A DNA stretch of 64,000 bases. Origin: Thermosphaera sp. Lineage in GTDB: Archaea; Thermoproteota; Thermoprotei_A; Sulfolobales; Desulfurococcaceae. The DNA is taken from contig JAWBNK010000001.1 of NCBI GenBank assembly GCA_038827615.1, positions 930,290-994,289 on the forward strand. Reading direction: 5' to 3'. Below the pieces are notes generated by a model, which made no database searches, was not told the DNA's origin, and saw only the letters and a program-made list of their open reading frames with translations. The position numbers and the translations under genes are program-made. This document shows, piece by piece, positions 1 through 64,000 of this stretch. Numbering within the stretch: the stretch's first letter is position 1; the number at the start of each line of letters is the position of its first letter.

Positions 1-603
1 ACCCACTACTTTACTCGCAAGCTCATCCGGGTCTTCAAGCATGCTAAGCAAGCTCGAGAACTCGCTCTCGGAGAGTAGGTCTGTCTTAGTAAACACGTTG
101 ATCTGTGGATACTTTATCCTGAAGAATGTTGAAGCGGACAACAACATCGCCGAAAACAAGTTGCTCGGTTTCAGCGCGTATAGCCCATCAATCAGGAAGA
201 GCGCGGCAGCCTTTGATTCGCCTATAAGTGTTCTCAATACTATGGGTCCTGAATCTCTGAACGCGAATATCTCTAACTGTCCGGGAGTATCAATTATAAC
301 GTAATTTGCCCTCAATGAATCAACCTGGTCTTTCAACTCATTGATGCTAAACGCCAACATATCCACGGATGCAATTAAAGCACCATTAGGTCCTAGTCCC
401 TGCTTAACCATAATCTCCCTTGCATCAATCCACTCCCTAACATCCACGTCGGGTTCGTAGGGAAGCTCCTCGACAGCTGGATCCAGGTTAACTATGGAAG
501 CATGTAATTGATGCGAATCTAGGTAGTTCATCAACATACCTGTCAACGTAGTCTTACCGCTTCCCGCAGTACCGAGAACAATAATGTAGTAGGGAATCTT
601 CAC
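1..603 (-). CDS. GPN-loop GTPase, C-terminus cut off by window edge
   Basis: About 201 codons are present, and the C-terminal end lies beyond base 1. The reverse-strand translation opens with a P-loop, GTAGSGKTT, at about residues 9-17. It then has the diagnostic GPNGALIASVDML insertion about 70 residues on, the switch-type DTPGQLEIF and an NVFTKTDL base-recognition motif. These define the GPN-loop (XAB1/Npa3) GTPases, which dimerise and in eukaryotes help assemble RNA polymerase II; the archaeal role is not settled. The start is probably GTG at 601-603, overlapping the stop of the upstream radical SAM gene as GTGA; a second GTG sits one codon earlier. Full-length relatives are near 250 residues, so some 50 are missing. 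Confidence 0.88.
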   Translation of the reverse strand, partial: MKIPYYIIVLGTAGSGKTTLTGMLMNYLDSHQLHASIVNLDPAVEELPYEPDVDVREWIDAREIMVKQGLGPNGALIASVDMLAFSINELKDQVDSLRANYVIIDTPGQLEIFAFRDSGPIVLRTLIGESKAAALFLIDGLYALKPSNLFSAMLLSASTFFRIKYPQINVFTKTDLLSESEFSSLLSMLEDPDELASKVVG

Positions 604-1682
604 CACCAGATTAAAGATTCTCTGAATCTGGAATCGTGAAAGACTCCCTTAAATCTTAGAGTATAATTACACCTTGGACACTTAAAATCCTTTGTTAAAC
701 CCCACCTACTGATATAGAAACCCCTCCTCTCCACTACGAGAGAGCCGCATGAAGGGCAAAAAGTGTTCTCTAGCTTGTGACCCCAGACGTTTCCCAAATA
801 AACATGTTTCAAACCCTTCTTGAAGGCTATCTCCGCTAGCTTCTCGAGGGTTTTCACGGGCGTGGGCGGTATATTGTTCAGCATGTATTCAGGGTGAAAC
901 CTAAGAAGATGGAAGGGGGTCTCGGGGTCTAAATTAGCTGCGATCCATTCAGCCAACCTAGCTAAATCCTCCTCGGAATCCCCTATCCCGGGAATTATTA
1001 AATCAGTGATTTCTATCCACCACCCCTGTTTCTTCATCTCAATCAAGGATTCGTAGATGGGTTCTGATTGAGGTACTCCCATGTACTTCCTGTAAAATTC
1101 TACATTCCCTGATGCTTTGAAGTCCACTGTAGCAGCGTCTATCAAACTACCCAAAAGCTTTATCGCCTCAGGAGTCATATACCCGTTGGTCACCATGGTA
1201 TTGAACAACCCTTTCTTCTTAGCTAATACAGCTACATCAAACATGAATTCAAAAAACACCGTGGGCTCGTTGTATGTGTAACTTATTCCTTCACAACCTC
1301 TTGACACGGCCTCCTCGACGACTTCATCCGGCGTGTATAACTCTCCATACACTCGGTCTCTTCGAGACTGGCTCAACAACCAGTTCTGACAAAACTTACA
1401 GTAGAAATTGCAACCAACCGTTGATATCGATAAAACACATGAGCCCGGGTGAAAATGCATCAGCGGCTTCTTTTCAATAGGATCCGGGTTGGCCGCCGTC
1501 AGCATGCCGTAGACTAGAGTGTAAAGCTTCCCATCATGGTTAAACCTGACTCCACATGCCCCGTAAGCCCCTGGAACTATTAGACATCTCCTGTGACATA
1601 GATTGCACTTCACTACTTTATTCGAGACGGGCTCCCATAGAACGGCCTCTCTAACTCCAGGTTGGTCAGGGGCAAACCCCAT
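600..1682 (-). CDS. AmmeMemoRadiSam-type radical SAM enzyme
   Basis: The product resembles pyruvate formate-lyase activating enzymes of the AmmeMemoRadiSam group. A Cys-rich N-terminal segment (CNLCHRRC, then ACGVR) precedes the radical SAM motif CNFYCKFC, whose CxxxCxxC cysteines would bind the 4Fe-4S cluster that cleaves SAM. A C-terminal zinc ribbon (CPSC...CPRC) is also typical. In many prokaryotes the family is encoded beside AMMECR1 and Memo proteins, but neither is visible here and the substrate is unknown. I chose ATG 1682, giving about 360 residues, because it fits family N-termini and lies downstream of a weak TATA-like stretch near 1715-1726; an in-frame ATG at 1709 is possible. 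The gene is divergent from prs and overlaps the downstream GTPase start by 4 bases. Confidence 0.86.
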   Translation of the reverse strand: MGFAPDQPGVREAVLWEPVSNKVVKCNLCHRRCLIVPGAYGACGVRFNHDGKLYTLVYGMLTAANPDPIEKKPLMHFHPGSCVLSISTVGCNFYCKFCQNWLLSQSRRDRVYGELYTPDEVVEEAVSRGCEGISYTYNEPTVFFEFMFDVAVLAKKKGLFNTMVTNGYMTPEAIKLLGSLIDAATVDFKASGNVEFYRKYMGVPQSEPIYESLIEMKKQGWWIEITDLIIPGIGDSEEDLARLAEWIAANLDPETPFHLLRFHPEYMLNNIPPTPVKTLEKLAEIAFKKGLKHVYLGNVWGHKLENTFCPSCGSLVVERRGFYISRWGLTKDFKCPRCNYTLRFKGVFHDSRFRESLIWW

Positions 1683-1743
1683 TACTCTCACTAAAAGGGT
1701 TTTTACCAATAATACCCTAATAAGTCAAGCAGGGGATGCGGGA

Positions 1744-2658
1744 GTGAGCGCCGTTGTAATCCCTGGAAGAAATTACGTTAGCCAAGCCGAGAGAATAGCC
1801 CAACGGTTAAACTGTATGCTTATCAAAACTCATTACAAGGAGTTTCCGGATGGAGAACAATACGTAAGGATTGAACCACCTGAGCAGTTGAAGAACAGGA
1901 AAGCCTTGATTATTAACACAATGTATCCATGGCAAGACAGGAGTCTCGTCGAGATATTGATGCTGGTAGATGCCGCTATGAGAGCTGGAGCAGAAAGCGT
2001 TCATTTAATCATACCTTACATAGCCTACTCTAGGCAGGACAAGATTTTCCTACCAGGAGAGCCGGTTTCTTTTAGTTTAGTGTTGAAAGCATTGAAATCC
2101 ATGGGGGCTCGTTCACTATTAACGGTTGATGTTCATAACCCTGAGCGGCTCTCCGAGTTCGAGGGGTTTGTAGAAAATATTCTTGTTTCAGACCTGTTGG
2201 TCGCGGAGGCAATGGATATTGTCTCAAATCCCGTGGTAATTGCTCCAGACAAGGGAGCCTTGAAAAGGGCAGAGTTTGCTGCCCGGAAATTAGGCTTAAA
2301 ATTCGACTATCTAATCAAGACTCGTGACAGGGTTACAGGACAGGTTTCATATCAACCACGTGAAGTAGAGATTAAAGGGGAAAACGTGGTTATGGTCGAC
2401 GACATAATAAGCACGGGGGGAACCATGGCCGAGGCGTCCAGACTATTGTTAGACAAGGGCGCAGCCTCCATAGTGATAGCAGCAACCCATGGATTAATGA
2501 TTGGAAACGCGCTTGAGAAGATCAAAGCCGCTGGGGTGAAAAAAGTTTTGCTGGCAGATACGCTGGGAATCCGTCTCTCCGACCCTCTCATAGAGTACAT
2601 CGACATTACCAACAGATTATCGGACGCGATTAAAGAGATGGTTGAAAAAGTTGAGTGA
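1744..2658 (+). CDS. prs: Ribose-phosphate pyrophosphokinase (PRPP synthetase)
   Basis: This enzyme transfers pyrophosphate from ATP to ribose 5-phosphate to make PRPP for nucleotide, histidine and tryptophan synthesis. Visible motifs are FPDGEQYVRI near residue 35, the TVDVHNPERLSEF segment at the position of the usual DLHxxQIQGFF loop, and the PRPP-binding loop VVMVDDIISTGGTM at about residues 213-226. The frame is open upstream to 1603, but that would overlap the divergent radical SAM gene deeply. GTG 1744 gives MSAVVIPGRN, a typical Prs N-terminus, and about 304 residues, normal for the short archaeal forms. The 3' end overlaps the next gene by 17 bases. Confidence 0.92.
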   Translation: MSAVVIPGRNYVSQAERIAQRLNCMLIKTHYKEFPDGEQYVRIEPPEQLKNRKALIINTMYPWQDRSLVEILMLVDAAMRAGAESVHLIIPYIAYSRQDKIFLPGEPVSFSLVLKALKSMGARSLLTVDVHNPERLSEFEGFVENILVSDLLVAEAMDIVSNPVVIAPDKGALKRAEFAARKLGLKFDYLIKTRDRVTGQVSYQPREVEIKGENVVMVDDIISTGGTMAEASRLLLDKGAASIVIAATHGLMIGNALEKIKAAGVKKVLLADTLGIRLSDPLIEYIDITNRLSDAIKEMVEKVE

Positions 2659-3715
2659 CGTCCCAGAAGACTTCATGGAAGAGTGTCGATGGATTAATGA
2701 GATATTTAACGAAAGACTTGAAAAGGTCGACGTTTACTTCGTGCTAAACGGCTCCAATGAGGAATTAGCGATAGGAGAGCTGAAAGCCCTTCTTGAAACG
2801 TATGATTTCAACAATCAGCTGAAGTGCACAACTATGGTATGCACTACTGAAGTCCCGTTAAGACTTCTCGATGTAATCATGAGAAGGTCTGGTTTTCTGA
2901 GAGAGGCTGGGATCTACCTGGGTGAGGATGATCCCCTGAACCCTCGTCTCGAGATACAAGCATTTTTGAACGATGTGAAGGGTTGGATTCACGCATCAGT
3001 TATGAAGAAAACAGTCAGCGAGAACGTCGTTGCTCCCTATCTCTCCCTTTTTTCATCGAAGACGCGGTTAGGCTTCAATTATTCCAAGGGTTGCGAGGTC
3101 AGGTTATTGTTCTCGGATAACAGAGTAGTGGTAGGGGTTAAAACTCACAAGCATAGGGACTTCTGGACGAGGAGGGGCAGATTCTATAAGCCATTCGATA
3201 GAAGCATCGCCCTGAACCCAAGAATCGCCGTGGCAATGGTGAATCTAGCAAGAGTTAGACCAGGGCACGTTTTAATAGATCCATTCGCGGGAACGGGGAC
3301 CATCCCAATTATTGCTTCATTTTTCGGGATTGCATCAATAGGTATTGATCTAGATTGGAGTCTCGCTCATGGAATGCTGGTTAATCTCAAATACTATGGT
3401 TCAAACGCTATCCCGATCCTGGGGGACTCAACAACGCTCGCGCTCGTGGGCGCTGATGCTGTCGTAACAGACCCTCCTTATGGAAGGGGCGCCAGCACGC
3501 ACGGCGAGAGCATACATTTACTGTATTCTATGTTCATTCACAAGATCCTCGACTGGGTTAAGCCCAAGGCCTATGCTGTCTTTATAGCACCATCTCACCT
3601 TGAATACTTCGTTGAAGACAAGTTGAGGGAGGAGGGATTATATCTCGTCAATAAGTATTATGATTACGTACACAGTAGTTTGACCCGGGCAGTATACGTG
3701 GTGAGACACGATTGA
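2642..3715 (+). CDS. tRNA (guanine-N2) methyltransferase of the Trm-G10/Trm11 type
   Basis: The N-terminal third looks like a THUMP RNA-binding domain (VYFVLNGSNEELAIGELKALL). The C-terminal half is a Rossmann methyltransferase with SAM motif IDPFAGTGT near residue 212 and the catalytic DPPYG near residue 275, the signature of exocyclic-amine methylation. In archaea this architecture makes N2-methyl- or N2,N2-dimethylguanosine at tRNA position 10. The start is TTG 2642 (a TTG at 2651 is also possible), inside the prs coding end. Its own stop overlaps the RNase Z start, so translation of prs, this gene and rnz is probably coupled. Confidence 0.87.
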   Translation: MKKLSDVPEDFMEECRWINEIFNERLEKVDVYFVLNGSNEELAIGELKALLETYDFNNQLKCTTMVCTTEVPLRLLDVIMRRSGFLREAGIYLGEDDPLNPRLEIQAFLNDVKGWIHASVMKKTVSENVVAPYLSLFSSKTRLGFNYSKGCEVRLLFSDNRVVVGVKTHKHRDFWTRRGRFYKPFDRSIALNPRIAVAMVNLARVRPGHVLIDPFAGTGTIPIIASFFGIASIGIDLDWSLAHGMLVNLKYYGSNAIPILGDSTTLALVGADAVVTDPPYGRGASTHGESIHLLYSMFIHKILDWVKPKAYAVFIAPSHLEYFVEDKLREEGLYLVNKYYDYVHSSLTRAVYVVRHD

Positions 3716-4464
3716 ACATCAGAGTCTTCATGTTAGGTACAGGCGCTGCCATACCTATTAGTAGGGGATTACCTTGCATAGCCGTGAAGGCTGATTCAAA
3801 TATTTACCTGCTCGATATTGGAGAGGGTTGCCAATCTAGGCTGTTCAAAGCCGGTTTGAGCCCATTGAAGATTAAAGCCGTGTTTATAACACATGTTCAC
3901 GGCGACCATTACCTGGGGTTATTTGGTCTGATACAAACCATGCATCTTTCCAACAGGAAGGATCCATTGAAGATTATGGCTCCTAAAGAGATTTTCACTT
4001 TGATCGAAAAGTATAGGGAGTTGCATTTGCTTAACATAGGTTTTCAATTGAGTTTCATCGATATCACCGAGGGAGTAGAGTATACTGATGACAAGATCAC
4101 AGTTACTCCATACCCAGTGTCTCACACAATTCCCGCGTACGGTTTTCTACTCAAGGCTGGTAAGACCGTGATAAGCTACTCGGGAGATACGGGACCTGCA
4201 TCGACAACCATAGAATACTCGAAGAACGCAGACATATTGATACACGAAGCAACTTTTACTTCAGAGATGAGGGAAGAAGCACACGAACAGGGCCACTCGA
4301 CCTCAGGCGATGCCGCAATGATAGCCTCAAGAGCAGGAGTAAAGCTTCTGGTTTTAACACATATTAGCGCCCGATACTCAGATGATAATGAATTATACGT
4401 TGATGCATATAGGTTCTTCAGAAACGTAGTAGTGGCAAAAGATTACATGATCTTACTCTCCTGA
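3712..4464 (+). CDS. rnz: Ribonuclease Z (tRNA 3' endonuclease)
   Basis: This metallo-beta-lactamase-fold endonuclease removes the 3' trailer from pre-tRNA. The N-terminus MLGTGAAIPISRGLPCIAV and the zinc motif THVHGDHYLG at about residue 60 are characteristic, and further metal ligands appear in YSGDTGP and EATF. At about 250 residues it is shorter than the usual 280-307-residue short form, so the exosite arm may be reduced. The start TTG 3712 overlaps the methyltransferase stop as TTGA; an internal ATG at 3730 is an alternative. The neighbours are tRNA-modification genes, matching the role. Confidence 0.88.
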   Translation: MNIRVFMLGTGAAIPISRGLPCIAVKADSNIYLLDIGEGCQSRLFKAGLSPLKIKAVFITHVHGDHYLGLFGLIQTMHLSNRKDPLKIMAPKEIFTLIEKYRELHLLNIGFQLSFIDITEGVEYTDDKITVTPYPVSHTIPAYGFLLKAGKTVISYSGDTGPASTTIEYSKNADILIHEATFTSEMREEAHEQGHSTSGDAAMIASRAGVKLLVLTHISARYSDDNELYVDAYRFFRNVVVAKDYMILLS

Positions 4465-4504
4465 ACCATGAGAGACGTTGAGACTTGATCAAGTTCTTAA
4501 GATA

Positions 4505-4888
4505 TTAATCTGCAAGATACTTCACGACTTCATCAAGGTTATCACCAGTAACCACGATCTTGATCGGGCCCATGGGGGATTCTCTCGAGTCGTCAACGAA
4601 CGAGACTCTGGAAGCAAAAGCTGCCTGTTTATGAAGAAGAATCGTTAATTGGTTATCATTGATTCTTCTTAGGAGATACGATTTGGCCGCCGGACCAATC
4701 TGCTGAACTCTAATGAGCTTTCTCAATGGCTCAAGGGACACAATATCTACTGATATACTCTTCACAAACGTGTTTTCACCATCCCTCACTACAACGAGGT
4801 CTCCCCGATAAACGTTTTCCACAGCTTTTTTAACCTTCTCAACCTCCTCAGTAGCCCGGACTTCGGCTTCAACCTCTATTTTAACCAT
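4505..4888 (-). CDS. UPF0201-family putative RNA-binding protein
   Basis: A 127-residue protein starting MVKIEVEAEVRATEEVEKV resembles the archaeal UPF0201 family (COG1325), annotated as exosome-related or RNA-binding. No catalytic motif is evident. The start overlaps the end of the upstream P-loop kinase-like gene by 8 bases, so the two form a bicistron. The exact function is unknown, and the family call rests on recognising the N-terminal pattern and overall size. Confidence 0.72.
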   Translation of the reverse strand: MVKIEVEAEVRATEEVEKVKKAVENVYRGDLVVVRDGENTFVKSISVDIVSLEPLRKLIRVQQIGPAAKSYLLRRINDNQLTILLHKQAAFASRVSFVDDSRESPMGPIKIVVTGDNLDEVVKYLAD

Positions 4889-5429
4889 CCTTCTTCACCA
4901 ATCTCCCAAATATTTCCAGAGAGACTTTCTCCAATTCCTCCACAGTGGATTCATTAACAATCATGAAGTCGGCCAAAGCGATCAAGTTTCCAACCCCGAA
5001 TCCAAGCTCTACGAGATCCCTTAGTGTGAAATCTTCGTATGAAATAGGATCCCCTGGTCTACGCCTCTCCAGGATCCTTTGGAATCTTGTTCTCGGTGAA
5101 GCATGTACTGCTACTATGATTGTCTCGCCAAGCTTCTTGAACTCTTCGAGCTCCTCAAGGCTTCTAACGCCGTCTATTACAACAATATCGAGCGATTTGT
5201 CTATTCTTTCTATGGTCTTAAGCGCAATTATTTTAGAACCGTATTCCCTCCTCAAAATGATTGATGTTTCAATCATTGTTTTAGGCGTTATTTCATTAAA
5301 ACGCTTCAACGCTTCTTCCCTCACGATGTCACCCATGTTGTAGACTTTAATCCCAAGCCGTTTTGCGACATCGATTACCATGGTTTTCCCGGCGCCGGGC
5401 ATTCCTACGACAAGTATTAGTTTCAACAC
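4881..5429 (-). CDS. UPF0200-type P-loop kinase-like protein (dephospho-CoA kinase related)
   Basis: The 182-residue protein has a P-loop GMPGAGKT at about residues 8-15, followed by a kinase-like LGIKVYNMGDIVREEA segment and VVIDGVRSLEELEEF, which resembles the Walker B region of nucleotide and dephospho-CoA kinases. The pattern matches archaeal UPF0200 proteins. The substrate is not known, and dephospho-CoA kinase activity would be a guess. It overlaps the UPF0201 gene downstream. A TATA element at 5447-5455 lies in the spacer shared with the divergent RNA phosphodiesterase gene. Confidence 0.75.
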   Translation of the reverse strand: MLKLILVVGMPGAGKTMVIDVAKRLGIKVYNMGDIVREEALKRFNEITPKTMIETSIILRREYGSKIIALKTIERIDKSLDIVVIDGVRSLEELEEFKKLGETIIVAVHASPRTRFQRILERRRPGDPISYEDFTLRDLVELGFGVGNLIALADFMIVNESTVEELEKVSLEIFGRLVKKDG

Positions 5430-5446
5430 GTCTCCCTGTGTTCACA

Positions 5447-5455
5447 GTATATAAG
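5447..5455. promoter_or_regulatory. TATA box in divergent spacer
   Basis: GTATATAAG lies between the divergent kinase-like gene and thpR. It sits about 45 bases before the thpR start, giving a short leader. On the other strand it would place initiation close to the ATG at 5429, so it may serve both directions. Based on sequence match and spacing only. Confidence 0.5.
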
Positions 5456-5497
5456 CGTTGAGGGTTATAACTAATTTGAGATCGCGAAGGGTTCCCA

Positions 5498-6067
5498 ATG
5501 ACGGGGGATTTGATAAGGATCTTCATAGCCATCGAGGTAAGAAATGAGGAAGTATTGAAGAAGTTGGTAGAAGTCAGGGATGCAATAACTTCGACAGGTG
5601 CAGACGTGAAACCAGTGGAAGACGAGAACATACACTTGACTCTCCGATTTATAGGAGAAGTGCCCAAGGAAATCGTGGATAAAGTTTGCAACTTATTATC
5701 TAACGTAGAGTTTCCGAGGTTTGAGATGCGGGTTAAAGGGCTTGGAGTTTTTCCATCGATCAATAGACCCCGCGTCATATGGGCAGGCGTCTCCGAGGGA
5801 TCAAGCGAATTAACAAAGTTGTATGAGATCGTCGAGAAGGGCTTACGAGCTTTAAAGATACCTGGGGAGAGAGAGGAATTTACCCCTCACATTACTTTGG
5901 CGCGCGTTAAAAGCGGTAGGGGCGTGGATAGACTCGTCAAGGTCATCGAAGCATTTAGAGATTACGACTTCGGGATAACAATCGTTGACAGAGTGGTTTT
6001 GAAGAAGAGCACTTTAACGCCTAAAGGACCGATCTACAACGATGTATGTTTCAAAGCATTCAAGTAA
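5498..6067 (+). CDS. thpR: RNA 2',3'-cyclic phosphodiesterase (2H family, LigT/ThpR)
   Basis: The two HxTx motifs that define the 2H phosphoesterase superfamily are visible: HLTL at about residues 46-49 and HITL near residue 131. The enzyme opens 2',3'-cyclic phosphates on RNA ends and can ligate tRNA halves in vitro. Length, 189 residues, is standard. The ATG start is preceded by a TATA box 45 bases upstream. It precedes the CCA-adding enzyme by about 30 bases, and in many archaea the two genes are neighbours. Confidence 0.9.
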   Translation: MTGDLIRIFIAIEVRNEEVLKKLVEVRDAITSTGADVKPVEDENIHLTLRFIGEVPKEIVDKVCNLLSNVEFPRFEMRVKGLGVFPSINRPRVIWAGVSEGSSELTKLYEIVEKGLRALKIPGEREEFTPHITLARVKSGRGVDRLVKVIEAFRDYDFGITIVDRVVLKKSTLTPKGPIYNDVCFKAFK

Positions 6068-6099
6068 TCCTTATGATAGTTTTGGGTCGAGGTAATAAT

Positions 6100-7503
6100 A
6101 TGTCGTGGATAGTAGAGGAAGAGGTCCTCGCTAAAATAAAGCCTAGTAAGGAGGAATATGAGCTCGTTAAAACCATATTCGAGAGAATCTCAAACACTAT
6201 TGGAGAAGTTAGTGAGGCCAGCGGATTAGCAGTAGAGGTCACCCTCCAGGGCAGCATTGCTCACGACACGTGGTTGTCCGGGGATAGGGATCTAGACGTC
6301 TTCGTGCTGTTCCCAACCTCTTTATCGCTGGAAGAGTTGAAAACCAAAGGATTCAACATCTTGCTCGAGGCTGCTAAGAGGCTGGGTGCTTACGAGCTTA
6401 GGTTCGCCGAGCATCCTTACGTAAGAGTCTTCATGAATGGTGTCGAAGCCGATCTGGTCCCGGCTTTTAAAGTAAGTGACCCTGGAAAAATAATATCGGC
6501 TGTGGATAGAACCCCCTTTCACACCACCTATGTTAATCAAGTCTTATCCCATGCGGAAAAAGACCAGGTTAGACTATTGAAGAAATTCATGAAGACCATA
6601 GGAGTCTATGGGGCTGAGCTTAAGACAAAGGGTTTCAGCGGCTACGCTGTGGAACTACTCATTGCGAAATACAAATCGTTTAGAAACGTGCTCGAACAGG
6701 CTTCTCAATGGGATATTCCTACTTTCATCAATATTGTGGGAGAAGATTTTACCGAGAATTTGAAGAACAAGTTGAAAAGAAAATATCCGGAGTCAGTCAT
6801 ATTCCTTCCCGACCCCGTCGATCCTCTGAGAAACGTCACCGCTAACGTTAGCATTAGAACTCTGTCTACATTTATTCTTGCATCCAAATGTTTTCTCAAA
6901 CATCCCGACACATGGTTCTTCGAACCAGACACACCCCAACTACAGCTCAATGAGATAATGAAGCACTCCCTGGAAAGATGTATTATCGTACTAAAATACT
7001 CGCTAAGCAATCCGCCGCCTCCAGACGTTCTATGGGGGGAGCTCCAGCGTGTTGAAAACAATATAGTAAACGCCCTGAAGAACCATGATTTCGAGCCTAT
7101 AGATTCCTCTTCATGGAGTGATGAGAAAACCGTTGCATTTATACTCCTCGAAGCTTCATCATGCGAACTCCCTGCGCACAAGCTCTATGTTGGACCTAGA
7201 GCATCCATGAAGGAAAGATCTGATAGTTTTATCGCTAAACACGCCGAGGGGGAATACGGTCCATGGATCGGGAAGGATGGCAGGCTCAGGTCCTTGAGAA
7301 AAAGGAAAAGTACTGATATAGTCGCCGTGCTAAAGGAGTTAATGCCGGTTTACAATGTTCCGCCTCATCTGAAGCAAAACACTCCAGAAATAACTAGGCT
7401 GTCTCCAGAGATAGCTATGGAGATCGTTGAGAAAAGGGGGGAGGCATGGCTAGCAGAGTTCATTTTGAAGAAACCGTTATGGATGGAGAAGTGCATTGGC
7501 TGA
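6100..7503 (+). CDS. cca: CCA-adding enzyme (archaeal class I tRNA nucleotidyltransferase)
   Basis: The enzyme adds or repairs the 3' CCA of tRNAs, which matters here because none of the three tRNA genes encodes CCA. The nucleotidyltransferase core is visible as QGSIAHDTWLSGDRDLDVFV around residues 50-69, with the two metal-binding Asp in DLD. Length is about 467 residues, usual for archaeal class I enzymes. The frame is open from 6046, but ATG 6100 follows a purine-rich GAGGT and begins MSWIVEEEV; the earlier start would overlap thpR. The 3' end overlaps the following kinase-like gene by 58 bases. Confidence 0.92.
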   Translation: MSWIVEEEVLAKIKPSKEEYELVKTIFERISNTIGEVSEASGLAVEVTLQGSIAHDTWLSGDRDLDVFVLFPTSLSLEELKTKGFNILLEAAKRLGAYELRFAEHPYVRVFMNGVEADLVPAFKVSDPGKIISAVDRTPFHTTYVNQVLSHAEKDQVRLLKKFMKTIGVYGAELKTKGFSGYAVELLIAKYKSFRNVLEQASQWDIPTFINIVGEDFTENLKNKLKRKYPESVIFLPDPVDPLRNVTANVSIRTLSTFILASKCFLKHPDTWFFEPDTPQLQLNEIMKHSLERCIIVLKYSLSNPPPPDVLWGELQRVENNIVNALKNHDFEPIDSSSWSDEKTVAFILLEASSCELPAHKLYVGPRASMKERSDSFIAKHAEGEYGPWIGKDGRLRSLRKRKSTDIVAVLKELMPVYNVPPHLKQNTPEITRLSPEIAMEIVEKRGEAWLAEFILKKPLWMEKCIG

Positions 7504-8240
7504 ATCTCAACGATGACTTTGTGAGGAAAGTGCTCTGTTTCCCACTGAGCGATTGCAACGTAATCGCTGAAAGGTTAAACGGATTGAGAAACGACGGGTT
7601 CATCTACCTCTTGGAGACAGGGTGGAGATTCAAGGACATAAGGATCGCGGGAAAAGGGTATGCTGGACTAGTAGTTATCGCTAGACACAAGAAGCATGGT
7701 ATCGGCGCCCTAAAGATAAGAAGACTTGACAGCAGGAGGGACAGTTTGTTACGTGAAGGATACATGATGAGGAGTGCCCAACCCTCCGGTCTTTCCCCAG
7801 CCGTCTACATCGAGAGAGACGACTATATTTTCAGGGAATACCTGTTGCCGAGCGAGTGCATCGCATTCGATAGATTTGTAGAGAACGCGTTGAGAGATAG
7901 AAGAACCTCAGCTCTGACGGAGGCCTTAAAATACTTAGTCCGTAGATTGCATACGCTTGATAAGCTTGGAATTGATCATGGAGAGTTGAATAGACCTGGT
8001 GATCACATCCTTGTTTGCAAAGACAGATTCGTTCTCATAGATTGGGAGAGCGCGAGGAAAAGCGTAAGACCTAGGAATGTGACGAGCGTTTTCTCACACC
8101 TTGTATTCAGGTCTCCCCATAGAAAAACCATCCAGGAAATCTTAAAATGGAGATTGGACGTGGTTATCGACAAGCTGAAACAATACAAGGATACGTATGA
8201 TATCAGCGTGGTCGAAGATCTACTGTGTGGACTAAATTAA
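7446..8240 (+). CDS. Atypical serine/threonine protein kinase-like protein (COG2112-like)
   Basis: A compact kinase-like fold is suggested by a glycine-rich IAGKGYAGLVV, a lysine in IGALKIRR at the VAIK position, a short HGELNRPGDHILV catalytic-loop equivalent and LIDWESA in place of DFG. This resembles archaeal COG2112 kinases related to RIO and Bud32, with a degenerate activation segment. Target and activity are unknown. The ATG 7446 follows a strong GGGGAGG and lies inside cca, so the gene is translationally linked to it. It ends tail to tail with the zinc-ribbon gene, sharing 4 bases. Confidence 0.68.
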   Translation: MASRVHFEETVMDGEVHWLNLNDDFVRKVLCFPLSDCNVIAERLNGLRNDGFIYLLETGWRFKDIRIAGKGYAGLVVIARHKKHGIGALKIRRLDSRRDSLLREGYMMRSAQPSGLSPAVYIERDDYIFREYLLPSECIAFDRFVENALRDRRTSALTEALKYLVRRLHTLDKLGIDHGELNRPGDHILVCKDRFVLIDWESARKSVRPRNVTSVFSHLVFRSPHRKTIQEILKWRLDVVIDKLKQYKDTYDISVVEDLLCGLN

Positions 8241-8488
8241 TGATGTAGCGATACTTCCCCTGCTCTTCCAGACATAGGGATGGCCTTTCTCTCTTCGATT
8301 TTTCTGGCACTCGTGATCCTTATATCTCTCATCGTTGGCATGGCCAGGTCATGCTTGCACCGGGGACATATACCCCCATGTATCCTATAAACCTCTTCGG
8401 GCGTCGGCACGCCGTAATAGTCTTGGCCGACCTCGTAAAATATCGATAATATGTAGCCACAGTTTCCACAAATATAGCGTACAGGCAT
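8237..8488 (-). CDS. Small zinc-ribbon protein of unknown function
   Basis: The 83-residue product has two CxxC knuckles, CGNC at residues 8-11 and CPRC about 33 residues later, as in zinc ribbons. The region after the ribbon is basic. I do not recognise a specific family; small ribbons of this kind act in transcription or RNA contexts, but nothing here shows which. It converges on the kinase-like gene. Its promoter would lie in the 8489-8732 spacer shared with tRNA-Pro. Confidence 0.6.
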   Translation of the reverse strand: MPVRYICGNCGYILSIFYEVGQDYYGVPTPEEVYRIHGGICPRCKHDLAMPTMRDIRITSARKIEERKAIPMSGRAGEVSLHH

Positions 8489-8547
8489 CAGGGGCCACCG
8501 TACAGGTAATAATTGAGTAATACCAGTAGTTAAGATGGAGGACTAAT

Positions 8548-8631
8548 AATACTTTAAACAATCATTTTTAAAAAATCATAATAGTTTCACGAGTACTAAA
8601 TGTGATTTTTAAAATGATTTTGAAAAGTATT
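8548..8631. repeat. Large imperfect inverted repeat in spacer before tRNA-Pro
   Basis: The left arm (about 8548-8578, starting AATACTTTAAACAATCATTT) and the right arm (about 8603-8631, ending GAAAAGTATT) are reverse complements over roughly 28-30 bases with a few mismatches and indels, around a 24-base loop. The spacer separates the divergent zinc-ribbon gene and tRNA-Pro. It could be an operator, a hairpin in the ribbon gene's 5' leader, or the relic of a small mobile element. Confidence 0.6.
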
Positions 8632-8697
8632 ATATGCCAAAAGGTTTAAATAGAAACAGAGGTGAGTGAAACTATTGGATACATAGAAACTTAAATG

Positions 8698-8706
8698 TTT
8701 TAAATA
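8698..8706 (+). promoter_or_regulatory. TATA box of tRNA-Pro
   Basis: TTTTAAATA is centred 31 bases before the first base of tRNA-Pro, the usual archaeal TBP-site distance for a tRNA start at or near its 5' end. Confidence 0.6.
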
Positions 8707-8732
8707 CTCGTATTATTTCATGTTAAATAAGA

Positions 8733-8838
8733 GGGGCCGTAGTCTAGCCTGGCTAGGATGCCGGCCTGGGGTGATTACCCCGCTGGCCAGGTAAGCCCGG
8801 AGCGCCGGTGATCCCGGGTTCAAATCCCGGCGGCCCCA
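8733..8838 (+). tRNA. tRNA-Pro (GGG) with intron after position 37
   Basis: The acceptor stem GGGGCCG (8733-8739) pairs with CGGCCCC (8831-8837) before discriminator A 8838. The D stem is GTCT/GGAT, the anticodon stem CCGGC (8761-8765)/GCCGG (8804-8808), and the T arm CCGGG-TTCAAAT-CCCGG. Restoring a 7-base loop with C32 and T33 gives anticodon GGG at 8768-8770. That requires removing 31 bases, 8772-8802, at the canonical 37/38 site cut by the archaeal splicing endonuclease. The boundary could shift by one base because 8771 and 8802 are both G. CCA is not encoded. Confidence 0.95.
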
Positions 8839-8847
8839 TTGAAAAAC

Positions 8848-9252
8848 TTACATTAGTTTTGAGGAGAGCTCTCTAACTTTTTCAGCAAACCTACTTCTAT
8901 TGACTATAAATCTTTCATGAACGCCCTCTCCTATTACGACGTCCTTAACCATTGCTACCACGTTGAAAACTATTTTTCTCCCTTCAACGCTTTTAATCGT
9001 GGTTTTTACTTTTACTATGGAATTAACTGGGGCTGGGTTAAGGTGTTTAATGTTGACCAGGGTTCCAACGCTGGTGTACTCTTCCGGCAAGAATTTTTGG
9101 AGACACCTGAGAGATGCAGACTCCATGAAGCCTATCATACTCGGAGTCGATAGTACGAGGACGTCGCCGCTACCGATGTGCCTTGCAGTGTGGGTTTCGA
9201 GTACTTTAAATTCTTCCTCGCAGGATGTTTCAACCGGGATTTGAAAACTCAT
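8848..9252 (-). CDS. FlK-like hotdog thioesterase-family protein
   Basis: The sequence fits the single-domain hotdog proteins annotated as predicted thioesterases (COG5496, fluoroacetyl-CoA thioesterase-like): TARHIGSGDVLVLSTPSMIGFMESAS, then VGTLVNIKHLNPAPV and a V.V.TTI.SVEGRKIVF strand. The physiological acyl-CoA is unknown. The frame extends to 9276, but ATG 9252 is preceded by GGAG seven bases upstream and begins MSFQIPVE. A TATA-like TTTTTAAATA at about 9281-9295 gives a short leader. It is transcribed toward tRNA-Pro. Confidence 0.75.
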   Translation of the reverse strand: MSFQIPVETSCEEEFKVLETHTARHIGSGDVLVLSTPSMIGFMESASLRCLQKFLPEEYTSVGTLVNIKHLNPAPVNSIVKVKTTIKSVEGRKIVFNVVAMVKDVVIGEGVHERFIVNRSRFAEKVRELSSKLM

Positions 9253-9372
9253 GATAATCTCCATGAAAAAATACAATATACACTGTATTTAAAAAGTTAT
9301 GTGAAATAATAATTTAAAACCTTAAAAACTGATTAAGGTGTTAAATGTAATGACTGCTTTCAGGTGGTTGTG

Positions 9373-9624
9373 ATGAGCAGTGAGCAGGAATATGTCGTCA
9401 AGATTGGTGAGAAGGAAATAGTTGTTGACGAAAAGGTGTTGGAAGTCTTAAGGGAATACATCAAGACTCCAATGGGGCTGGAGGAGCTGGCGGAGAAGCT
9501 GGGTCTGGAGGGTTGGGAGGAGGCATATGAGTTTCTCAAGGCGATTCCGGCATGGATACTCTGGACTCCGCCCTCAATGTGGAAGTATAGGAAAGAATGG
9601 ATTGCTCGCAAAGAGCATGCTTGA
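9373..9624 (+). CDS. Small acidic protein of unknown function
   Basis: The product of about 83 residues starts MSSEQEYVVKIGEKEIVVDE, continues with a predicted helical region (LEELAEKLGLEGWEEAYEFLKAIP) that could be a small helix-turn-helix, and ends in a Trp-rich segment (WILWTPPSMWKYRKEW). I do not recognise the family. GGTGG precedes ATG 9373, supporting it over GTG 9364. It ends 9 bases from the convergent mcm gene. Codon use and composition look like a real gene. Confidence 0.65.
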   Translation: MSSEQEYVVKIGEKEIVVDEKVLEVLREYIKTPMGLEELAEKLGLEGWEEAYEFLKAIPAWILWTPPSMWKYRKEWIARKEHA

Positions 9625-9633
9625 CCAATACTC

Positions 9634-11739
9634 CTATTTGACTCTTGCTATTGTTTTGCCTGGCCTGGGCTCGTAGTACTCGCCGCTTGCGATGAGCTTT
9701 CTAAGCTGCTCGAGCACTAGCTCGCGCTCGAAGCCCTTCTCGACGGCCCTCTTAACCAGCTCCGCCCTCTCGATCTCCCCAGTCTCGTCCAGGAGCTGGT
9801 CCATGAAGCTCTTCAGCGCTTTAATTTTTTCTCTCCTAGCCGCTGAGGTACCTGTTTCAAGGATGTCTATATCGATCATTTTAGACTCAATATCGTATCC
9901 AACCTTAACCAAAGTCGTCAACACTAATCTTATAGCTTCTTGAGCGTCTTCCTCGGTTGCTTTTTGCTTCAAAGCCATTTTAGCGTTTGCCTCAGTGAGC
10001 CTTATAAGCGCCTCTAACTGCCTCGGAGTTATGGCGATCGCGGATGGTTTGCCGGGTTCAGTTGATACTGAAGCAAGCCTCATGCTCACGTAGAAGTCTT
10101 CTAATAGCTTCTTAGCCTCCGGAGTTAGCTGGGGTCGTATATATCTTCTAGCATAGCTTACGTATTTCTTCAGCAACTGGGGATCTATATGGGGCCTCGC
10201 CCGCTCGGTGTCGCTGTGGACTTCGAGAATATGCTTAGCCAGCATTCTGTCCCTATCCTTATTTGGTATGTCTTGGATAACGAATATTAAGTCAAATCTT
10301 GACAATATGGTCGGCGGCAGATCAATATTCTTGCTTATGGGTTGAGTGAGATCGTACCTTCCAAACTTCGGGTTTCCAGCTGCTAATACTGATGCGCGAG
10401 CATTCAGTCTTGCTACAATTCCTGCTTTAGCTATGCTCACTGACTGTTGCTCCAATGCTTCGTGAATAGCACTCCTGTCCTCCTCCCTCATTTTATCGAT
10501 CTCGTCAATACAGGCGACTCCCCCATCAGCTATCACTAGTGCACCGGCCTCAAGGTAGTACTCACCCGTCGTTTTATCCCTGAGCACAGTTGCTGTCAAA
10601 CCTGCCGCGGTTGAGCCCTTACCGCTCGTGTAAAGCCCCCTGGGAGCTATCCTCGACGTGTACTGGAGTAGTTGAGACTTAGCCGTACCCGGGTCTCCCA
10701 CGAGAAGGACGTGGACATCGCCCCTTATCCTTGTTCCATCTTGAAGTATCTTGGGGACTCCTCCAAACAACAAGAGAGCTATTGCCTCCTTCACATCCCA
10801 GTGCCCATAAATCCCAGGGGCTATACTAGCAATTATTTTCTCCCGAATCCAGGGATCCCTGGCTAACTCCTTGATCTTTTCTTCATCCTCCCTAGTGATC
10901 TCAATCTCCTCGAGAATCTTCTGCTGGACATCCACGTGGTTTGCCTCGATATAGAAGGAGAACAAAGGCTTAAGACCGGATGGCTTCGTCACGGATGTGA
11001 ACGGTGCTACCCTTAATACTCCAGTGATAATAACCCTGTCTCCCGGGCGGGCTACGTCTATTAAATCCCCTGTCAAAATGACTTCGACACTGCGGGGCAT
11101 CTGACCAGGGGGTATCTCCTCGGGTTTCTCCTGAACTACTATTTTCTGCCAATCGACAAACTTGCTCTTCTCCGGGACCAACTCGAACCTCGCTACCCTG
11201 CCACAAATTGGGCATGAAAGCGGCCTCTCGAGCCTCTCCCCCATTTCACCCTGTTCTGGATAAACGAACTGATGCAATTCTCCAGTCTCATTTTCCACGT
11301 GCCTGTAGAATGCTTTAACGATCCTTGCCTCAACTTTAGAGACTCTTGTGACTATCCCCTCTAGGGCAACTAGCTTGCCGATATAATCACTATTCAATTC
11401 TCTAATCCTGAAGATTCTAGGCGGGTTCCTAAACCTGGGATAGAATTTCTCCACGCCAGATGCGTATTCTGGGTAAGCTTTCCTCATTATCTCCATTATG
11501 GCTTGACTAGCGGTCTCCAATCCCTTGTCCGGATTATCGGTTATAAATCTCGCGAGTTCTCTATTGAAAAGAACGAGATCATCGAAATCGATGACTAGGC
11601 TCTTCTGATTCATGTAAACCATTTGCCTTATTCTATCTTGATACTTCGCAACACCATCTCTCGTCTGAAACTTCTCGAGAAATTTGCGAAACTCTAAAAG
11701 AGCGTCTAAACCCTTATCCTTTGAGACCTGGGCCTCCAT
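9634..11739 (-). CDS. mcm: MCM replicative DNA helicase
   Basis: This AAA+ hexameric helicase unwinds DNA at forks. The N-terminal domain carries a zinc site (RHVE...CPICGR), and the core has Walker A GDPGTAKSQLL near residue 345, Walker B VACIDEIDKM near 408 and the arginine-finger LSRFDLIF near 480. A C-terminal winged-helix region follows. Length is about 700 residues, as in other archaeal MCMs. I prefer ATG 11739, preceded by GAGGGG, over GTG 11745. It overlaps gins23 by about 26 bases, so the two CMG components are probably co-translated. Confidence 0.96.
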   Translation of the reverse strand: MEAQVSKDKGLDALLEFRKFLEKFQTRDGVAKYQDRIRQMVYMNQKSLVIDFDDLVLFNRELARFITDNPDKGLETASQAIMEIMRKAYPEYASGVEKFYPRFRNPPRIFRIRELNSDYIGKLVALEGIVTRVSKVEARIVKAFYRHVENETGELHQFVYPEQGEMGERLERPLSCPICGRVARFELVPEKSKFVDWQKIVVQEKPEEIPPGQMPRSVEVILTGDLIDVARPGDRVIITGVLRVAPFTSVTKPSGLKPLFSFYIEANHVDVQQKILEEIEITREDEEKIKELARDPWIREKIIASIAPGIYGHWDVKEAIALLLFGGVPKILQDGTRIRGDVHVLLVGDPGTAKSQLLQYTSRIAPRGLYTSGKGSTAAGLTATVLRDKTTGEYYLEAGALVIADGGVACIDEIDKMREEDRSAIHEALEQQSVSIAKAGIVARLNARASVLAAGNPKFGRYDLTQPISKNIDLPPTILSRFDLIFVIQDIPNKDRDRMLAKHILEVHSDTERARPHIDPQLLKKYVSYARRYIRPQLTPEAKKLLEDFYVSMRLASVSTEPGKPSAIAITPRQLEALIRLTEANAKMALKQKATEEDAQEAIRLVLTTLVKVGYDIESKMIDIDILETGTSAARREKIKALKSFMDQLLDETGEIERAELVKRAVEKGFERELVLEQLRKLIASGEYYEPRPGKTIARVK

Positions 11740-12316
11740 GACCACCCCTCACTGATAAGTTCTTCCTGTGAATATCGAAAACGGTCTTTAAGTGAGAGTA
11801 GAGAACCTTCTCCTCCTCGCTCAACTTCTCACTGATCTCTTGCGGAATATCGATCAAGTGTAGAAAATTAACGATCTTCCTCACCCTCTCCCTGGTTAGA
11901 GAATCGTAGAACTCCATGAACGTCTTAAGCTCATCCGCATATATCCTCCAGTCTGGCGCCGTCTTTACCTTGTTCTCCAGCTCCGTTATCCTCCTCTTCA
12001 ACCTGGTATAGAAATATCCGTTAAGCTTGGATAGCTGCAGCTTACCGGCGTATGATTCTTCGAGATAAACTAGTTGGGACAGTTTCTCCAGGGTGACATC
12101 CAAGTCCTTTACCTTGCAAACTCCTTGCTCTTGCAACTTGTACGCGAGCCATCGGGGAAGAGCGTACTCCGAGCCTTTCATCAACTCAATATAACTCTCC
12201 TCAAGGAAGATTTTCAATCCACCAGAGACTACTTCAACTTTAACGCTCTCTTCCTGGAAATCTCTCTCCATAAACCTTAACACTACCTCTTCAACAAGCT
12301 CGAGTAAACCCGTCAA
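11714..12316 (-). CDS. gins23: GINS complex subunit, GINS23 type
   Basis: The 200-residue protein has the small beta-rich N-terminal part ending in YALPRWLAYKLQEQG, equivalent to the LPLWLA segment of Psf2/Psf3 subunits, followed by a helical A domain. This order and adjacency to mcm match crenarchaeal Gins23, which with Gins15 and a RecJ/Cdc45-like protein activates MCM. The start is TTG 12316. A TATA-like element on this strand at about 12340-12352 gives almost no leader. No GINS15 gene is in the window. Confidence 0.82.
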   Translation of the reverse strand: MTGLLELVEEVVLRFMERDFQEESVKVEVVSGGLKIFLEESYIELMKGSEYALPRWLAYKLQEQGVCKVKDLDVTLEKLSQLVYLEESYAGKLQLSKLNGYFYTRLKRRITELENKVKTAPDWRIYADELKTFMEFYDSLTRERVRKIVNFLHLIDIPQEISEKLSEEEKVLYSHLKTVFDIHRKNLSVRGGHGGPGLKG

Positions 12317-12407
12317 AGTACCAACCCTTAGTATGGAAAATCTCTTTATTTACCAATCCTCCTATTAATAGAGAATAGAATTTAAAGCGTCGGTCGGGTG
12401 GAGTGTT

Positions 12408-13385
12408 TTGAGCGAGGCCGAGCTACTATGGACTGAGAAGTATAGGCCGAGAACTCTGGACGACGTTGTCAACCAGAGCGAGATTGTCTTGAGATTGAAA
12501 AAATTTGTCTCAGAAAAGAACATGCCGCACCTCTTGTTCTCAGGACCGCCGGGAACTGGTAAGACTACGATGGCTCACTGTCTAGCACATGATCTCTACG
12601 GAGAGAACTACCGACAGTACATGCTTGAACTAAACGCCTCAGATGAAAGGGGTATAGATGTGATCAGGAGTAAGGTCAAGGAGTTCGCAAGGACGCGTGT
12701 AGTGGGCGAGGTACCATTCAAGATAATACTCCTCGACGAAGCGGACAACATGACTGCTGATGCTCAGCAGGCTTTGAGGAGGCTGATGGAGCTTTACACT
12801 GTTTCAACTAGGTTTATACTGATAGCTAATTATCCAAGCAAGATTATCGAGCCTATTCAGAGCAGGACGGCGGTGTTCAGGTTTACTCCATTGAAGAAGG
12901 AAGACGTTGTGGAGAGGCTGAGATACATCTGCAATAATGAGAAAGTCGTGTGTCGCGATGACGCCTTGACAACTATCTACGAGCTCTCTGAGGGAGATAT
13001 GAGGAGGGCGATAAACATTCTGCAAGCATCAGCAGCCTTGGGAGAAGCGACAGTAGAGAACGTCTACAAAGTAGTTGGTCTAGCTCATCCCAGGGAAGTT
13101 CGTGAAATGATTCAGCTAGCTTTATCCGGTAATTTCAACGAGGCGAGAAGCAAGCTTCGAACCCTAATGATAACATACGGATTAAGCGGGGTGGACGTCG
13201 TCAAGCAGATACACAAGGAGTTGTTCAGCTCGGAAGTAAAAATTCCTGACGAGCTGAAAATCGTTATATCCGACCTGGTAGGTGAAATACAGTTCAGGCT
13301 CGTCGAAGGAGCCGACGATGAAATACAGTTGAATACTCTACTAGCTAGACTCGCACTAATAGGCAAGAAGTTTAAGCCAGGGTGA
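12408..13385 (+). CDS. rfcS: Replication factor C small subunit
   Basis: The clamp-loader subunit loads PCNA using ATP. Hallmarks are the N-terminal WTEKYRP box, Walker A GPPGTGKTTMAH at about residues 45-56, Walker B LLDEADNM near 110, and an IQSRTAVFRF segment where RFCs usually have SRC, so the Cys is Thr here. Length 325 matches archaeal RfcS. The TTG start follows GGTGGAG. A TATA-like GAATTTAAAG lies about 25-30 bases upstream. It is divergent from gins23-mcm and is followed 4 bases later by rfcL. Confidence 0.95.
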   Translation: MSEAELLWTEKYRPRTLDDVVNQSEIVLRLKKFVSEKNMPHLLFSGPPGTGKTTMAHCLAHDLYGENYRQYMLELNASDERGIDVIRSKVKEFARTRVVGEVPFKIILLDEADNMTADAQQALRRLMELYTVSTRFILIANYPSKIIEPIQSRTAVFRFTPLKKEDVVERLRYICNNEKVVCRDDALTTIYELSEGDMRRAINILQASAALGEATVENVYKVVGLAHPREVREMIQLALSGNFNEARSKLRTLMITYGLSGVDVVKQIHKELFSSEVKIPDELKIVISDLVGEIQFRLVEGADDEIQLNTLLARLALIGKKFKPG

Positions 13386-13389
13386 ATTC

Positions 13390-14694
13390 TTGAGCGCGAA
13401 AGTACCATGGATTATAAAATACAGGCCCAAGACGATCGAGGAGGTCGTAGATCAAGAGGAAGCAAAGGAGCAATTGTTGAATTGGCTCGAAAACTGGGGG
13501 AAGCCCAGTTCTAAATTCAAAGCAGCCCTTCTACACGGGCCTGCAGGATGCGGAAAAACAAGCCTCGTTGAAGCAGTGGCTAGGAGTAAAGGCTACCAGC
13601 TATTCGAAATGAATGCAAGCGATTTCAGGCGCAAAAGCGACATAGAAAAAATCGCTAAAGTAGCGGCCCAAACCTCCGGGTTGTCCAGTAAGATGAAGAT
13701 AATATTGCTCGACGAGGTAGATGGCGTGAACGCTAAGGCTGATGAAGGAGGGATCGAGGCAATACTGGAGTTGATAAATATCACGAAAAACCCGGTTATA
13801 CTGACTGCTAACAACCCGTATTCAGCGAATTTGCGCCCTCTCCTCCAGCATGCGCTCGTTATTCAATTCAAGAGGCTCACGGAAACCAACGTCATCCATG
13901 CGTTGAGAAGGATATGCCAAGAGGAAAAGATAGAATGTAACGATGAAGGCTTGAAGGAAATAGCTAGGAGGAGTGAGGGGGATTTGAGGAGTGCTATTAA
14001 TGATTTACAAGCAGTTGCTGAGGCTCATGGAAGGGTGACCCTGGAGCTTGTCAAATCCCTAACAACGTATAGGGATAGGCAGTACGCCCCTTACGAGGCG
14101 CTCCAACAGCTTTTCAACGCGAAATACCTCTTTCAAGCAAAGGACGCTCTAACCTCTACAGATCTCGACTATGACGAGCTCTTCCTATGGTTGAATGAGC
14201 ATATTCCGACCTATTATGAAGACCCGGAGGAAATGTACCGCGCTTACGAGGCATTGAGCAGGGCAGACGTATATTATGGGAGAATCAGGAAGAGCGGGCA
14301 GTGGGATCTCCTCTCATACATGTTCGACATGATGGGTCCGGGAGTCGCTTTCGCTAGAAAATCCTACAAATATCGATGGAAGCCCTTTAAAGCTCCTGCT
14401 AGGAAAAAAATGCTCAGCGAAACTAAACGCTCTCGCGAGGTCCGGGAAGCGTTAGCTGAGCATTTGGCCTCGAGACTTTTAACTAGCAAGGCAACCGTTA
14501 AGAACGATGTCCTTCCATTCTTGCGGATAATATTCAACTACAATCCCAAATACGCTGCGAGAATAGCAAAAGGGTATAATCTCAGCGAAGAACATATCAA
14601 CTGGCTTGCCGGAGGCAAGGCTTCAGAGATAATTGGCTACGTGAAAAAAGCAAGCAAGCAGAGGGAAAAGGCTAAGGGCTATAAGCCCATCTGA
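13390..14694 (+). CDS. rfcL: Replication factor C large subunit
   Basis: WIIKYRPKTIEEVVDQEEAK, Walker A GPAGCGKTS at about residues 50-58, Walker B LLDEVDGV near 107 and a long C-terminal collar domain identify the large subunit that completes the RFC pentamer with four RfcS. Length is 434 residues. The C-terminus ends SKQREKAKGYKPI, and no obvious PCNA-interacting motif (QxxLxxFF-like) is visible, unlike many archaeal RfcL proteins. The TTG start is just after the rfcS stop. The 3' end overlaps the convergent cdc6 gene by 16 bases. Confidence 0.94.
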   Translation: MSAKVPWIIKYRPKTIEEVVDQEEAKEQLLNWLENWGKPSSKFKAALLHGPAGCGKTSLVEAVARSKGYQLFEMNASDFRRKSDIEKIAKVAAQTSGLSSKMKIILLDEVDGVNAKADEGGIEAILELINITKNPVILTANNPYSANLRPLLQHALVIQFKRLTETNVIHALRRICQEEKIECNDEGLKEIARRSEGDLRSAINDLQAVAEAHGRVTLELVKSLTTYRDRQYAPYEALQQLFNAKYLFQAKDALTSTDLDYDELFLWLNEHIPTYYEDPEEMYRAYEALSRADVYYGRIRKSGQWDLLSYMFDMMGPGVAFARKSYKYRWKPFKAPARKKMLSETKRSREVREALAEHLASRLLTSKATVKNDVLPFLRIIFNYNPKYAARIAKGYNLSEEHINWLAGGKASEIIGYVKKASKQREKAKGYKPI

Positions 14695-15944
14695 ATCTTC
14701 TTTCTAATCAGGTCATCAATATATTTTTCGAGAACATCCAGGGGTCCGTACGGAAGGGATACTATAGTAGTTCTGCCCCTCTGCCCCTTCCCGCTGGAGC
14801 GGGCTTGGATCACACCTGCTTTCCCAAGATTCATCACATACTCGTAGAGTTGCGTGTGTTTTCTCGGGATCTCCCCGTAGAGCTCACATATCATTCTATA
14901 CTCCTCCTCCACCTCACCCATTTTCAACTCCATTCTACCGGTTTTCCTGTGGAGCCTGACAATGCTCAAGAGGACTAGGAGTTCGTGAATGGGGCTGTGC
15001 CTTATCGCATCGCTTACGTTAAGTATCTCCCTAGAGGTGCTCATTATCGCCTTCCTAACGTCGTCCAGTGTTATCCTATAGCGTCCATCAATCTCCGCTA
15101 TACTGCCAGCGGCGTGAAGTATTTCAAGCGCGTGCCTAGCGTTCCCGCTACCTCCCTTATCCCATCCCTCGAATTCAGCAATAAACCTTAGTATTTCATC
15201 ATCGTAGCTTCCCTCGTAGAGAGATGATTCAGCCCTATACTTCAATATATCGTAGAGCTGGGCTGAATTGTAAGGTTGCAACTTTATCAAGTGCCTGAGT
15301 AAATATCCCTCCGTAGTGGGATCCACGAAACTCAGTCTTACCGAATCGAGTGCAATGAATATGAAGTTCAACCTCCTAAAGACTTCTTCGGCGTCATAAG
15401 TTCTCACAATGAAATATACGGCCTCCGGCCCAGACATGCTTGCGAAATAATGGAATTCATCAAGAGTTATGATGGCGTATTCATCCCTCTCATCCAATTG
15501 ACTAAGAACCAGATCATACATCTCCTTGACGGAGAGCCCCCTGGGAGGGATCGGGATATCTAGCTGCCTCCCTATATCTGATACCACGTTGTAAAGGGTC
15601 CTGTTTCTGTGACAATTAACGTGAGCATACCTTATCCTGAACCCCCTCTCCCTTGCAAGCCTCGTGAAATCCCTGCCGAAAACCCTTGCTAAAGCCGTTT
15701 TCCCCGTTCCAACGCCTCCGGTCACCAAAACCCTCTGTGATATTGAACCCGGAGTAGTGACTAAGTGTTTGAAAAAACTCGTCAACTCCTTTAGCTCCTT
15801 CTCCCTGTGGGGCAAATGGTCGGGTATGTATTCAGGCGAAAGGCTTTCACGGCTTTTGAACACACTTGGTCTTTCAAGTTCATCCTCAATAATCTTCCAA
15901 GTGTTCTTGTCTTCCACGAGAACCACGCCGAAACTTTCACTCAT
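14679..15944 (-). CDS. cdc6: Orc1/Cdc6 replication initiator
   Basis: This AAA+ initiator binds origins and helps load MCM. Motifs are LPHREKELKELTSFF, Walker A GGVGTGKTALAR near residue 76, Walker B ITLDEFHYF near 158, the sensor-1 region FIALDSVRLSF, and a C-terminal winged helix whose wing is SSGKGQRGRTT. Length 421 is standard. It starts 3 bases after the stop of a THUMP-domain gene, so its own 5' flank is coding and holds no obvious origin. No cluster of ORB-like repeats was found nearby. Confidence 0.93.
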   Translation of the reverse strand: MSESFGVVLVEDKNTWKIIEDELERPSVFKSRESLSPEYIPDHLPHREKELKELTSFFKHLVTTPGSISQRVLVTGGVGTGKTALARVFGRDFTRLARERGFRIRYAHVNCHRNRTLYNVVSDIGRQLDIPIPPRGLSVKEMYDLVLSQLDERDEYAIITLDEFHYFASMSGPEAVYFIVRTYDAEEVFRRLNFIFIALDSVRLSFVDPTTEGYLLRHLIKLQPYNSAQLYDILKYRAESSLYEGSYDDEILRFIAEFEGWDKGGSGNARHALEILHAAGSIAEIDGRYRITLDDVRKAIMSTSREILNVSDAIRHSPIHELLVLLSIVRLHRKTGRMELKMGEVEEEYRMICELYGEIPRKHTQLYEYVMNLGKAGVIQARSSGKGQRGRTTIVSLPYGPLDVLEKYIDDLIRKKIQMGL

Positions 15945-15947
15945 CCA

Positions 15948-16451
15948 TTATTTCTCAAGGCGTTTAAAAACGGGTTGGCAGAAGCCGAGTCCACTATACA
16001 CGGTGTCTCCAAAGCCTTCGATGAACAAACAGATTCTTGACTCAGGAGAATGCTTTACGTTTTTCGCCCTTAGGATCTCCCTCACCTTTTTCCACAATGC
16101 CTCGCTCCGACCTCTAACCCCTCTCAATCTAAGCCGTAGCTTCACTTCCCCTATATCGCCTAATACTTTTTCGATACACTTAATTAATTCTTCAAACTCC
16201 TCTTGAAGCTTGAACACGCATGAAATCGGTATGATATTCTCGACGAAACCGTATTCGCGAAAAACAACCGCTCGGTAGGCTTTCTCCGGGCTCAGAACTC
16301 TACTGTAAACAAGCAAAGTATCAGGGTAATTAGTTTTCACCACGGTTACTTGGGGATCCTTCTTGAAAAGAGCGTTACCTACCTCCTCTTCGCACCAAGC
16401 CTCACTCCCTTGTTTGCAGGTAACAATTAACACTGGTTTCCCTTCATTCAA
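15948..16451 (-). CDS. THUMP-domain protein, Tan1-like
   Basis: The 167-residue protein has a C-terminal THUMP domain (VKLRLRLRGVRG...HSPESRICLFIEGFGDTVYSGLG). This resembles archaeal stand-alone THUMP proteins related to Tan1, which assists tRNA N4-acetylcytidine formation. No catalytic domain is present, so it is probably an RNA-binding adaptor. The TTG start at 16451 overlaps a short open frame upstream. The stop lies 3 bases before cdc6, so the two are co-transcribed although their roles look unrelated. Confidence 0.75.
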   Translation of the reverse strand: MNEGKPVLIVTCKQGSEAWCEEEVGNALFKKDPQVTVVKTNYPDTLLVYSRVLSPEKAYRAVVFREYGFVENIIPISCVFKLQEEFEELIKCIEKVLGDIGEVKLRLRLRGVRGRSEALWKKVREILRAKNVKHSPESRICLFIEGFGDTVYSGLGFCQPVFKRLEK

Positions 16452-16613
16452 TGCTAACCCCAGAGATTAGACATTTCCAAATATGGTTATGAAGCCATAT
16501 GTGCATACTGCTAACTCGGCTTTTCTCCAGCGCTTCAACCAACTGAGCGGGAAAAACAGGTGAGCCGGACACTCCATAATCGATCCCGAGACCGCCTCCC
16601 GTAGTGAACCAGA
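16446..16613 (-). other. Short spacer with an unexplained open frame
   Basis: Between the EamA transporter stop and the THUMP gene start, the minus strand has an uninterrupted frame of about 56 codons that ends in TGA overlapping the THUMP start. Its translation looks protein-like (GGGLGIDYGVSGSPVFPAQL, then MHIWLHNHIW). It has no good start codon; a GTG (at VSGSPVFP) is possible but has a weak ribosome site. It could be a very small gene, a 3' remnant of a lost gene, or chance. Confidence 0.25.
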
Positions 16614-17489
16614 TTAACCCCGGGTTTCCAAGGCAGATGCTACGACTCCGCTCAGAATCAACAAGCCCCCGATGATCTTCATGAGAGTGAACTCCTCGGA
16701 GTATATGATTCTTGAGAGGACAGATGCCGTCAATGGTTCGATGGTGGATGCTATCACAGCCCAGCTCGTTTTAATCCTCTTTAACCCAAGCATGTAGAGA
16801 TAATACGCCAATATTGTGACGAAAAATGCCAAGTAGAGAGAGATGATGAAAACGCGTGCTTCAATGAGCCTTGAAACGTTGCAACCACCACTATTTTGGA
16901 GGCAGAGCAATGCGATAAAAGGCAATGCCCAAGCCGACCCTCCTATACCCGTCTCAAAGGGTTCTACACCCTCATTCATCAATTTTTTACTGAAAACTAT
17001 GTAGAGGGCGAAGAAAAGCGAAGAAGACACTCCCAAGAGAAATCCGAGCGGCTCGCTAACGAATCCCTCGGAGCACACCAGTATTGCGCCCGTCACTGAT
17101 AAAACAAGAAAGATCAAGTTTACCTTGGACAAACCCTCCTTGAGAACCGCCCAGGATAGAAAAGACGCAATGACAGGGTGGATGTAAAGTAAGATGGCGG
17201 CTGTTGAGACCCCGATACGCATGACTGCGTAGTAGTATGAGATGTGGAATGGCCCAAGCAGGAAGAAACCTATGGAAGCAACCTTAAACATCTTTTCAGG
17301 CTTGAAACCCCGGGAAAACAGTATAGCAAAGTAGAACGGAAGGGTCAACACTAACCTGTAAAAAAGTAGAAGTTCCGGTGAAACCCCTAGCTGAAACCCT
17401 AATCTAGCAGCAACTCCAGTAGTACCCCATAGAAACCCCGCCATCATTATGAATATCGCATTGATATCCGCTAAGTTCTTCCTCAACAT
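16614..17489 (-). CDS. EamA/DMT-family transporter
   Basis: About ten hydrophobic segments arranged as two EamA repeats (first repeat MMAGFLWGTTGVAARLG, second FFALYIVFSKKL) identify a drug/metabolite transporter-superfamily permease in the cytoplasmic membrane. The substrate, perhaps an amino acid or metabolite, cannot be read from sequence. Length near 291 is typical. ATG 17489 with a preceding GGTG is preferred to GTG 17495. A TATA-like TATTTATACTTT at about 17522-17535 supports a short leader. Confidence 0.83.
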   Translation of the reverse strand: MLRKNLADINAIFIMMAGFLWGTTGVAARLGFQLGVSPELLLFYRLVLTLPFYFAILFSRGFKPEKMFKVASIGFFLLGPFHISYYYAVMRIGVSTAAILLYIHPVIASFLSWAVLKEGLSKVNLIFLVLSVTGAILVCSEGFVSEPLGFLLGVSSSLFFALYIVFSKKLMNEGVEPFETGIGGSAWALPFIALLCLQNSGGCNVSRLIEARVFIISLYLAFFVTILAYYLYMLGLKRIKTSWAVIASTIEPLTASVLSRIIYSEEFTLMKIIGGLLILSGVVASALETRG

Positions 17490-17806
17490 TGACACCGCGT
17501 GATGTAATTTCTGAAATTAAAGTATAAATAAAGTATACATACTCCCTAGTGGGTTGATTAGGCTTACGTATGGATTATAATACAATTCATATTTTGTGAG
17601 TTGCATTGTAGCCTCTCTACATCGTAAACCATCTCGAATCTGTATTTATGTGAATTTTGTAGGAAGGTTCATAACGTGCGGTAATTTCACTGCTTTCCCT
17701 CTAGTGACGTTTTCCAAAATGGCCATTTGTAAAGCCCATCAATTTAAAACTTATATTAATCGAACTTCGTTCATATACTCAGAAATGGAAAGAGAGCTGA
17801 AATGTC
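17490..17806. other. AT-rich divergent promoter region without a gene
   Basis: The spacer of about 317 bases holds promoters for the EamA gene (minus) and a glycosyltransferase (plus). For the latter, TTTAAAACTTATATT at about 17742-17756 sits some 50-60 bases before the TTG start. A 74-codon open frame at 17596-17820 runs into the glycosyltransferase start but lacks a ribosome site and homology cues, so I treat it as noise. No RNA gene was seen. Confidence 0.6.
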
Positions 17807-19120
17807 TTGCAGAAAACTAGTCTAACCGTAATTACTCAGAATTTCAACTCAGGAAGCTACTTGCAACTCCCTATGTTGAGCTTGTATAGTTCTTTTGAGG
17901 CACTAGTGACGCTCAAAAGTTTGGTTAACGGACGAATCATTCTCATAGATAATGCTTCATCAGACAACTCATATGATAGGTTGTGTCGACTAGGAACGGA
18001 ATTATCACATGAAAAAAACATTGACTTTGAATGTATCAAGCTGGAAAAAGATCTCGGTAATAGCTTCGCAATCTCATATGGGTTTATTCTAGAGAGGAAG
18101 AGAGGAACCAAATACATTATTAATATGGACAACGATTTTATCATTCTTAATCCTTACGTTTTAGAAGAGATGATCAAGCTTGCTCAATTATTTGAACGAG
18201 TTGGTGTAAAGTATCACGCAGTTTCATCTTTTCATATTGTGGCAAGTAGAGATCGTTTTCTAAGATCTTTTAATTCTATGGACAAAACAAACTGTGAAGC
18301 AATTTTCAAACATTTGAGTAATAACATTTTAGATTACAAAGTGTTGGGACTCAATATTACTTATGTAGACATGCTTAATCGACCTATCCGTATTTTTCCA
18401 GTTATCGACCAAGAAGAATTCTATAGTATCGTCAAGGAAGTGGTTTCTTTGCCAAGGTTTTTCATCTCGGCGTTTGTTCCAGCCACTTTCACGCTCTATA
18501 GTACTCATTCAGCACCGCCTCCACCGTTTTTCTATATACTGGGAGATGATATCTCATCCGGACTTGAACACTCTAAAAGGGGATACATCAGTGCGGTTTT
18601 ACCAATTGTTGGAGGAATACATTTTGTTGAATCCTCACAGAAGTCTAACAAAGTACGATTTTATTTCGGGTTCAGAAATTATTTATTAGCAAACCCTTCT
18701 GCAAAATCTAAAAGAATTCTATTGAAAAACATAAGCACCGCTTATAGTTTGATTTATTCAACACTTGATATTGTTAACTTAAAGAAACCGTTGAAGCAAA
18801 GGTTTTCACCATTACATAGAACACTGTCAAAAACTTTTCATGATGACAAACAAGGGTTTAAGGAGAGTAGATATGCAATACTAGGAACTTTACACGCAAT
18901 TCTTAGAGAAAGAGCTTTTAGAAGAAAAATTGACGAATGGATGGGTAAATACATTCCAGACACGGGTAATGACTTGCTAAGGTATCTAAGACTAAACTTC
19001 ACTAGCTGGAGTAATGGGAGTTTTTCCCTAGAAAAACTTATTAAATATATGGTCTTACCGGATAAGTTCATTAGTAGGGAGGCTAATTCAAAAATACTTA
19101 AAAATAGGCTTAGACGATAG
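17807..19120 (+). CDS. Family-2-like glycosyltransferase
   Basis: The N-terminal half looks like a GT-A fold: SLTVITQNFNSGSYLQLPML, then IILIDNASSDNS at the usual nucleotide-binding strand and IINMDNDFIILNP as the DxD-like metal motif. The C-terminal half of roughly 220 residues is basic and not recognised. It probably transfers a sugar in surface glycan or protein N-glycan synthesis. The start is TTG 17807. The gene is visibly more AT-rich than the replication genes before it, as often seen in horizontally exchanged glycosylation patches. It converges on another glycosyltransferase. Confidence 0.75.
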   Translation: MQKTSLTVITQNFNSGSYLQLPMLSLYSSFEALVTLKSLVNGRIILIDNASSDNSYDRLCRLGTELSHEKNIDFECIKLEKDLGNSFAISYGFILERKRGTKYIINMDNDFIILNPYVLEEMIKLAQLFERVGVKYHAVSSFHIVASRDRFLRSFNSMDKTNCEAIFKHLSNNILDYKVLGLNITYVDMLNRPIRIFPVIDQEEFYSIVKEVVSLPRFFISAFVPATFTLYSTHSAPPPPFFYILGDDISSGLEHSKRGYISAVLPIVGGIHFVESSQKSNKVRFYFGFRNYLLANPSAKSKRILLKNISTAYSLIYSTLDIVNLKKPLKQRFSPLHRTLSKTFHDDKQGFKESRYAILGTLHAILRERAFRRKIDEWMGKYIPDTGNDLLRYLRLNFTSWSNGSFSLEKLIKYMVLPDKFISREANSKILKNRLRR

Positions 19121-19134
19121 GTCTTGAAATTCTT

Positions 19135-19929
19135 CTAATGAGAAAATAGAATTGATTTAAATGAATGATATAAATGTGTCAATCTCATTTTACCATAATC
19201 ATAATTGAACTCATATTTCCTCAAGCCATGAGAGAGAGCGTAGAGATATCCGGCAACGTTGAATAGGAATGCCTTGAGTTCTTTGTACTGATAAGGTTTC
19301 ATCGCTTTCATTAGGCGTAGGTATATCCTAGTAATGGGTAGGATGAGTAGCAAGAAAAAAGGCATCCCCCATTTATAGTATTCAATACCATAAATGAACT
19401 CTCGATCCTTTAATGTGAGAATTTTAGGCATATTGATTTTTCCTACCCCATCGTAAGTAATAGGCCATATTCCTTTTGAAATAGCCATGGCGAGTATGTA
19501 ACCATCATCGCAATAATTGATGGGATATTTTTTCTTGAGGAATTTTTTGAAGAAAGACGTAGATATCAGCATAGCAGGTCCCATACCCGCCACCAGAGGT
19601 TTTCTACTCACCAGGTTCTTCACGTAATCCTGGGGAAGAATCACGTCACCGTCTACCTTAAAGATGTAGTCATAATCGTCTACTTCAATATCGGTTATCA
19701 GTAGAGCCGCGTTGAATGAATATGCGACTTTCACAGGAACAGGCCACGAGGATCGCGTTGGAATCACTATGTTCTGAACTTGAAAGTTGTATTCCCCTAA
19801 TGGAATCGGAGATGCAGAGACGACGAAAACATCTTGATAAACGCTCTCTTGTTTCATTACACTCTTAAGGCTTTGAGGATTAAATGTGGATTCATCCTTC
19901 GTGAAATATAAAGTAAGTATCTTAATCAA
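19135..19929 (-). CDS. Family-2-like glycosyltransferase with membrane segment
   Basis: The product of 264 residues has a compact GT-A domain with the acidic motif YDYIFKVDGDVILPQDYV near residue 90 and a later CDDGYILAMAI that may hold the catalytic acidic residue. A hydrophobic stretch, MPFFLLLILPITRIYL, near residue 190 could anchor it to the membrane. Acceptor and donor are unknown. The TTG start is preceded at a distance by GGGTGAT. It lies in the same orientation as, and 46 bases downstream of, the UDP-galactopyranose-mutase-like gene, suggesting a shared pathway. Confidence 0.72.
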   Translation of the reverse strand: MIKILTLYFTKDESTFNPQSLKSVMKQESVYQDVFVVSASPIPLGEYNFQVQNIVIPTRSSWPVPVKVAYSFNAALLITDIEVDDYDYIFKVDGDVILPQDYVKNLVSRKPLVAGMGPAMLISTSFFKKFLKKKYPINYCDDGYILAMAISKGIWPITYDGVGKINMPKILTLKDREFIYGIEYYKWGMPFFLLLILPITRIYLRLMKAMKPYQYKELKAFLFNVAGYLYALSHGLRKYEFNYDYGKMRLTHLYHSFKSILFSH

Positions 19930-19975
19930 AATCTATCACCCGAAATCTACTTTAATTGTGCATGAAAAATTAATC

Positions 19976-21274
19976 TTAGATTAAAGATCCAACACTGGCC
20001 AGAACATCCGCCAGGACCATATCCATGTTCAAGTATCGCCATTTCCCCCATCTCCCTACGGAGGTGATTCCAAGTCTCTCCATCTCTTTATGTATTTCAG
20101 ACCTTTTTGATGATAAATTCAGCTTATGTATGGGATAACCATATTCATGGACGTAAGTCTTTTCAAAAATTACCTTCCTAGTATCGATGGCACCAAGCCT
20201 CTCAAAGTCCTTAAGTACTCTTTCAGAGATATCAGCAGGAATTTTCGTGCCTTTTGGAATCGTTATTTCAGCTATCAGCAATGATTTACCTGGTGGAGAG
20301 TTGTAGGGGCTATAGTTGCTTATCCAAGCATATCTATGGAACGATATGTCCTTATCCGGGACATAGATCCAGTGATGATTTGGTGCGGGTTCGTCTAAGG
20401 CAATTGCTACAATTACTACTTTATTATAATCAAAATCTTTTATCTCTCTGAGTTCATCTTGTAAAAGTTCGCTGATTTCAATTAATTCCGGAATTGGTAT
20501 AGTGTTGACAATTCTCTTACATTCTATGCTGTCATTTATTACAAAGTGGTTCCCTATTTTTCTGATACTATTGACGGAGAAATTTGTTAAAAATCTAGCC
20601 CCGAGAGAGAGCGCTCTCTCGAAAACCCTCTTTGCGAGAGAATGTATTCCTCCTCTAGCAGGATAGTAAAAGCGGGCTTGCTCTACGTAACCCATCGTGG
20701 GGATGCCTAATGCTGATTTAACAACCTCTCTCCAATCTGGTATTGGGAGTCGCCCAGGTGTAAAGACCCAGTCTACGTCTATTTCGTTGAGAGGTCTTTT
20801 CCAAATTTTCTCATTGTATGGGATTAGATACTTGTTAGCAATCCACTTGCCGAAGAACCCTCTAATCCACTCTTCCAGATTTCTTGGTGTCCAGTTATCC
20901 TTCAGTAATTGTAATGCCTCTAAGAAGGAGACTAAAGCCTCGTATCTCTCCTCGACTGGAAGTACGTGAAGACCGTTTTCTAGGGGATATGGCACTAAAA
21001 TGTTACCAAGTCTAATGAACGAATTCCTATGATGGTATACTACGTTGCCTCCAAGGATAGAGGTAATTCGACTCAACACCTCTTTATTTTTCGAGAAAAT
21101 GACATGGGAACCTCCTGTGTCTATTGTGAAGCCATTTATAATTTCGGTCCGCAGTAGTCCTCCAATCACATCCTCTCTCTCAAGGCATGTGACTTGGTAG
21201 CCTCGCTCCGAAATTATCTCGGCGGCAATGACGCCCGCCCATCCACACCCAAGAACGACGATATCGGCATTCAT
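19976..21274 (-). CDS. FAD-dependent UDP-galactopyranose-mutase-like protein
   Basis: An N-terminal FAD-binding motif (IVVLGCGWAGVIAAEIISERG, with CLEREDVIGGLLRTE) is followed by SHVIFSKNKEVL, and the C-terminal GRWGKWRYLNMDM corresponds to the FAD-contacting GRYGxWxY segment of UDP-galactopyranose mutases and protoporphyrinogen-oxidase-like proteins. Position between glycosyltransferases favours a role in making or altering a sugar nucleotide. Length 432 is close to archaeal mutase-like proteins. Substrate is inferred from context only. Confidence 0.72.
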   Translation of the reverse strand: MNADIVVLGCGWAGVIAAEIISERGYQVTCLEREDVIGGLLRTEIINGFTIDTGGSHVIFSKNKEVLSRITSILGGNVVYHHRNSFIRLGNILVPYPLENGLHVLPVEERYEALVSFLEALQLLKDNWTPRNLEEWIRGFFGKWIANKYLIPYNEKIWKRPLNEIDVDWVFTPGRLPIPDWREVVKSALGIPTMGYVEQARFYYPARGGIHSLAKRVFERALSLGARFLTNFSVNSIRKIGNHFVINDSIECKRIVNTIPIPELIEISELLQDELREIKDFDYNKVVIVAIALDEPAPNHHWIYVPDKDISFHRYAWISNYSPYNSPPGKSLLIAEITIPKGTKIPADISERVLKDFERLGAIDTRKVIFEKTYVHEYGYPIHKLNLSSKRSEIHKEMERLGITSVGRWGKWRYLNMDMVLADVLASVGSLI

Positions 21275-21499
21275 AGATCATCATCTATTGTTTCAATTAT
21301 CGCTATCTCAGATTCATAAATACGTGTAATTAAAATTAATATCAACCATTTATTCTAAAGGATGTGAGACCGTATTGATTTATGGCGAGGAAACACAAAA
21401 AATACAAGCTATTAGTTCTAGATTTGGTGTGAACGTGCTGTTAGATATTACAAAATTTCATAAGAATGTTTGACGTAAAAAATATCAAATAGGTGTGAT

Positions 21500-22891
21500 C
21501 TATATTGATTCTTCTATGCCAATGGCTTCGACGCTTTTTCCCTTTATCTCCTTCGCAACCTTATCTGCGGTCTCTATTGCTTTCTGAACATCTTCTTTTG
21601 TGTGCATGATGGATATTGTCCATTGTTCATCGTATGCTAGTGGCTGGGGGATAATTCCGTTAATTACCATTCCCAAGGTCCAAACAAACCACTGCCCCCA
21701 TGATACTTTTAACACAAAGTCTCTCCAGTTGTTTACTTCTTCCTTGGCGAAGAACACTGTTCCTTTATTGGCTAGTTGAACAACGTGGGCTTCTAGTCCT
21801 CTATCCTGTATTACATCCCTATATCCCTTGGCGAGTTGCTCGCTTAACTGATGAGTGTATGCTAGGTTTGACTCTATTAACAACTCCGTCACGGTTATGT
21901 ATGTCGCGTAAGTCGATAACGGGTTAGAGTTGAAAGTGCCTCCATGAGGGACTTTCTTCGGTCCAATCACTTCCATTATCTCTCTGCTTGATAATACTGC
22001 TGAAAACGGGAAGCCTCCTCCTAGTGCCTTAGCAACTGCTACGATATCTGCTTTAACGTTAAAGTATTCTTGAGCCCCCCTGACCCACATACCCGAGGTC
22101 TTTACCTCGTCAAAGATGAGAAGGGAGTTGTATTCGTCTGCGAGTTCTCTTAAATGTTTTACAAACTCCTTCTTTCCGGGAACGAACCCCATGTTCATTG
22201 CTACTGGTTCTAGAATGATCGCGGCAACCTCGTTTCCATGATTTCTCATTATTTTCTCGACGGCGTCGGAATCGTTCCATGGAGCTATGATTACGTTCTC
22301 CGCTACTTCCTTGGGAACAACATTATGCGGGTATCCTGTGGGAACAGATCTAGGGCATTTCGCGTTTCCAGCGTGTCTTAAACTAGGTTTAACTCCCACC
22401 ATTACTAGTTCGTGTGAACCGTGATAGTGTCCCTCGAACTTTATTATTTTGTTGCGTCCAGTTACTACTCTGGCGAGTCTGAGAGAGAGCATGGTGGCTT
22501 CTGAACCAGTGTTTGAAAAGCGTACCATATCATATCCATATCTTCTCGTAAGAGTCTCTGAGAGTTTTAGACTGATCTCTGTTTCATGACCATATATTGT
22601 CCCATCCTCTAGTCTCTGCTTAATCTTCTCAATGAGAACAGGGTTAGCATGACCAACAACTAGTGCTCCAAAAGCCATGTTGAAATCAATGTACTCGTTT
22701 CCGTCGACATCATAAATTCTTGAGCCCTTTGCTCTGGAGATGAACAATGGATATGGTTCGAACACTCTCCAATTACTATGTACTCCGTAAGGAGTTAGTT
22801 TTGATAGGTTGGTCCATATTTCTTGGGATTTTTTGGTCCTGTCTACTAGAATTTCTTTATAAATTTCCGTGAGGGATTTGCTTTGGGTCAA
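21500..22891 (-). CDS. Class III PLP-dependent aminotransferase (glutamate-1-semialdehyde aminomutase-like)
   Basis: The fold-type I aminotransferase shows the substrate loop GHYHGSHELVMVG, the PLP-binding FDEVKTSGM and the Schiff-base lysine in VAKALGGGFPFSAV. Similarity in outline is to HemL, but no tetrapyrrole genes are nearby. The neighbours (symporter, AORs) suggest amino-acid catabolism or racemisation. TTG 22891 is preferred to TTG 22927: AGGTG lies just upstream, and the TATA box TTTTTAAATA (22928-22937) gives a start site near 22908, after the earlier codon. Length is then about 463 residues. Confidence 0.78.
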   Translation of the reverse strand: MTQSKSLTEIYKEILVDRTKKSQEIWTNLSKLTPYGVHSNWRVFEPYPLFISRAKGSRIYDVDGNEYIDFNMAFGALVVGHANPVLIEKIKQRLEDGTIYGHETEISLKLSETLTRRYGYDMVRFSNTGSEATMLSLRLARVVTGRNKIIKFEGHYHGSHELVMVGVKPSLRHAGNAKCPRSVPTGYPHNVVPKEVAENVIIAPWNDSDAVEKIMRNHGNEVAAIILEPVAMNMGFVPGKKEFVKHLRELADEYNSLLIFDEVKTSGMWVRGAQEYFNVKADIVAVAKALGGGFPFSAVLSSREIMEVIGPKKVPHGGTFNSNPLSTYATYITVTELLIESNLAYTHQLSEQLAKGYRDVIQDRGLEAHVVQLANKGTVFFAKEEVNNWRDFVLKVSWGQWFVWTLGMVINGIIPQPLAYDEQWTISIMHTKEDVQKAIETADKVAKEIKGKSVEAIGIEESI

Positions 22892-22927
22892 GCTAACACC
22901 TACATAGTTATTTGTGAACTTGAACAA

Positions 22928-22960
22928 TATTTAAAAATTAGGTAAAAATAATTGGACAAA
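22928..22960 (-). promoter_or_regulatory. Promoter of class III aminotransferase with ATTGGACAA motif
   Basis: On the minus strand TTTTTAAATA (22928-22937) is a good TATA box about 25 bases before the inferred transcription start. ATTGGACAA on the plus strand (22951-22959) lies just upstream. The same nine bases recur beside the TATA box of the first AOR gene. The function as a regulator site is inferred. Confidence 0.45.
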
Positions 22961-22966
22961 GTTTAA

Positions 22967-24472
22967 TCACTGCTTTGTCTGTCCATAGTATTTTTCAACG
23001 AAGTGCCTTGAAGGAGGAGAAGTCAACAATGACACTACTATGAGAGCTATTAGAGAGATCAAGGTTGGTAGGGCTCCTTCCCAGATACCGAAGGGATTAT
23101 GTGGTGGTTCAGGCCACACTACATATGTAAATAATAATAGTGATGCAAATCCGGCGAGATAGCTTGCAAACCCCCCGTATTTATTAGCTCTAGGCCATAG
23201 AATGAGCACTATCGTAGGCCATGCTATAATCGAGTATGCAGGCCAGCACAGCTGATATCCAAGTATCACCATTGGTGCCTCCGGATTCAACGCTATGATC
23301 ATGCTCACCAAAGCCACAAACACTACTATCAAAGTGGTAACAAGCCTTCTCTTATTCGCAGATATTTTCACTCCTATTCCTTTCTCTATGATGTCGACAT
23401 CTATGAGCGAGGAACATAATAGTAGCATAGCGTCTATCGTTGATCTCGTAATGGCTATCAAGCCAATCAATATAAGGATCAGAACGAGTCCTCTCCCAAA
23501 CAAGGCTTCAAACAATAATGGAACAAGGCCTTCAACAACCTCTACCTGGGGTAAATTACCACCACAATATGCAGCAAGACTCAATCCAATTAACAAAGGC
23601 GATACAAATGCGCCAAGAAAGAACCCAGCTATAGAACCCATTCCTCCAATGATTACGCCCTTGTAGTTTTTAGCAGCGAAGAATTTTACCGTCAAGTGCG
23701 GTATAAACAACCAAGATATTCCGTAGAAAAGATACATAGTAAGGAAGTATTGTAATGGTTGAGTTTTCTGAAAGATTTGTGGGCCCAGCTCTGACATGTA
23801 AGCCGACCAAGCAAGCTTGTCGACTCCTCCCCAGTGAACAAATGCTCCATAAACCATTGAGATGAAGCCGACTATGAAAGCAACTCCAGCTAGAATGTCG
23901 GCGTACGCAACAGCCCTCATCCCGCCTGCACTGACATATATGATCACGAATATTACGTAGATTAATAGGAACATGTGGTATGGAATTTCACCACCTGTGG
24001 CTGCTGACAGAACACCCGCCGCAGGGATGTATATCATTCCAATGTAGATGATAGTAGCGTAGAAGATCATTAATGCTATCAGTATTCGGAGAGGTCTCTC
24101 GAAACCATTCACTCTGTGAATGATTAAATCAGTCGGAGTAATGTACCCGAATTTCTTCCCCAGCCTGTAGAGGCGTAAACCTATTGCAAAGAATAAGCCA
24201 ACATAGCTTAGGTAAAATATGGTTTCTATCACCCACCACTCAAACCCCTCGCTCACAATCACCGCGGGCATGCCCACGAATTCCCACGCCTCCATGTAGG
24301 CAGCCATATACGTGAACATCACAGTTACTGCTGAGAGCGTGCCGCCTGCAACGTAGAACTCGTGAAGACCTTGTTTAGTTCGCCGAGCTCCGAGAAACCC
24401 TACTACTGTAGTGATCAAGAAGTATCCTATGGATATTCCTAAGACTATTAGAGTCCAAGTGGATAAGTTCAT
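22967..24472 (-). CDS. Sodium:solute symporter (SSS family)
   Basis: A 501-residue membrane protein with about 13 hydrophobic segments is typical of the SSS family (PutP/PanF type): GYFLITTVVGFLGARRTKQGLHEFYVAGG at the start, TYMAAYMEAWEFVGMPA, and YVSAGGMRAVAYADILAG in the family signature region. It would bring in a small organic solute, probably an amino acid or carboxylate, with Na+. Its ATG overlaps the stop of the upstream small membrane gene as ATGA, the two-gene layout of symporters with accessory small subunits. Confidence 0.88.
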   Translation of the reverse strand: MNLSTWTLIVLGISIGYFLITTVVGFLGARRTKQGLHEFYVAGGTLSAVTVMFTYMAAYMEAWEFVGMPAVIVSEGFEWWVIETIFYLSYVGLFFAIGLRLYRLGKKFGYITPTDLIIHRVNGFERPLRILIALMIFYATIIYIGMIYIPAAGVLSAATGGEIPYHMFLLIYVIFVIIYVSAGGMRAVAYADILAGVAFIVGFISMVYGAFVHWGGVDKLAWSAYMSELGPQIFQKTQPLQYFLTMYLFYGISWLFIPHLTVKFFAAKNYKGVIIGGMGSIAGFFLGAFVSPLLIGLSLAAYCGGNLPQVEVVEGLVPLLFEALFGRGLVLILILIGLIAITRSTIDAMLLLCSSLIDVDIIEKGIGVKISANKRRLVTTLIVVFVALVSMIIALNPEAPMVILGYQLCWPAYSIIAWPTIVLILWPRANKYGGFASYLAGFASLLLFTYVVWPEPPHNPFGIWEGALPTLISLIALIVVSLLTSPPSRHFVEKYYGQTKQ

Positions 24473-24768
24473 TTCAAACCCTCCCTAGACTTGTTTTCAA
24501 CGCGGTTACGAATATTCAACAAGTATATGGTAGCGAAGAGAAAATTCGCGATAATCCAGGTTGCAGCAATGATGATTGCGCCAGTCACAGGTTTCGGAAG
24601 CCCCATAAGACTCTCGTTGGGGCTCCATACTAGAAGGTTCTCAGATACGTACCAGACGATGTAAGCTGCTATCGCCAAGTAAGGTATGATCAAGACATAT
24701 TCCCAAGAAGTGAGTGTGGATGGAATATAGTCGGCATCTGAGAATGATTCTTTATCATCATTAGACAA
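24469..24768 (-). CDS. Small membrane partner of the sodium symporter
   Basis: The 99-residue protein has a hydrophilic N-terminus and two membrane helices (WEYVLIIPYLAIAAYIVWYV and VTGAIIIAATWIIANFLFAT), ending in a basic tail. Small two-helix proteins of DUF-type families often precede SSS transporters (as YhdT before PanF). The 4-base overlap with the symporter supports a stable complex. The TTG start has GGTG about 10 bases upstream. The exact Pfam family is not recognised. Confidence 0.7.
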   Translation of the reverse strand: MSNDDKESFSDADYIPSTLTSWEYVLIIPYLAIAAYIVWYVSENLLVWSPNESLMGLPKPVTGAIIIAATWIIANFLFATIYLLNIRNRVENKSREGLK

Positions 24769-24828
24769 TACTTTTCACCACTTCTATACTTGTTTTTTAG
24801 ACAGCATTAATAACTATTCATTATGAAA

Positions 24829-24946
24829 ATTGGTCAATGTCTATATTCCATTAAATCAAACATCCAACGCAATAGTGCCTTAGATTGGGATGAATATTTG
24901 GATTGCGTTTGATTACGAAATAATTGTTTTTTAAATATTGGACAAT
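24829..24946. promoter_or_regulatory. Divergent promoter region with two ATTGNNCAAT palindromes
   Basis: ATTGGTCAAT (24829-24838) lies about 15 bases upstream of a TATA-like TTATTAATG (rc of 24805-24813) for the symporter genes. ATTGGACAAT (24937-24946) abuts the TATA box TTTTAAATA (24929-24937) of the first AOR gene. Both fit one ATTGNNCAAT dyad. Position suggests a repressor or competitor of TBP/TFB, perhaps Lrp-like, but this is inference. Confidence 0.45.
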
Positions 24947-24982
24947 AGAAAATATTAATCTGGTCAGCGAGAGGCATTAAAC

Positions 24983-26785
24983 ATGATTCATAAAACTCAA
25001 CTTCTCTTACGTATTGACCTGTCCAATCATAAAATTGAAGAAGAAGAAATTCAAGACAATATTGTTGAAAAATTTGTCGGTGGAAAAGGTCTTGCCTCGT
25101 ACTTCATGTACAAAGAATTAAAGCCGAGAATAGATCCCTACTCTCCTGAAAACAAGCTGTTCGTATTCAACGGTCCTTTGGCATACATCTATCCGACTTT
25201 CACTAGAACGGTTGTAGCTTCTAAATCTCCATTAACCAACTTATTCTGCGATAGTTACGCAGGCGGTTCATTCGGGCTGGAGTTAAGGCGGGCCGGATAT
25301 TCTGGAATCATCGTCGAAGGGAGGAGCGATAGAATGGTGTGTCTCAAGGTGACTAGGGATGAGAAAACCCTTATTGATTGCGAAAGCTTGAGGGGAAAGA
25401 CGACTTACGAGGTGGGGGATTTCTTCAAAGACTATTCAATACTAACTATTGGACCAGCTGGCGAGAATTTAGTGAGATATGCTGGTGTGTACATTGATCT
25501 AAGGAGAAACCCTGATACGAGGCCTGGAGTTGCTGGACGAGGCGGGCTTGGGGCTGTTTTAGGCTCGAAAAACTTGAAAGCCATTGTGGTAAAGGGATGG
25601 TTGAAACATGATGAATTGACTGTAGGAGTGAACGCTACGAGAAGACAAAAACTGATTAACAAGTACTTGGAAATCATAAAGCGGGATGTAGTCCCTGGCA
25701 TCGGCATCGGGGGGAATCTGCCTGTTTTCAAAGTAGCCGCGGAATCCAAGATACTGCCGGTTAAAAACTTCCAGCAAGGTGTCCACGAAAACTGGGAAGA
25801 ATTGACTGACGACTCATGGTCTAAGGTAACTACTAAGAGAATAACTTGCCCCACGTGTCCAATAGCATGCGGAGATACGATTGTCGCGAACGGTGAGTCA
25901 ACCGAGAGAATAGAGTATGAAACTGTTGCAATGGATGGTTCAAACTTGCTGATAATCAGTCGTAAGTCTTTGACAAAGATTAACACCACACTCAACGCAC
26001 TAGGTCTCGACACTATTTCCACCGGAAGCGTCTTAGCATTCATGACCGAGCTCGCCGAGAAGGGAGTAGTAAAGGACTTCAATGTCAAGTGGGGAGACCT
26101 CGACTCTTATTTGAAACTCATGAATGATATTGCCCATAGGAGAGGGATAGGAAACCTTCTAGCCGAGGGAGTGGCAAGAATAGCGAAATATCTAAGCGCG
26201 GAGGAGACGGCTGTGCATGTCAAAGGATTGGAAGTCCCCGCATACGATCCTCGCGGAGTGGTGGGCATGTCTCTTGCCTATGCTACAGCAGACAGAGGTG
26301 GAGATCACTTACGAGCATGGACGGTTGCATCAGAATTATCGACCAGCCTCTCACCCGAGGGTCTAGTCGACCTGGTCAAATACCTGCAAGACAGAAACGC
26401 TGCACTCTGGACCCTCATAGCGTGTGATAATATACCAGGAAATTCCATTAAGCCGCCAGACGAGATAATAAAGATTTACATTGACATGTTGAATACTCTC
26501 GGATTTAACCTCGATTACGCTGACTTCCTCGAGATGGGTGAAAGAATCTACAATTTAACGAGACTGTTCAACGTGAGAGAGGGGGTTGGAAGAAGGGAGG
26601 ACGATTTACCCCTTAGATTTTATCAACCAAGAAAAGATACAGGCTGGGCGATCAAGAAGGAAGACTTTGAAAAAATGCTCAATTTGTACTATGCCAAGAG
26701 AGGTTGGAGCGAGAGTGGAGTACCTCTCGATGAAACATTAAATAGATTGGGGCTCACAGAATATGTCTCGGTGAAAGAGGCTTAG
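24983..26785 (+). CDS. Aldehyde:ferredoxin oxidoreductase family protein (AOR 1)
   Basis: These tungstopterin enzymes oxidise aldehydes to acids and reduce ferredoxin. The N-terminal domain begins LLLRIDLSNHKIEEEE; the pterin-binding region contains AGRGGLGAVLGSKNLKAIVVKG. The cluster-binding CPTCPIACG gives CxxCxxxC, and the fourth cysteine is probably the one in LIACDNIPG. Length of 600 is normal. ATG 24983 follows GAGAGG. It is 23 bases upstream of a MoaD-like gene and divergent from the symporter pair. Specific substrate is unknown; oxo-acid-derived aldehydes from amino-acid fermentation fit the context. Confidence 0.9.
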   Translation: MIHKTQLLLRIDLSNHKIEEEEIQDNIVEKFVGGKGLASYFMYKELKPRIDPYSPENKLFVFNGPLAYIYPTFTRTVVASKSPLTNLFCDSYAGGSFGLELRRAGYSGIIVEGRSDRMVCLKVTRDEKTLIDCESLRGKTTYEVGDFFKDYSILTIGPAGENLVRYAGVYIDLRRNPDTRPGVAGRGGLGAVLGSKNLKAIVVKGWLKHDELTVGVNATRRQKLINKYLEIIKRDVVPGIGIGGNLPVFKVAAESKILPVKNFQQGVHENWEELTDDSWSKVTTKRITCPTCPIACGDTIVANGESTERIEYETVAMDGSNLLIISRKSLTKINTTLNALGLDTISTGSVLAFMTELAEKGVVKDFNVKWGDLDSYLKLMNDIAHRRGIGNLLAEGVARIAKYLSAEETAVHVKGLEVPAYDPRGVVGMSLAYATADRGGDHLRAWTVASELSTSLSPEGLVDLVKYLQDRNAALWTLIACDNIPGNSIKPPDEIIKIYIDMLNTLGFNLDYADFLEMGERIYNLTRLFNVREGVGRREDDLPLRFYQPRKDTGWAIKKEDFEKMLNLYYAKRGWSESGVPLDETLNRLGLTEYVSVKEA

Positions 26786-26808
26786 CCATCCCCTCTCGAC
26801 GTCGTGGT

Positions 26809-27102
26809 ATGAAAATGCAAATCAGGATTAGAGTCTACGGGATGTTGAAAGAACTTGTTGGCAGAGAAGAATTAACTGTGAGCCTAGACTCTGAAAGAAT
26901 CATTCTAATAAGTGTGATTGAGAAAGTTCTTGAGCAATATCCTCAACTCGGGGAATTTATTGAACTCGTCGACGATGACGTTAGAGTGAGAGGAGTTAGT
27001 ATTTTGTTAAATGGACGACACGTTATGTTTCTCGGGGGATCTAAGGCAGTAATTCACAACAACGATGTCCTAGATCTCATCCCACCCATGCGTGGAGGAT
27101 GA
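26809..27102 (+). CDS. MoaD/ThiS-family sulfur-carrier protein
   Basis: The 97-residue ubiquitin-like protein (IRIRVYGMLKELVGREELTV) ends in the diagnostic Gly-Gly (PPMRGG), which after thiocarboxylation donates sulfur to the dithiolene of molybdo- or tungstopterin. Its place between two AOR genes argues for cofactor supply to these tungsten enzymes. Similar MoaD-like genes often sit beside archaeal AORs. It is about 20 residues longer than a minimal MoaD. Confidence 0.82.
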   Translation: MKMQIRIRVYGMLKELVGREELTVSLDSERIILISVIEKVLEQYPQLGEFIELVDDDVRVRGVSILLNGRHVMFLGGSKAVIHNNDVLDLIPPMRGG

Positions 27103-27145
27103 ACATTGAATCGATCAACTCAAATGGTTAGCTTGACATCAAGAT

Positions 27146-27172
27146 TCAAGATTATTGAATTGACAATCTTGA
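27146..27172. promoter_or_regulatory. 27-bp palindrome upstream of AOR 2
   Basis: TCAAGATT (27146-27153) and its exact reverse complement AATCTTGA (27165-27172) flank an 11-base centre that includes ATTGACAAT (27159-27167). The TATA box TTTTTATAAAAG for AOR 2 is about 40 bases downstream at 27212-27222. It is likely an operator for a dimeric regulator. Alternatively it is a hairpin ending the AOR 1-MoaD transcript, though no T-run follows directly. Confidence 0.5.
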
Positions 27173-27259
27173 ACCTGATTGTTTTTTATCATATTGTAAG
27201 CCCTGCATACAGTTTTTATAAAAGATGTCTTCTAAACCTCGGTTCGGAGGATGGTTGAG

Positions 27260-29161
27260 TTGGTTAAAGGAATAGCTGGGAGTATTCTAATCGTAGATTT
27301 ATCTACTCAAAAAATTCTACGAGAGAAGACTAGAGTCGAGTTTATTGAAAAATTCACCGGGGGCTACGGCTATGCTGCAAAAGTATTTCACCAGTATCTT
27401 AGAAAATATGGTGTTTTTGATTCATTCTCAGCAGAAAATCCTTTCATAATTATGACAGGCCCGTTAACCGGGGTCAGCTCCTTCGGCGCTAAAACATGTA
27501 TTTCTTCCCGATCGCCTCTTACAGGAACTTTCTCGTGGGCAGTTAGCAGTGGAGGATATGGCTTAAGTCTTAAGCGAGCAGGCTTTGACGGAGTTGTAAT
27601 CACTGGAGACGCGGAAGAACCGGTTTATTTAATCATCGAAGACGATTACATCGACCTGAAGAGTGCTAAACACTTATGGGGTCTCACCACAAGTGAAACA
27701 CATGTTAACTTGAAGAGAACTCACGGTAGCGATTTCAACTCAATCGCGATCGGGCCTGCCGGCGAAAAATTAGTAAAATATGCAGCCATCGTGAGCGATG
27801 AGAGAAGGTGTGCAGCTCGCACTGGTCTAGGAGCTGTCATGGGTTTCAAGAAGCTCAAGGCAGTTGCAGTCAAGGGTTCCAAAGAAGTCGAAGTATACGA
27901 TAAAGAAGAGTTGAGAATGCTTAACAAGGAATGGTTGATCAAGGCATCCCAATCCCTCCGTGGAAAAACTCTCGGCGATTACGGAACCGGCGCCATGGTC
28001 CAAGTATATGCCACGACAGGCGGCTTACCGGTGAAGAATTGGACCAAGAATACATGGGAACACGCGGTCAAGCTTTCGGGCCAATATATTATGCAACACT
28101 ACAAGAAGGGAACAGGGAAGAACGTCTGCAGCAAGAGAGTTATGTGTAGCATAGCCTGCGAGAGAGTCGTTGCCTATGATGACCCAGTCCTCGGGAAATA
28201 CGAGGGTAAAGGACCTGAGTACGAATCACTGGCTTCACTCGGCTTAATGACGATGATAGATAATCCGGTGGCAGTCATAAGAATGAATGATATATGCGAC
28301 AATCTAGGACTAGACACGATCTCAACGGGCGCGGTCATCTCTTGGGTCATGGAGGCTTTCGAAAGAGGAGACTTATCAGTAAGGGACACGGGCGGGCTCG
28401 AGATAAAATGGGGCGATTACGAAACAGTTTTCAAACTTATTGAAATGATCGCTAATCGGGAGGGAATAGGAGATTTGCTTGCTGAAGGAGTTTGGAGAGC
28501 CAGCAGTTTATTAAATCCTAGAACTTCTGGATACGCTCTCCACGTGAAAGGGCTAGAGTTTCCCTATCACGACCCTAGAAGATGGAAGAGCATCGGATTA
28601 GCCTACGCTACTTCAAATAGAGGCGCTTGCCACCTTCAGGGAATGACCTACCATGTAGATAGGGGTGCTTTGAAACTCCCAGAGTATTCAATAACTAATC
28701 CACCGACCAATCCCTTAGAGAGAGCTAATGCGGTAGTAGTCACTCAAAACTTATGTGCATTTCTAGACAGTGCAGGGTTATGCAAGTTTGGTACCCTCGG
28801 GATCGTCGACTTCGACTTCGTTGCAAGAACATGGTCTGCTACAACAGGATTGAAGATTGACAAGTATGGAATCTTAACCATGGGTGAGAGAATCTGGCTG
28901 AGCACGAGAATTATTAATTACCTACTAGGGTTCGCCAATAAAGACGACAAATTACCAAAAAGGTTTACAAGCGAACCCATCTCCGAAGGACCCGGGGCTG
29001 GTTCGGTCTGCGACGACCTCCAAGAATCATTGAAACACTACTACGAGATTAGAGGCTTAACCAATCATTCAACACTTACGGATAAGCTGAAGAAACTAGA
29101 GCTCGACGAGTTCATCGAGGATTTGGATAGAATAAACCCATCGCAGTTGACAACAGAGTAG
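27260..29161 (+). CDS. Aldehyde:ferredoxin oxidoreductase family protein (AOR 2) with shifted cysteine motif
   Basis: The N-terminus KGIAGSILIVDLSTQK aligns with other AORs, and the enzyme has RTGLGAVMGFKKLKAVAVKG and the C-terminal DSAGLCKFG cysteine motif of AOR/FOR. The cluster motif is unusual: CSKRVMCSIAC, that is C-x5-C-x3-C, with Arg where the first Cys of CxxCxxxC is expected. The frame begins at ATG 27251, but GGAGG ends at 27250, leaving no spacing. TTG 27260 has proper spacing and matches the family start. It is about 633 residues long and has its own promoter. Confidence 0.87.
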   Translation: MVKGIAGSILIVDLSTQKILREKTRVEFIEKFTGGYGYAAKVFHQYLRKYGVFDSFSAENPFIIMTGPLTGVSSFGAKTCISSRSPLTGTFSWAVSSGGYGLSLKRAGFDGVVITGDAEEPVYLIIEDDYIDLKSAKHLWGLTTSETHVNLKRTHGSDFNSIAIGPAGEKLVKYAAIVSDERRCAARTGLGAVMGFKKLKAVAVKGSKEVEVYDKEELRMLNKEWLIKASQSLRGKTLGDYGTGAMVQVYATTGGLPVKNWTKNTWEHAVKLSGQYIMQHYKKGTGKNVCSKRVMCSIACERVVAYDDPVLGKYEGKGPEYESLASLGLMTMIDNPVAVIRMNDICDNLGLDTISTGAVISWVMEAFERGDLSVRDTGGLEIKWGDYETVFKLIEMIANREGIGDLLAEGVWRASSLLNPRTSGYALHVKGLEFPYHDPRRWKSIGLAYATSNRGACHLQGMTYHVDRGALKLPEYSITNPPTNPLERANAVVVTQNLCAFLDSAGLCKFGTLGIVDFDFVARTWSATTGLKIDKYGILTMGERIWLSTRIINYLLGFANKDDKLPKRFTSEPISEGPGAGSVCDDLQESLKHYYEIRGLTNHSTLTDKLKKLELDEFIEDLDRINPSQLTTE

Positions 29162-29441
29162 CTGTGGTTAGCGAGCCAGCTGATTCAACCAAGGATTTTA
29201 TTGAACGTTCTGCAAGCAACTTTCTCGGAAAACACTATACTATTGCTTCGTGAAATAATTGCATGAGGGGAAAGGCTTATGAATCACGTTTAAACCTCCA
29301 CCCTAGATTATTAAAAACCAGCATTAAACAGCGTGAAAGCCCTCCTAACCCGAATTCTTACACTTATTAAATATTAAAGCTGGCAAGATTACTTTTCAAC
29401 GTCTGAGTTGACGGTCTCTCATGGTTTCAAATAATATCCCA

Positions 29442-30674
29442 CTATCTTGTAGGAATTTGATACTTGTGTACCGTCCACGGTAGAGTAAGCATGTATGATA
29501 TTGATGACGAGATTAATGTTGGAACAAGCATTCCTGGTCCGAACACTTCCGCTACTAAGGCAACCGATGTTAGAAAGGTATTGTTTACGCCTGCGAAAAT
29601 GCCCGCTATAGCCGAAGTTATGATCACGTACTGGTTGACTTGAAATCCCAACATGCTGAATAACTCGTTCAACAAACGACCAAGTATGATTCCTACGAAA
29701 ATCCATGCTCTAAAAATCCCTCCGAAACCCCCACCCTTCACAGTGAGCGACGTCGTAGCGATTCTTGCTAATAGAAGAAGTAGAAGAAATGATGCTGTTG
29801 CTTTGAAACCAGGATCCATGAATTTTTCAACTATATCGCCGCGAGAGTCCGGGATTAGAAACACGAGGACCGTAATTACCAAGCCAGCAATCAGGGGCGT
29901 GTGAACTCTGAGCCTCCCATTGGTCGCTTCAAAGGTGTTCATTATTTTTACAATTAATATCGTTACAACCGCAGCGATTAAGCCTACGAGAAGACTTGTG
30001 AACACCACAGCTAGGTTGATTTCCGTGTGAAAAACATACTTCCATGGCCTGGCTGTGGGTCCTATCAATAAATGTGAGACTATGAAAGCCGTTATGGACG
30101 CGATCGCTGCATGTAAGAATACAGGAGCCTCCAAGTCTTGCTTATATGGTATCTCCAATGCGAAAAGAATGCCTGTCAATGGGGCTTGGAAGGATGCCGA
30201 GATACCTGCCGAAGCTCCAGCTAGGATTAAATGTCTCCTCTTGTCTTCACTCATCTTTAAAGCCATCGCAATGTTCGAAGCTACACCAGTTCCTAAGACT
30301 AGGAGAGACCCCTCGGGACCTAGAGTGCCGATCAACCCTATTGTTAAGAGTGAGAGAGCAAAATATCCCAAGGTCTCACTCAGGCTTATCTTCTGGCTGT
30401 AATGGTATGAATACAACAGTATGTCAGTCCCCCCGCCTCTTCTAATCTTAAATCGCTCCGAAACCATGTAGGAGACGACTAGTACTGGTACTGTAAGAAA
30501 AATGCTATTGAAGCCAATGCTACGTGAAATGCTCGAAAAATATGAAATTCCGTTCACTAAGAGAAATTCCGAAAACCCGCAGAAGACTCCTATCAGTAGA
30601 AGTAACGCTACCTCGAGAAGAGTTATGGATAAAAGTTTCCTCAAACCCCCATGGTTTGCCGTGTTCAAAGACAT
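29442..30674 (-). CDS. ClC-family chloride channel or H+/Cl- exchanger
   Basis: A 410-residue polytopic membrane protein with the ClC selectivity-filter signatures GPEGSLLVLGTGVASNIA (GxEGP region, with Ser replacing the final Pro) and GGFGGIFRAWIFVG near residue 315. It would move chloride or other anions across the membrane and could balance charge for ion-coupled uptake. No C-terminal CBS domains are present. The 280-base spacer to AOR 2 holds no recognisable gene. Confidence 0.87.
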   Translation of the reverse strand: MSLNTANHGGLRKLLSITLLEVALLLLIGVFCGFSEFLLVNGISYFSSISRSIGFNSIFLTVPVLVVSYMVSERFKIRRGGGTDILLYSYHYSQKISLSETLGYFALSLLTIGLIGTLGPEGSLLVLGTGVASNIAMALKMSEDKRRHLILAGASAGISASFQAPLTGILFALEIPYKQDLEAPVFLHAAIASITAFIVSHLLIGPTARPWKYVFHTEINLAVVFTSLLVGLIAAVVTILIVKIMNTFEATNGRLRVHTPLIAGLVITVLVFLIPDSRGDIVEKFMDPGFKATASFLLLLLLARIATTSLTVKGGGFGGIFRAWIFVGIILGRLLNELFSMLGFQVNQYVIITSAIAGIFAGVNNTFLTSVALVAEVFGPGMLVPTLISSSISYMLTLPWTVHKYQIPTR

Positions 30675-30815
30675 CGCAACTTCACCAAATCTTTTTATCC
30701 GTCGACCACAGCGTCAAAGCCGTATATTCACTATTAATCACAAGTCTTCAAAAATTAATCAAAACCCTAATATCTTGTGTGATAACGCGTTTAAGTTGCT
30801 CTACGATCACTAACC

Positions 30816-32141
30816 CTAGCCCTCTCTAGTATCATTATTGAGTTCTCTTATTGAGTCCTCTAGAACGTCTAGACCGCCCTGTAGCATCTCCTCTTCTATA
30901 GTCAATGGAGGATGTATACGAATCACGTTTGAATACATCCCAGCCTTCAGTAGTAATAGTCCCTTATTTCTCGCTTTTTCAATAATTACTGATGTTTCAT
31001 CGATTGCCGGCTCCTTGGTTTTCTGATCCTTTACGAGCTCGATGGCTTGCATCAAGCCTAGTCCTCTAACATCTCCAATAATTCGATATCTCTCTTGCAT
31101 CTCCAGAAGCCTCTTCCTAACAATAGTTCCGAGTCTCATGGCTCGTTCAGGCAAGTTGTCTCTCTTAATTATCTCTATTACTTTCAAGGCAACGGCGCAT
31201 GCAACTGGATTGCCACCGTATGTTCCCCCAAAGCTCCCTGGGCGTGTCTGATCCATGATTTCCTTCTTGCCTATCACAGCTGATAATGGGAGTCCGTTGG
31301 CTATAGCCTTAGCTGTTACCATTATCTCCGGAGTTACATTGAAGTGTTCAGAGGCCCACAATCTCCCCGTTCTCCCCCATCCTGCTTGAACCTCATCGTC
31401 AATAAGTATTATTCCGTTTTCATCGAGGAAGGTTTTCAACTCTCTAATATAGTCTTTCGGGGGAACGACGAATCCCCCCTCACCCTGAATCATTTCTATA
31501 ATGAAGGCTGCGATTCTCTCTGGGGGAACTCGAGCATGTATAAACCACTTTTTAATGTAGTCGAGACAAGCCAGTCCACACTCAGGATATCTTTGCTTGA
31601 AAGCGCATCGATAGCAATACGGGTATGGGACGAACTCCACCCCCGCAGTGATTGGCTCTAAGTCCACCTTGTAAGGCTTGTACTTTCCTGTGCTCGCCAG
31701 GGCGAAACCGTAAGTGCTTCTCCCGTGAAACCCGTTTTCAAAAGCAACTATCACTCTCCTACCCGTTGCTTGTCTCACAACTTTGATGGCATTCTCCACG
31801 GCCTCTGAACCACTGTTCTGCAACACTACTTTCTTCTCGAAAGAGCCTGGAGATATTTCTGCCAGCTTCTCTGCCAACTCCACGTAGGGTCGATAATTCG
31901 CTACCATGAAGCACATGTGCCACAGCTTCTTTAATTGTTCCTCAGCAACCTCTATCAACTCCTTATTCGCATGCCCAAGATTAGTTACTCCAATACCACT
32001 GGTAAAGTCAATGTACTCTTTACCATTTACGTCAACTAGGATGGAGTTCTCTCCTTTTTCGATCGTGACAGGGTGAAGGAGTCCTGTACCATTCATTATG
32101 AATTTTGATCGCAGATCGACAAAGGGATCCGGGTTCAACAA
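30816..32141 (-). CDS. Class III omega-aminotransferase / amino-acid racemase family
   Basis: The protein has PLP motifs ENGFHGRSTYGFALAS, LIDDEVQAGWGRTG and the lysine-bearing TAKAIANGLPLSAVIG. A Cys-rich insert (YCYRCAFKQRYPECGLACLDY) near residue 155 is typical of the archaeal GabT-like group, which includes ornithine and lysine aminotransferases and broad-substrate racemases. Length 441 is standard. It is divergent from an Lrp regulator and near the AOR/symporter island, supporting a role in amino-acid degradation. The start is one of two successive TTG codons. Confidence 0.83.
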   Translation of the reverse strand: MLNPDPFVDLRSKFIMNGTGLLHPVTIEKGENSILVDVNGKEYIDFTSGIGVTNLGHANKELIEVAEEQLKKLWHMCFMVANYRPYVELAEKLAEISPGSFEKKVVLQNSGSEAVENAIKVVRQATGRRVIVAFENGFHGRSTYGFALASTGKYKPYKVDLEPITAGVEFVPYPYCYRCAFKQRYPECGLACLDYIKKWFIHARVPPERIAAFIIEMIQGEGGFVVPPKDYIRELKTFLDENGIILIDDEVQAGWGRTGRLWASEHFNVTPEIMVTAKAIANGLPLSAVIGKKEIMDQTRPGSFGGTYGGNPVACAVALKVIEIIKRDNLPERAMRLGTIVRKRLLEMQERYRIIGDVRGLGLMQAIELVKDQKTKEPAIDETSVIIEKARNKGLLLLKAGMYSNVIRIHPPLTIEEEMLQGGLDVLEDSIRELNNDTREG

Positions 32142-32309
32142 TTTGACACCATTAAAGTTTTTAATTCGACCATATATTATTTTCCAAGTATCATGAGATT
32201 GGAACTTTAACGAATTCTATTATTAATGACGCAGTATTTGTTCATTGTCTTAAGAGAGGCGAAATAATTATTAGGAAAATGTCCAAAAATTCTTAGTAGG
32301 GAAGGCTTT

Positions 32310-32774
32310 TTGAAGGTTAAAGTCGATCTAGACGAGCTCGACTTGAGCATTCTTAGAGAGTTAGAGTCCAATCCCAATGTAGGAGTTAGGGAGCTAGCTA
32401 GGAAGGTGAAAGTGCCAAAATCGACAATATACTACAGGTTACAAAGGCTGAAGAGGTTGGGAGTTATCAAAGGATACAATATAATAATAGACAGTGAAGC
32501 CTTAGGATATGAGTACCACGTAGTAGTTTTCGTTAGAGCAAAATACGGTCCCCAATATCACGACGAAGTGGGAAAAATCCTGTCAAATAACCCATATGTG
32601 CAAGCCGTGTATTACATTCTCGGGGACTGGGATTTCGTCGTATTAGCAAAATTTCCGAAGAAGGAAGTCTACATGGACTTCCTTGAAACATTGATTAACT
32701 CGAAATTCGTCGAGAGGAGTAATACTTTCATTGTAGCGAAAATCTACAAAGAAGATTTCAGACTGAAGATTTGA
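32310..32774 (+). CDS. Lrp/AsnC-family transcriptional regulator
   Basis: The N-terminal helix-turn-helix (LDLSILRELESNPNVGVRELARKVKVPKSTIYYRLQRL, residues about 7-50) is followed by a ligand-binding RAM domain (YHVVVFVRAKYG... YILGDWDFVVLAKF). Such proteins form octamers and sense amino acids. It is divergent from the GabT-like aminotransferase. TTGGACAT lies on the minus strand at about 32279-32286 just upstream, similar to motifs at other promoters in the island, so it may autoregulate and control them. Start TTG 32310. Confidence 0.9.
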   Translation: MKVKVDLDELDLSILRELESNPNVGVRELARKVKVPKSTIYYRLQRLKRLGVIKGYNIIIDSEALGYEYHVVVFVRAKYGPQYHDEVGKILSNNPYVQAVYYILGDWDFVVLAKFPKKEVYMDFLETLINSKFVERSNTFIVAKIYKEDFRLKI

Positions 32775-32886
32775 GAAAAATAAGCCAAGACTCTTTAATG
32801 GTGGTGAAAATAATCCGCCATGGGGCTATACAATCTCAATGGTTGAGAATCTAGGGCTTAATACTGTAATTAAGATATAATAGTCA

Positions 32887-33408
32887 ATGACCAGACATTT
32901 TACCTGGGTGAATTCTTTGCTTTGTGAAGATGCATTCAAAAACAAATTAGGGTTTGAAGTCTCCATCGTAAAAAAGAGAGGACGATTTGCCGAGGAAGAG
33001 AATTATGAGGTATTCTTGACCTACAAGGGAGTTCCAAGAAGACTTTTAATTATGAAGATTTTCCATGGAAGACCCCCTTACTATCGCCGCTGGATTGAAG
33101 TATTCGCGATCAACGCGTCTCTAAGATGGAGCGACTTTGAATTCCGATTCGTGAATAGCGAGTACGAGGATAGACTCCTCGAGTGTTTGAGCTCGATACT
33201 GGGACCAGGGGAGTGGTTGTATATTGAATACTTATACGATGAGGAAACCATGCGCGAGCTGGAGAGAGGATCTCCCCCTGAGCAAACCCGCTTGGGTTCG
33301 AAACTAATCAGGATGGGTTTCACCTGGTTTAAAAACTGGTATTATCCAGAGGGCTTCATGGAGGGAGGGCCCAAGCTTCAAGCCGAGAAGGCGTCAAACA
33401 GACGGTGA
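32887..33408 (+). CDS. DUF1122-family protein
   Basis: The 173-residue protein matches my memory of the archaeal DUF1122 family, with GPGEWLYIEYLYDEETMREL, then PPEQTRLGSKLIRMGFTWFKNWY and the end EGFMEGGPKLQAEK. The family resembles GNAT acetyltransferases in outline, but the function is not established. It stands alone, with spacers of 112 and 70 bases. No signal peptide or membrane segment. Confidence 0.72.
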   Translation: MTRHFTWVNSLLCEDAFKNKLGFEVSIVKKRGRFAEEENYEVFLTYKGVPRRLLIMKIFHGRPPYYRRWIEVFAINASLRWSDFEFRFVNSEYEDRLLECLSSILGPGEWLYIEYLYDEETMRELERGSPPEQTRLGSKLIRMGFTWFKNWYYPEGFMEGGPKLQAEKASNRR

Positions 33409-33478
33409 GCTTGAGAAAACACTTTTGAGCAATTTTCAACCATCACCGCTCTATCTCGCTTGTTGAACCACGTGGAGC

Positions 33479-35005
33479 TCATATCAAATAGTGGTAGATC
33501 CCCTTCCCCTTGAAGTTGTAGATTATGGTCTTGGTGGCCATCACGTACTCTATGCTGTAGCCAATGCCTTCTCTCCCTATACCGCTCTCCTTCCTGCCTC
33601 CGAAGGGGTAGTATCCTATCCCATGCCTAGGCATATCGTTAACATATACTGCTCCGACCTCGGAATACCTCACCAAATATCTTATCTTGTCTATGCTCGA
33701 GCCGAATACCGCTAGGTCAAGACCCTGCCTCCTTCCATTAATCAACTTTACTGCTTCCTCTAGATTGTTGAATGAAGTTATAAGGGATACTGGCGCGAAC
33801 ACCTCTTCCGTATAAAGGGTTGTTTTCACCAATTCATGATGATCCCTTAATTCGACTAGGGTGGGCAACATGTACGTATCGCCGAGTCTCTCTCCACCGT
33901 ATAAAACTACTCCCCCATGTGACACGGCGTTCCTCACAGCTTCGAGAGCCTTGTCAACCGCATCCCTACTGATCAACGGGCCCATCGTAGTCTCCTGCCT
34001 CCGCGGGTCTCCAACGACTACTTTGCTCAACTCCTTGATTAATGAATCCTTGAAGTCATTGTAAACCGGGTTTTCAACTAGAATGAGCTTTATAGCATCA
34101 CATCTCTGCCCCGCATAGCTGTAGATTCCGGCTGCGACCAGGCTAGCGGATTTCGGAATATCTGCGTCTGAAAGGATTACAGCAGGGTCTCCTCCACCCA
34201 ACTCCATGATGTACTGTTTAATGCCCCCGCTCCTGAGAACTTGTTTACCAGTCGAGCTACTCCCTGTGAAGCTTATCACTGAGATCCTTTGATCAGATAC
34301 GAGTTTATCCGCCTCTCTCCCCGGAACGCTGGCGATGGAGAAAGCCGTCTTCGGGAATCCGCTCTCCTCTACTACCTTAGCAAACATTATAACCGGTAGC
34401 GGGTCGGCGGAGGGAGGCTTTAAGATCACTGCATTCCCCGCTATCATGGAGTAAGTGAACTTGGACACCGCATCGAACAATGGATAGTTGAAAGGTATTA
34501 TGCCGAGGACCACCCCGTAGGGCTCCTTCCTCACTATGCCCTCGGTTTCAAGGGTCGAGGAATCCCAGTCCCCGGGCAAATACTCCCCCTCAATCTTTCT
34601 CGCGTCGAGAGAGGCGTCGCGGAGTCTGGAAATGCTCGCCGCAACCTCGCCCCTGGCTTGTTGATACGTTTTACCCGAGTTGTAAACAAGAGCTTCGACG
34701 AAAGCTTCCGCATGCTGCTCCAGCAGGTCAGCTATTCTCTGGGCTATTCTCACCCTCTTGAAGCCTGGAGTATCCCTTATCGACCACCTGCCCTTATCGT
34801 ATAGTAGACCCAGGGACCCGTCGATCGTTTCAAATGAGGATACTGGTGCGAAAGCTATCTTGGAGCCATCTATCGGTGTGGTCACTGGATAGTAGTCTTC
34901 TCCATACCTCCACTCACCGCTAACATAGGTCTTAAACCGTGGGAGATCATTCGTGATGTCATATATGTCTTTGAAGAAGGGGTCTCGACGGAGTAAATCC
35001 ATCAT
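33479..35005 (-). CDS. gapN: Non-phosphorylating glyceraldehyde-3-phosphate dehydrogenase (GAPN)
   Basis: This member of the aldehyde dehydrogenase superfamily has the catalytic MELGGGDPAVI Glu motif, the Cys motif YSYAGQRCDAIK (catalytic Cys near residue 300) and the FTGSSSTGKQV cofactor loop. It resembles archaeal GAPN, which oxidises glyceraldehyde 3-phosphate directly to 3-phosphoglycerate with NAD(P)+ in the modified Embden-Meyerhof pathway. Length 508 fits. A broader aldehyde dehydrogenase role cannot be excluded. The gene has an AT-rich promoter (ATATATTAGG near 35038) and stands alone. Confidence 0.83.
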   Translation of the reverse strand: MMDLLRRDPFFKDIYDITNDLPRFKTYVSGEWRYGEDYYPVTTPIDGSKIAFAPVSSFETIDGSLGLLYDKGRWSIRDTPGFKRVRIAQRIADLLEQHAEAFVEALVYNSGKTYQQARGEVAASISRLRDASLDARKIEGEYLPGDWDSSTLETEGIVRKEPYGVVLGIIPFNYPLFDAVSKFTYSMIAGNAVILKPPSADPLPVIMFAKVVEESGFPKTAFSIASVPGREADKLVSDQRISVISFTGSSSTGKQVLRSGGIKQYIMELGGGDPAVILSDADIPKSASLVAAGIYSYAGQRCDAIKLILVENPVYNDFKDSLIKELSKVVVGDPRRQETTMGPLISRDAVDKALEAVRNAVSHGGVVLYGGERLGDTYMLPTLVELRDHHELVKTTLYTEEVFAPVSLITSFNNLEEAVKLINGRRQGLDLAVFGSSIDKIRYLVRYSEVGAVYVNDMPRHGIGYYPFGGRKESGIGREGIGYSIEYVMATKTIIYNFKGKGIYHYLI

Positions 35006-35118
35006 TCCACCATGTCTAATTAATGCTAAAACAACCTTATATATTAGGACAACCTAACACGCCGTCGTTTCTTCAATATCCAACCCCCTCAAAGAACCCT
35101 CTAAACAGCTGGGCTTAG

Positions 35119-35306
35119 AGCGCGTTGAGAAATCGGGCCCGAGCCTTGAATCTCCGTGACCGATAGCGCGGGCAGAAATCTCTTATTTAGCGTGAGGTCT
35201 CAAGAATCCGCGTAAGGATGCGCGAGCAAACCTCCTTTATCAAGCGTGGTGCAGAGATCCCTCTCTTCACGAAAGATTCGAGCATCCGCGGCAAATCTTT
35301 AATGCC
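35119..35306. repeat. Degenerate tandem repeats, about 46-66 bases apart
   Basis: Four related units begin near 35119, 35165, 35219 and 35285. On the minus strand the shared core is roughly TAAA-GA-TTTGC-CGCG-AT. Compare plus-strand GCGCGGGCAGAAATCTCTTA with GCGCGAGCAAACCTCCTTTA, followed by TTAGCGTG or CAAGCGTGG. The block is more GC-rich than other spacers and starts at the stop codon of the beta-helix gene. It could be decaying repeat DNA, a structured 3' UTR or protein-binding sites. No reading frame explains it. Confidence 0.5.
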
Positions 35307-36432
35307 CGCTACTTCTCCTCTTCCTTGAGGCGTAGAGAATAATTAATGCTGTTGAAGCCGTGGCGACAGCTACAACTATAATTACTGACCCGTTACTACC
35401 TCCCTCCCCACTAAGTGGCAGTGGGCTAGTAGCTGTCTCATGAAGTGTCGTAGAAGAGTATGGAGTTGTCGTTTCCAATGTGGTAGTTGTAAAGGTGATT
35501 AGAGTGGGGGTAGGGGTTGTCAACGTAGTAGTCAACAACGTCTCAACGTATTTTAAAGGCAGATAATCGATATTGTTCTCCTCGAGTACGAAGGGAGTGT
35601 CGCAAACCCCGTCTCTATCGCCGTCCCCACACGTCTCCGAGAATCCGAATCCATCCGGGTTGAACCAGGCATTACCCCCCATCAAGCTCCCACCGATGAT
35701 GTTTACTCCCGGTTGTAGGCTAGCGTTCCAATCATTATAGTGTGTGACTGAGATGGCCCAGTTGGTAGTGCTATTGAACAAGTTGTTATAGATCAAGTTA
35801 TCCCTCGACCCCCAGAGGTATACGCTCTGCTCGCTCGCGTTGAAGACTGAGTTGTTGAATATTTTATTGTTGTCCGAGCTGTCCAGGTATATGCCCGTTT
35901 TTGAATACGCTATGAGGTTGTGGTTAACAGTATTATTGTCCGAGTCCACCAAGGAGACTGCTTCTCCACTAATGTTCATAAAGGTGTTGTAGAATAATTT
36001 ATTATAGTTCGAGTCCAGGAGCCCTAGTCCCTCACCATTTATCCCAGTTAGCGTGTTGTTGAAAATTGACGCGTACACAGGCCCGAGGAGATCTATCCCG
36101 CAGTGATAGCTGGATATATGAAGGTTCGTCAACGTGATGTTGAACCCGTCTATGACGTAGATCCCTATGCCGACACCAGCTCCCGTGAGCGAGTATCCGG
36201 CGCCATCCACTACCACGTTGCTCGCAGTGATTCTTATACAGTAGTCCTTACTGTCTTGGAGCCCTGTAATGTTCGTAAAAAGCCTGTAACTACCTTGAGC
36301 AGTTATATCCACGCATCCTATTACTTCATATGTGCTAATGTCCTCCCCGATAGTAACGTTCAAGCTCAAGCCCGTGGACGTTGCGAAAAACCCCAGCAAC
36401 AATACGCAAGCAAGCAATGTCTTAAATCTCAT
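35299..36432 (-). CDS. Cell-surface beta-helix protein with C-terminal membrane anchor
   Basis: An N-terminal signal peptide (MRFKTLLACVLLLGFFATSTGLS) leads into right-handed beta-helix repeats of the NosD/CASH type (NNTLTGINGEGLGLLDSNYN, then NTFMNISGEAVSLVDSDNNT). A Thr/Ser-rich stalk with several TTT and TP runs follows, then a single membrane helix (SVIIVVAVATASTALIILYA) and a short basic tail. It is therefore displayed outside the cell and anchored in the membrane. Ligand unknown; such folds bind or cut polysaccharides. I chose ATG 36432 over 36495 because TTAATTAAT at 36466-36474 is a likely TATA box. Confidence 0.8.
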   Translation of the reverse strand: MRFKTLLACVLLLGFFATSTGLSLNVTIGEDISTYEVIGCVDITAQGSYRLFTNITGLQDSKDYCIRITASNVVVDGAGYSLTGAGVGIGIYVIDGFNITLTNLHISSYHCGIDLLGPVYASIFNNTLTGINGEGLGLLDSNYNKLFYNTFMNISGEAVSLVDSDNNTVNHNLIAYSKTGIYLDSSDNNKIFNNSVFNASEQSVYLWGSRDNLIYNNLFNSTTNWAISVTHYNDWNASLQPGVNIIGGSLMGGNAWFNPDGFGFSETCGDGDRDGVCDTPFVLEENNIDYLPLKYVETLLTTTLTTPTPTLITFTTTTLETTTPYSSTTLHETATSPLPLSGEGGSNGSVIIVVAVATASTALIILYASRKRRSSGH

Positions 36433-36812
36433 AAAGATTCGCACATAATTATCCTGAATGCCGAGATTAATTAACGTTTGTCTCAAATCATACATACGAA
36501 TCCTTCTTTGAAAACCCAGGGAAACCAGAGAATATAATTTCTTCTGTACGAATTAACTTTATTCCATTCTAGTTTTAATCGTCCTAGCCACACTGTAAGG
36601 CAATAAACCAATGGCTTTTTCATCCTCAGGAACTAATCAGGCCTTTTGATTCCAAATACCTAACCCGACCATTGACCCGTGAAGCTTGGAGAATCTTTAC
36701 TCAAGTATTCCTATCATCAAAAAGTATCTCGGATTATCCCGATAAGACCATGTCCTCACGATTTTTTCCACCCGCAGGCAGGGTAAAATATTGTGGGAAG
36801 AGGGAAGATTAT
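36433..36812. other. Intergenic region between beta-helix gene and tRNA-Gly
   Basis: About 380 bases without a convincing gene. It contains the beta-helix promoter (TATA at 36466-36474) and AT-rich sequence. One stretch, CCCAGGGAAACCAGAG at about 36515-36530, faintly recalls archaeal origin boxes, but it is single. Only short frames with no ribosome sites are open, and no C/D box RNA pattern was found. Confidence 0.5.
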
Positions 36813-36888
36813 TGCGGCGGCCGGGATTTGAACCCGGGATCTCCGGCTTGGGGGGCCGGCGTCCTAGTCCAGGCTAGACGACCGCCGC
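36813..36888 (-). tRNA. tRNA-Gly (CCC)
   Basis: The acceptor stem GCGGCGG/CCGCCGC carries discriminator A. The D stem is GTCT/GGAC, the anticodon stem CCGGC/GCCGG and the T arm CCGGG-TTCAAAT-CCCGG. The 7-base anticodon loop is CCCCCAA, giving anticodon CCC at 36850-36852, intronless. Position 33 is then C (36853), where T is nearly universal. CCA is not encoded. A TATA box lies 31 bases upstream. Confidence 0.94.
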
Positions 36889-36914
36889 GCCAGGTTATTT
36901 TGATAGAAGTTTGG

Positions 36915-36922
36915 GTTTAAAA
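36915..36922 (-). promoter_or_regulatory. TATA box of tRNA-Gly
   Basis: Minus-strand TTTTAAAC is centred about 31 bases before the first tRNA base at 36888, the same spacing as at tRNA-Pro. Confidence 0.55.
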
Positions 36923-36938
36923 TCTTTGAATATGTTCT

Positions 36939-37250
36939 TTACCGGGCTGGGATGTATATTGGTGTTCTGCGCCCGCCGCTGTAGAGAGTGAGAATGCCTT
37001 TCCTCTCGGCTTCCCTCAGAATCCTCCTGGCTACGCTGATCTTGATGTTCAACTGGTTTGCGAGAGTGTAGGGTGTATAGTATTTGACATCGCTCTTCTT
37101 TACTTCTTTCTCAAGTCTTTTGAGAATATCCTCTGTGGGCTGGTAGATGTTGGCTAAGTGTATTTTTGCCTCTCCAGCCTCTTTCTCCTTTACTTGCTTC
37201 TCCGGCTTAGCCTTCTTCTGCGCGGACACTCCACTCACCCTGTTAAACAT
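36939..37250 (-). CDS. rps25e: Small ribosomal subunit protein S25e
   Basis: The C-terminal winged-helix part YYTPYTLANQLNIKISVARR...LYSGGRRTPIYIP is diagnostic of S25e, found in archaea and eukaryotes but not bacteria. The first 40 residues are a charged, Lys/Glu-rich extension (QKKAKPEKQVKEKEAGEAK) typical of archaeal versions. Length is 103 residues. It is transcribed toward tRNA-Gly and lies only 35 bases from the DUF998 gene upstream. Confidence 0.93.
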   Translation of the reverse strand: MFNRVSGVSAQKKAKPEKQVKEKEAGEAKIHLANIYQPTEDILKRLEKEVKKSDVKYYTPYTLANQLNIKISVARRILREAERKGILTLYSGGRRTPIYIPAR

Positions 37251-37285
37251 CTACTCTTATGGATAGAGCTTTAAGGGTTTTTAAT

Positions 37286-37828
37286 TTATTCCTTCTTAAA
37301 CCCTTCCATGTAAACGTCGAGATAGAATGGTATCACAGCGAAGATGGATATTAGCTCCGGAATGGCTGCTCCCCGGGGAGCTCTTACTGTGAAGTGCAAC
37401 GCCCACCCTGTGATGGACGCGATTATTCCTATTAGGGATGCATTCCTCCTCCATCCATCCGTTCTCGACGAGTAGTATACGAGGAATGATAGGAGGATTA
37501 TGAAGAAGATGATTGAAACTATGAAATGAGCCAGCCCATAAACCTCATCGAAGACTCCCACTAAGGCTAGGGAGAAGCCCGCTGAACCCATTAGGATCCT
37601 AAATCCCCTCTCAACTCTTGAGGCGATAAGGGAGGTCGTGTAAAGTAGAAATCCCCCTATTAAGAGTCCGAGGTTGAATATGATAGCTACGTTGCTCTTC
37701 GTAGCATGCCCCAGGTCGCTTAACGCGTTGTCCAACAGGTTGAACCAACCGGAGAGTGCTGCTGCCAAGGTTATGAATGCCAGTGGGGTAGCTATGGATA
37801 CTATTGGAGTCAGCTGTTTAACCTTCAT
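37286..37828 (-). CDS. DUF998-family membrane protein
   Basis: The protein has about six hydrophobic segments, starting TPIVSIATPLAFITLAAALSGWFN and including the DUF998 hallmark NALSDLGH after the first helix. Function unknown. ATG 37828 (MKVKQLTPIV) gives about 180 residues and a normal N-terminus. The open frame extends to 37888, but an AT-rich TATA-like stretch near 37860 would lie inside it. It is in the same orientation as the ABC-2 genes upstream. Confidence 0.78.
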   Translation of the reverse strand: MKVKQLTPIVSIATPLAFITLAAALSGWFNLLDNALSDLGHATKSNVAIIFNLGLLIGGFLLYTTSLIASRVERGFRILMGSAGFSLALVGVFDEVYGLAHFIVSIIFFIILLSFLVYYSSRTDGWRRNASLIGIIASITGWALHFTVRAPRGAAIPELISIFAVIPFYLDVYMEGFKKE

Positions 37829-37884
37829 AAAACGGCCCCAACGTATCATATTCGTTTCACAATATATTAATATTTGGCTGATTA

Positions 37885-38655
37885 TCAATCCCTGAGCAAA
37901 TTCCTAATATATAGCCTGTACGCTAGTATCGCTATGATCGCGCTCCATAAAGTGAGACCTATAAAGTTATATAATGGGTCTATGGAAACATCGTACTGGA
38001 ACGCCCACCTGTAAATATTAGTAGCCATTGTGAGCGGGGAGTAGTTAACGATCGGTGCGAGGGGGCCCAGCCTCAAAGCTATTACAGCCTGCGGGTAGAA
38101 AATATTGGAGACAAAGAACAACATGTAGTAGGTGAGGGATCTAATCGTTGCCTGCAGATTGAAATCCCTGGTCACGGTTGAAAGAGAGATCGATATGCTG
38201 GACATGGTTAATGCTACCAGGAAAGACGTTGGTAATATGTAAGCCCATCCCCTCGGAGTCGGCACTGTAAGGATTATGGTGGCGAACAAGAGGAAGCCCG
38301 CTTGATACATCAATCCTCTCAAAGCACCTCCCAACAACCTACCAATAATCAAGCTCTCCCTTCGAACCGGCAGAGTCAAGAGGTAGTGAGTCACCTCTCT
38401 CCTCAATTCGACGCCAACTTCTCTCCCAATACTGAAGGAGGAAATGAATAATGATAGGCATAAAATCCCTGGGGTTACGAATCGAACATAATCAGGGATG
38501 AGCTGCCTATTCACTACTCCGTTGAATATCAAGCCGAAAATCAGTATGTCAGCCAGGTTCATAGCTACTTGACCAGCGAGCCAATACTTGTAGCGCCAAA
38601 ACCTTGCTAAATCCCTCCTTGCAATGAGAAGTATGTTCAACACCTCTGCTCTCAC
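37885..38655 (-). CDS. ABC-2 type exporter permease
   Basis: This 256-residue protein has six hydrophobic segments typical of ABC-2 permeases, with FVTPGILCLSLFISSFSIGREVGVELRREVTHYLLTLPV as the family-characteristic region after helix 2. It overlaps the second permease gene by 4 bases. The two permeases and the ATPase upstream would form one exporter, of the class that handles antibiotics, lipids or polysaccharides. Substrate not shown. Confidence 0.85.
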   Translation of the reverse strand: MRAEVLNILLIARRDLARFWRYKYWLAGQVAMNLADILIFGLIFNGVVNRQLIPDYVRFVTPGILCLSLFISSFSIGREVGVELRREVTHYLLTLPVRRESLIIGRLLGGALRGLMYQAGFLLFATIILTVPTPRGWAYILPTSFLVALTMSSISISLSTVTRDFNLQATIRSLTYYMLFFVSNIFYPQAVIALRLGPLAPIVNYSPLTMATNIYRWAFQYDVSIDPLYNFIGLTLWSAIIAILAYRLYIRNLLRD

Positions 38656-39443
38656 TTCACACCACCTGCCTCGAGCTTTTTCTCGAACAGCTCAATCGCG
38701 ACTACTAGGAGGCCGAGGCTTAGGCCGAGCACGTAGAAGAGGGATTCGACGGGGGAAAACTGTGTTAGAGTATACCCAGGTATGAGAAGGGCTCTGAGAA
38801 AATCAGCGAAGTGCGTTAGGGGATTCATGAGGGCTGAATAGTAATAAGCTTCGATACCTATGGCCTTTATGATCGGTAAGGGGTAAAAGATTGAGCTCAG
38901 CCTCACCAGTATTGCGTCTATGGTGCCGAAAAATATGTCCGTGGTATCAGTTGATTTAAGCTTCATGACAACTAGGACGACGAAGCTCACGACGCCTGTT
39001 GAGAATGCGAAAGCTGATGCAACCGATATTAAAAGGCTCGGGAGGTCTATGCGTCCTATGAGAAGTAGTATGAACATCATCATTGGGATTGTGAACGCGA
39101 GGGTCGATATCGAGCCTCCTAGAACTCGTCCAATGGCGAGAATGCTTCTCTTTACGGGTAGCGATAGGTGATAATCTATTATGCCATCATCGAACTCGTC
39201 TGCTATCACGTAAGCTCTAGCAATGCTTGCTGAGTACAGAAGGGCTGAGTAGAGGCCTAATAAGTAGAAGTTATAGTAATCGACGCCTATGTCTGGACGA
39301 GCGAGTCTCGATATTGCATATCCAAACACAAGGGATTGTATAACAAACCACGCAGTCCTCATGGCTATGAAGGCTTTCTGCCTTCTAAGCTTCATTAAAT
39401 CCCATTCAACGACTCTTAATACGTTTCTCGCAACCTCTAACAT
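38652..39443 (-). CDS. ABC-2 type exporter permease
   Basis: The 263-residue permease resembles its downstream partner: YNFYLLGLYSALLYSASIARAYVIADEFDDGIIDYHLSLPVKRS followed by several helices. The acidic ADEFDDG loop and the LPVKR motif correspond to the RREV..LLTLPV region of the partner, suggesting the two form a heterodimer that arose by duplication. It starts 4 bases after the ATPase gene ends. Confidence 0.85.
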   Translation of the reverse strand: MLEVARNVLRVVEWDLMKLRRQKAFIAMRTAWFVIQSLVFGYAISRLARPDIGVDYYNFYLLGLYSALLYSASIARAYVIADEFDDGIIDYHLSLPVKRSILAIGRVLGGSISTLAFTIPMMMFILLLIGRIDLPSLLISVASAFAFSTGVVSFVVLVVMKLKSTDTTDIFFGTIDAILVRLSSIFYPLPIIKAIGIEAYYYSALMNPLTHFADFLRALLIPGYTLTQFSPVESLFYVLGLSLGLLVVAIELFEKKLEAGGVK

Positions 39444-39447
39444 TAAA

Positions 39448-40398
39448 CTATTCCCTCAGTTTAGCACCTGTTATATACATGAAGACGTCGTCGAGCGTTG
39501 GCTCCTTAATCATTATCCTCTTTACAGAAACGCCCCTCTTCCTCAAATATTCCAGGATTTCCAGCGATTTCTCCTCGCCTTTATTCATGAATATCCGGAT
39601 CACGTTGTTGTTGGCTTCCGTCTTCCCATATACCGATAAATCGTTGATCAAACTAGTGGATAAGTGTTGCTCCTCGATGGTGATCTCTAAGATGTCTCCC
39701 CCCGGGATCGTGTCCTTTAGCTCGTCGATACTGCCGACTTTCCTCAGCTTACCCCTGTAGATTATTCCTATCCTCTCGCAAACCCTTTCAGCCTCGAACA
39801 TGTCGTTAGTGGCAATTATTATTGTCGTGCCATTATCTCTCATCTTCTTGATGATCCCCCAGAGCACGTGTTTAGTAATAACGTCCACCTGCGCAGTGGG
39901 CTCGTCGAGAATTGCAAGCCTTGGTTTTTGAATCAACACTTTGGCCAGCTCCACCTTCTTCCTAGTTCCCCCGCTCAGCTGGTAGAAATACTTGTTCCTA
40001 TGCTCCCACAACCCGAGCTCCTCCATTACATCTTTAACAACCGATTTAGCCTCACTACTACTATAGCCCGAGATCTTAGCATGCCAGAGGAGGAGGTCCC
40101 AAGGCTTGTCTATCCACATGGCTTTAGGCTCCTGGAAAGCAATGCCAATGAGCTTCCTCACCACGTAGTCTTCTCTAACAACACTGTGACCATAGACTAA
40201 AATATCTCCACTCGTGGGCTTGTAGACAGTCGAAATCGTTAACAATGTCGTTGTCTTCCCTGAACCGTTCGGGCCGAGTAGGCCAAATATCTCTCCATCA
40301 TAAATATCAAGATTCAATTCATCTACGGCGACTGTCTTATCAAACCTCTTGGTGAAATCTCTTATCTCGACAGCCTTCTCAACCATATAGTCCGCCAT
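39448..40398 (-). CDS. ABC transporter ATP-binding protein
   Basis: The nucleotide-binding domain has Walker A GPNGSGKTT near residue 40, Q-loop FQEPKAM, signature LSGGTRKKVELAK near 142 and Walker B RLAILDEPTAQVD, then a C-terminal extension of about 100 residues as in drug-exporter (CcmA/DrrA) types. It heads the ATPase-permease-permease operon. It is divergent from the antiporter operon with only about 55 bases between starts, so the two promoters overlap. Confidence 0.93.
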   Translation of the reverse strand: MADYMVEKAVEIRDFTKRFDKTVAVDELNLDIYDGEIFGLLGPNGSGKTTTLLTISTVYKPTSGDILVYGHSVVREDYVVRKLIGIAFQEPKAMWIDKPWDLLLWHAKISGYSSSEAKSVVKDVMEELGLWEHRNKYFYQLSGGTRKKVELAKVLIQKPRLAILDEPTAQVDVITKHVLWGIIKKMRDNGTTIIIATNDMFEAERVCERIGIIYRGKLRKVGSIDELKDTIPGGDILEITIEEQHLSTSLINDLSVYGKTEANNNVIRIFMNKGEEKSLEILEYLRKRGVSVKRIMIKEPTLDDVFMYITGAKLRE

Positions 40399-40453
40399 TA
40401 ACGGGATGATTTATTTACCCATGCCTTTTTTAAAATTAAAGGGTGCCGATTCA

Positions 40454-40729
40454 ATGGTTGACTTAACGTTAGTATTGCTTGCAAGCGCTCCATTATACCT
40501 TGCCGCTGTCGTGTTATATGCTGTAAGGCTTGTAAAAGGGCCCACCATCCCCGACATGGTTCTCGCCGTGGACTGCATAGCTTTCGACCTAGCAGTGTTT
40601 CTCATCATAATAGCTCTATACTACCGCACCCCTCTTCTCATTGCTCCTTCGATCGTTCTTGCTCTTTGGGCGTATCTTTTAGATGTCTTTATTTCCAAGC
40701 ACTTGATCTCTAAAGAGGTGGGAGAGTAA
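40454..40729 (+). CDS. mnhF: Mrp antiporter subunit MnhF
   Basis: A small membrane protein of about 91 residues with three helices contains RLVKGPTIPDMVLAVDCIAFDLAVFLI, the MnhF/MbhB signature. The frame opens at 40406, but ATG 40454 gives the normal N-terminus (MVDLTLVLLASAPLYL) and avoids the divergent promoter. It is the first gene of a seven-gene Mrp-like operon and ends overlapping mnhG as TAATG. Confidence 0.85.
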   Translation: MVDLTLVLLASAPLYLAAVVLYAVRLVKGPTIPDMVLAVDCIAFDLAVFLIIIALYYRTPLLIAPSIVLALWAYLLDVFISKHLISKEVGE

Positions 40730-41085
40730 TGCTTGACCAATTTTTATTCTGGATAGGATCAATACTACTTTTCGCAGGAGGGGTTTTTGACCTCCTAGCC
40801 TCCATAGGCCTCCTCAGGTTTCCCAACTTTTATGTAAGGCTGCATGCAGCAACTATAGGAGCAGTATATGGCGCCTTCCTACCCCTTCTGGGCATATCCC
40901 TACTAGTTCTCTCCCTAGATGATTTCCCCGCTAAATACATGGTGGCCGGAGGCGCTTTCGTCACAGGAATAATAATCCTAATAGTTGCCCCTGTGGGGAG
41001 TCACGTGTTGGCTTATGCTGCTCACAAATCTAAAACCGTTCAATGGAAGCCCACGGTAGATCATTTGGAGGAGGACTCGCATTGA
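40729..41085 (+). CDS. mnhG: Mrp antiporter subunit MnhG
   Basis: The 118-residue protein with three helices carries the MnhG/MbhC pattern GGVFDLLASIGLLRFPNFYVRLHAAT and GAFLPLLGISLLVL. This small subunit belongs to the multi-subunit cation/proton antiporter. The start overlaps the mnhF stop by one base, and the stop overlaps the next start as TTGA. Confidence 0.87.
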   Translation: MLDQFLFWIGSILLFAGGVFDLLASIGLLRFPNFYVRLHAATIGAVYGAFLPLLGISLLVLSLDDFPAKYMVAGGAFVTGIIILIVAPVGSHVLAYAAHKSKTVQWKPTVDHLEEDSH

Positions 41086-41348
41086 TCACTCTTATCCACT
41101 TACTGCTATCCTTTGCCAGCCTCCTAGCAATAGCATTTGTATTCCTAGCGATAACTGAGAAGGATTTGTTGAAAGCCATAGTTTTCTCGGCTGGGCAAAG
41201 CATCGCTTACAGCATCATCTTACAGCTATTTGTAGCCCCAGACGTACTCCTGGCATACATAGCTGTATCCGTGGGCATTTACTCAGCGCTACTCGTCTAC
41301 ATAGTTAGTAAAACGGAGAGGTTCGATGGAGGCGAGAGAAGTGGGTAG
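41082..41348 (+). CDS. MbhD/MnhA-C-terminus-like antiporter subunit (DUF4040)
   Basis: The product of about 88 residues has the LLAIAFVFLAITEKDLLKAIVFSAGQSIAYSIILQL region that matches MbhD of membrane-bound hydrogenases and the C-terminal part of MnhA. TTG 41082 overlaps the mnhG stop and follows GGAGGAGG at the right spacing; ATG 41043 would give an odd charged N-terminus. In Mrp and Mbh complexes this piece helps form the sodium-conducting part. Confidence 0.8.
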   Translation: MITLIHLLLSFASLLAIAFVFLAITEKDLLKAIVFSAGQSIAYSIILQLFVAPDVLLAYIAVSVGIYSALLVYIVSKTERFDGGERSG

Positions 41349-42102
41349 AAGAATGATCATCTTATTCGTAATTCTTGCCGTTTCACTATTGATAGCTCTC
41401 GCGATCTCTTACATGGAGTTGGTTGAACCAGTGAAGGAGTTAAAACCCTTAGGGCTATTCTACATTGAAAACTCTTATTTTGGGAACTATTCCTCGAAAA
41501 GCCCCGAGGCAGTTACAGCAATTGTTTGGGATTACAGAGGCTTAGACACTATTTACGAGTCCGCAGTGTTTTTCCTCGCAATAGTTGGAGGATTATCGAT
41601 ATTTAGGCTTACAAGAGAGCCGCCGAAAGAAGGCAAGCCATTAGGTTTGACAAGGATTTCGAGAAACGGGACAAAGATAGTTGCACTACTAATAATCAGC
41701 GTATCGGCGTCTATAGCTCTGCACGGACACTTAACACCTGGCGGAGGATTCCAAGGAGGATCCACCTTAGCAGTGGCTTCCATACTACTCATCCCAACAT
41801 TCTCGATAACACGCCTCCTCAGTGCAGGTGTTACTTCCACGAGACTGGTGATCGCGAGGAGCACGGCGATGACGTGCATAGGCTTAACGGCTGTCCTCCC
41901 GGTGATAAGGGGTCTCGAGCTTGTCACCAATACATCCCTTTACCCTGCAGAGGTCGGTGGTGTTTTGTTGAGCGGGAGCTTGTTTTTCTACAACTTGTTT
42001 GAATACTTGGCCGTGGGCTCGGGGTTCACTGCTGTCTTCCTGTACTTATCCACTTTCGAGCACGTTTACAAGGAGGAGATTCGTGAGGAGGTGGTGGCAT
42101 GA
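41326..42102 (+). CDS. Fused MbhE + MnhB (MbhF) antiporter subunit
   Basis: Residues 1-95 resemble MbhE: one N-terminal helix, then SPEAVTAIVWDYRGLDTIYESAVFFLA. Residues about 110-258 are MnhB/MbhF, recognisable by LHGHLTPGGGFQGGSTLAVAS near residue 140 and four helices. In Pyrococcus Mbh operons these are two genes; here one 258-residue frame covers both. It overlaps its upstream neighbour by 23 bases and mnhC by ATGA. Confidence 0.8.
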   Translation: MEAREVGRRMIILFVILAVSLLIALAISYMELVEPVKELKPLGLFYIENSYFGNYSSKSPEAVTAIVWDYRGLDTIYESAVFFLAIVGGLSIFRLTREPPKEGKPLGLTRISRNGTKIVALLIISVSASIALHGHLTPGGGFQGGSTLAVASILLIPTFSITRLLSAGVTSTRLVIARSTAMTCIGLTAVLPVIRGLELVTNTSLYPAEVGGVLLSGSLFFYNLFEYLAVGSGFTAVFLYLSTFEHVYKEEIREEVVA

Positions 42103-42503
42103 GCGAAGACGTTTTCGCATGGTCCATGGTATTGATAATGCTACTTGTGAATACCGTTATTTCAATCTACGGAATAATCTACAGGAGGAGTTTGACCAAG
42201 AAGCTCATAGCGTTAACGATTCTCAGCGACACAGCTAATCTGACCTTCATACTCATAGGGTACAGGTTCGTCCAGCCAGCTGTACCACCTGTTCTAACCC
42301 AGCTGAGTCTGGAAAACCTCGAGTACTTGAGGCAACATGCGGTTGACCCTCTGCCTCAGGCGTTAGTGTTAACAGGAATAGTCATCAGCATGGCGGTTAA
42401 CGCTCTAATTGCCTTCGGAATCATTCAAGCATTCCGCATTACAGGCTCGACCGATGCTAAAACTGTAGTGAAATACTTCAGCGAGGAGGCGGTGAAGGAA
42501 TGA
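42099..42503 (+). CDS. mnhC: Mrp antiporter subunit MnhC
   Basis: This protein of 134 residues with three helices is NuoK-like: NTVISIYGIIYRRSLTKKLIALTILSDTANLTFI, then DPLPQALVLTGIVISMAVNALIAFGI, the MnhC hallmark (PQALVLTAIVI). It overlaps both neighbours by 4 bases. The middle loop of about 30 residues (QPAVPPVLTQLSLENLEYLRQ) is longer than in bacterial MnhC. Confidence 0.88.
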   Translation: MSEDVFAWSMVLIMLLVNTVISIYGIIYRRSLTKKLIALTILSDTANLTFILIGYRFVQPAVPPVLTQLSLENLEYLRQHAVDPLPQALVLTGIVISMAVNALIAFGIIQAFRITGSTDAKTVVKYFSEEAVKE

Positions 42504-42985
42504 TCAAGCACGTTGCTGTAGCCTTAATAGTATTCATTGTTTACATTTTGTTCTCAGGTAGCATCACAATTTACGACGCTGTTACAGGGACGATAGTCGC
42601 TGCATTATGCAGTTATTTCATTACACCCTATATTGTTCAAAACGAGGGAAAACTCTGGCAACCCAAACGCCTGCTAACATTGATGGCTTACTTTGTAAAA
42701 TACATCACAATAATTGAGTTTAAAGCTCACATGGATGTTGTGAAAAGAATATTCACTCTTGAAATAAACCCGGGCATCGTGAAGATTCCATTAAAGGCCC
42801 AAAGCGATTGGGCTAGGCTCCTCGTAGCCTCCTCGATCACAAACACTCCTGGAACAGTAGTTGTAGACGAGAAAGACGGATATTTCTACGTGAACTGGAT
42901 AAACGTGACAACAACATCTCCCGAGGAGGCTAGGGTGATCATCAGCGAGGAGTTTGAGAGGGCTGCTGTAAAAATCTTCGATTAG
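42500..42985 (+). CDS. mnhE: Mrp antiporter subunit MnhE
   Basis: The 161-residue protein has two N-terminal helices and a soluble C-terminal domain with LLVASSITNTPGTVVVD, the MnhE/MbhA signature. The start overlaps the mnhC stop as ATGA. In most Mrp and Mbh operons mnhE comes first; here it is sixth, an altered order. Confidence 0.87.
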   Translation: MIKHVAVALIVFIVYILFSGSITIYDAVTGTIVAALCSYFITPYIVQNEGKLWQPKRLLTLMAYFVKYITIIEFKAHMDVVKRIFTLEINPGIVKIPLKAQSDWARLLVASSITNTPGTVVVDEKDGYFYVNWINVTTTSPEEARVIISEEFERAAVKIFD

Positions 42986-42994
42986 GTGGTTTGA

Positions 42995-44554
42995 ATGAAC
43001 CTGGACTACTTGTTAATCGGAATGGTCCCATTTATTCCAACTATCGGAGCTTTCTCCGCTCCACTGGCCTCAAGCATTCTTAAGAGGAGAGGGATCAGTG
43101 TTTACTACGGCACAGTTTTCAGCCTAGTGACGTTGATAGTTTCAGCCAGACTCTTAATGACTGCCTACACCGAAGATAAGCCGGTAGTTTTCAAAGCAGG
43201 AGGCTGGCCTCCTCCAATAGGCATTATTTACATCCTGGATAGAGTAAACGCCATATTAGCTTTCACGACTGCTCTCGTCCTTACCCTTATCTTCATCTAC
43301 AGTATAGAATATATACGAGACGGGGGTGAATTATGGTACACTATTCTACTCTTGGGCGCGGAGGCAGGGTTAATGGGCGTAATTCTGACAGCCGACTTCT
43401 TCAACTTATTCGTCATGCTTGAGGTAACGAGCGTTTCTTCATACTCGCTTGTAATGTACTATAGAAGCAAAGCATACGCTATAGTCTCGGGCTTAAAATA
43501 CGCCTTCGTTGGAGCAATGGGCACAACACTCTACTTCGTCGCCTGTGCACTCCTCTATAATGCCTATGGAACCCTAAACATCGTGGATTTGGCGTGGAAG
43601 ATTCGTGGCCAATACTTCTCAATAACTGGAGTTCCCGCGGAAGCCTACTTGTGGTCCCTCGGAATAGGTCTCGTATTAATGGCTTGGGCGTTTACTATTA
43701 AGAGCGGGGTATTTCCAAACCATTTCTGGCTACCCGATGCGCACCCAGCCGCCCCCACTCCTATCTCAGCACTCTTGAGCGGGCTTGTCATAAACACAGG
43801 CGGTGTGTCCCTATACAAATTCATGTATATTGTTCTTGGTGGAAACATTAGCCCAGAGGTCCAAACTCTGAAGAATGCTATATCCATTATCCTCATGTTC
43901 ACTGGGACATGCTCAGCTATTATCGGAGCTCTTCTCATGAATATTCAAAAAGACTTGAAGAGACTGATCGCTTACTCGACAGTAATGAATACCGGGTTCC
44001 TATTCATGGCTGCTTCAACAGGAACGGTGCTCGGCCTTTCCGCCTTCATTTACCACACTATCGTTCACTCGCTGGCGAAATCAGTCCTATTCCTCTCGAG
44101 CGGCGTTTTCATTAAGGCAACTGGTTCGAGAAGCCTCGAAGACATAAGTGGACTCGGATTCAAACACCCTGTTGCCTCGACGGCTCTAACGGCTTCCATC
44201 ATGACTCTAGCAGGTATACCACCTCTTCCAGGATTCCTCAGCAAATTACTCCTCTATGAAGCTCTCTTCCAATATAATGTTGCATCAGCCATAGCAATGA
44301 TCGTAGCCAGCACTATTGGATTGATCTCTTACATGAAATTATTCTATATCATATTCTTCGGTACAGCTGGAAAAGAGAAGCAAGAAGCTCGGACGAGAAC
44401 CGCTAACATCGTATTAGCAATTTTCACAGGAGTGTTAATATTGCTCACGACCTTATTGCTGACCTACCCTGGATTCTACAATGCTCTAGTATCTAGAACG
44501 GTTAGTCAAATAGAAGATATTGAAACATATCTCAGGAGCGTCCAACTCATTTAG
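42995..44554 (+). CDS. mnhD: Mrp antiporter subunit MnhD (proton-translocating)
   Basis: This large polytopic protein of 519 residues is homologous to complex I antiporter-like subunits. It has IEYIRDGGELWYTILLLGAEAGLMGVIL, the conserved Glu region FNLFVMLEVTSVSSY, and HFWLPDAHPAAPTPISALLSGL. It should carry the proton-translocating lysines and glutamates. ATG follows AGGTGG. It closes the operon, and no hydrogenase subunit follows, so this is an antiporter rather than a membrane hydrogenase. No full-length MnhA is present. Confidence 0.9.
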   Translation: MNLDYLLIGMVPFIPTIGAFSAPLASSILKRRGISVYYGTVFSLVTLIVSARLLMTAYTEDKPVVFKAGGWPPPIGIIYILDRVNAILAFTTALVLTLIFIYSIEYIRDGGELWYTILLLGAEAGLMGVILTADFFNLFVMLEVTSVSSYSLVMYYRSKAYAIVSGLKYAFVGAMGTTLYFVACALLYNAYGTLNIVDLAWKIRGQYFSITGVPAEAYLWSLGIGLVLMAWAFTIKSGVFPNHFWLPDAHPAAPTPISALLSGLVINTGGVSLYKFMYIVLGGNISPEVQTLKNAISIILMFTGTCSAIIGALLMNIQKDLKRLIAYSTVMNTGFLFMAASTGTVLGLSAFIYHTIVHSLAKSVLFLSSGVFIKATGSRSLEDISGLGFKHPVASTALTASIMTLAGIPPLPGFLSKLLLYEALFQYNVASAIAMIVASTIGLISYMKLFYIIFFGTAGKEKQEARTRTANIVLAIFTGVLILLTTLLLTYPGFYNALVSRTVSQIEDIETYLRSVQLI

Positions 44555-44560
44555 AAGGGT

Positions 44561-44983
44561 TTAATCGTTACAAATTATTGAAACTTCAACGATGTCCCCG
44601 TCTTTTAATCCGAGAAGATCTCTCAGCCTGTGTTTCGAAACTATCTCAATTATTTTCGAATCATGCTTTGTCTTAAAAGGCTTAACGACGAATACGTCTA
44701 CTCCGTCACCGATGAAGGCTCTGTATGCGAGAACGGGGGCGTGCTCCGGCGTTGGCGGATTTACAACTACTCCGCTACACCTTGACATGTCTTCTAATGC
44801 CTCAACAAGCTCTATGTTCAAGGTTCCTTGAAACGGTTTAAAGCCCAGTGCTCTCTCAAATTCATCCATATATTTAGCAACATAGAATGCTCCCTCGCCT
44901 AAGCCACGAGTAATTCGACCTCTAATTTTGACAACCTTGTGAGAAGATCCATTCAATTCAACTTCATCGATCAATAAGAGCAA
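44561..44983 (-). CDS. ribK: CTP-dependent riboflavin kinase
   Basis: The 140-residue product matches the archaeal RibK family (formerly DUF120), which makes FMN using CTP instead of ATP. Visible features are GRITRGLGEGAFYV at the N-terminus (CTP loop), FKPFQGTLNIEL, and the C-terminal HRLRDLLGLKDGDIVEV. Length fits the kinase without the extra N-terminal HTH of some homologs. It converges on mnhD with 6 bases between stops. Confidence 0.9.
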   Translation of the reverse strand: MLLLIDEVELNGSSHKVVKIRGRITRGLGEGAFYVAKYMDEFERALGFKPFQGTLNIELVEALEDMSRCSGVVVNPPTPEHAPVLAYRAFIGDGVDVFVVKPFKTKHDSKIIEIVSKHRLRDLLGLKDGDIVEVSIICND

Positions 44984-45026
44984 GTGAGCCCCCCTTTATT
45001 GATGAGTAATGTGGATTGTTAAAAAA

Positions 45027-46853
45027 TCATTTCAATTCAACTAGGTTTTCAAGCACCGGGATTGTGAAAGACAAGTTTAATCGCTCCAGGGTAGATTTCA
45101 GCGGAACACCGTTGTCATCCCACCCTCTTAACTTATAGTAGTAGTTGAGCATCTCTCCATACTTTGCAGGATCCAATCTAGATCCCGCATACGGTCCCTT
45201 AGTCAGTGGATGCTTAAACCATCTCGCGGGCGGATAGTCCATCATCCGGTTCCAGCCAGCGTGTTCTCTAATCCAGAAAGCTCTGATCAACGTGTAAATC
45301 CTCTGCGCTACTTGGCTCATATCGTCGAGAGTCCAAGAGATTCCGGTAACAGCTGAGAGGAACTTTGGATAGTATTCAAGATTTAAGCCGACCTCAACCC
45401 ATGGCAACCTGCACGTGGTAAGGCTTTCGAACATTCCGCCTCTGATGTTTTGCAGGAATACAAGCCTTTCTACTTTTTCATGAGAGTAAGATAACCTGTC
45501 TGTTCGGACCTCGTAACTTATTATCCAAGCATCCTTGTGATGAGCACCTATCGAAGATGTTCCATACGCCAACGCCATCCCCGGGGCCGCGTGACAGTTG
45601 TATGCAGATACTTCTAATCCTTTAACATGCATGGCAAACTCCATAGCCTCCTTTCCAAGGCCCCATGCCATCCTCATAACTCCTTCAGCGAGATAATCCC
45701 CAAGCCCCCTTCTGTATGAAGTGTCGAGCGCCAGCTCCCTGATCAACTTATAATCTCCCCATTCAAGTCTTTCCCTTATCAGTCCTTTCTCGCTCGCCTC
45801 CATCGCAAACCCTATGCTACTTCCAAGGCTTATCGTGTCAACCCCCATAAGGTCTGCAATCTTGTTGATCTCTGCAACGCGCTTCAAATCGGGGAGCAGT
45901 ATATTGCTACCCAGCATGGCAACGTTCTCGTAATCGAGCTCGCTTTTCTCGCCAAGCTCGTCTTCAATCACATTTCCACACTGCATGTTGCAGTATGGAC
46001 ATCCCTTTCTCTCAACCTTAAGCTTCTCCATCAAGTCGCCGCTTATCGTCTCGTAGAGTTCCCAGACTGCTTCCCTGAAGTTCATAGTGGGCAAAACACT
46101 GTTTTGATTACTCCAAACAATAGTTGACATAGTCCCCTGGCGAATCCAGTAGTCGTAATTATCGCTTTGAGTCACGCTCTTGTAGGCTTCCTCACTAAGT
46201 TTTTTCAACTCCTCAGGGTTCGCGATCTCTGGCTCCAGAGTGCCTTTCACGACTAGGGCTTTCAGCTTCTTACTGCCCATCACAGCACCTACTCCAGGTC
46301 TCCCCCCACTCCGACCCTTCTGCGAAACTATCGTAGCATATCTAACCATGTTTTCCCCAGCAGGACCAATGAGTAGAACACCCGTATTCCTCCCATGAGT
46401 CTTCAATAGGATGTCCTCTGCGTCAAAAGCGTTCCTCCCCCATATATCCTCCGCTGAATGAATCTCTGCCTTGTTGTTCTCAACATATATATAAACTGGT
46501 TTCCGAGACGCCCCTGTAACTACGATTGCATCGTAGCCGGTTCTCCTAAGGTGATAAGAAGCCATGCTTCCTAGATTACCGTCTCCATAACCATTCGTCA
46601 ACGGACTCTTCGATGCTACCTGTATCTTGCCGCTGCTCGGTAAAGGTAGTCCCGATAAGGGTCCATTAGCGAATACTAGAGCGTTATAGGGTGATAACGG
46701 GTCAGCGCCTTGGGGCACGAAATCCCATAGTAATCTAGCCGCTAATCCTCTGCCTCCAATATACTCGGCATATACGCTAGGATCGAGCCTAATCTCTCTG
46801 GTCTTCCCAGACGACAGATCCACGTGTAGGATTCTTCCCCACCAACCTTTCAT
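45027..46853 (-). CDS. Aldehyde:ferredoxin oxidoreductase family protein (AOR 3)
   Basis: The N-terminus MKGWWGRILHVDLSSGKTREI is a textbook AOR start. The pterin region has GGRPGVGAVMGSKKLKALVVKG, and the cluster motif is CPYCNMQCGN (CxxCxxxC), with a probable fourth Cys in SLTTCRLPWVEVG. The protein is 608 residues long. This last feature is closer to AOR 1 than AOR 2, so the family is split in this genome. ATG follows GGTGGTG. It lies 70 bases downstream of a DUF2139 gene in the same direction, suggesting co-transcription. Confidence 0.9.
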   Translation of the reverse strand: MKGWWGRILHVDLSSGKTREIRLDPSVYAEYIGGRGLAARLLWDFVPQGADPLSPYNALVFANGPLSGLPLPSSGKIQVASKSPLTNGYGDGNLGSMASYHLRRTGYDAIVVTGASRKPVYIYVENNKAEIHSAEDIWGRNAFDAEDILLKTHGRNTGVLLIGPAGENMVRYATIVSQKGRSGGRPGVGAVMGSKKLKALVVKGTLEPEIANPEELKKLSEEAYKSVTQSDNYDYWIRQGTMSTIVWSNQNSVLPTMNFREAVWELYETISGDLMEKLKVERKGCPYCNMQCGNVIEDELGEKSELDYENVAMLGSNILLPDLKRVAEINKIADLMGVDTISLGSSIGFAMEASEKGLIRERLEWGDYKLIRELALDTSYRRGLGDYLAEGVMRMAWGLGKEAMEFAMHVKGLEVSAYNCHAAPGMALAYGTSSIGAHHKDAWIISYEVRTDRLSYSHEKVERLVFLQNIRGGMFESLTTCRLPWVEVGLNLEYYPKFLSAVTGISWTLDDMSQVAQRIYTLIRAFWIREHAGWNRMMDYPPARWFKHPLTKGPYAGSRLDPAKYGEMLNYYYKLRGWDDNGVPLKSTLERLNLSFTIPVLENLVELK

Positions 46854-46923
46854 GATTACACCACCATATTATTTGTAAGTCATGGAAATATATAGGAATC
46901 GGTTGAGTAAAAACAGTACTGCA

Positions 46924-48384
46924 TTAGCTCAATTCAATATAGATGACTGAGCTTTGGTCTGCTGAGTCGAGCTTGAACGATACGATGTTCGAGTGATTTG
47001 ACAAGTCTACGCGATTCCAACCTTCAACTAGATCGATCCTTTCCTCATCGATCCTCATAGGAGGCAATCCTACATCATACTCAATTATTCTCAATGAATT
47101 AAGCTTGGAAGAATATATTCTCACGGTTTTCTCCTTGTATCCTGTCAACGGGATTCCTCCGAAAACATTATCCAATACGCCCTCCCCTAGGATCCTGAAG
47201 GCTATTGAAGGGGGTTTTGAGCCCAGGAGACTGTCTTCTCTCCATTGTATGATTTCCCTCCAGCCCGTTTCCAATGGAGTTGCGTCCTTGCCTCCGAGAT
47301 TGGGGGTGTTGCTTACCCCAATCAGTATGCTATCACTCTTTTTAGCCATACTAGTTATTCGAGCACCCAGGCTTGCGACTATCCTGGCGGTTGGAGGCGT
47401 AATGTAAACGATTGTTGAGGGTCCAACTATGGAGTTAAACAATCTAGCCTTCGCCCTCCCCTCCACCCCTACGTGGAGATATCCGTGGCTATAGGCGTTG
47501 AAAGCCGCGAGTACTCCTCCACCCACTGGTAACGCGTTGCTCCTGTGTGGAGCATAGGGTGTGCCTGGGAAATCGAACATTCTCACAAACCTTGGCTTTT
47601 CAATTTCGGGCTCAATAGGGTTTCCAACTAGAATACCACCTCTGAAGAAATGCCAGTATCGAACGTAGGCTGAGATCGCATACCCGCTCCCCCTTCCCTC
47701 TACTGGGAAGCCGTCCACGCTGATCTTCGACCAATCCTCTATGAAGTGTTTAACCAGTTTCTTTTCGACAAGGTCGACACATTGAACACCGTCGACCCCT
47801 CTTTTCCAATTAGGTTGGAGATCGAAGCACGCATATTCTTGAAACAATGCCCCTTTCAAAGCGGGAACATTGCTAACCTCGACGGCTTGACCTGAATGCC
47901 TGTCGATTCTGTAGATGCCGAGGTTCCTCATCCCATCGGCTCTGGCTATCAATAAGGAATCGTCCAGAGGGTCGTAAATTATTTGCGAGACTTCGCCCGC
48001 CCACTCGTACTCGTGGTGAACGCTCTCACTCCAGATCAAACGTATTCTCCGTTCACTAATATCGTATTCGTGAACGTGGGAATACTTGTTTCTGAAATCG
48101 ATCTCCCCTGCATTATCTATCCTTCCCTTGAAGACAGCGGGCTTATGAACCCATCCTCCGAAGTAGATTTTATCGTCGACGTAATCTACTGCATTGTAGG
48201 TATCCCCGCCCGAGGCTGGACCTTTCCCCAGCTGTTCAAAACGATATACTATCTCTGCACCATCATCGTGGTGAAAATGCGCTTCGCCCTCCATTGCCAG
48301 GGTGTAGTAGACTACGTGTTTATGATATAGGAGGCCGAAGACTCCGCCGCTCCCCCATTCCGGAGCATAGGTTGGCTTAATCAT
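46924..48384 (-). CDS. DUF2139-family protein, probably beta-propeller
   Basis: The sequence (YAPEWGSGGVFGLLYHKHVV, GGDTYNAVDYVDDKIYFGGWVHKP, YSHVHEYDISERRIRLIWSE) matches the archaeal DUF2139 family as I remember it. Repeating strand-turn units of 40-60 residues suggest a beta-propeller. No signal peptide is seen, so it is probably cytoplasmic. Function is unknown. ATG 48384 with an upstream GAGG is preferred to TTG 48393. Its position before AOR 3 and divergent from an amidohydrolase-like gene is its only functional clue. Confidence 0.7.
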   Translation of the reverse strand: MIKPTYAPEWGSGGVFGLLYHKHVVYYTLAMEGEAHFHHDDGAEIVYRFEQLGKGPASGGDTYNAVDYVDDKIYFGGWVHKPAVFKGRIDNAGEIDFRNKYSHVHEYDISERRIRLIWSESVHHEYEWAGEVSQIIYDPLDDSLLIARADGMRNLGIYRIDRHSGQAVEVSNVPALKGALFQEYACFDLQPNWKRGVDGVQCVDLVEKKLVKHFIEDWSKISVDGFPVEGRGSGYAISAYVRYWHFFRGGILVGNPIEPEIEKPRFVRMFDFPGTPYAPHRSNALPVGGGVLAAFNAYSHGYLHVGVEGRAKARLFNSIVGPSTIVYITPPTARIVASLGARITSMAKKSDSILIGVSNTPNLGGKDATPLETGWREIIQWREDSLLGSKPPSIAFRILGEGVLDNVFGGIPLTGYKEKTVRIYSSKLNSLRIIEYDVGLPPMRIDEERIDLVEGWNRVDLSNHSNIVSFKLDSADQSSVIYIELS

Positions 48385-48502
48385 CTGCCTCAAGCAGACA
48401 CCAATATGCTATCATGCGAGAGGGAGTTAAATACTGAAGCGACCCCTCTTCATGTAAATCATTAAATTGTTGATCATCATATCTCCTTAGTGGTGAATAA
48501 TA

Positions 48503-49375
48503 GTGAATGGTCAAAGCAGGATTTTACTAAGAAATATTTACTACCAAGGCGCGAAAGGCATTAGTAAGGGATTTGTCTTCATAGAAGGCGGGAAGATAAG
48601 CGATACTGGGGAAGAACCCCCGCCGGAGTACGAATTAAGCGATGTTGTATATGATTTCGAGTATAAAGCCTACGCAATTCATGGGTACGGGTTGCTGGTG
48701 AAAGGTGTAGAGTACCCTTTTAGAGGGCTTGTGAAACCGGACCTATCGGTTTACTCAAAGACCGAATTGGAGATAATAGCACTATACGCTCTAGCATCGT
48801 TCTATTCAATGGGGATCTCCCTCCCTATAGTAGATACCGAATTCCCAGATATCTTCAACAAGATTGCAAGAGAGCACAATCTCCAACTTGTTATCATGCA
48901 TGAGAAGGGGTCGATCCCACACTACAATGGTATCTTATACGTTGAAAAAGAGAACGATAAGCTCTATTTCAACGACAACTTCATAGGATTAAGAGAAAAC
49001 ATATTCTGTCGGCCAGAAAGCATTAGGGGAGATTGCATGATCCTAGATGCTAGGGAACTTGAATCCCCTTCCCCAGCTGCCATCTTCGCGTCAAGTAGGG
49101 ACGATCCCAAAATAATTTCCCTTAAACTTCGCGAGCCTTACAGGCTATTGGGTTTAGATGAGGGATTGATAAGTAAAGGGTCGATTTCGGATATTGCGAT
49201 CTACGACCTCAGACCTCCGTTAAAACAACAGCCATTAATAGGTGAAATACTATTTCGAACGCCTTTCAGAACAACACAACCGGACATCGTTTTAATTAAA
49301 GGAGAATTCGCAGTTGAATATGGAGACTTCATTCTTGCATCAATACCTGGAGGAATTTTCAAAGAGATCGAGTAA
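48503..49375 (+). CDS. Degenerate amidohydrolase-like protein lacking the metal site
   Basis: The ends look like the composite beta domain of dihydroorotase/imidazolonepropionase-type amidohydrolases: at the start ILLRNIYYQGAKGISKGFVFIEGGKISD, and at the end LISKGSISDIAIYDLRPP plus PDIVLIKGEFAVEYGD. The middle is only about 190 residues and lacks the HxH metal motif after strand 1; YAIHGYGL keeps one His at most. Length of 290 is well below the usual 380-450. It may be a non-catalytic derivative. The GTG start is divergent from the DUF2139 gene by about 118 bases. Confidence 0.6.
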   Translation: MNGQSRILLRNIYYQGAKGISKGFVFIEGGKISDTGEEPPPEYELSDVVYDFEYKAYAIHGYGLLVKGVEYPFRGLVKPDLSVYSKTELEIIALYALASFYSMGISLPIVDTEFPDIFNKIAREHNLQLVIMHEKGSIPHYNGILYVEKENDKLYFNDNFIGLRENIFCRPESIRGDCMILDARELESPSPAAIFASSRDDPKIISLKLREPYRLLGLDEGLISKGSISDIAIYDLRPPLKQQPLIGEILFRTPFRTTQPDIVLIKGEFAVEYGDFILASIPGGIFKEIE

Positions 49376-49387
49376 AAGCGATTCAAG

Positions 49388-49461
49388 TGGGCCCGCGGGG
49401 ATTCGAACCCCGGGCCTCCCGGTTATCAGCCGGGCGCTCCACCAAGCTGAGCTACGGGCCC
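49388..49461 (-). tRNA. tRNA-Ile (GAT)
   Basis: The acceptor stem GGGCCCG/CGGGCCC carries discriminator A, with a D arm starting GCTC, an anticodon arm holding CTGATAA (anticodon GAT, T33 present) and T loop TTCGAAT. It has 74 bases and no intron, and CCA is not encoded. TATA-like elements lie upstream on the minus strand at 49491-49500 (GTTTAAATAC) and 49481-49490. Confidence 0.96.
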
Positions 49462-49725
49462 ATTCAAGGATTATTGAAACTATTTTAACGGTATTTAAAC
49501 CTTAACGAAGCCCTCAACCAAGTGAGTCATCATCCATCGGTTTATCCGCTGTATTTCATCGGGCTCAGACAAGAATTATGAAACAAGTCTCTTAATAAGC
49601 CGTTGAGGAGCCGGGTTTTAAAAGCTACAATGGGTCATCACTTCTCAGCCCGCCCATCGTATACATCCCCGGCTATTATTAAAATCATATTCAGACTAAA
49701 ATAAACCTGTAGCAGGTGTCTATCC
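49462..49725. other. Intergenic region with divergent promoters
   Basis: The 264 bases hold the tRNA-Ile promoter (minus, GTTTAAATAC at 49491-49500) and the leader of the SAM-hydrolase gene (plus). Separate TCATCA and TCAG boxes occur, but their order and spacing do not form a C/D box RNA. No gene was recognised. Confidence 0.5.
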
Positions 49726-50532
49726 ATGCTAATAGTTCTCCAAACAGACTTCGGTTACAAAGACCCATACGTAGGAGTGATGAAGGGTGTGATTAAATCC
49801 ATTAATCCTCAAGCAGAAATCCTGGATTTAACCCATGGAGTTTCAAGACACAACATCCTCGAGGCTGCTGTGAATTTGCTGGTATCAGCCAAGTATTTTC
49901 CCCCAAATACCATCTTTGTCACCGTGGTAGATCCGGGAGTTGGGACCCAGAGAAGAGCATTAGTAATCAAGACCAGAAACTACTATCTCGTTGGACCCGA
50001 TAATGGAGTATTATCGCTCCTCGCCTTGAAGGATGGAATAGTAGAAGCATACGACATCTCTAAGTCACCCTACATTCTTCCAAATATTTCAAGCACTTTT
50101 CACGGAAGAGACGTGTTTGCACCAATAGCAGCATGGCTGAGCAGAGGAATACCCATCCAGCAGCTAGGGATCCGTGTCTCTCCGAACAGCATATTAACCC
50201 TCGCCATAAAGGACCCGGAGGTAAACCCGGGTCAGGAGTTATTTGAAGCCGTTGTACTAGGCATCGATGTGTTTGGAAACATCTCCCTGTACGCTGGGAA
50301 AGAAGTACTGCAGAGCGTTGGGATAAGGCTGGGGGATAGACTATTGGTCGAGTCGAGTGATAGCAGGGTCGAATGCACGATGGTTAACACCTTCGGCGAT
50401 GTTGAACCAGGAGAGTTCGCCTGCTATATTAATTCATGGGGGTTTTTCGAAATCGCTGTAAATCAAGGAGACGCCTCTAGCATAATTAATGTTAAACCCC
50501 TAGATAAAGTGAAAGTTGTGAAAAAACTCTGA
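49726..50532 (+). CDS. SAM hydroxide adenosyltransferase family (DUF62) protein
   Basis: The sequence has LQTDFGYKDPYVGVMKGVIKS, then ILDLTHGVSRHNILEAA, VVDPGVGTQRRALVIKTRNY and VGPDNGVLS, all hallmarks of the DUF62 family, which hydrolyses SAM to adenosine and methionine; fluorinase is a distant relative. Length is 268. ATG 49726 gives MLIVLQTDFG, the usual start. It is 48 bases upstream of a PsiE-like gene and may share its transcript. The biological purpose of SAM cleavage in archaea is unclear. Confidence 0.9.
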   Translation: MLIVLQTDFGYKDPYVGVMKGVIKSINPQAEILDLTHGVSRHNILEAAVNLLVSAKYFPPNTIFVTVVDPGVGTQRRALVIKTRNYYLVGPDNGVLSLLALKDGIVEAYDISKSPYILPNISSTFHGRDVFAPIAAWLSRGIPIQQLGIRVSPNSILTLAIKDPEVNPGQELFEAVVLGIDVFGNISLYAGKEVLQSVGIRLGDRLLVESSDSRVECTMVNTFGDVEPGEFACYINSWGFFEIAVNQGDASSIINVKPLDKVKVVKKL

Positions 50533-50580
50533 TAATGGTTTTTAATCACTAGTGAAAAATACTATATTGATGTGTTTCTA

Positions 50581-51024
50581 ATGAGTTTCGAGAAAACAGA
50601 TAAAGTGTTGAGATTTGGGAAAAGATTGATTAGTGTGATAAACTCAGTGATTATTTTAATGACGAGCTTGATTCTAGCTGTTACCCTTGGTATCATACTG
50701 AGAGATGTATACTTTCTCTTGACAGGTTTCAACTCTCTCGACTTTTCACTAATACAAAATATGGCTAATGAGGTAGTATTTCTATTTGTTTATGTCGAAA
50801 TCGTTAGAAGCGCTATCATCGCTAAGCAAAGGCCAGAGATATATGTGGTCGCACTCGCTGAGGTAGGCTTCATAGTGTCTATACGAGATGTTGTCAGGTC
50901 TTCGATAATGGGTGTTGAAGAGGACTTATTGCTTTCCTCTCTATCTGTTCTACTCTTCGCCATTGTGCTCTTAATAATGTATAAGTACGTAGTACCCTCG
51001 AGAGCTCCTCCAAAACCCGACTAG
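50581..51024 (+). CDS. PsiE-like membrane protein
   Basis: The protein of about 147 residues has four hydrophobic segments, with MANEVVFLFVYVEIVRSAIIAKQRPEIYVVALAEVGFIVSIRDVV resembling the phosphate-starvation-inducible PsiE family. Its function is unknown. ATG 50581 (MSFEKTDKVL) is preferred to GTG 50572, which lies close to a TATA-like AATACTATATTG. It is followed 11 bases later by a metallo-beta-lactamase gene. Confidence 0.7.
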   Translation: MSFEKTDKVLRFGKRLISVINSVIILMTSLILAVTLGIILRDVYFLLTGFNSLDFSLIQNMANEVVFLFVYVEIVRSAIIAKQRPEIYVVALAEVGFIVSIRDVVRSSIMGVEEDLLLSSLSVLLFAIVLLIMYKYVVPSRAPPKPD

Positions 51025-51035
51025 GATGATTCCAC

Positions 51036-51923
51036 ATGTATAAAACCGTTATGAAGAACGTTTACGTAATCCCAGGGAGCCCGAACACCATTGTTATTAA
51101 ATGCTCGGACTACAACTGGGTTGTTGACCCGGGAATGCTGGCTAGCCGCGAGGTCGTCTTGAAAGAATCCCTATCCAGGCTTGGCGTCAGCGAATACGAT
51201 GTCCTTCTCTCCCACACTCATTACGATCATATCGAAGCCTTAAGTATTCTAAACCCAAGGAGAGTGTTTGTCGCGGCTGAAGAGTATAGTAGTATGGTGA
51301 ATAGTGAAGTTAGAAACGCGTTAACATATGGATTCAACCAACTACCGCTCCTAATTGGATTAAAACGCATCGAGCTACAAAGGAACTCTGTGAGAATCGT
51401 TAGTGAAGAATTCAAGCTTGGAGACTTTTGCGGAGAACTGGTCGACCTCAAAGGACACTCACCAGGGCTCCTAGGGTTGACTATAGAAGACGCAATATTT
51501 GTCGCGGACTCAGTGTTCGGAGACAAACTCCTAGCAAGAGTTGGAATACCTTATCATTTCAACATCGAACTAGCTGTAAAAGCCCTAGAGAAAGCCCGAA
51601 AATATGCTGAAGACGGTTATTCAGGCATTCTCAGCCACGGTCCCTTCGTTAACAGCAAGAAGTTGGAAGAGTTCATCGACCTCAACCTCGATAGGCTTAG
51701 GAAGATAGAGGAGTTTACAATAGAATATCTCAGCCTACAATCGCTGTCGCTTGAAGAATTAGTAGCAAAGATCCTTGAAACCCTGGGATCACAATTGAGC
51801 ATTGAAAACATAATATTGGGGACGGTGACGGTCAACTCGATTCTCTCCAAATTATCCAGGGATCGGGGGCTAACAGCGGAATTGAGGGACAACGTTGTAA
51901 AGTACCGTTTGGGGAGGAAATAA
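51036..51923 (+). CDS. MBL-fold metallo-hydrolase
   Basis: The HxHxDH motif is in LLSHTHYDHIEAL at about residue 66. Later ligands are in DLKGHSPGLLGL, FVADSVFG and ILSHGPF, giving a glyoxalase-II-like metal site. The C-terminal 80 residues (LEELVAKILETLG...) look like a small helical winged-helix domain as in Lactb2-type nucleases. Substrate unknown; thioester or RNA hydrolysis are both possible. It ends just before the C/D box RNA on the opposite strand. Confidence 0.82.
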   Translation: MYKTVMKNVYVIPGSPNTIVIKCSDYNWVVDPGMLASREVVLKESLSRLGVSEYDVLLSHTHYDHIEALSILNPRRVFVAAEEYSSMVNSEVRNALTYGFNQLPLLIGLKRIELQRNSVRIVSEEFKLGDFCGELVDLKGHSPGLLGLTIEDAIFVADSVFGDKLLARVGIPYHFNIELAVKALEKARKYAEDGYSGILSHGPFVNSKKLEEFIDLNLDRLRKIEEFTIEYLSLQSLSLEELVAKILETLGSQLSIENIILGTVTVNSILSKLSRDRGLTAELRDNVVKYRLGRK

Positions 51924-51964
51924 CGTTGGTTATTCAAGACTAGACACAATTATAGAGACTGATT

Positions 51965-52023
51965 AAGATCAGAACTCAAGACCTTCATCACGGGTTTTCA
52001 GGTCTCCCGAGATCATCATGCAC
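51965..52023 (-). ncRNA. C/D box guide sRNA (2'-O-methylation guide)
   Basis: Minus strand, in order: box C ATGATGA (52019-52013), an 11-base guide TCTCGGGAGAC (52012-52002), box D' CTGA (52001-51998), a 7-base spacer, box C' TGATGA (51990-51985), a 12-base guide AGGTCTTGAGTT (51984-51973), and box D CTGA (51972-51969). All four boxes match consensus and the spacings are those of archaeal double-guide sRNAs bound by L7Ae, Nop5 and fibrillarin. By the N-plus-five rule the methylated residues would be the C in GUCU(C)CCGAGA and in AACU(C)AAGACCU of target rRNA or tRNA. Flank ends are approximate. Confidence 0.88.
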
Positions 52024-52053
52024 ACATACATATTCGCGTAGGATGTTATATCT

Positions 52054-52689
52054 TTACTCCCTTCTCTCTAGGGAAAAAGGACACAGCCTCTTAAAGACGC
52101 AATAGCTACATTCCCACTCGTATTTCGGATGATCCGCGTCCTCCAAGAGAGTCTTGACGAGAGACTTTAGATTTATGCCTTCTCTCCTAACTAGGAATTC
52201 CACGATCTTTTCGGGGGTGATGTAAACGAGTGTTCCGTAATCGTAATTTAAAATCTCGAGATAAATTTTCAACTGACTAACGTGATGCTCCTTTGGAACA
52301 TCCTGAGCTGAACGCGCTGTTTTAATCTCGACGACCAGACCCTCATCCCTCTTCAAAGCATCGACCCTGCCCCTTAACGTATATTTTTCACCGTCAACGT
52401 CGATTTCAGCGGAAATCTCCACCTCCGTGTTAAAACCTTTCTCCATCAAGAGTGAAGCAATGCCGGCGTGAACAAGATTTCCGAGCACTGCTGATGGTTC
52501 AAACTTTATGGTCAACTCTGGATACATCCTTCTGAAAAAATATTTGCGAGTACATCCCACTAAGTCTGTAACGTAGATCAAGTGTGGATCTTTCAGCTCT
52601 TCGAGTCTATGAAGCTCTTCTTTGACGTATTTCTCGTAAAGTATTCGCGTTATTTTCTCGTCAGGCTTAACATAGACTGTCAATTTCAA
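52054..52689 (-). CDS. Cas4-like RecB-family nuclease with 4Fe-4S cluster
   Basis: The PD-(D/E)xK nuclease core is visible as the His in GNLVHAGI, Asp in LRGRVDAL and the ExK in VVEIKTARS. Four cysteines that would hold a 4Fe-4S cluster are C46 (VGCTRKYFF) and the C-terminal CSYC...C (about residues 194, 197, 203). This is the Cas4/Dna2 arrangement. There is no CRISPR array and no other cas gene here, so it is probably a stand-alone repair or processing nuclease. The TTG start overlaps the Nudix gene by 23 bases. Confidence 0.85.
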   Translation of the reverse strand: MKLTVYVKPDEKITRILYEKYVKEELHRLEELKDPHLIYVTDLVGCTRKYFFRRMYPELTIKFEPSAVLGNLVHAGIASLLMEKGFNTEVEISAEIDVDGEKYTLRGRVDALKRDEGLVVEIKTARSAQDVPKEHHVSQLKIYLEILNYDYGTLVYITPEKIVEFLVRREGINLKSLVKTLLEDADHPKYEWECSYCVFKRLCPFSLERRE

Positions 52690-53128
52690 ACACCATGTAT
52701 CTACAATAACTATGTAAATACGTGTCTCCCGTATTTATTCTTCTCAAAATATCAGAAGCCAATTCTCGAGTCGCTCTCCCAGTATTATCCGGAAGCCTAG
52801 TTAACTGGAAGAACCCAACCTCCTCTGCATCCGAACCAGGTCTTAAACTACCACCAATCCTTTGCAGTAGAAACTCTATAATTACATAGTGAGGTTGCTC
52901 TTTTACCCTCGGTATTAATTCAACGATTCCGTAAATGCCTGTGGGCTCTACACTGAGGCCTGTCTCCTCTAGAATTTCTCTTTTAACAGCATCAACGGCT
53001 GTTTCTCCATGCTTCTGCCTTCCGCCAGGTATGCTCCAAAAGCCTTTGCATGGATGGTTCTTTCTTTTTACGAGAAGAATGGACGAGTCTTCGATCAATA
53101 TGCCTCCAACGGAGGGTATAGGAATCAT
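52667..53128 (-). CDS. Nudix hydrolase
   Basis: The Nudix box is exact: GGRQKHGETAVDAVKREI followed by LEETGL, fitting Gx5Ex7REUxEExGU. The 153-residue protein (VGGILIEDSSILLVKRKNHP at the start) resembles small (d)NTP or ADP-ribose hydrolases; substrate unknown. The ATG overlaps the CYTH stop as ATGA, with AGGAGG upstream, and the gene runs into the Cas4-like start. Confidence 0.9.
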   Translation of the reverse strand: MIPIPSVGGILIEDSSILLVKRKNHPCKGFWSIPGGRQKHGETAVDAVKREILEETGLSVEPTGIYGIVELIPRVKEQPHYVIIEFLLQRIGGSLRPGSDAEEVGFFQLTRLPDNTGRATRELASDILRRINTGDTYLHSYCRYMVFEIDSLC

Positions 53129-53676
53129 TTTCCTCCTACCACGTTCTTCAGGTACAATTCTAGATATGTCTCCTCGACTATTGAAAACTTTCTCGAATAC
53201 TTCTCGATGAGTCTTTTAAAATCCAGAACTGCGTCATCCTTTTTCATTTCAATCTCAAAGAAAACGCCCAGCGGCTCGAAGAAATCTATGGAGGCTTCCA
53301 TACCCTCCTTCGCGAGAATCAATCTCTTCTTACTAAGCCTCCACTGAATTGTGAACCCAATTTTCCTTAACAATGCAAGTGCTCGAGAGTAATCATCGGG
53401 GTCAAGTCTCAACTCAATTTCTTCACGAGCCTTAACTCCGTCTTCAAAACCTTTAATCCGGGGACCTTTATACGTCAGCCTTAGGCTTGATCCTTCAGTG
53501 CATGTTCTCTTTCTAAGTCTCAACGCCTGATCGCTTGTCGAGAACACGTGGCCCTCCTTATCAAAATAGATGTCCTCTTCATCACAAAAAGTCTTCACGG
53601 AGAAGCCGTCTTCAATGAGCATTTTCTTCAAATCCTGAGGATCGATCGAAACCCTAAACTTGACTTCCCTCTCCAA
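53125..53676 (-). CDS. CYTH-domain protein (adenylate cyclase IV / thiamine-triphosphatase-like)
   Basis: The N-terminal EREVKFRV is the ExExK motif of the CYTH superfamily, and alternating basic and acidic strands follow (RLRKRTC...LRLTYKGPR, AREEIELRL, KKRLILA, ASIDFFEPLGVFFEIEM). CYTH tunnels bind triphosphates. Length is 183 residues. The TTG start overlaps the HDAC-like gene by 23 bases. In archaea the activity may be inorganic or nucleoside triphosphatase rather than cyclase; the sequence does not decide. Confidence 0.85.
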   Translation of the reverse strand: MEREVKFRVSIDPQDLKKMLIEDGFSVKTFCDEEDIYFDKEGHVFSTSDQALRLRKRTCTEGSSLRLTYKGPRIKGFEDGVKAREEIELRLDPDDYSRALALLRKIGFTIQWRLSKKRLILAKEGMEASIDFFEPLGVFFEIEMKKDDAVLDFKRLIEKYSRKFSIVEETYLELYLKNVVGGK

Positions 53677-54718
53677 TCCCTATCCCTTTACCTAAAACCT
53701 TCTGCTTGATCTTTAAAATAGTTTTCTCATTGACGCTCAAATCCTCTCTAGAGTTCGCATGATACATGGATCTTGAGGGATTTATGCTGATCTTAAAACC
53801 CCATAATCCCTTGAGAAAAGATTCAACACCTTTAACCAAACCAACAGAATATCCCCCCTCCAACACTATCAAACTCCTACTCTTGAGGTCTCTAATCAGT
53901 CTGCCGAGAACATAGTATGATGCCTCAGTTAATCTTAAATCGGCAAGACCATCATTGACGTAGGCGTCGAACCCTGCAGACACAACTAGTGCCTCCGGGT
54001 TATACTCCTCGAGAAGTTTTGAAACCATATTCAAGGTCTCAATGTAAACATCATCCCCTGTGAAAGGGCTGAAGACAAGGTTAGCTTTAAACCCATACCC
54101 CTCTCCCACTCCTATTTCAAACGGGTAGCCTGTATAAGGGTAAAGAGATCTGGGATGCTGATGGAGATCGATGTGGAGGATCTTATCGCGGTAGAAAATC
54201 TCCATGGTGCCGTTGCCGTGATGCACGTCGAAGTCTAATATCGCTATTCTACTAAACCCTCTATCTTTGAAGGCAAGAACAGCTGCTCCCGGATTATTCA
54301 GTAAGCAGAATCCTTGAGAAAAAGCCCTCATAGCCTTGCCAGCTATACCTGCATGATGACCCGGAGGTCTAGTAACGTAGAATACGATATCGTGGAGCTT
54401 GCTGGCTAAACCATAGCATGAACCAAAAGTTCTGTATGCCAGCTCTAATGAGTCATGGGCCAAATAAGTGTCTTCATCTATTATCGAGTACCTATTCCTG
54501 GACAACCTCTCCAAGTACTCTATGTATCCTTTGGCATGTATTCTGAAGGCAATTCTTCTGGCCTCTTCTAAGTTGACTTCTGGCCTCGAGTACTCGAAGT
54601 CAACTCGTATTTTTCTCAACAGCTCAATTATCTTTGCTACTCTCGCCGGGTTCTCCGGGTGTTTTTCAAGCGGTATATGCTTGTTTAACGATTCATTTTC
54701 GACAATGATTCTGACCAA
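53654..54718 (-). CDS. Histone-deacetylase-family protein (acetoin utilisation/acetylpolyamine type)
   Basis: The class II HDAC-like fold shows VTRPPGHHAGIAGKAMRAFSQGFCLLNN, the zinc-binding ILDFDVHHGNGTMEIFY and AGFDAYVNDGLADL with its second Asp ligand. It would remove acetyl groups from protein lysines (Alba and others) or polyamines. Length 354 is standard. TTG start. It is the first gene of a four-gene overlapping set with CYTH, Nudix and the Cas4-like nuclease. Confidence 0.88.
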   Translation of the reverse strand: MVRIIVENESLNKHIPLEKHPENPARVAKIIELLRKIRVDFEYSRPEVNLEEARRIAFRIHAKGYIEYLERLSRNRYSIIDEDTYLAHDSLELAYRTFGSCYGLASKLHDIVFYVTRPPGHHAGIAGKAMRAFSQGFCLLNNPGAAVLAFKDRGFSRIAILDFDVHHGNGTMEIFYRDKILHIDLHQHPRSLYPYTGYPFEIGVGEGYGFKANLVFSPFTGDDVYIETLNMVSKLLEEYNPEALVVSAGFDAYVNDGLADLRLTEASYYVLGRLIRDLKSRSLIVLEGGYSVGLVKGVESFLKGLWGFKISINPSRSMYHANSREDLSVNEKTILKIKQKVLGKGIGIGEGSQV

Positions 54719-54779
54719 GAGGCTTTCCTCTGATAAAGAAATATTTCAGCGAGAATAAAAGAGTCTTCTCCTATTTTTC

Positions 54780-55796
54780 CTAAGACGCGTAGTAAATGCC
54801 TTTATACAGGTGCTGGATTAATTCGTCCTTATTTATATTCTTAGGTAGTCTGACGATGGCTAGGTTGGGGTGGCCCGCTATGTCAAGTGCGATCCCTTCC
54901 CCTACAAGGAACTTAGCGATCCTGTACGCTCTACCATTAGAGGCTTTCAAGACGAGGAGCGAATAATCTCTATTGGTGTTTGCAAGCAATGCCACGGGCG
55001 ATTTGAGGATCGAAGAGACCTTCGATGCTAGGGCAGTTACCCCTCTCTTCTTCCAAGCATTTCTCGCGTCGACAAACCTGAGATCACCTATCTTAACAGC
55101 CGCAACAGCTAGTTCCACCGCCTTATCACTAATCTCCTTATCCCTTTGCTGAATACTCGCTTTCACCTTCTCCCAGAGCTTCTCATCGAGAGGCATGGGG
55201 ATCGGTGCCGGCGATGAAAGCCACTCAATGATCTTAACCCAAAGGTTCTCGTCCCTTTCGACAGTTAAAGCCTTAGAGAACATTTTCGTAAGCTCGAAGA
55301 GTTTTATGTAATTACTTGGAACCCTCTTGCCCATGTCCATGTACTCGACCACCTCTACGAAGCTTTTAAGTCTTTGATGAACAGAGATGCCCCTCGCCTG
55401 TAGCTCGCGATAGACAAGAGTTGAGGTAGGACTTTTATAGTCAACCAGAACCGTGTCGGCGACTTCTTCAATCTCCTTCAGTCTCTGAACACTCGTTATG
55501 TGATGGTCCACGTACATGATCTTTTTAACTCCAAAGTGTTCCTTAAGCATTCTACAAATGTTTTTTATAGTGTCATTGAATGGAAGGTCGAGAAAAACCA
55601 CCAGGTCATAACTCCCGTTGATGCTTGTTAGGAAATACTTTATTCTATCGGGGTCCACAGGCGTCTTGTCGACAACTCCTTGGCATTCCAACGGATATTT
55701 GCCTAATTTCTCTTGCGAGTAAGATATTAAGGCTGTCGCCACTATTCCGTCGGCATCCCAGTCCCCCGCGGCTAGAATCCTGCAGACTCTGGTCAT
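54780..55796 (-). CDS. DHH-family phosphoesterase
   Basis: The N-terminal AGDWDADGIVATALI (residues about 10-24) and MYVDHHITSVQRL near residue 95 are DHH-family motifs with metal-binding Asp and His intact. A C-terminal DHHA1-like part includes NGRAYRIAKFL and DIAGHPNLAIV. The class includes RecJ, GAN, Cdc45-like and oligonucleotide or cyclic-dinucleotide phosphodiesterases. Length of 338 suggests the smaller phosphoesterase or exonuclease type. The gene is divergent from nurA-herA, so a repair role is plausible but not shown. Confidence 0.82.
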   Translation of the reverse strand: MTRVCRILAAGDWDADGIVATALISYSQEKLGKYPLECQGVVDKTPVDPDRIKYFLTSINGSYDLVVFLDLPFNDTIKNICRMLKEHFGVKKIMYVDHHITSVQRLKEIEEVADTVLVDYKSPTSTLVYRELQARGISVHQRLKSFVEVVEYMDMGKRVPSNYIKLFELTKMFSKALTVERDENLWVKIIEWLSSPAPIPMPLDEKLWEKVKASIQQRDKEISDKAVELAVAAVKIGDLRFVDARNAWKKRGVTALASKVSSILKSPVALLANTNRDYSLLVLKASNGRAYRIAKFLVGEGIALDIAGHPNLAIVRLPKNINKDELIQHLYKGIYYAS

Positions 55797-55876
55797 TTTG
55801 AACCACCAGTAAGCACTCTCCTAGTTAAACCTTACAGTTAAAACAGTGTTTTTATATGTATTCATTCAGATGAGTC

Positions 55877-57055
55877 TTGATCGCGATCGAGGAGATAGCT
55901 GAAGTTATAAGAAAACATGCAACCCAGGTAGTGAAGCCTGTTGTCGACGAAGACTCCCGCAGACCAGCGGAGGTGCAGGAAAAAGAAAACAACGTTAGGC
56001 TCCTCGTTGAGCCCGCGAAAGCATTGAAACGGTTCGAAAAAGCATCAGAGGTAAAACCCTACTTCAACCTCTACGCTCTAGATAGTAGTTCGAGAGCGTT
56101 AGATACTCCATACTTCTTCATAGCAATAGCCACGGGGACTTTAGTCAACAGGTTTACAGGGAAAACCATTGACTGCCCACCCGTATCCCTTCTTCAGGGA
56201 AGTCTTAAGGATTCATGTAGGTTTCTATCAGTCATTCCTAATTTCGAATCCAGCGTAGAATTCGAAGATAGATTCTCCAATTTATTGTTCACGAAAAACA
56301 TCATCGGTGAAAAATACGATCACTCATACAACAAATACGTCTTGCTTGATGAGACACGATTGCTCGTCGAATCCCATCTATTGATTCAAGGTATGAGCAA
56401 GGGTCTTCTCGACGAATCTATCATCCTTATTGATGGCCCATTGATTTATCCTTCATTCTTTGAGTCATCGATATCAGGCCACACATCGAGGATTGACTCG
56501 TACAAGGCTAGCATAGAAGCTATTAATGAAGAGAGAGTTTCCGTTTGGAAAGATCTCCGCAAGAGGCGTTCGCGAGTAGTAGGTATAGTGAAGAGGCTCT
56601 ACAGAAGCTACTACCTCAGCGCCTGCGACCCCCTCGAAATAGGCGTTTCAAACTTAAACGATGAGACTTATCTATCAGCAGTGTCAAGAAGGTTCTCGAT
56701 CGAAGAAGGGTTGAAACCGTATCTTCTCGGCCCCTTGAAAATTGAATCAAAATTAAAAGAAGTCAAAGTCGAGAGAATAGCGTGGTACCTGGGAATACCT
56801 AGGCGAAGCTTCAGCTCTAGAACGCCTTTGACAAACTACACTCATTATAGAGTTGAGACTGTGGCGGATAGTGTTCTTGATGAAACGGTTCTCTTGCCAG
56901 TAATATATGACAGCTTGTCCACAGGCACTATTCTACCAATATCCATAATGATCGCCGATTACCGTGCAAGAAAATTGTCAAGCATAATCTCACATTATCT
57001 TGTATACTCGATGGGATTAGGGGAGGCAAGCGTTTATCAGTATTTATCTATTTAA
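55877..57055 (+). CDS. nurA: NurA 5'-3' nuclease
   Basis: The NurA pattern is present: the metal-binding LYALDSSSRALDTPYFFIAIATGT near residue 65, IILIDGPLIYPSFFE near 190 and a C-terminal RRSFSSRTPLTNYTHYRVE segment. NurA works with HerA and Mre11-Rad50 in end resection of double-strand breaks. Length is 392, compared with about 340 in Sulfolobus. The TTG start is followed by herA after 34 bases. No mre11 or rad50 gene lies in the window. Confidence 0.87.
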   Translation: MIAIEEIAEVIRKHATQVVKPVVDEDSRRPAEVQEKENNVRLLVEPAKALKRFEKASEVKPYFNLYALDSSSRALDTPYFFIAIATGTLVNRFTGKTIDCPPVSLLQGSLKDSCRFLSVIPNFESSVEFEDRFSNLLFTKNIIGEKYDHSYNKYVLLDETRLLVESHLLIQGMSKGLLDESIILIDGPLIYPSFFESSISGHTSRIDSYKASIEAINEERVSVWKDLRKRRSRVVGIVKRLYRSYYLSACDPLEIGVSNLNDETYLSAVSRRFSIEEGLKPYLLGPLKIESKLKEVKVERIAWYLGIPRRSFSSRTPLTNYTHYRVETVADSVLDETVLLPVIYDSLSTGTILPISIMIADYRARKLSSIISHYLVYSMGLGEASVYQYLSI

Positions 57056-57089
57056 TGCGTTAGCTGATCAGATATCTAGGGGTTGGTCT

Positions 57090-59204
57090 TTGAATACGGA
57101 TTTTATAAAATCCCTTGAAGACAGGCTTTCGGCAGCCGTTGAAATCGCGAAAAAATACGGCAGGGTTATTGGATTCGTCTCTAGAACAAGTCCCTCTAGA
57201 ATAGATGAGGAAGGAGGTTTCGTCTATTTTGAGGTAGACCCCTTGGTCTACTTTAATGACTTCGCCGATATAGCTTCGGCCGGGAGTTATCTTGCGGTTG
57301 TTGATTTGAAAACCCTTCATTTAGTCAGCTTGAAGATAATTGCTGTGGAGAGACGGGACATTTTAGCAGAGTTAGACATGCCGGAGATGTACGTTTCAGT
57401 ACCGACCACAGAGGTCTCTGGACTGCTAACTAAGACGAGAGTCAAGGCGAAGCCTCTACTATCCTATGATGTGACCCGTGATCTCGTGGTGTCAGCGGAC
57501 TATGTCATAGAGCCTCAAAGCCCTGTTATAAAGTTGGAGAATACCCAGGCCATTCAGAAGGTGCTCGGACTTCCGGTTAAGGGCGTGTTCCTTGGTCACG
57601 TTACCGTGGGAGATAAAGTCCTGTTTGATGGAAACGCGGAACTCTACCTTCCCTTGAAGGCCTTTTACCAACACATTCTACTCATAGGGACAACGGGTAG
57701 CGGGAAAACCACATTGATCAAGAACATGGTGTCATCGTTAACGTCGAAGTTCTCAATCACGGAGGACGTGTCAGTAATCATAATAGATCCCAACCGCGAC
57801 TATTTAACTCTAAATTTGAGGCCTCCGTGGGTGTTCGATGAAACGCTTGTCTCAGGAGAAAAAAGGGTCTTGGAAAGACTTTCAGGGAGGGTGAACCATC
57901 CAAGAGGAATAATCATACTACTACCTATAACTCGATTCCTCGTAGACAGGCACATCGAGACCGGTAGTACGTGGGCTAAGACTCTTAAAAACATATCAAT
58001 AGACTACATCAGCCAAATCTTGGAGCCCATTTCGAAAAAATTCGCTCTCCAATACGATGTTGAGGCCGCTGACGTCGTGGAACAGCCCAGCTCAGGAAAT
58101 CCCTTTAGGTTCGTCCGTGTAAAAGTAAGAGTCAAGTATTCAGGATTGGATGAAGAAATCGAATACATAATCGTGCCATACGGGTTCAGGTTCACTGATT
58201 TCACGCCCAGGGAGTTTATTTCGCTAAACCCATATTTCACTAGACAAGCCAAGGATTCTTTGACTAGACTTTTGAGATACATGAATGATATGAGATTAAA
58301 TATCGAGACAGTCTACGACATATACGATGCGTTGCGAGATGCCAGGTTGAGGTTAGATGAAAAACAGAGAGCCCCAAGGGGAATCGTCCTGGATCCCAAC
58401 AAGGAATACCTAGTAGACCTTGTAAGGGAGATAGCGATTCACAAGAGCACTCTTGAAAACATTCTTAGGCAAGTGGGTTCTATAATAGATACAGGTCTCT
58501 TCGACATAACAATCAGCACCCAGGGCGAGGACAAGTATCTGAGGGAGCCTCCACTAGACCTCCTCCTTGAGAAACATTTCGAATGGTTCAATGGGTACCC
58601 TATAGTAGTAGACTTGGAGCATCCGCTCGAATATTCCCTAGCAGACCCCGAGAAAGTCCTGAGCATTATAGCCTTTAGAATTTTGAACAAAATATTCGAA
58701 TGGAAGATCCAGCAGGGCAGAAGAAAATTGGAGTCAAACCCCGTCGTAATAATAATAGATGAAGCGCACAGGTTTTTCCCCAGTAAATCAGGTATTGAAG
58801 ACTATATTGAACACGTATCAGCAATGATAGACAGGATTGCTAGGCTCGGAAGGGCTAGGAGGCTAGGATTAATATTTAGTACTCACAGCCCCAAAGACGT
58901 TCATGACATAATACTCCAACTTGCCAATACGAAGGTTATCTTGAGAACTGATAAAAGCCACGTAAATCTTTTAGACATTCCATTAGAGTATCGGGAATTA
59001 ATTATGAAAATGAGTGACAGAGTTGCCGTCTTGAAAAGCCATGCGCTAAGGCTTGGATACGTTACTTTCAGAACTCCGCCGCCGCTCGCCGGACACTACG
59101 ACCTTTCAGCTCTAGAGTCCACTCCTGCCCAAGGATCTCCTAACGTGAACTATTCGCTGAACAACAGTTATGAAAGAGAGAACGAGAGCAGTGTAAAGCA
59201 ATAG
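57090..59204 (+). CDS. herA: HerA bipolar DNA helicase/translocase
   Basis: An N-terminal HAS-barrel-like region (about 1-150) precedes the ATPase core with Walker A LLIGTTGSGKTTLIKN near residue 200 and Walker B PVVIIIDEAHRFFPS near 552. SRLGLIFSTHSPKDVHDIILQLANTKVILR marks the HerA/FtsK group. The protein is 704 residues long, about 200 more than Sulfolobus HerA; the extra length is between the Walker motifs. The hydrophilic tail (SLNNSYERENESS) overlaps a convergent gene. TTG 57090 follows AGGGG. Confidence 0.88.
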   Translation: MNTDFIKSLEDRLSAAVEIAKKYGRVIGFVSRTSPSRIDEEGGFVYFEVDPLVYFNDFADIASAGSYLAVVDLKTLHLVSLKIIAVERRDILAELDMPEMYVSVPTTEVSGLLTKTRVKAKPLLSYDVTRDLVVSADYVIEPQSPVIKLENTQAIQKVLGLPVKGVFLGHVTVGDKVLFDGNAELYLPLKAFYQHILLIGTTGSGKTTLIKNMVSSLTSKFSITEDVSVIIIDPNRDYLTLNLRPPWVFDETLVSGEKRVLERLSGRVNHPRGIIILLPITRFLVDRHIETGSTWAKTLKNISIDYISQILEPISKKFALQYDVEAADVVEQPSSGNPFRFVRVKVRVKYSGLDEEIEYIIVPYGFRFTDFTPREFISLNPYFTRQAKDSLTRLLRYMNDMRLNIETVYDIYDALRDARLRLDEKQRAPRGIVLDPNKEYLVDLVREIAIHKSTLENILRQVGSIIDTGLFDITISTQGEDKYLREPPLDLLLEKHFEWFNGYPIVVDLEHPLEYSLADPEKVLSIIAFRILNKIFEWKIQQGRRKLESNPVVIIIDEAHRFFPSKSGIEDYIEHVSAMIDRIARLGRARRLGLIFSTHSPKDVHDIILQLANTKVILRTDKSHVNLLDIPLEYRELIMKMSDRVAVLKSHALRLGYVTFRTPPPLAGHYDLSALESTPAQGSPNVNYSLNNSYERENESSVKQ

Positions 59205-59711
59205 TAAAGCGATGCTTCTGCTCCAATTATTAATTATTAGGATAGCGGTTATCAACAAAATCCTCTCGGCTCTCTCCACAAGCCCCACCCCTTCTATCCT
59301 TAATCCTAGAGACTCAGCTTTCGCTCTAACGTAACTCGTCAGGAAGGCCAGTGACATTAGTCCGAAAATAAGATATTCATTAAACCCTAAGATGGAGAGA
59401 GATGCGATAATGAGAAAATCGTTCACTCTATCAATGGTTGAGTCAAGAAAGCTTCCAAAAACAGACGCTTTACCGCATGCTCTCGCGACTGCCCCGTCAA
59501 GAGCATCGAGGAAGCCTGAGAATGCGATGGATAGAATGAAAATCCAAACGCTACCAAGAAGTTTAAACAAAAACAATCCTACCAGTAAGATGAAACTTGA
59601 AGAAATAGTTAACAAGTTAGGGTGAACTCCAAGGCTACACAATGGTTTAGCGATGAGCCTCATTACTCCTTCTATTTTTCTTCGAATTTTACTCAACAAC
59701 GCATTTCTCAC
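59112..59711 (-). CDS. CDP-alcohol phosphatidyltransferase, archaetidylinositol-phosphate-synthase-like
   Basis: The CDP-alcohol transferase motif D-x2-DG-x2-AR-x8-G-x3-D-x3-D is visible as DALDGAVARACGKASVFGSFLDSTIDRVND. About six membrane helices span the 199 residues. In archaea these enzymes attach polar head groups such as inositol phosphate to CDP-archaeol. Start 59711 overlaps the endonuclease-IV-like gene by 23 bases. Its last 93 bases overlap the herA coding end on the other strand. Confidence 0.87.
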   Translation of the reverse strand: MRNALLSKIRRKIEGVMRLIAKPLCSLGVHPNLLTISSSFILLVGLFLFKLLGSVWIFILSIAFSGFLDALDGAVARACGKASVFGSFLDSTIDRVNDFLIIASLSILGFNEYLIFGLMSLAFLTSYVRAKAESLGLRIEGVGLVERAERILLITAILIINNWSRSIALLLLYTALVLSFITVVQRIVHVRRSLGRSGL

Positions 59712-60555
59712 CGCATACTTCCAGACATAGGTTTTTCATTCTTAAAGCATCTTGCTCTAGTATTGGGCTCTCACTGATTATAACCGAGTCTACGCCCGCG
59801 TCGCACAGACCTTTGCACACGATCCTAAAATCTGGTCCATATTTTTCTTCATCCAAGGTGTGATGCTCTCTCTCCCCTCCCCTTCCATAAGCTATCTTGG
59901 AAAAGTGAACATGCAATGGTTTTAATGCTTCAGACCCTAGCGAGGATTCTATTTTCTCAATTATCTTCAACACGTCATCTATTTTTGAAATGAGTCTCCC
60001 AGAAGTTCTAGCGTACAAGTGAGCGAAATCCACCACGGGACGCACTCCCTCGATACTTTGAGCGATCAGTATTGTTTCATCAAGATCCCCCACCTGAGAA
60101 GTCCTCCCAGTGGTTTCGGGACCGAGCCAGACTTCGCGCGCCCCTATTTGAGCCTTGTACTCCGCAACATGCTTAAGGTTTTCAATTACTTTTTTAACAG
60201 CCTCTCTCTTAGAGGGAGCCTCCTTATAGTATCCTGGATGGAAAACCACCACATAAGCATTCATCCAGTAAGCTGCCGTTACAGATTCTTTTAGCCTTTG
60301 TATGCTTGCCTCGACGGTGGATTTTCTACCCGCCAGGTTTATAAAGTATGGGGCATGAAGGCTCAACAAGATGTTATTAAGTCTAGCCTCTTCTCCGAAA
60401 GACCGAGCCTTCTCCTCCTTAATATTGACTCCGCGAACAGCCTCATACTCCATGCAATTCAAACCCATTTCTCGGAGAAACGACGGGGCTTTAAGCAAAT
60501 CACTTGACTTCATCGTTATCGGTTTTCCCGCAGGACCAAAGCGGAAATGAGGCAC
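59689..60555 (-). CDS. Endonuclease IV / AP-endonuclease-2-family TIM-barrel protein
   Basis: The TIM-barrel protein begins FRFGPAGKPITMKSSDLLKAP and has metal-ligand-like motifs SLHAPYFINLAGR, VVFHPGYY, LGPETTGRTSQVGDL, VVDFAHLYAR and LHVHFSKIAYG, in the order expected for endonuclease IV. It would cleave abasic sites in DNA, although some archaeal relatives are sugar isomerases. Length 288 fits. Start GTG 60555 is divergent from a Nudix gene. Confidence 0.8.
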   Translation of the reverse strand: MPHFRFGPAGKPITMKSSDLLKAPSFLREMGLNCMEYEAVRGVNIKEEKARSFGEEARLNNILLSLHAPYFINLAGRKSTVEASIQRLKESVTAAYWMNAYVVVFHPGYYKEAPSKREAVKKVIENLKHVAEYKAQIGAREVWLGPETTGRTSQVGDLDETILIAQSIEGVRPVVDFAHLYARTSGRLISKIDDVLKIIEKIESSLGSEALKPLHVHFSKIAYGRGGEREHHTLDEEKYGPDFRIVCKGLCDAGVDSVIISESPILEQDALRMKNLCLEVCGEKCVVE

Positions 60556-60607
60556 GGTTTACACCTTGTTAATTTATTTAATTTTCAGGGAGTAAATAAA
60601 CCAGAGC

Positions 60608-61153
60608 GTGAGGTCGTTGAACCCAGTTAAAATTCATGAAGAGTTGCTGTTCAAGGGATTAAGGTTCAAAGTAGTCAGGAGAAAGTATGCTAAGAGTGAA
60701 GGAGAAACGTTCGAGAGGGACATTGTTTTATTCCCCGAAGCTGTCGTAGTTCTACCGTTTATTGAAAACAACAAGGTAATCTTGATAAGGCAATTTCGTC
60801 CAAGTATAGACGATTATATAATTGAGGCTCCCGCGGGAGTTATCGATGAAGGAGAGACCCCGGAACAAGCTGCCTATCGGGAATTAGAAGAAGAGATAGG
60901 TTATCGAGCAAGAGAGTTGATGATGCTCGGTGAGTTCTACCCCACCCCAGGTTACAGCACGGAGAAGATGTACTTTTTCATTGCCAGTAACCTCCGATTC
61001 GTGGGGGCTAGACCCGAGAGATACGAGATCATAGAACCCTTCTCTATCACCATCGACGAAGCGCTTACCTTGATTGAAAACAATAGAATCAAAGATATGA
61101 AGACAGTTTTAGCCTTACTTTTATATCAGGCAAAACATAATAGGAGATGGTAG
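60608..61153 (+). CDS. Nudix hydrolase, ADP-ribose pyrophosphatase-like
   Basis: This protein carries the Nudix box GVIDEGETPEQAAYRELEEEIG and the ADPRase-type upstream KVILIRQFRPSIDDYIIEAPAG and downstream GEFYPTPGYSTEKMYFF. Its 181-residue length matches ADP-ribose pyrophosphatases that clear ADP-ribose. GTG 60608 is taken as start; TTG 60617 is possible. It overlaps the following hypothetical frame slightly and probably shares a transcript with it. Confidence 0.9.
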   Translation: MRSLNPVKIHEELLFKGLRFKVVRRKYAKSEGETFERDIVLFPEAVVVLPFIENNKVILIRQFRPSIDDYIIEAPAGVIDEGETPEQAAYRELEEEIGYRARELMMLGEFYPTPGYSTEKMYFFIASNLRFVGARPERYEIIEPFSITIDEALTLIENNRIKDMKTVLALLLYQAKHNRRW

Positions 61154-61161
61154 GAGTGGGA

Positions 61162-61509
61162 ATGAGCATAGAATTGCCAACACTTAAGCGAGCATTGTCG
61201 ATAAGACTGATTTTCGAGGGAGTGAGCGGTTGGGCGACTAGGGACTTGATCGAAGTAATAGAGGACTACTTAATGGAGAGACTGCCTCTAATTCTCAACA
61301 ACTCCCTAGACCCACATGGGCTAGAAGCGTCAATACTGGATGAAGACCCGTGCCGGATAGTGCCCGATGAATCCATTTGTAAAAATAGCGTTGCAGTTGC
61401 TATTTACGAGCATGGTGGATCGAGACCGCTCTTCTATGCTATATATTTATGGAAGAAGGGGGACAACACTTTCGAGTTCAGCCTCGACAGGATCGTTCAG
61501 AAAGACTGA
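61162..61509 (+). CDS. Hypothetical protein
   Basis: A protein of about 115 residues with no family I recognise. It has a mixed alpha/beta look: SIELPTLKRALSIRLIFEGVSGWATRDLIEVIEDYLMERL, a Cys-containing DPCRIVPDESICKN and a YAIYLWKKGDNTFEF strand. No signal peptide or membrane helix. ATG 61162 follows AGGAGTGGGA and is preferred to 61147. It lies 8 bases after the Nudix gene. Confidence 0.6.
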   Translation: MSIELPTLKRALSIRLIFEGVSGWATRDLIEVIEDYLMERLPLILNNSLDPHGLEASILDEDPCRIVPDESICKNSVAVAIYEHGGSRPLFYAIYLWKKGDNTFEFSLDRIVQKD

Positions 61510-61559
61510 GGTTTCAAAGATATAAAGAGCGGTGAGAATATTTTAATTAGGTGAACCTA

Positions 61560-61985
61560 ATGTCATTCATGAGAAGGAAAAGAGGACTACCAGTTAGGAC
61601 TTCGGATATAATGTCAACCCCACCAGTAACCGCTGAGGAGACGACCCCCATAGAAGAGGTTGCTAAGAAAATGTTCGAGCACGATGTTTCAAGCGTCCTA
61701 GTAGTAGATTCAGCTGGAAGACTGGTTGGAATAGTCACGGAGAAAGACATAGTGGGGGCATTAGCCATCGGGAAAATCGGTAGCAGTATTCCAGTGGCAA
61801 GGTTCATGAAGGAGAACCCTATAACAGTTAACCCAGACACCCCCCTTGATGAAATATTGGAGAAAATGAGGCGATTCAATATACGTCATCTCCCTGTAGT
61901 CGATAAAGATGGAAAGCCTGTTGGCATGGTTACCCAGAGGGATCTCTTAGACGTGGTTCTTACATTGTTGAAAATAATCTCGTAA
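61560..61985 (+). CDS. CBS-domain pair protein
   Basis: Two CBS motifs fill the 141-residue protein: SDIMSTPPVTAEETTPIEEVAKKMFEHDVSSVLVVDSAGRLVGIVTEKDIV at about 15-66 and ARFMKENPITVNPDTPLDEILEKMRRFNIRHLPVVDKDGKPVGMVTQRDL at about 80-130. Such pairs bind adenosyl ligands (AMP, ATP, SAM) and act as sensors. No other domain is attached, so the regulated partner is unknown. ATG 61560 with AGGTGA upstream is preferred to GTG 61551. Confidence 0.88.
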   Translation: MSFMRRKRGLPVRTSDIMSTPPVTAEETTPIEEVAKKMFEHDVSSVLVVDSAGRLVGIVTEKDIVGALAIGKIGSSIPVARFMKENPITVNPDTPLDEILEKMRRFNIRHLPVVDKDGKPVGMVTQRDLLDVVLTLLKIIS

Positions 61986-62071
61986 GAACGCTCGCGCTGA
62001 AACTAAAATAACAGATTCAAACGCGGTTTCGAGACTCCTCATGAGGACTCACACAGCCGTGGATTGCAACC

Positions 62072-62080
62072 TATTTAAAT
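62072..62080 (+). promoter_or_regulatory. TATA box of ATPase operon segment
   Basis: TATTTAAAT lies about 27 bases before the expected transcription start near 62103. The ATPase subunit D start codon (GTG 62108 or TTG 62117) is therefore almost leaderless. Confidence 0.5.
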
Positions 62081-62107
62081 CCTCGATTTTCTTTAACTTA
62101 TTATTCA

Positions 62108-62746
62108 GTGATTAATTTGTCAACCCTGCAGAGGACAAGGCCTACTAAGATCGAACTCATCAGGCTTCGAAAACAATTAGTCCTAGCTGTAAAAGTTCAC
62201 AAAGTATTGCGAGAGCGTTTAACCGTTTTGATAAATGAGTTTTTGGCTCAGCTTAAAGAATCCATAGAGAAGAGGAAGAAGGTCAACGAACTAATCCTCC
62301 CAGTTTACAATAGAAGCGCGGGCCTCATCGGCGTCTACGGGGAGAACGTTTTCGACCTCTTCTACAAGAGCAGGCCTGAGCTAACCAGCATAGTAACGAC
62401 CGAAAACATTATGGGTGTAATAACTAGGGGGATGATAATCAAAACCCAGAGCGAAGATAAAGCATTATACGCTGGATTCAAGGACTTCCAAACTCAGTCG
62501 CTCGAGCTTTTGAAAGCTATTGTGGAGCTGGGTAAAGCTGAAGAAGCTGTATTAGCCCTTGGACGTGAAATAAAGTCGACGAAAAGACGCGTGAATGCCT
62601 TGAACTACATAGTAATTCCGAGGCTGAGCACTCAGATTCGATTATTGAGAATGAAGTTCGATGAGAGAGAAAGAGAGGAAAAATCAAGACTGAAGAGAGT
62701 AAAAAGCGTATTGGACAGGAGGAGGCAACATGAGGGAGTACAATGA
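62108..62746 (+). CDS. atpD: A/V-type ATP synthase subunit D
   Basis: The protein begins with the subunit D signature LQRTRPTKIELIRLRKQLVLAVKVHKVLRERL, and long helical segments at both ends form the central-stalk coiled coil. The C-terminal RRVNALNYIVIPRLSTQIRLL is also conserved. Subunit D is the rotor shaft linking A3B3 to the membrane ring. Start GTG 62108 or TTG 62117 (MSTLQRTRP). The end overlaps the DUF61 gene by 17 bases. Confidence 0.92.
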   Translation: MINLSTLQRTRPTKIELIRLRKQLVLAVKVHKVLRERLTVLINEFLAQLKESIEKRKKVNELILPVYNRSAGLIGVYGENVFDLFYKSRPELTSIVTTENIMGVITRGMIIKTQSEDKALYAGFKDFQTQSLELLKAIVELGKAEEAVLALGREIKSTKRRVNALNYIVIPRLSTQIRLLRMKFDEREREEKSRLKRVKSVLDRRRQHEGVQ

Positions 62747-63146
62747 TTTTTTAACGAAATACCTCGAGGGCGAGTTGAGACTTGTTAACAAACATCTTCC
62801 TTACAAGAGGTTGAATCTCTGCGAACTCCTCAAGATGCCGGTCCCATACGTTGTCCTCGCAGATGGGAGCCTACACGTGTTTAACCCCGATGAGTTGAAA
62901 AAGATAAAAGAGCTCCTGGGGGATAGAGGGTGTGATTTAACGCTTCCCATAGTAGTGGAGTACGTTCAGAGCGATGGAGAAGGGTTCTACGTCGTAAATA
63001 ATCCCTTAGAAGCAGAAGTTATTTCGAAAACACTGGGACTCCCGGGGACACGGGAGCGGTTAGTCCTCTACCGGCCTCAAGTCATAGAATTGCGTAGAAA
63101 GCTGAGAACTACGACCACAATCTTAATAAGACCAGGGGTTAAATAG
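62730..63146 (+). CDS. DUF61-family protein
   Basis: The 138-residue protein (YLEGELRLVNKHLPYKRLNLCELLKMPVPYVVLADGSLHVFNPDELKKI, then LPIVVEYV and RRKLRTTTTILIRPG) fits the archaeal DUF61 family. Function is unknown. It lies inside the ATPase operon between subunit D and the peripheral-stalk gene, overlapping the former, so it should be co-expressed with the ATPase. No membrane segment is present. Confidence 0.78.
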   Translation: MREYNDFLTKYLEGELRLVNKHLPYKRLNLCELLKMPVPYVVLADGSLHVFNPDELKKIKELLGDRGCDLTLPIVVEYVQSDGEGFYVVNNPLEAEVISKTLGLPGTRERLVLYRPQVIELRRKLRTTTTILIRPGVK

Positions 63147-63168
63147 CTCCTTAAGGAGAGGTTTCAAC

Positions 63169-63462
63169 TTGAGCCTCGCTGAAATCGATAAATTGATCGA
63201 CGACATCTTAAGTGAGGCTGAAAACAAGAAGCTAATGATCCTTAAGAATGCGCAAAAGAAGGCTGAACTAATAAGGCAGAAGCCCTTCCCAGTGGAAGAG
63301 TATAGACAGGAGGCAGGGAAGATTCTCCAGGAAGCTGAGGAGTCAACCAAGCAAATCATTGCTGAGACTGAAAGAAAAATACTTGAACTGAGAAATATTC
63401 CAGAAGAGAAAAAGAGAGAGGTCATAGAGCTAATAAAGAAGTACGTAATGTGGTTAAAATGA
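63169..63462 (+). CDS. A/V-type ATPase peripheral-stalk subunit (AhaH/G-like)
   Basis: The 97-residue protein is almost entirely charged coiled coil (IDDILSEAENKKLMILKNAQKKAELIRQK..., EAGKILQEAEESTKQIIAETERKILEL), like the archaeal subunit H/G that pairs with subunit E in the stator. TTG start after AAGGAGAGG. Its stop overlaps the subunit I start as ATGA. Confidence 0.8.
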   Translation: MSLAEIDKLIDDILSEAENKKLMILKNAQKKAELIRQKPFPVEEYRQEAGKILQEAEESTKQIIAETERKILELRNIPEEKKREVIELIKKYVMWLK

Positions 63463-64000
63463 AGGCTGTCTTAAACAGGCCTGCGAGAATGCTGAAGCTT
63501 AGAGTTGGTTGTTTAAAGGATAACAAGAAGGCTTTATTCCATTTTCTCGAGTCCTTGGGAGTAATCGATCTTCGGGAGATAAGAGAGTCAAAGGAGGTTG
63601 CTGAGAGAATAGAGAAGGCGAGGAGGCTATACGACTCCATACTCAAGATTCTTGAGAAGGCTGAAGTCAAAATTATTGATGCGTCTTTAAGCGAATACGA
63701 ATACTCTACTCTAAGCCTCGACACGATTGAAAGAGACGTTAAGAAGATTGAAGAAGAAGTATTCAGCCTTGAGTACAAATCAAAGAGCCTTGAAAACACG
63801 CTGAATAGTCTAAGAGAACTAGAGAGAATAGTGTCAATGCTCCCGAATGATGTGGAGACTACATGGATTCATTTCAAGGGAAAACACATCGCATCCTTAG
63901 CCGTGATGGGTAAAAAACCCTTGGTTTCAGAATTCGTGAGTAAACGCACCGATATTAGACTGGTTTTTAAGGCGGAGAGCGATGAGGAAGAAGCCGCAGT
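63459..64000 (+). CDS. atpI: A/V-type ATP synthase subunit I, N-terminal part (cut by window edge)
   Basis: About 180 codons remain before the right edge. The sequence (RPARMLKLRVGCLKDNKKALFHFLESLGVIDLREI, then a long coiled coil) matches the cytoplasmic N-terminal domain of subunit I/a, which joins the stator to the proton or sodium channel. The membrane half lies beyond the window. ATG 63459 overlaps the upstream stop. Confidence 0.88.
   Translation, partial: MKAVLNRPARMLKLRVGCLKDNKKALFHFLESLGVIDLREIRESKEVAERIEKARRLYDSILKILEKAEVKIIDASLSEYEYSTLSLDTIERDVKKIEEEVFSLEYKSKSLENTLNSLRELERIVSMLPNDVETTWIHFKGKHIASLAVMGKKPLVSEFVSKRTDIRLVFKAESDEEEAA

Follow-up and report, generated by a model that had tools for sequence, protein, structure and literature searches.

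The window analyzed here, a stretch of 64,000 nucleotides from a Thermosphaera genome, carries between two genes a short sequence with the boxes of an archaeal C/D guide RNA, and this raises two questions: whether the locus encodes such an RNA and, if so, which nucleotides its two guides would address. Inspection of the minus strand from 52019 to 51969 gives ATGATGA-TCTCGGGAGAC-CTGA-AAACCCG-TGATGA-AGGTCTTGAGTT-CTGA. The preliminary description of the locus had reported four consensus boxes, guides of 11 and 12 bases and a 7-base spacer on the minus strand, in a 130-base spacer separating convergent genes, and both the architecture and the location proved exact. The mature sRNA probably ends a few bases beyond the interval from box C to box D. 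The candidate TATA element directly follows the stop codon of the PD-(D/E)XK nuclease gene upstream, which is itself preceded by a NUDIX gene in the same orientation. The features are as follows.

Ends at 51923, plus strand: flanking gene, metallo-beta-lactamase-fold protein
51969..52019, minus strand: core of the box C/D sRNA, from box C to box D (sequence, shuffles, orthologs)
51969..51972, minus strand: box D, CTGA (sequence)
51973..51984, minus strand: D guide, AGGTCTTGAGTT, 12 nt, nucleotides 2-11 of which pair with tRNA-Leu(CAA) 31-40, with C34 at D+5
51985..51990, minus strand: box C', TGATGA (sequence; kept in congeners)
51997-51991, minus strand: D'-C' spacer, AAACCCG, 7 nt (sequence)
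51998..52001, minus strand: box D', CTGA (sequence)
52002..52012, minus strand: D' guide, TCTCGGGAGAC, 11 nt, with the conserved core CTCGG at 52011-52007
52013..52019, minus strand: box C, ATGATGA (sequence; kept in congeners)
52045..52050, minus strand: TATAAC, candidate TATA element, 31 nt upstream of box C
Stop codon at 52056-52054, minus strand: flanking gene, PD-(D/E)XK nuclease

The identification as an archaeal box C/D sRNA gene, already proposed in the preliminary description, is strongly supported by the boxes, their conservation and the target of the D guide. The consensus boxes C, D', C' and D occur in this order, the D'-C' spacer is short, and both guides fall within the range of about 10-12 nt given for archaeal C/D sRNAs (PMC4644070). 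When spacers of 2-14 and guides of 8-14 bases were allowed, the window contained a single four-box arrangement and 200 dinucleotide shuffles contained none, in agreement with the earlier view that it would hardly arise by chance. A search restricted to 7-base spacers, which places C/D sRNAs with other spacers outside the count, gave one occurrence in the 1.36 Mb genome and none of a reversed control pattern. No Rfam family reached its gathering score at the locus. The best sub-threshold matches fall exactly on the interval and strand of the sRNA and are archaeal C/D families, namely snoPyro_CD (RF00095; 23.5 bits against a gathering threshold of 45 bits, E 0.007) and sR3 (23.1 bits, E 0.0005), both in a 301-base search. 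Folding gave no signal (z 0.51), and none is expected for box C/D RNAs. The missing gathering-level match and folding signal are what could be said for a chance resemblance with no RNA gene at the locus, a reading that we regard as extremely improbable in view of the empty shuffles, a D-guide pattern that recurs across the order with no hit for its control, a tRNA target in exact register, and the selective conservation of boxes and guides described below.

In two congeners the sRNA lies between the same two neighbor genes, and its boxes and guides are kept while the spacer and flanks have diverged. The D guide differs only at nucleotide 1, and the D' guide only at nucleotide 11 in one of the two species, so that 10 of its 11 bases are identical in the three congeneric species, next to a spacer that is not conserved. 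In each of the three Thermosphaera species compared, TATAAC precedes box C by 31 nt. In the minus-strand sequence, GAGACC (52006-52001, the last five bases of the D' guide plus the first of box D') is complementary to GGTCTT (51983-51978) in the D guide, over 6 pairs including one G-U. This pairing, which is seen in the centroid fold and shared by the two congeners, might account for the conservation of GAGAC within the genus.

Beyond the genus, the order was searched with a pattern in which only GATG and GGTCTTGAGTNCTGA are fixed; of 214 genomes, 121 had an RNA with the same D guide, and the control pattern had no hit. One of the 121 (genome G141) has a sequence resembling a chance match. A scan of named genomes with the D' core and the D guide returned 52 contigs, 51 of them titled as archaea of the same group, and the remaining one, from the bacterium Maritalea, is presumably a chance hit. 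One genome (G088) has two near-identical copies of the sRNA, on contigs 15 and 109, that differ within the D'-C' spacer, which may mean that the gene is truly duplicated or that two strains were assembled together.

Which RNA does the D guide address? Among the 16S, the 23S and the 46 tRNAs of the same genome, its best partner is the following tRNA, in the register of C34.

Contig 1, 1041299-1041399: tRNA-Leu(CAA) gene, intron-containing

Nucleotides 2-11 of the guide pair with positions 31-40 of the mature tRNA in 10 contiguous base pairs, nine Watson-Crick and one G-U at position 39, and nucleotide 5 stands opposite the wobble C34, that is, at D+5. The precursor, in which a 16-base intron follows position 37, pairs about equally well. 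The preliminary description had predicted the target AACU(C)AAGACCU; the residue it singled out is indeed C34 of tRNA-Leu(CAA), but agreement with this tRNA stops short of the full 12-mer, and the duplex is limited to these 10 pairs. Only 1 of 150 shuffled guides equals the score of the D guide on the tRNA set, whereas its score on rRNA is below the shuffle mean. Taken by itself, this shuffle test is modest evidence, and the case for C34 is made by the exact D+5 register together with the conservation. The invariance of the D guide across the 51 genera considered below is no part of it, since the pattern that recovered them fixes this guide.

We therefore read the locus, at a probability of roughly 0.92, as a box C/D sRNA gene whose D guide is predicted to direct Cm34 in tRNA-Leu(CAA). 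The basis is computational: the boxes, the 10-bp pairing, C34 at D+5, the order-wide D guide, and the conserved neighbors and TATA element. L7Ae, Nop5 and fibrillarin would join the transcript in an RNP, the D guide would pair with the anticodon loop of tRNA-Leu(CAA), either mature or in the intron-containing precursor, and fibrillarin would then 2'-O-methylate the wobble C34. By analogy with other tRNAs carrying Cm34, the modification may serve the tight pairing of C34 with G3.

Other tRNAs, among them Leu(CAG) and Leu(UAA), pair with the D guide only slightly less well, and these two are possible weaker substrates. With the anticodon loop of tRNA-Leu(CAG), the guide forms 8 Watson-Crick and 2 G-U pairs over ten positions with C34 opposite nucleotide 5, and one sRNA might thus serve the two leucine tRNAs (CAA) and (CAG). 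On the side of the tRNAs, an intron after position 37 of tRNA-Leu(CAA) is present in many genomes of the family of the window and of family f9, and it differs in length and sequence among genera; the tRNA-Leu(CAA) genes recovered from families f3 and f8 have no intron. The window itself has an intron-containing tRNA on the plus strand (8733-8838) that the default run of ARAGORN missed and that is called tRNA-Ser(gga) when introns are allowed. In its body it resembles tRNA-Pro(TGG), and it is probably a tRNA-Pro(GGG).

The D' guide behaves differently. The preliminary description had proposed to search both target 12-mers against the rRNAs and tRNAs of the genome, and while the D guide found tRNA-Leu(CAA), the D' guide found no target there beyond chance. 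The predicted sequence, GUCU(C)CCGAGA (GUCUCCCGAGA), is absent from the 16S, the 23S and the 46 tRNAs, and the prediction is not upheld. A double guide, an optional trait of the class, is not seen in the rRNA pairings: the best rRNA pairing of the D' guide scores 8.0, which 84 of 150 shuffled guides equal. In the tRNA set its best match is to intron sequence of pre-tRNA-Ser(CGA), and 12 of 150 shuffled guides equal it. When the D' guides of 11 genomes were compared, no rRNA position paired with them consistently.

Conservation of the D' guide across the order is confined to one part of it. In a hand-picked sample of 51 genera with one genome each, CTCGG follows shortly after box C in 35, and the half of the guide next to D' varies. 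In the 33 genera with exact placement of CTCGG, a subset in which the invariance of the core results from its selection, the four positions beside D' have 0.02-0.55 bits, and the base before CTCGG is G in 22. A widespread core combined with a drifting other half is unlike a methylation guide conserved across the order. Hence, the CTCGG core is under constraint, and the D' half is probably no guide for a methylation that the whole order shares.

In some lineages CTCGG is replaced by other D' guides that recur: CCCCGCGC in family f8, TAGCGGG in parts of families f6 and f3, and CCTCGTAG in one genus of family f9. Pairing tests of these guides against tRNA-Leu(CAA) and rRNA gave no convincing target. 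We also noticed by eye that CTCGG could be the hairpin partner of a D' box reading CYGAG in several genera, the species of the window not being among them. Further candidates for the D' guide were rejected. A guide for C34 of tRNA-Gly(CCC) would fit a loop with CUCCCGA, but the gene in the window reads CCCCCCAAG. Methylation of position 10 of tRNA-Leu as a general rule is contradicted by nucleotide 5 of the guide, which is G, C, A or T where C10 is invariant among the recovered tRNAs. A complementarity of the D' guides of all lineages to tRNA-Leu(CAA) fails in most lineages that lack CTCGG, whose guides are at shuffle level. Finally, a search of the sense strand superseded the good matches to 16S, which had fallen on the antisense strand at the rRNA locus.

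What, then, could maintain the core? In tRNA-Leu(CAA) it could pair with nucleotides 11-15 of the D-arm, and with nucleotide 16 as well if the adjoining base is G, and the D' guide could therefore dock on the tRNA that the D guide methylates, anchoring or opening the substrate with no methylation of its own. The position of CTCGG beside box C in most sampled genera, next to a drifting D'-proximal half, agrees with such a role, as does the preceding G, which matches C16. All recovered tRNA-Leu(CAA) contain CCGAG, though the search pattern required it, and this motif is also common to other tRNAs and present in rRNA. Extended pairing with the D-arm was found in 3 of the 33 genomes tested (G023, G033 and G103; p <=0.002 by shuffling), and three striking matches among 33 tests are suggestive at most. 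In the genome of the window the pairing does not exceed chance (p 0.22) and 18 of 40 decoy tRNAs equal it, nothing comparable is seen in most lineages without CTCGG, and nucleotide 5 of the guide does not covary with C10. We consequently hold docking to be unlikely, and the complete scheme, a C/D sRNA that grips one tRNA twice, methylating C34 through its D guide and anchoring the unmethylated D-arm through CTCGG, to be improbable.

The D' guide could instead have a methylation target of its own within the genus, either in another RNA or at a weakly paired rRNA site such as these two.

23S 491-498: candidate weak D' site, 8 bp
16S 638-646: candidate weak D' site, 9 bp, two of them G-U

Both sites are unchanged in the congeners, and the near-identity of the D' guide in the three species, beside a diverged spacer, also points this way. 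Yet the rRNA score is within easy reach of shuffled guides, the rRNA position is not consistent among the 11 genomes, and the tRNA match falls within an intron, absent from the mature tRNA. A genus-specific target of this kind is possible but doubtful.

Guides of this kind have precedents. In Pyrococcus, C/D sRNAs serve tRNA-Leu(CAA), Leu(UAA), Met and Trp at their first anticodon position, and sRNAs that target tRNAs usually have one guide without a target (PMC7994747). In hyperthermophiles, which have many C/D sRNAs, a third of those examined lacked complementarity to rRNA (PMC4644070). C34 of tRNA-Leu(CAA) is among the sites predicted in P. furiosus (PMC7668247). It counts against our prediction that several guide-dependent sites predicted in the tRNAs of this species went undetected in the work of Wolff et al. 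(PMC7668247). The Pyrococcus sRNA predicted for C34 of tRNA-Leu(CAA) (PMC7994747, PMC7668247) shares with the present one, by its description, the class of RNA, the tRNA and the nucleotide; it belongs to another archaeal phylum. The Pyrobaculum C/D families with tRNA targets (Lui et al. 2018, as reported in PMC7994747) likewise have one guide with no evident target, whereas here the core of the targetless D' guide is conserved in most genera of the order. The C/D RNA in the intron of pre-tRNA-Trp (sR50) also acts on the wobble C34 of an intron-containing tRNA. However, sR50 is the intron of its own target and uses both guides (Cm34 and Um39), whereas the Thermosphaera sRNA is a separate gene that would act in trans. 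While sRNAs for C34 of tRNA-Leu(CAA) had already been predicted in Pyrococcus, the present analysis identifies the target for this RNA and maps its spread in the order.

These results give a specific and testable target to a guide RNA that lies below the Rfam thresholds, and they isolate a conserved guide half in an RNA small enough to be dissected in vitro. Over half of the genomes that were searched in the order share one guide for wobble methylation, a recurrence which suggests that Cm34 in tRNA-Leu(CAA) would be worth keeping for these archaea.

Follow-up and report, generated by a model that had tools for sequence, protein, structure and literature searches.

A conserved HDAC-CYTH-(Nudix)-Cas4 operon specific to a Desulfurococcaceae-level family

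The window analyzed here is a 64,000-nucleotide stretch of contig JAWBNK010000001.1 from Thermosphaera sp., a heat-loving archaeon, in which four genes on the minus strand follow one another in the order HDAC, CYTH, Nudix, and Cas4-like. The first encodes an HDAC-superfamily (class II-like) deacetylase of 354 amino acids (positions 53654 to 54718; Hist_deacetyl), the second a CYTH or triphosphate tunnel metalloenzyme of 183 amino acids with a TTG start (53125 to 53676; matches to CYTH and SaTTM), the third a Nudix hydrolase of 153 amino acids (52667 to 53128), and the last a putative solo-Cas4 nuclease of the SSO0001 type, of 211 amino acids (52054 to 52689). The overlaps are 23 bp between HDAC and CYTH, 4 bp between CYTH and Nudix (a classic ATGA), and 23 bp between Nudix and Cas4-like, which confirmed the claim of an earlier note that the four genes overlap by 4 to 23 bases. 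Placement of the hallmark ExExK motif at residues 2 to 6 supports 53676 as the CYTH start, and the catalytic residues are intact in all four proteins. On the same strand, 61 bp upstream of HDAC, lies the gene for a RecJ-like DHH-DHHA1 phosphoesterase of 338 amino acids (54780 to 55796). Divergent from it on the plus strand are the genes for a NurA-family nuclease paralogue (55877 to 57055; Pfam NurA 1.9e-08) and its partner, a HerA-like ATPase (57090 to 59204; DUF87/HerA matches), and beyond these, on the minus strand, is the gene for an AP-endonuclease-2-type TIM barrel that is endonuclease IV-like (59689 to 60555; Pfam AP_endonuc_2 1.5e-25). Scans for sigma-70 and TATA promoter patterns stayed near chance level. 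Gene overlap per se is ordinary in the window, where 21 of the 46 co-directional neighbors overlap (an upper bound, from a greedy longest-ORF gene set) and another overlapping run comprises six genes; what exceeds chance is the family-wide conservation described below. Co-expression via overlapping genes is the likely link between HDAC, CYTH, Nudix, and Cas4.

The Cas4-like protein falls in the PDDEXK_1/Cas4 family (TIGR00372, 74.8 bits against a cut-off of 65), and its closest solved relative is the Sulfolobus solfataricus Cas4-family nuclease SSO0001 (PDB 4ic1, 1.1e-40), with which it shares homology over the full length and the same nuclease and four-cysteine pattern. The RecB/PD-(D/E)XK residues H74, D110, E121, K123, Q139, and Y143 and the four FeS-cluster cysteines C46, C194, C197, and C203 were invariant in 18 of 18 proteins. 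SSO0001 is reported to be a Mg- or Mn-dependent 5'-3' single-stranded DNA exonuclease with an FeS cluster, containing about 4 Fe per protein, and to be inactivated by D99A (PMC3466216); D110 of the window protein is the same GRxDA-motif Asp as D99. The two differ in context, since the window gene is the last of an HDAC-CYTH-(Nudix) operon, whereas in other families different genes flank Cas4. Based on its sequence, we assign the nuclease to the SSO0001-type solo-Cas4 proteins and regard it as independent of CRISPR. Solo-Cas4 is described as present in many archaea, evolving mostly vertically, and uncharacterized in function (PMC5704561). No direct repeats of at least 20 bp occurred in the 44 to 64 kb portion of the window, and the sole cas1 match in the genome is approximately 838 kb from Cas4 on the same contig, so the earlier statement that there is no CRISPR nearby holds. 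Our family sample consisted of the window genome and 39 other members, and a Cas4 match (E <= 0.001) was found in all 40 of these genomes, a few of which had only a fragment or a weak match that is probably a different Cas4, versus cas1 in 15 of the 40 (9 of the 23 good ones). A CRISPR link for the cluster was rejected on this distribution of cas1 together with its distance.

The CYTH protein matched both Pfam CYTH (4.2e-17) and TIGR00318 (72.8 bits against a cut-off of 57.95), and its closest PDB relative is SaTTM (Saci_0718, PDB 7NS8, 1.1e-11). SaTTM is described as a triphosphatase that prefers PPPi and makes no cyclic nucleotides; the motifs by which triphosphatases were distinguished from cyclases were taken from the same source (PMC8233210). 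The window protein carries ExExK, a small residue-xRxR motif (A51-L-R53-L-R55), and an ExE motif (E141-I-E143), as does SaTTM, and like SaTTM it lacks the HF motif: it begins at ExExK with no HF before it, where CyaB has HFxxxxExExK. The CyaB replacements, of the first Arg of RxR and of the second ExE Glu by Ala, were likewise absent, R53 and E143 being invariant in 15 of 15 proteins. The absence of HF combined with A-x-R-x-R and E-x-E classes the protein as a predicted triphosphatase and not a cyclase, and the NCBIfam label of TIGR00318, class IV adenylate cyclase, is probably wrong for it. The match to SaTTM is nevertheless only 1.1e-11, and the genomic partners of the two differ. Cyclic-nucleotide signaling was rejected, as the CYTH protein has every published signature of a triphosphatase and none of a cyclase.

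The deacetylase gave a strong Pfam Hist_deacetyl match (1e-63), and its best PDB relatives are HDAC6 structures (1.1e-56). Residues H121, H122, D164, H166, D251, and Y290, which we take to be the HH dyad, the D-x-H and D zinc ligands, and the GGY tyrosine, were invariant in 17 of 17 proteins. HDAC10-like polyamine deacetylases have a gatekeeper Glu instead of the Leu of HDAC6, and bacterial acetylpolyamine enzymes use another residue at this position. In the window protein, L258 aligns with the HDAC6 Leu and is nearly invariant in the family.

For the DHH protein, comparison of its sequence with the PDB gave no useful match. Its AlphaFold model (pLDDT 89.4) matched RecJ best (Z 22.3, rmsd 3.9, 305 residues), and ligands D12, D14, D16, D70, D97, H98, H99, and H309 were invariant in 20 of 20 proteins. 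It thus has the DHH and DHHA1 fold and the metal ligands of RecJ and of archaeal RecJ-like DHH proteins found with HerA-NurA, and its gene is beside NurA-HerA. Unlike bacterial RecJ, it is small, and the match to the RecJ core uses residues 2 to 338 of 338, leaving the protein too short for the OB-fold and further C-terminal domains. Because Cdc45, PAP-phosphatase, and nanoRNase-type enzymes, which share the fold, were also high structural matches of the model, nuclease activity is likely and another activity is possible. The window NurA gene is one of three in the genome. A likeness exists to the nurA-csm6-herA clusters described for Pyrobaculum (PMC3396285), in which a NurA-HerA paralogue pair also accompanies genes of other nucleic-acid enzymes in crenarchaea; those clusters contain csm6 and are beside CRISPR arrays, whereas here no repeats are nearby and no gene separates NurA from HerA. 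The proposal that the operon could be a repair or defense module fared differently in its two halves. The repair link is plausible given what surrounds the operon, namely a RecJ-like DHH gene ahead of it and, close by, NurA-HerA and a gene resembling AP endonucleases, while defense or signaling was not supported, in view of the triphosphatase signatures, the family-wide occurrence, and a cas1 that does not track the cluster.

The HDAC-CYTH-(Nudix)-Cas4 arrangement recurs throughout the Desulfurococcaceae-level family, straight after the RecJ-like DHH gene and usually with the NurA-HerA pair divergent from it. The 39 additional genomes provided 40 loci, one genome contributing two. In 37 loci the sequence upstream of Cas4 reached 785 bp or more; CYTH was directly upstream on the same strand in 33 of these when the window protein was the query and in 34 with family queries, which gained locus L158 (= L226). 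The three misses were both genomes of genus g40 (L175 and L176), in which Cas4 stands without the other cluster genes, and L182, in which Cas4 identity is only 40%. Where a CYTH-Cas4 locus extended 1.4 kb or more upstream, HDAC came next in 30 of 31 cases, a SAM hydrolase occupying its place in the exception (L161), and a same-strand DHH gene was present in 26 of the 27 loci reaching far enough (all except L172). NurA was divergent in 20 loci, and NurA-HerA was absent from the locus in the three genomes of genus g2. A stricter count required 2.5 kb on both sides of the gene and defined a link as two genes within 1 kb in the same relative orientation. By this measure HDAC-CYTH and CYTH-Cas4 were each linked in 25 of 25 loci (24 of 25 for CYTH-HDAC anchored on CYTH), NurA and HerA were neighbors at all 12 loci that could be tested, and DHH-HDAC were within 1 kb in 16 of 25. 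An AP-endonuclease-like gene, which forms the edge of the conserved neighborhood, also stood near HerA or DHH in several genera. These results support the tight linkage proposed earlier: scattering of the genes in close relatives had been named as what would refute it, and they were not scattered within the family, although they were apart in all other families examined.

To look beyond the family, 103 relatives were scanned with the Cas4 alignment and 80 loci were retained. Of these loci, 26 were sorted to family genomes, which left 54 others, some of them conceivably second Cas4 copies from family members. Within the flanks of these 54 loci, 44 of which had at least 3 kb upstream, neither CYTH, HDAC, Nudix, nor NurA was detected (0 of 54), and there were one weak DHH match and one weak HerA match. 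Similarly, among the best-scoring 23 CYTH, 23 Cas4, and 23 HDAC non-family loci, the sole neighbor from the operon plus DHH set was a DHH gene beside HDAC in one genome (G040). The CYTH genes of other families were instead accompanied by SAM hydrolase, NMN-adenylyltransferase-like, and RNA-methyltransferase-like genes, and Cas4 by still other genes. The presence of the cluster in the family and its absence from the outside loci make the operon a family trait. Its components are nevertheless common, with strong matches to Nudix in 42, CYTH in 39, HDAC in 38, Cas4 in 30, and DHH in 27 of 43 good genomes from ten other families, which renders doubtful the earlier opinion that this mix is odd for housekeeping. 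Across the same 43 genomes the occurrence of the five genes was uncorrelated (all pairwise Fisher p >= 0.139); for example, family f11 has kept Cas4 (4 of 5), CYTH, and HDAC without DHH, and family f6 has kept DHH without Cas4. Such independence speaks against an obligate common pathway and fits genes that came together in a single lineage.

What was observed directly is the gene content, its conserved order, the intact active sites, the lack of the cluster in the non-family loci inspected, and the lack of a CRISPR tie; together they portray enzymes of ordinary kinds, encoded by an operon that is conserved in the family and specific to it. We somewhat favor the interpretation of a housekeeping operon that is lineage specific and has become joined to a neighborhood of DNA-end processing. 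That its role is housekeeping and not defense we consider well supported, that its nuclease part serves DNA-end processing seems a little better than an even bet, and that all four enzymes share one pathway appears doubtful. The operon would have been assembled in or before the family ancestor from genes that the rest of the order commonly has, but in unlinked positions. Cas4, with its FeS RecB-type fold, would trim single-stranded 5' ends, as SSO0001 does in vitro; the DHH protein and Cas4 would shorten single-stranded ends while NurA-HerA resects, so that together they might make or clear single-stranded DNA ends, with the AP-endonuclease-like TIM barrel as a putative member at the edge of this island. 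A precedent by analogy for a RecJ-like enzyme with HerA-NurA is provided by Deinococcus, in which DrRecJ is reported to be stimulated by DrHerA and modulated by DrNurA (PMC4663267). CYTH may hydrolyze inorganic triphosphate or similar triphosphates, Nudix may remove unwanted nucleoside diphosphate derivatives, and HDAC may strip acyl groups, probably from lysines; the roles of these three in a DNA-end-processing context are guesses.

The strongest competitor, which we rate as possible yet less probable than the housekeeping operon just described, is that unrelated genes hitch-hike on a shared promoter in a small, slowly rearranging genome, with no common pathway and only accidental repair neighbors. 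Synteny in the family is generally strong (RFK-AOR was linked in 7 of 7 loci and AMH-AOR in 12 of 17), so linkage may mean little, and the high frequency of overlaps in the window, the independent gene distribution outside the family, and the different neighbors of CYTH and Cas4 there also fit this explanation. Conversely, the genes downstream of Cas4, which encode a SAM hydrolase, a protein without a Pfam match, an aldehyde ferredoxin oxidoreductase (AOR), and a CTP-dependent riboflavin kinase (RFK), remain nearby, yet their order or orientation has been shuffled or inverted. The HDAC-CYTH and CYTH-Cas4 links survive (25 of 25 each in the stricter count) where SAM hydrolase-Cas4 (no more than 1 kb apart in 4 of 16) and DHH-HDAC break, and do so although the CYTH proteins are only 30 to 38% identical to that of the window; of the stretch examined, the operon core has broken up least. 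At the opposite extreme, solo-Cas4, the RecJ-like DHH protein, and the NurA-HerA paralogue would form a family-wide genome-maintenance unit that jointly processes DNA ends, with the deacetylase regulating this machinery and CYTH and Nudix clearing triphosphate and damaged-nucleotide by-products. This would give solo-Cas4 a natural non-CRISPR job, but we regard it as rather unlikely. The housekeeping operon that we favor also has observations against it: the uncorrelated genes outside the family, the strong family synteny, the absence of NurA-HerA from the locus in genus g2, the lone Cas4 of genus g40, and the existence of three NurA paralogues in the window genome.

A defense module, in which Cas4 and nucleotide enzymes would counter viruses or plasmids, perhaps by way of a nucleotide signal, would be in keeping with PADLOC profile matches for Cas4 and Nudix (PDC-S07 2.4e-12), with the Pyrobaculum nurA-csm6-herA cluster by CRISPR arrays (PMC3396285), and with the defense roles suggested for solo-Cas4 of some DPANN archaea (PMC5704561). 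We consider it very improbable: the cluster is present in nearly every judgeable family genome and does not show a patchy distribution, CYTH lacks cyclase motifs, cas1 does not track the cluster, and no defense genes were noticed beside it where neighbors were read in several loci and defense profiles were run on the window genes. With the genes found widely across the order and the cluster throughout the family, the defense reading is unsupported. Least credible of all is CRISPR adaptation in trans, in which a distant cas1-cas2 would receive prespacers trimmed by Cas4. The family membership of Cas4 and the cas1 of the window genome speak for it, but 25 of the 40 family genomes, some of them incomplete, have a Cas4 match and no cas1 match.

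We found no description of the HDAC-CYTH-(Nudix)-Cas4 cluster in the open-access literature searched, which does not by itself show that it is unpublished. The stable family-wide context gives solo-Cas4 testable partners in the predicted triphosphatase, the deacetylase, NurA-HerA, and the RecJ-like protein, and the analysis corrects the adenylate cyclase annotation that the CYTH protein is likely to receive.

The Nudix protein (Pfam NUDIX 2.7e-17) has a complete Nudix box, the consensus of which is GX5EX7REUXEEXGU, at G36 to L58, with G36, E42, R50, E51, E54, and E55 invariant in 13 of 13 proteins. Within the 40 family genomes, the Nudix gene was located in the operon in 18, was represented by one strong copy elsewhere in 16, and had no strong match in 6. 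Nudix is therefore the variable member of the operon. Genomes usually have a single Nudix of this kind, whether inside the operon or elsewhere, and this suggests a housekeeping job that is not operon specific. One reading considered was that different Nudix genes had been recruited repeatedly into the same place. In the Nudix tree, the operon Nudix of the window genus grouped with the Nudix of family f11 (98 to 99% bootstrap), away from the other operon Nudix. With groups chosen after the tree was seen, a single clade of all 18 operon Nudix had a p-AU of 0.096 with 46 rows and 0.022 with 58 rows, for which two long-branched rows were dropped and 14 family rows added, and one clade of the window genus and the main 13 Nudix was not rejected (p-AU 0.203, 58 rows). 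On these results we make no claim of repeated recruitment. Only one genome (G068) has two Nudix, and it also has two close Cas4 copies.

In several genera, two membrane-protein-like ORFs of approximately 240 to 256 and 157 to 173 amino acids lie between NurA and the RecJ-like DHH gene and run in the same direction as the latter (related loci L219, 4361 to 5543; L223, 3366 to 4655; and L148, 11874 to 13163); this ORF pair was not present between NurA and DHH in the window. Genus g35 carries a PAPS-reductase-domain gene (L219, 6569 to 7876) between DHH and HDAC, on the opposite strand. The HDAC-CYTH junction was found to be interrupted in two genera by a Mem_trans permease gene (L235, 8014 to 8919, and L180, 9289 to 10200), the Pfam assignment covering only the L235 copy. 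A gene for a protein of approximately 316 amino acids lies immediately 3' of Cas4, and convergent with it, in two genera (L228, 10612 to 11565, and L223, 10633 to 11583); a Pfam search with the L228 copy returned no match.

The genome of the window has three NurA genes: that of the window's NurA-HerA pair (55877 to 59204) and two others, at 772219 of contig C1 and 17745 of contig C2. The score of the window's NurA was far below that of the best of the three. The pair was absent from the corresponding locus of genus g2.

Outside the family, one f11 genome (G050) had an HDAC match approximately 4.7 kb from a Cas4 match (contig C1, 1044374 to 1050558). The neighbors of CYTH in families f2, f10, and f11 (L010, L013, L021, L022, L024, L027, and L030) included SAM hydrolase, NMN-adenylyltransferase-like, and RNA-methyltransferase-like genes, the last two labels coming from by-eye reading of the sequences. 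Pfam searches with the window proteins encoded at 50572 to 51024 and 48503 to 49375 gave no match for either; relatives of the latter lie close to the SAM hydrolase in many family members.
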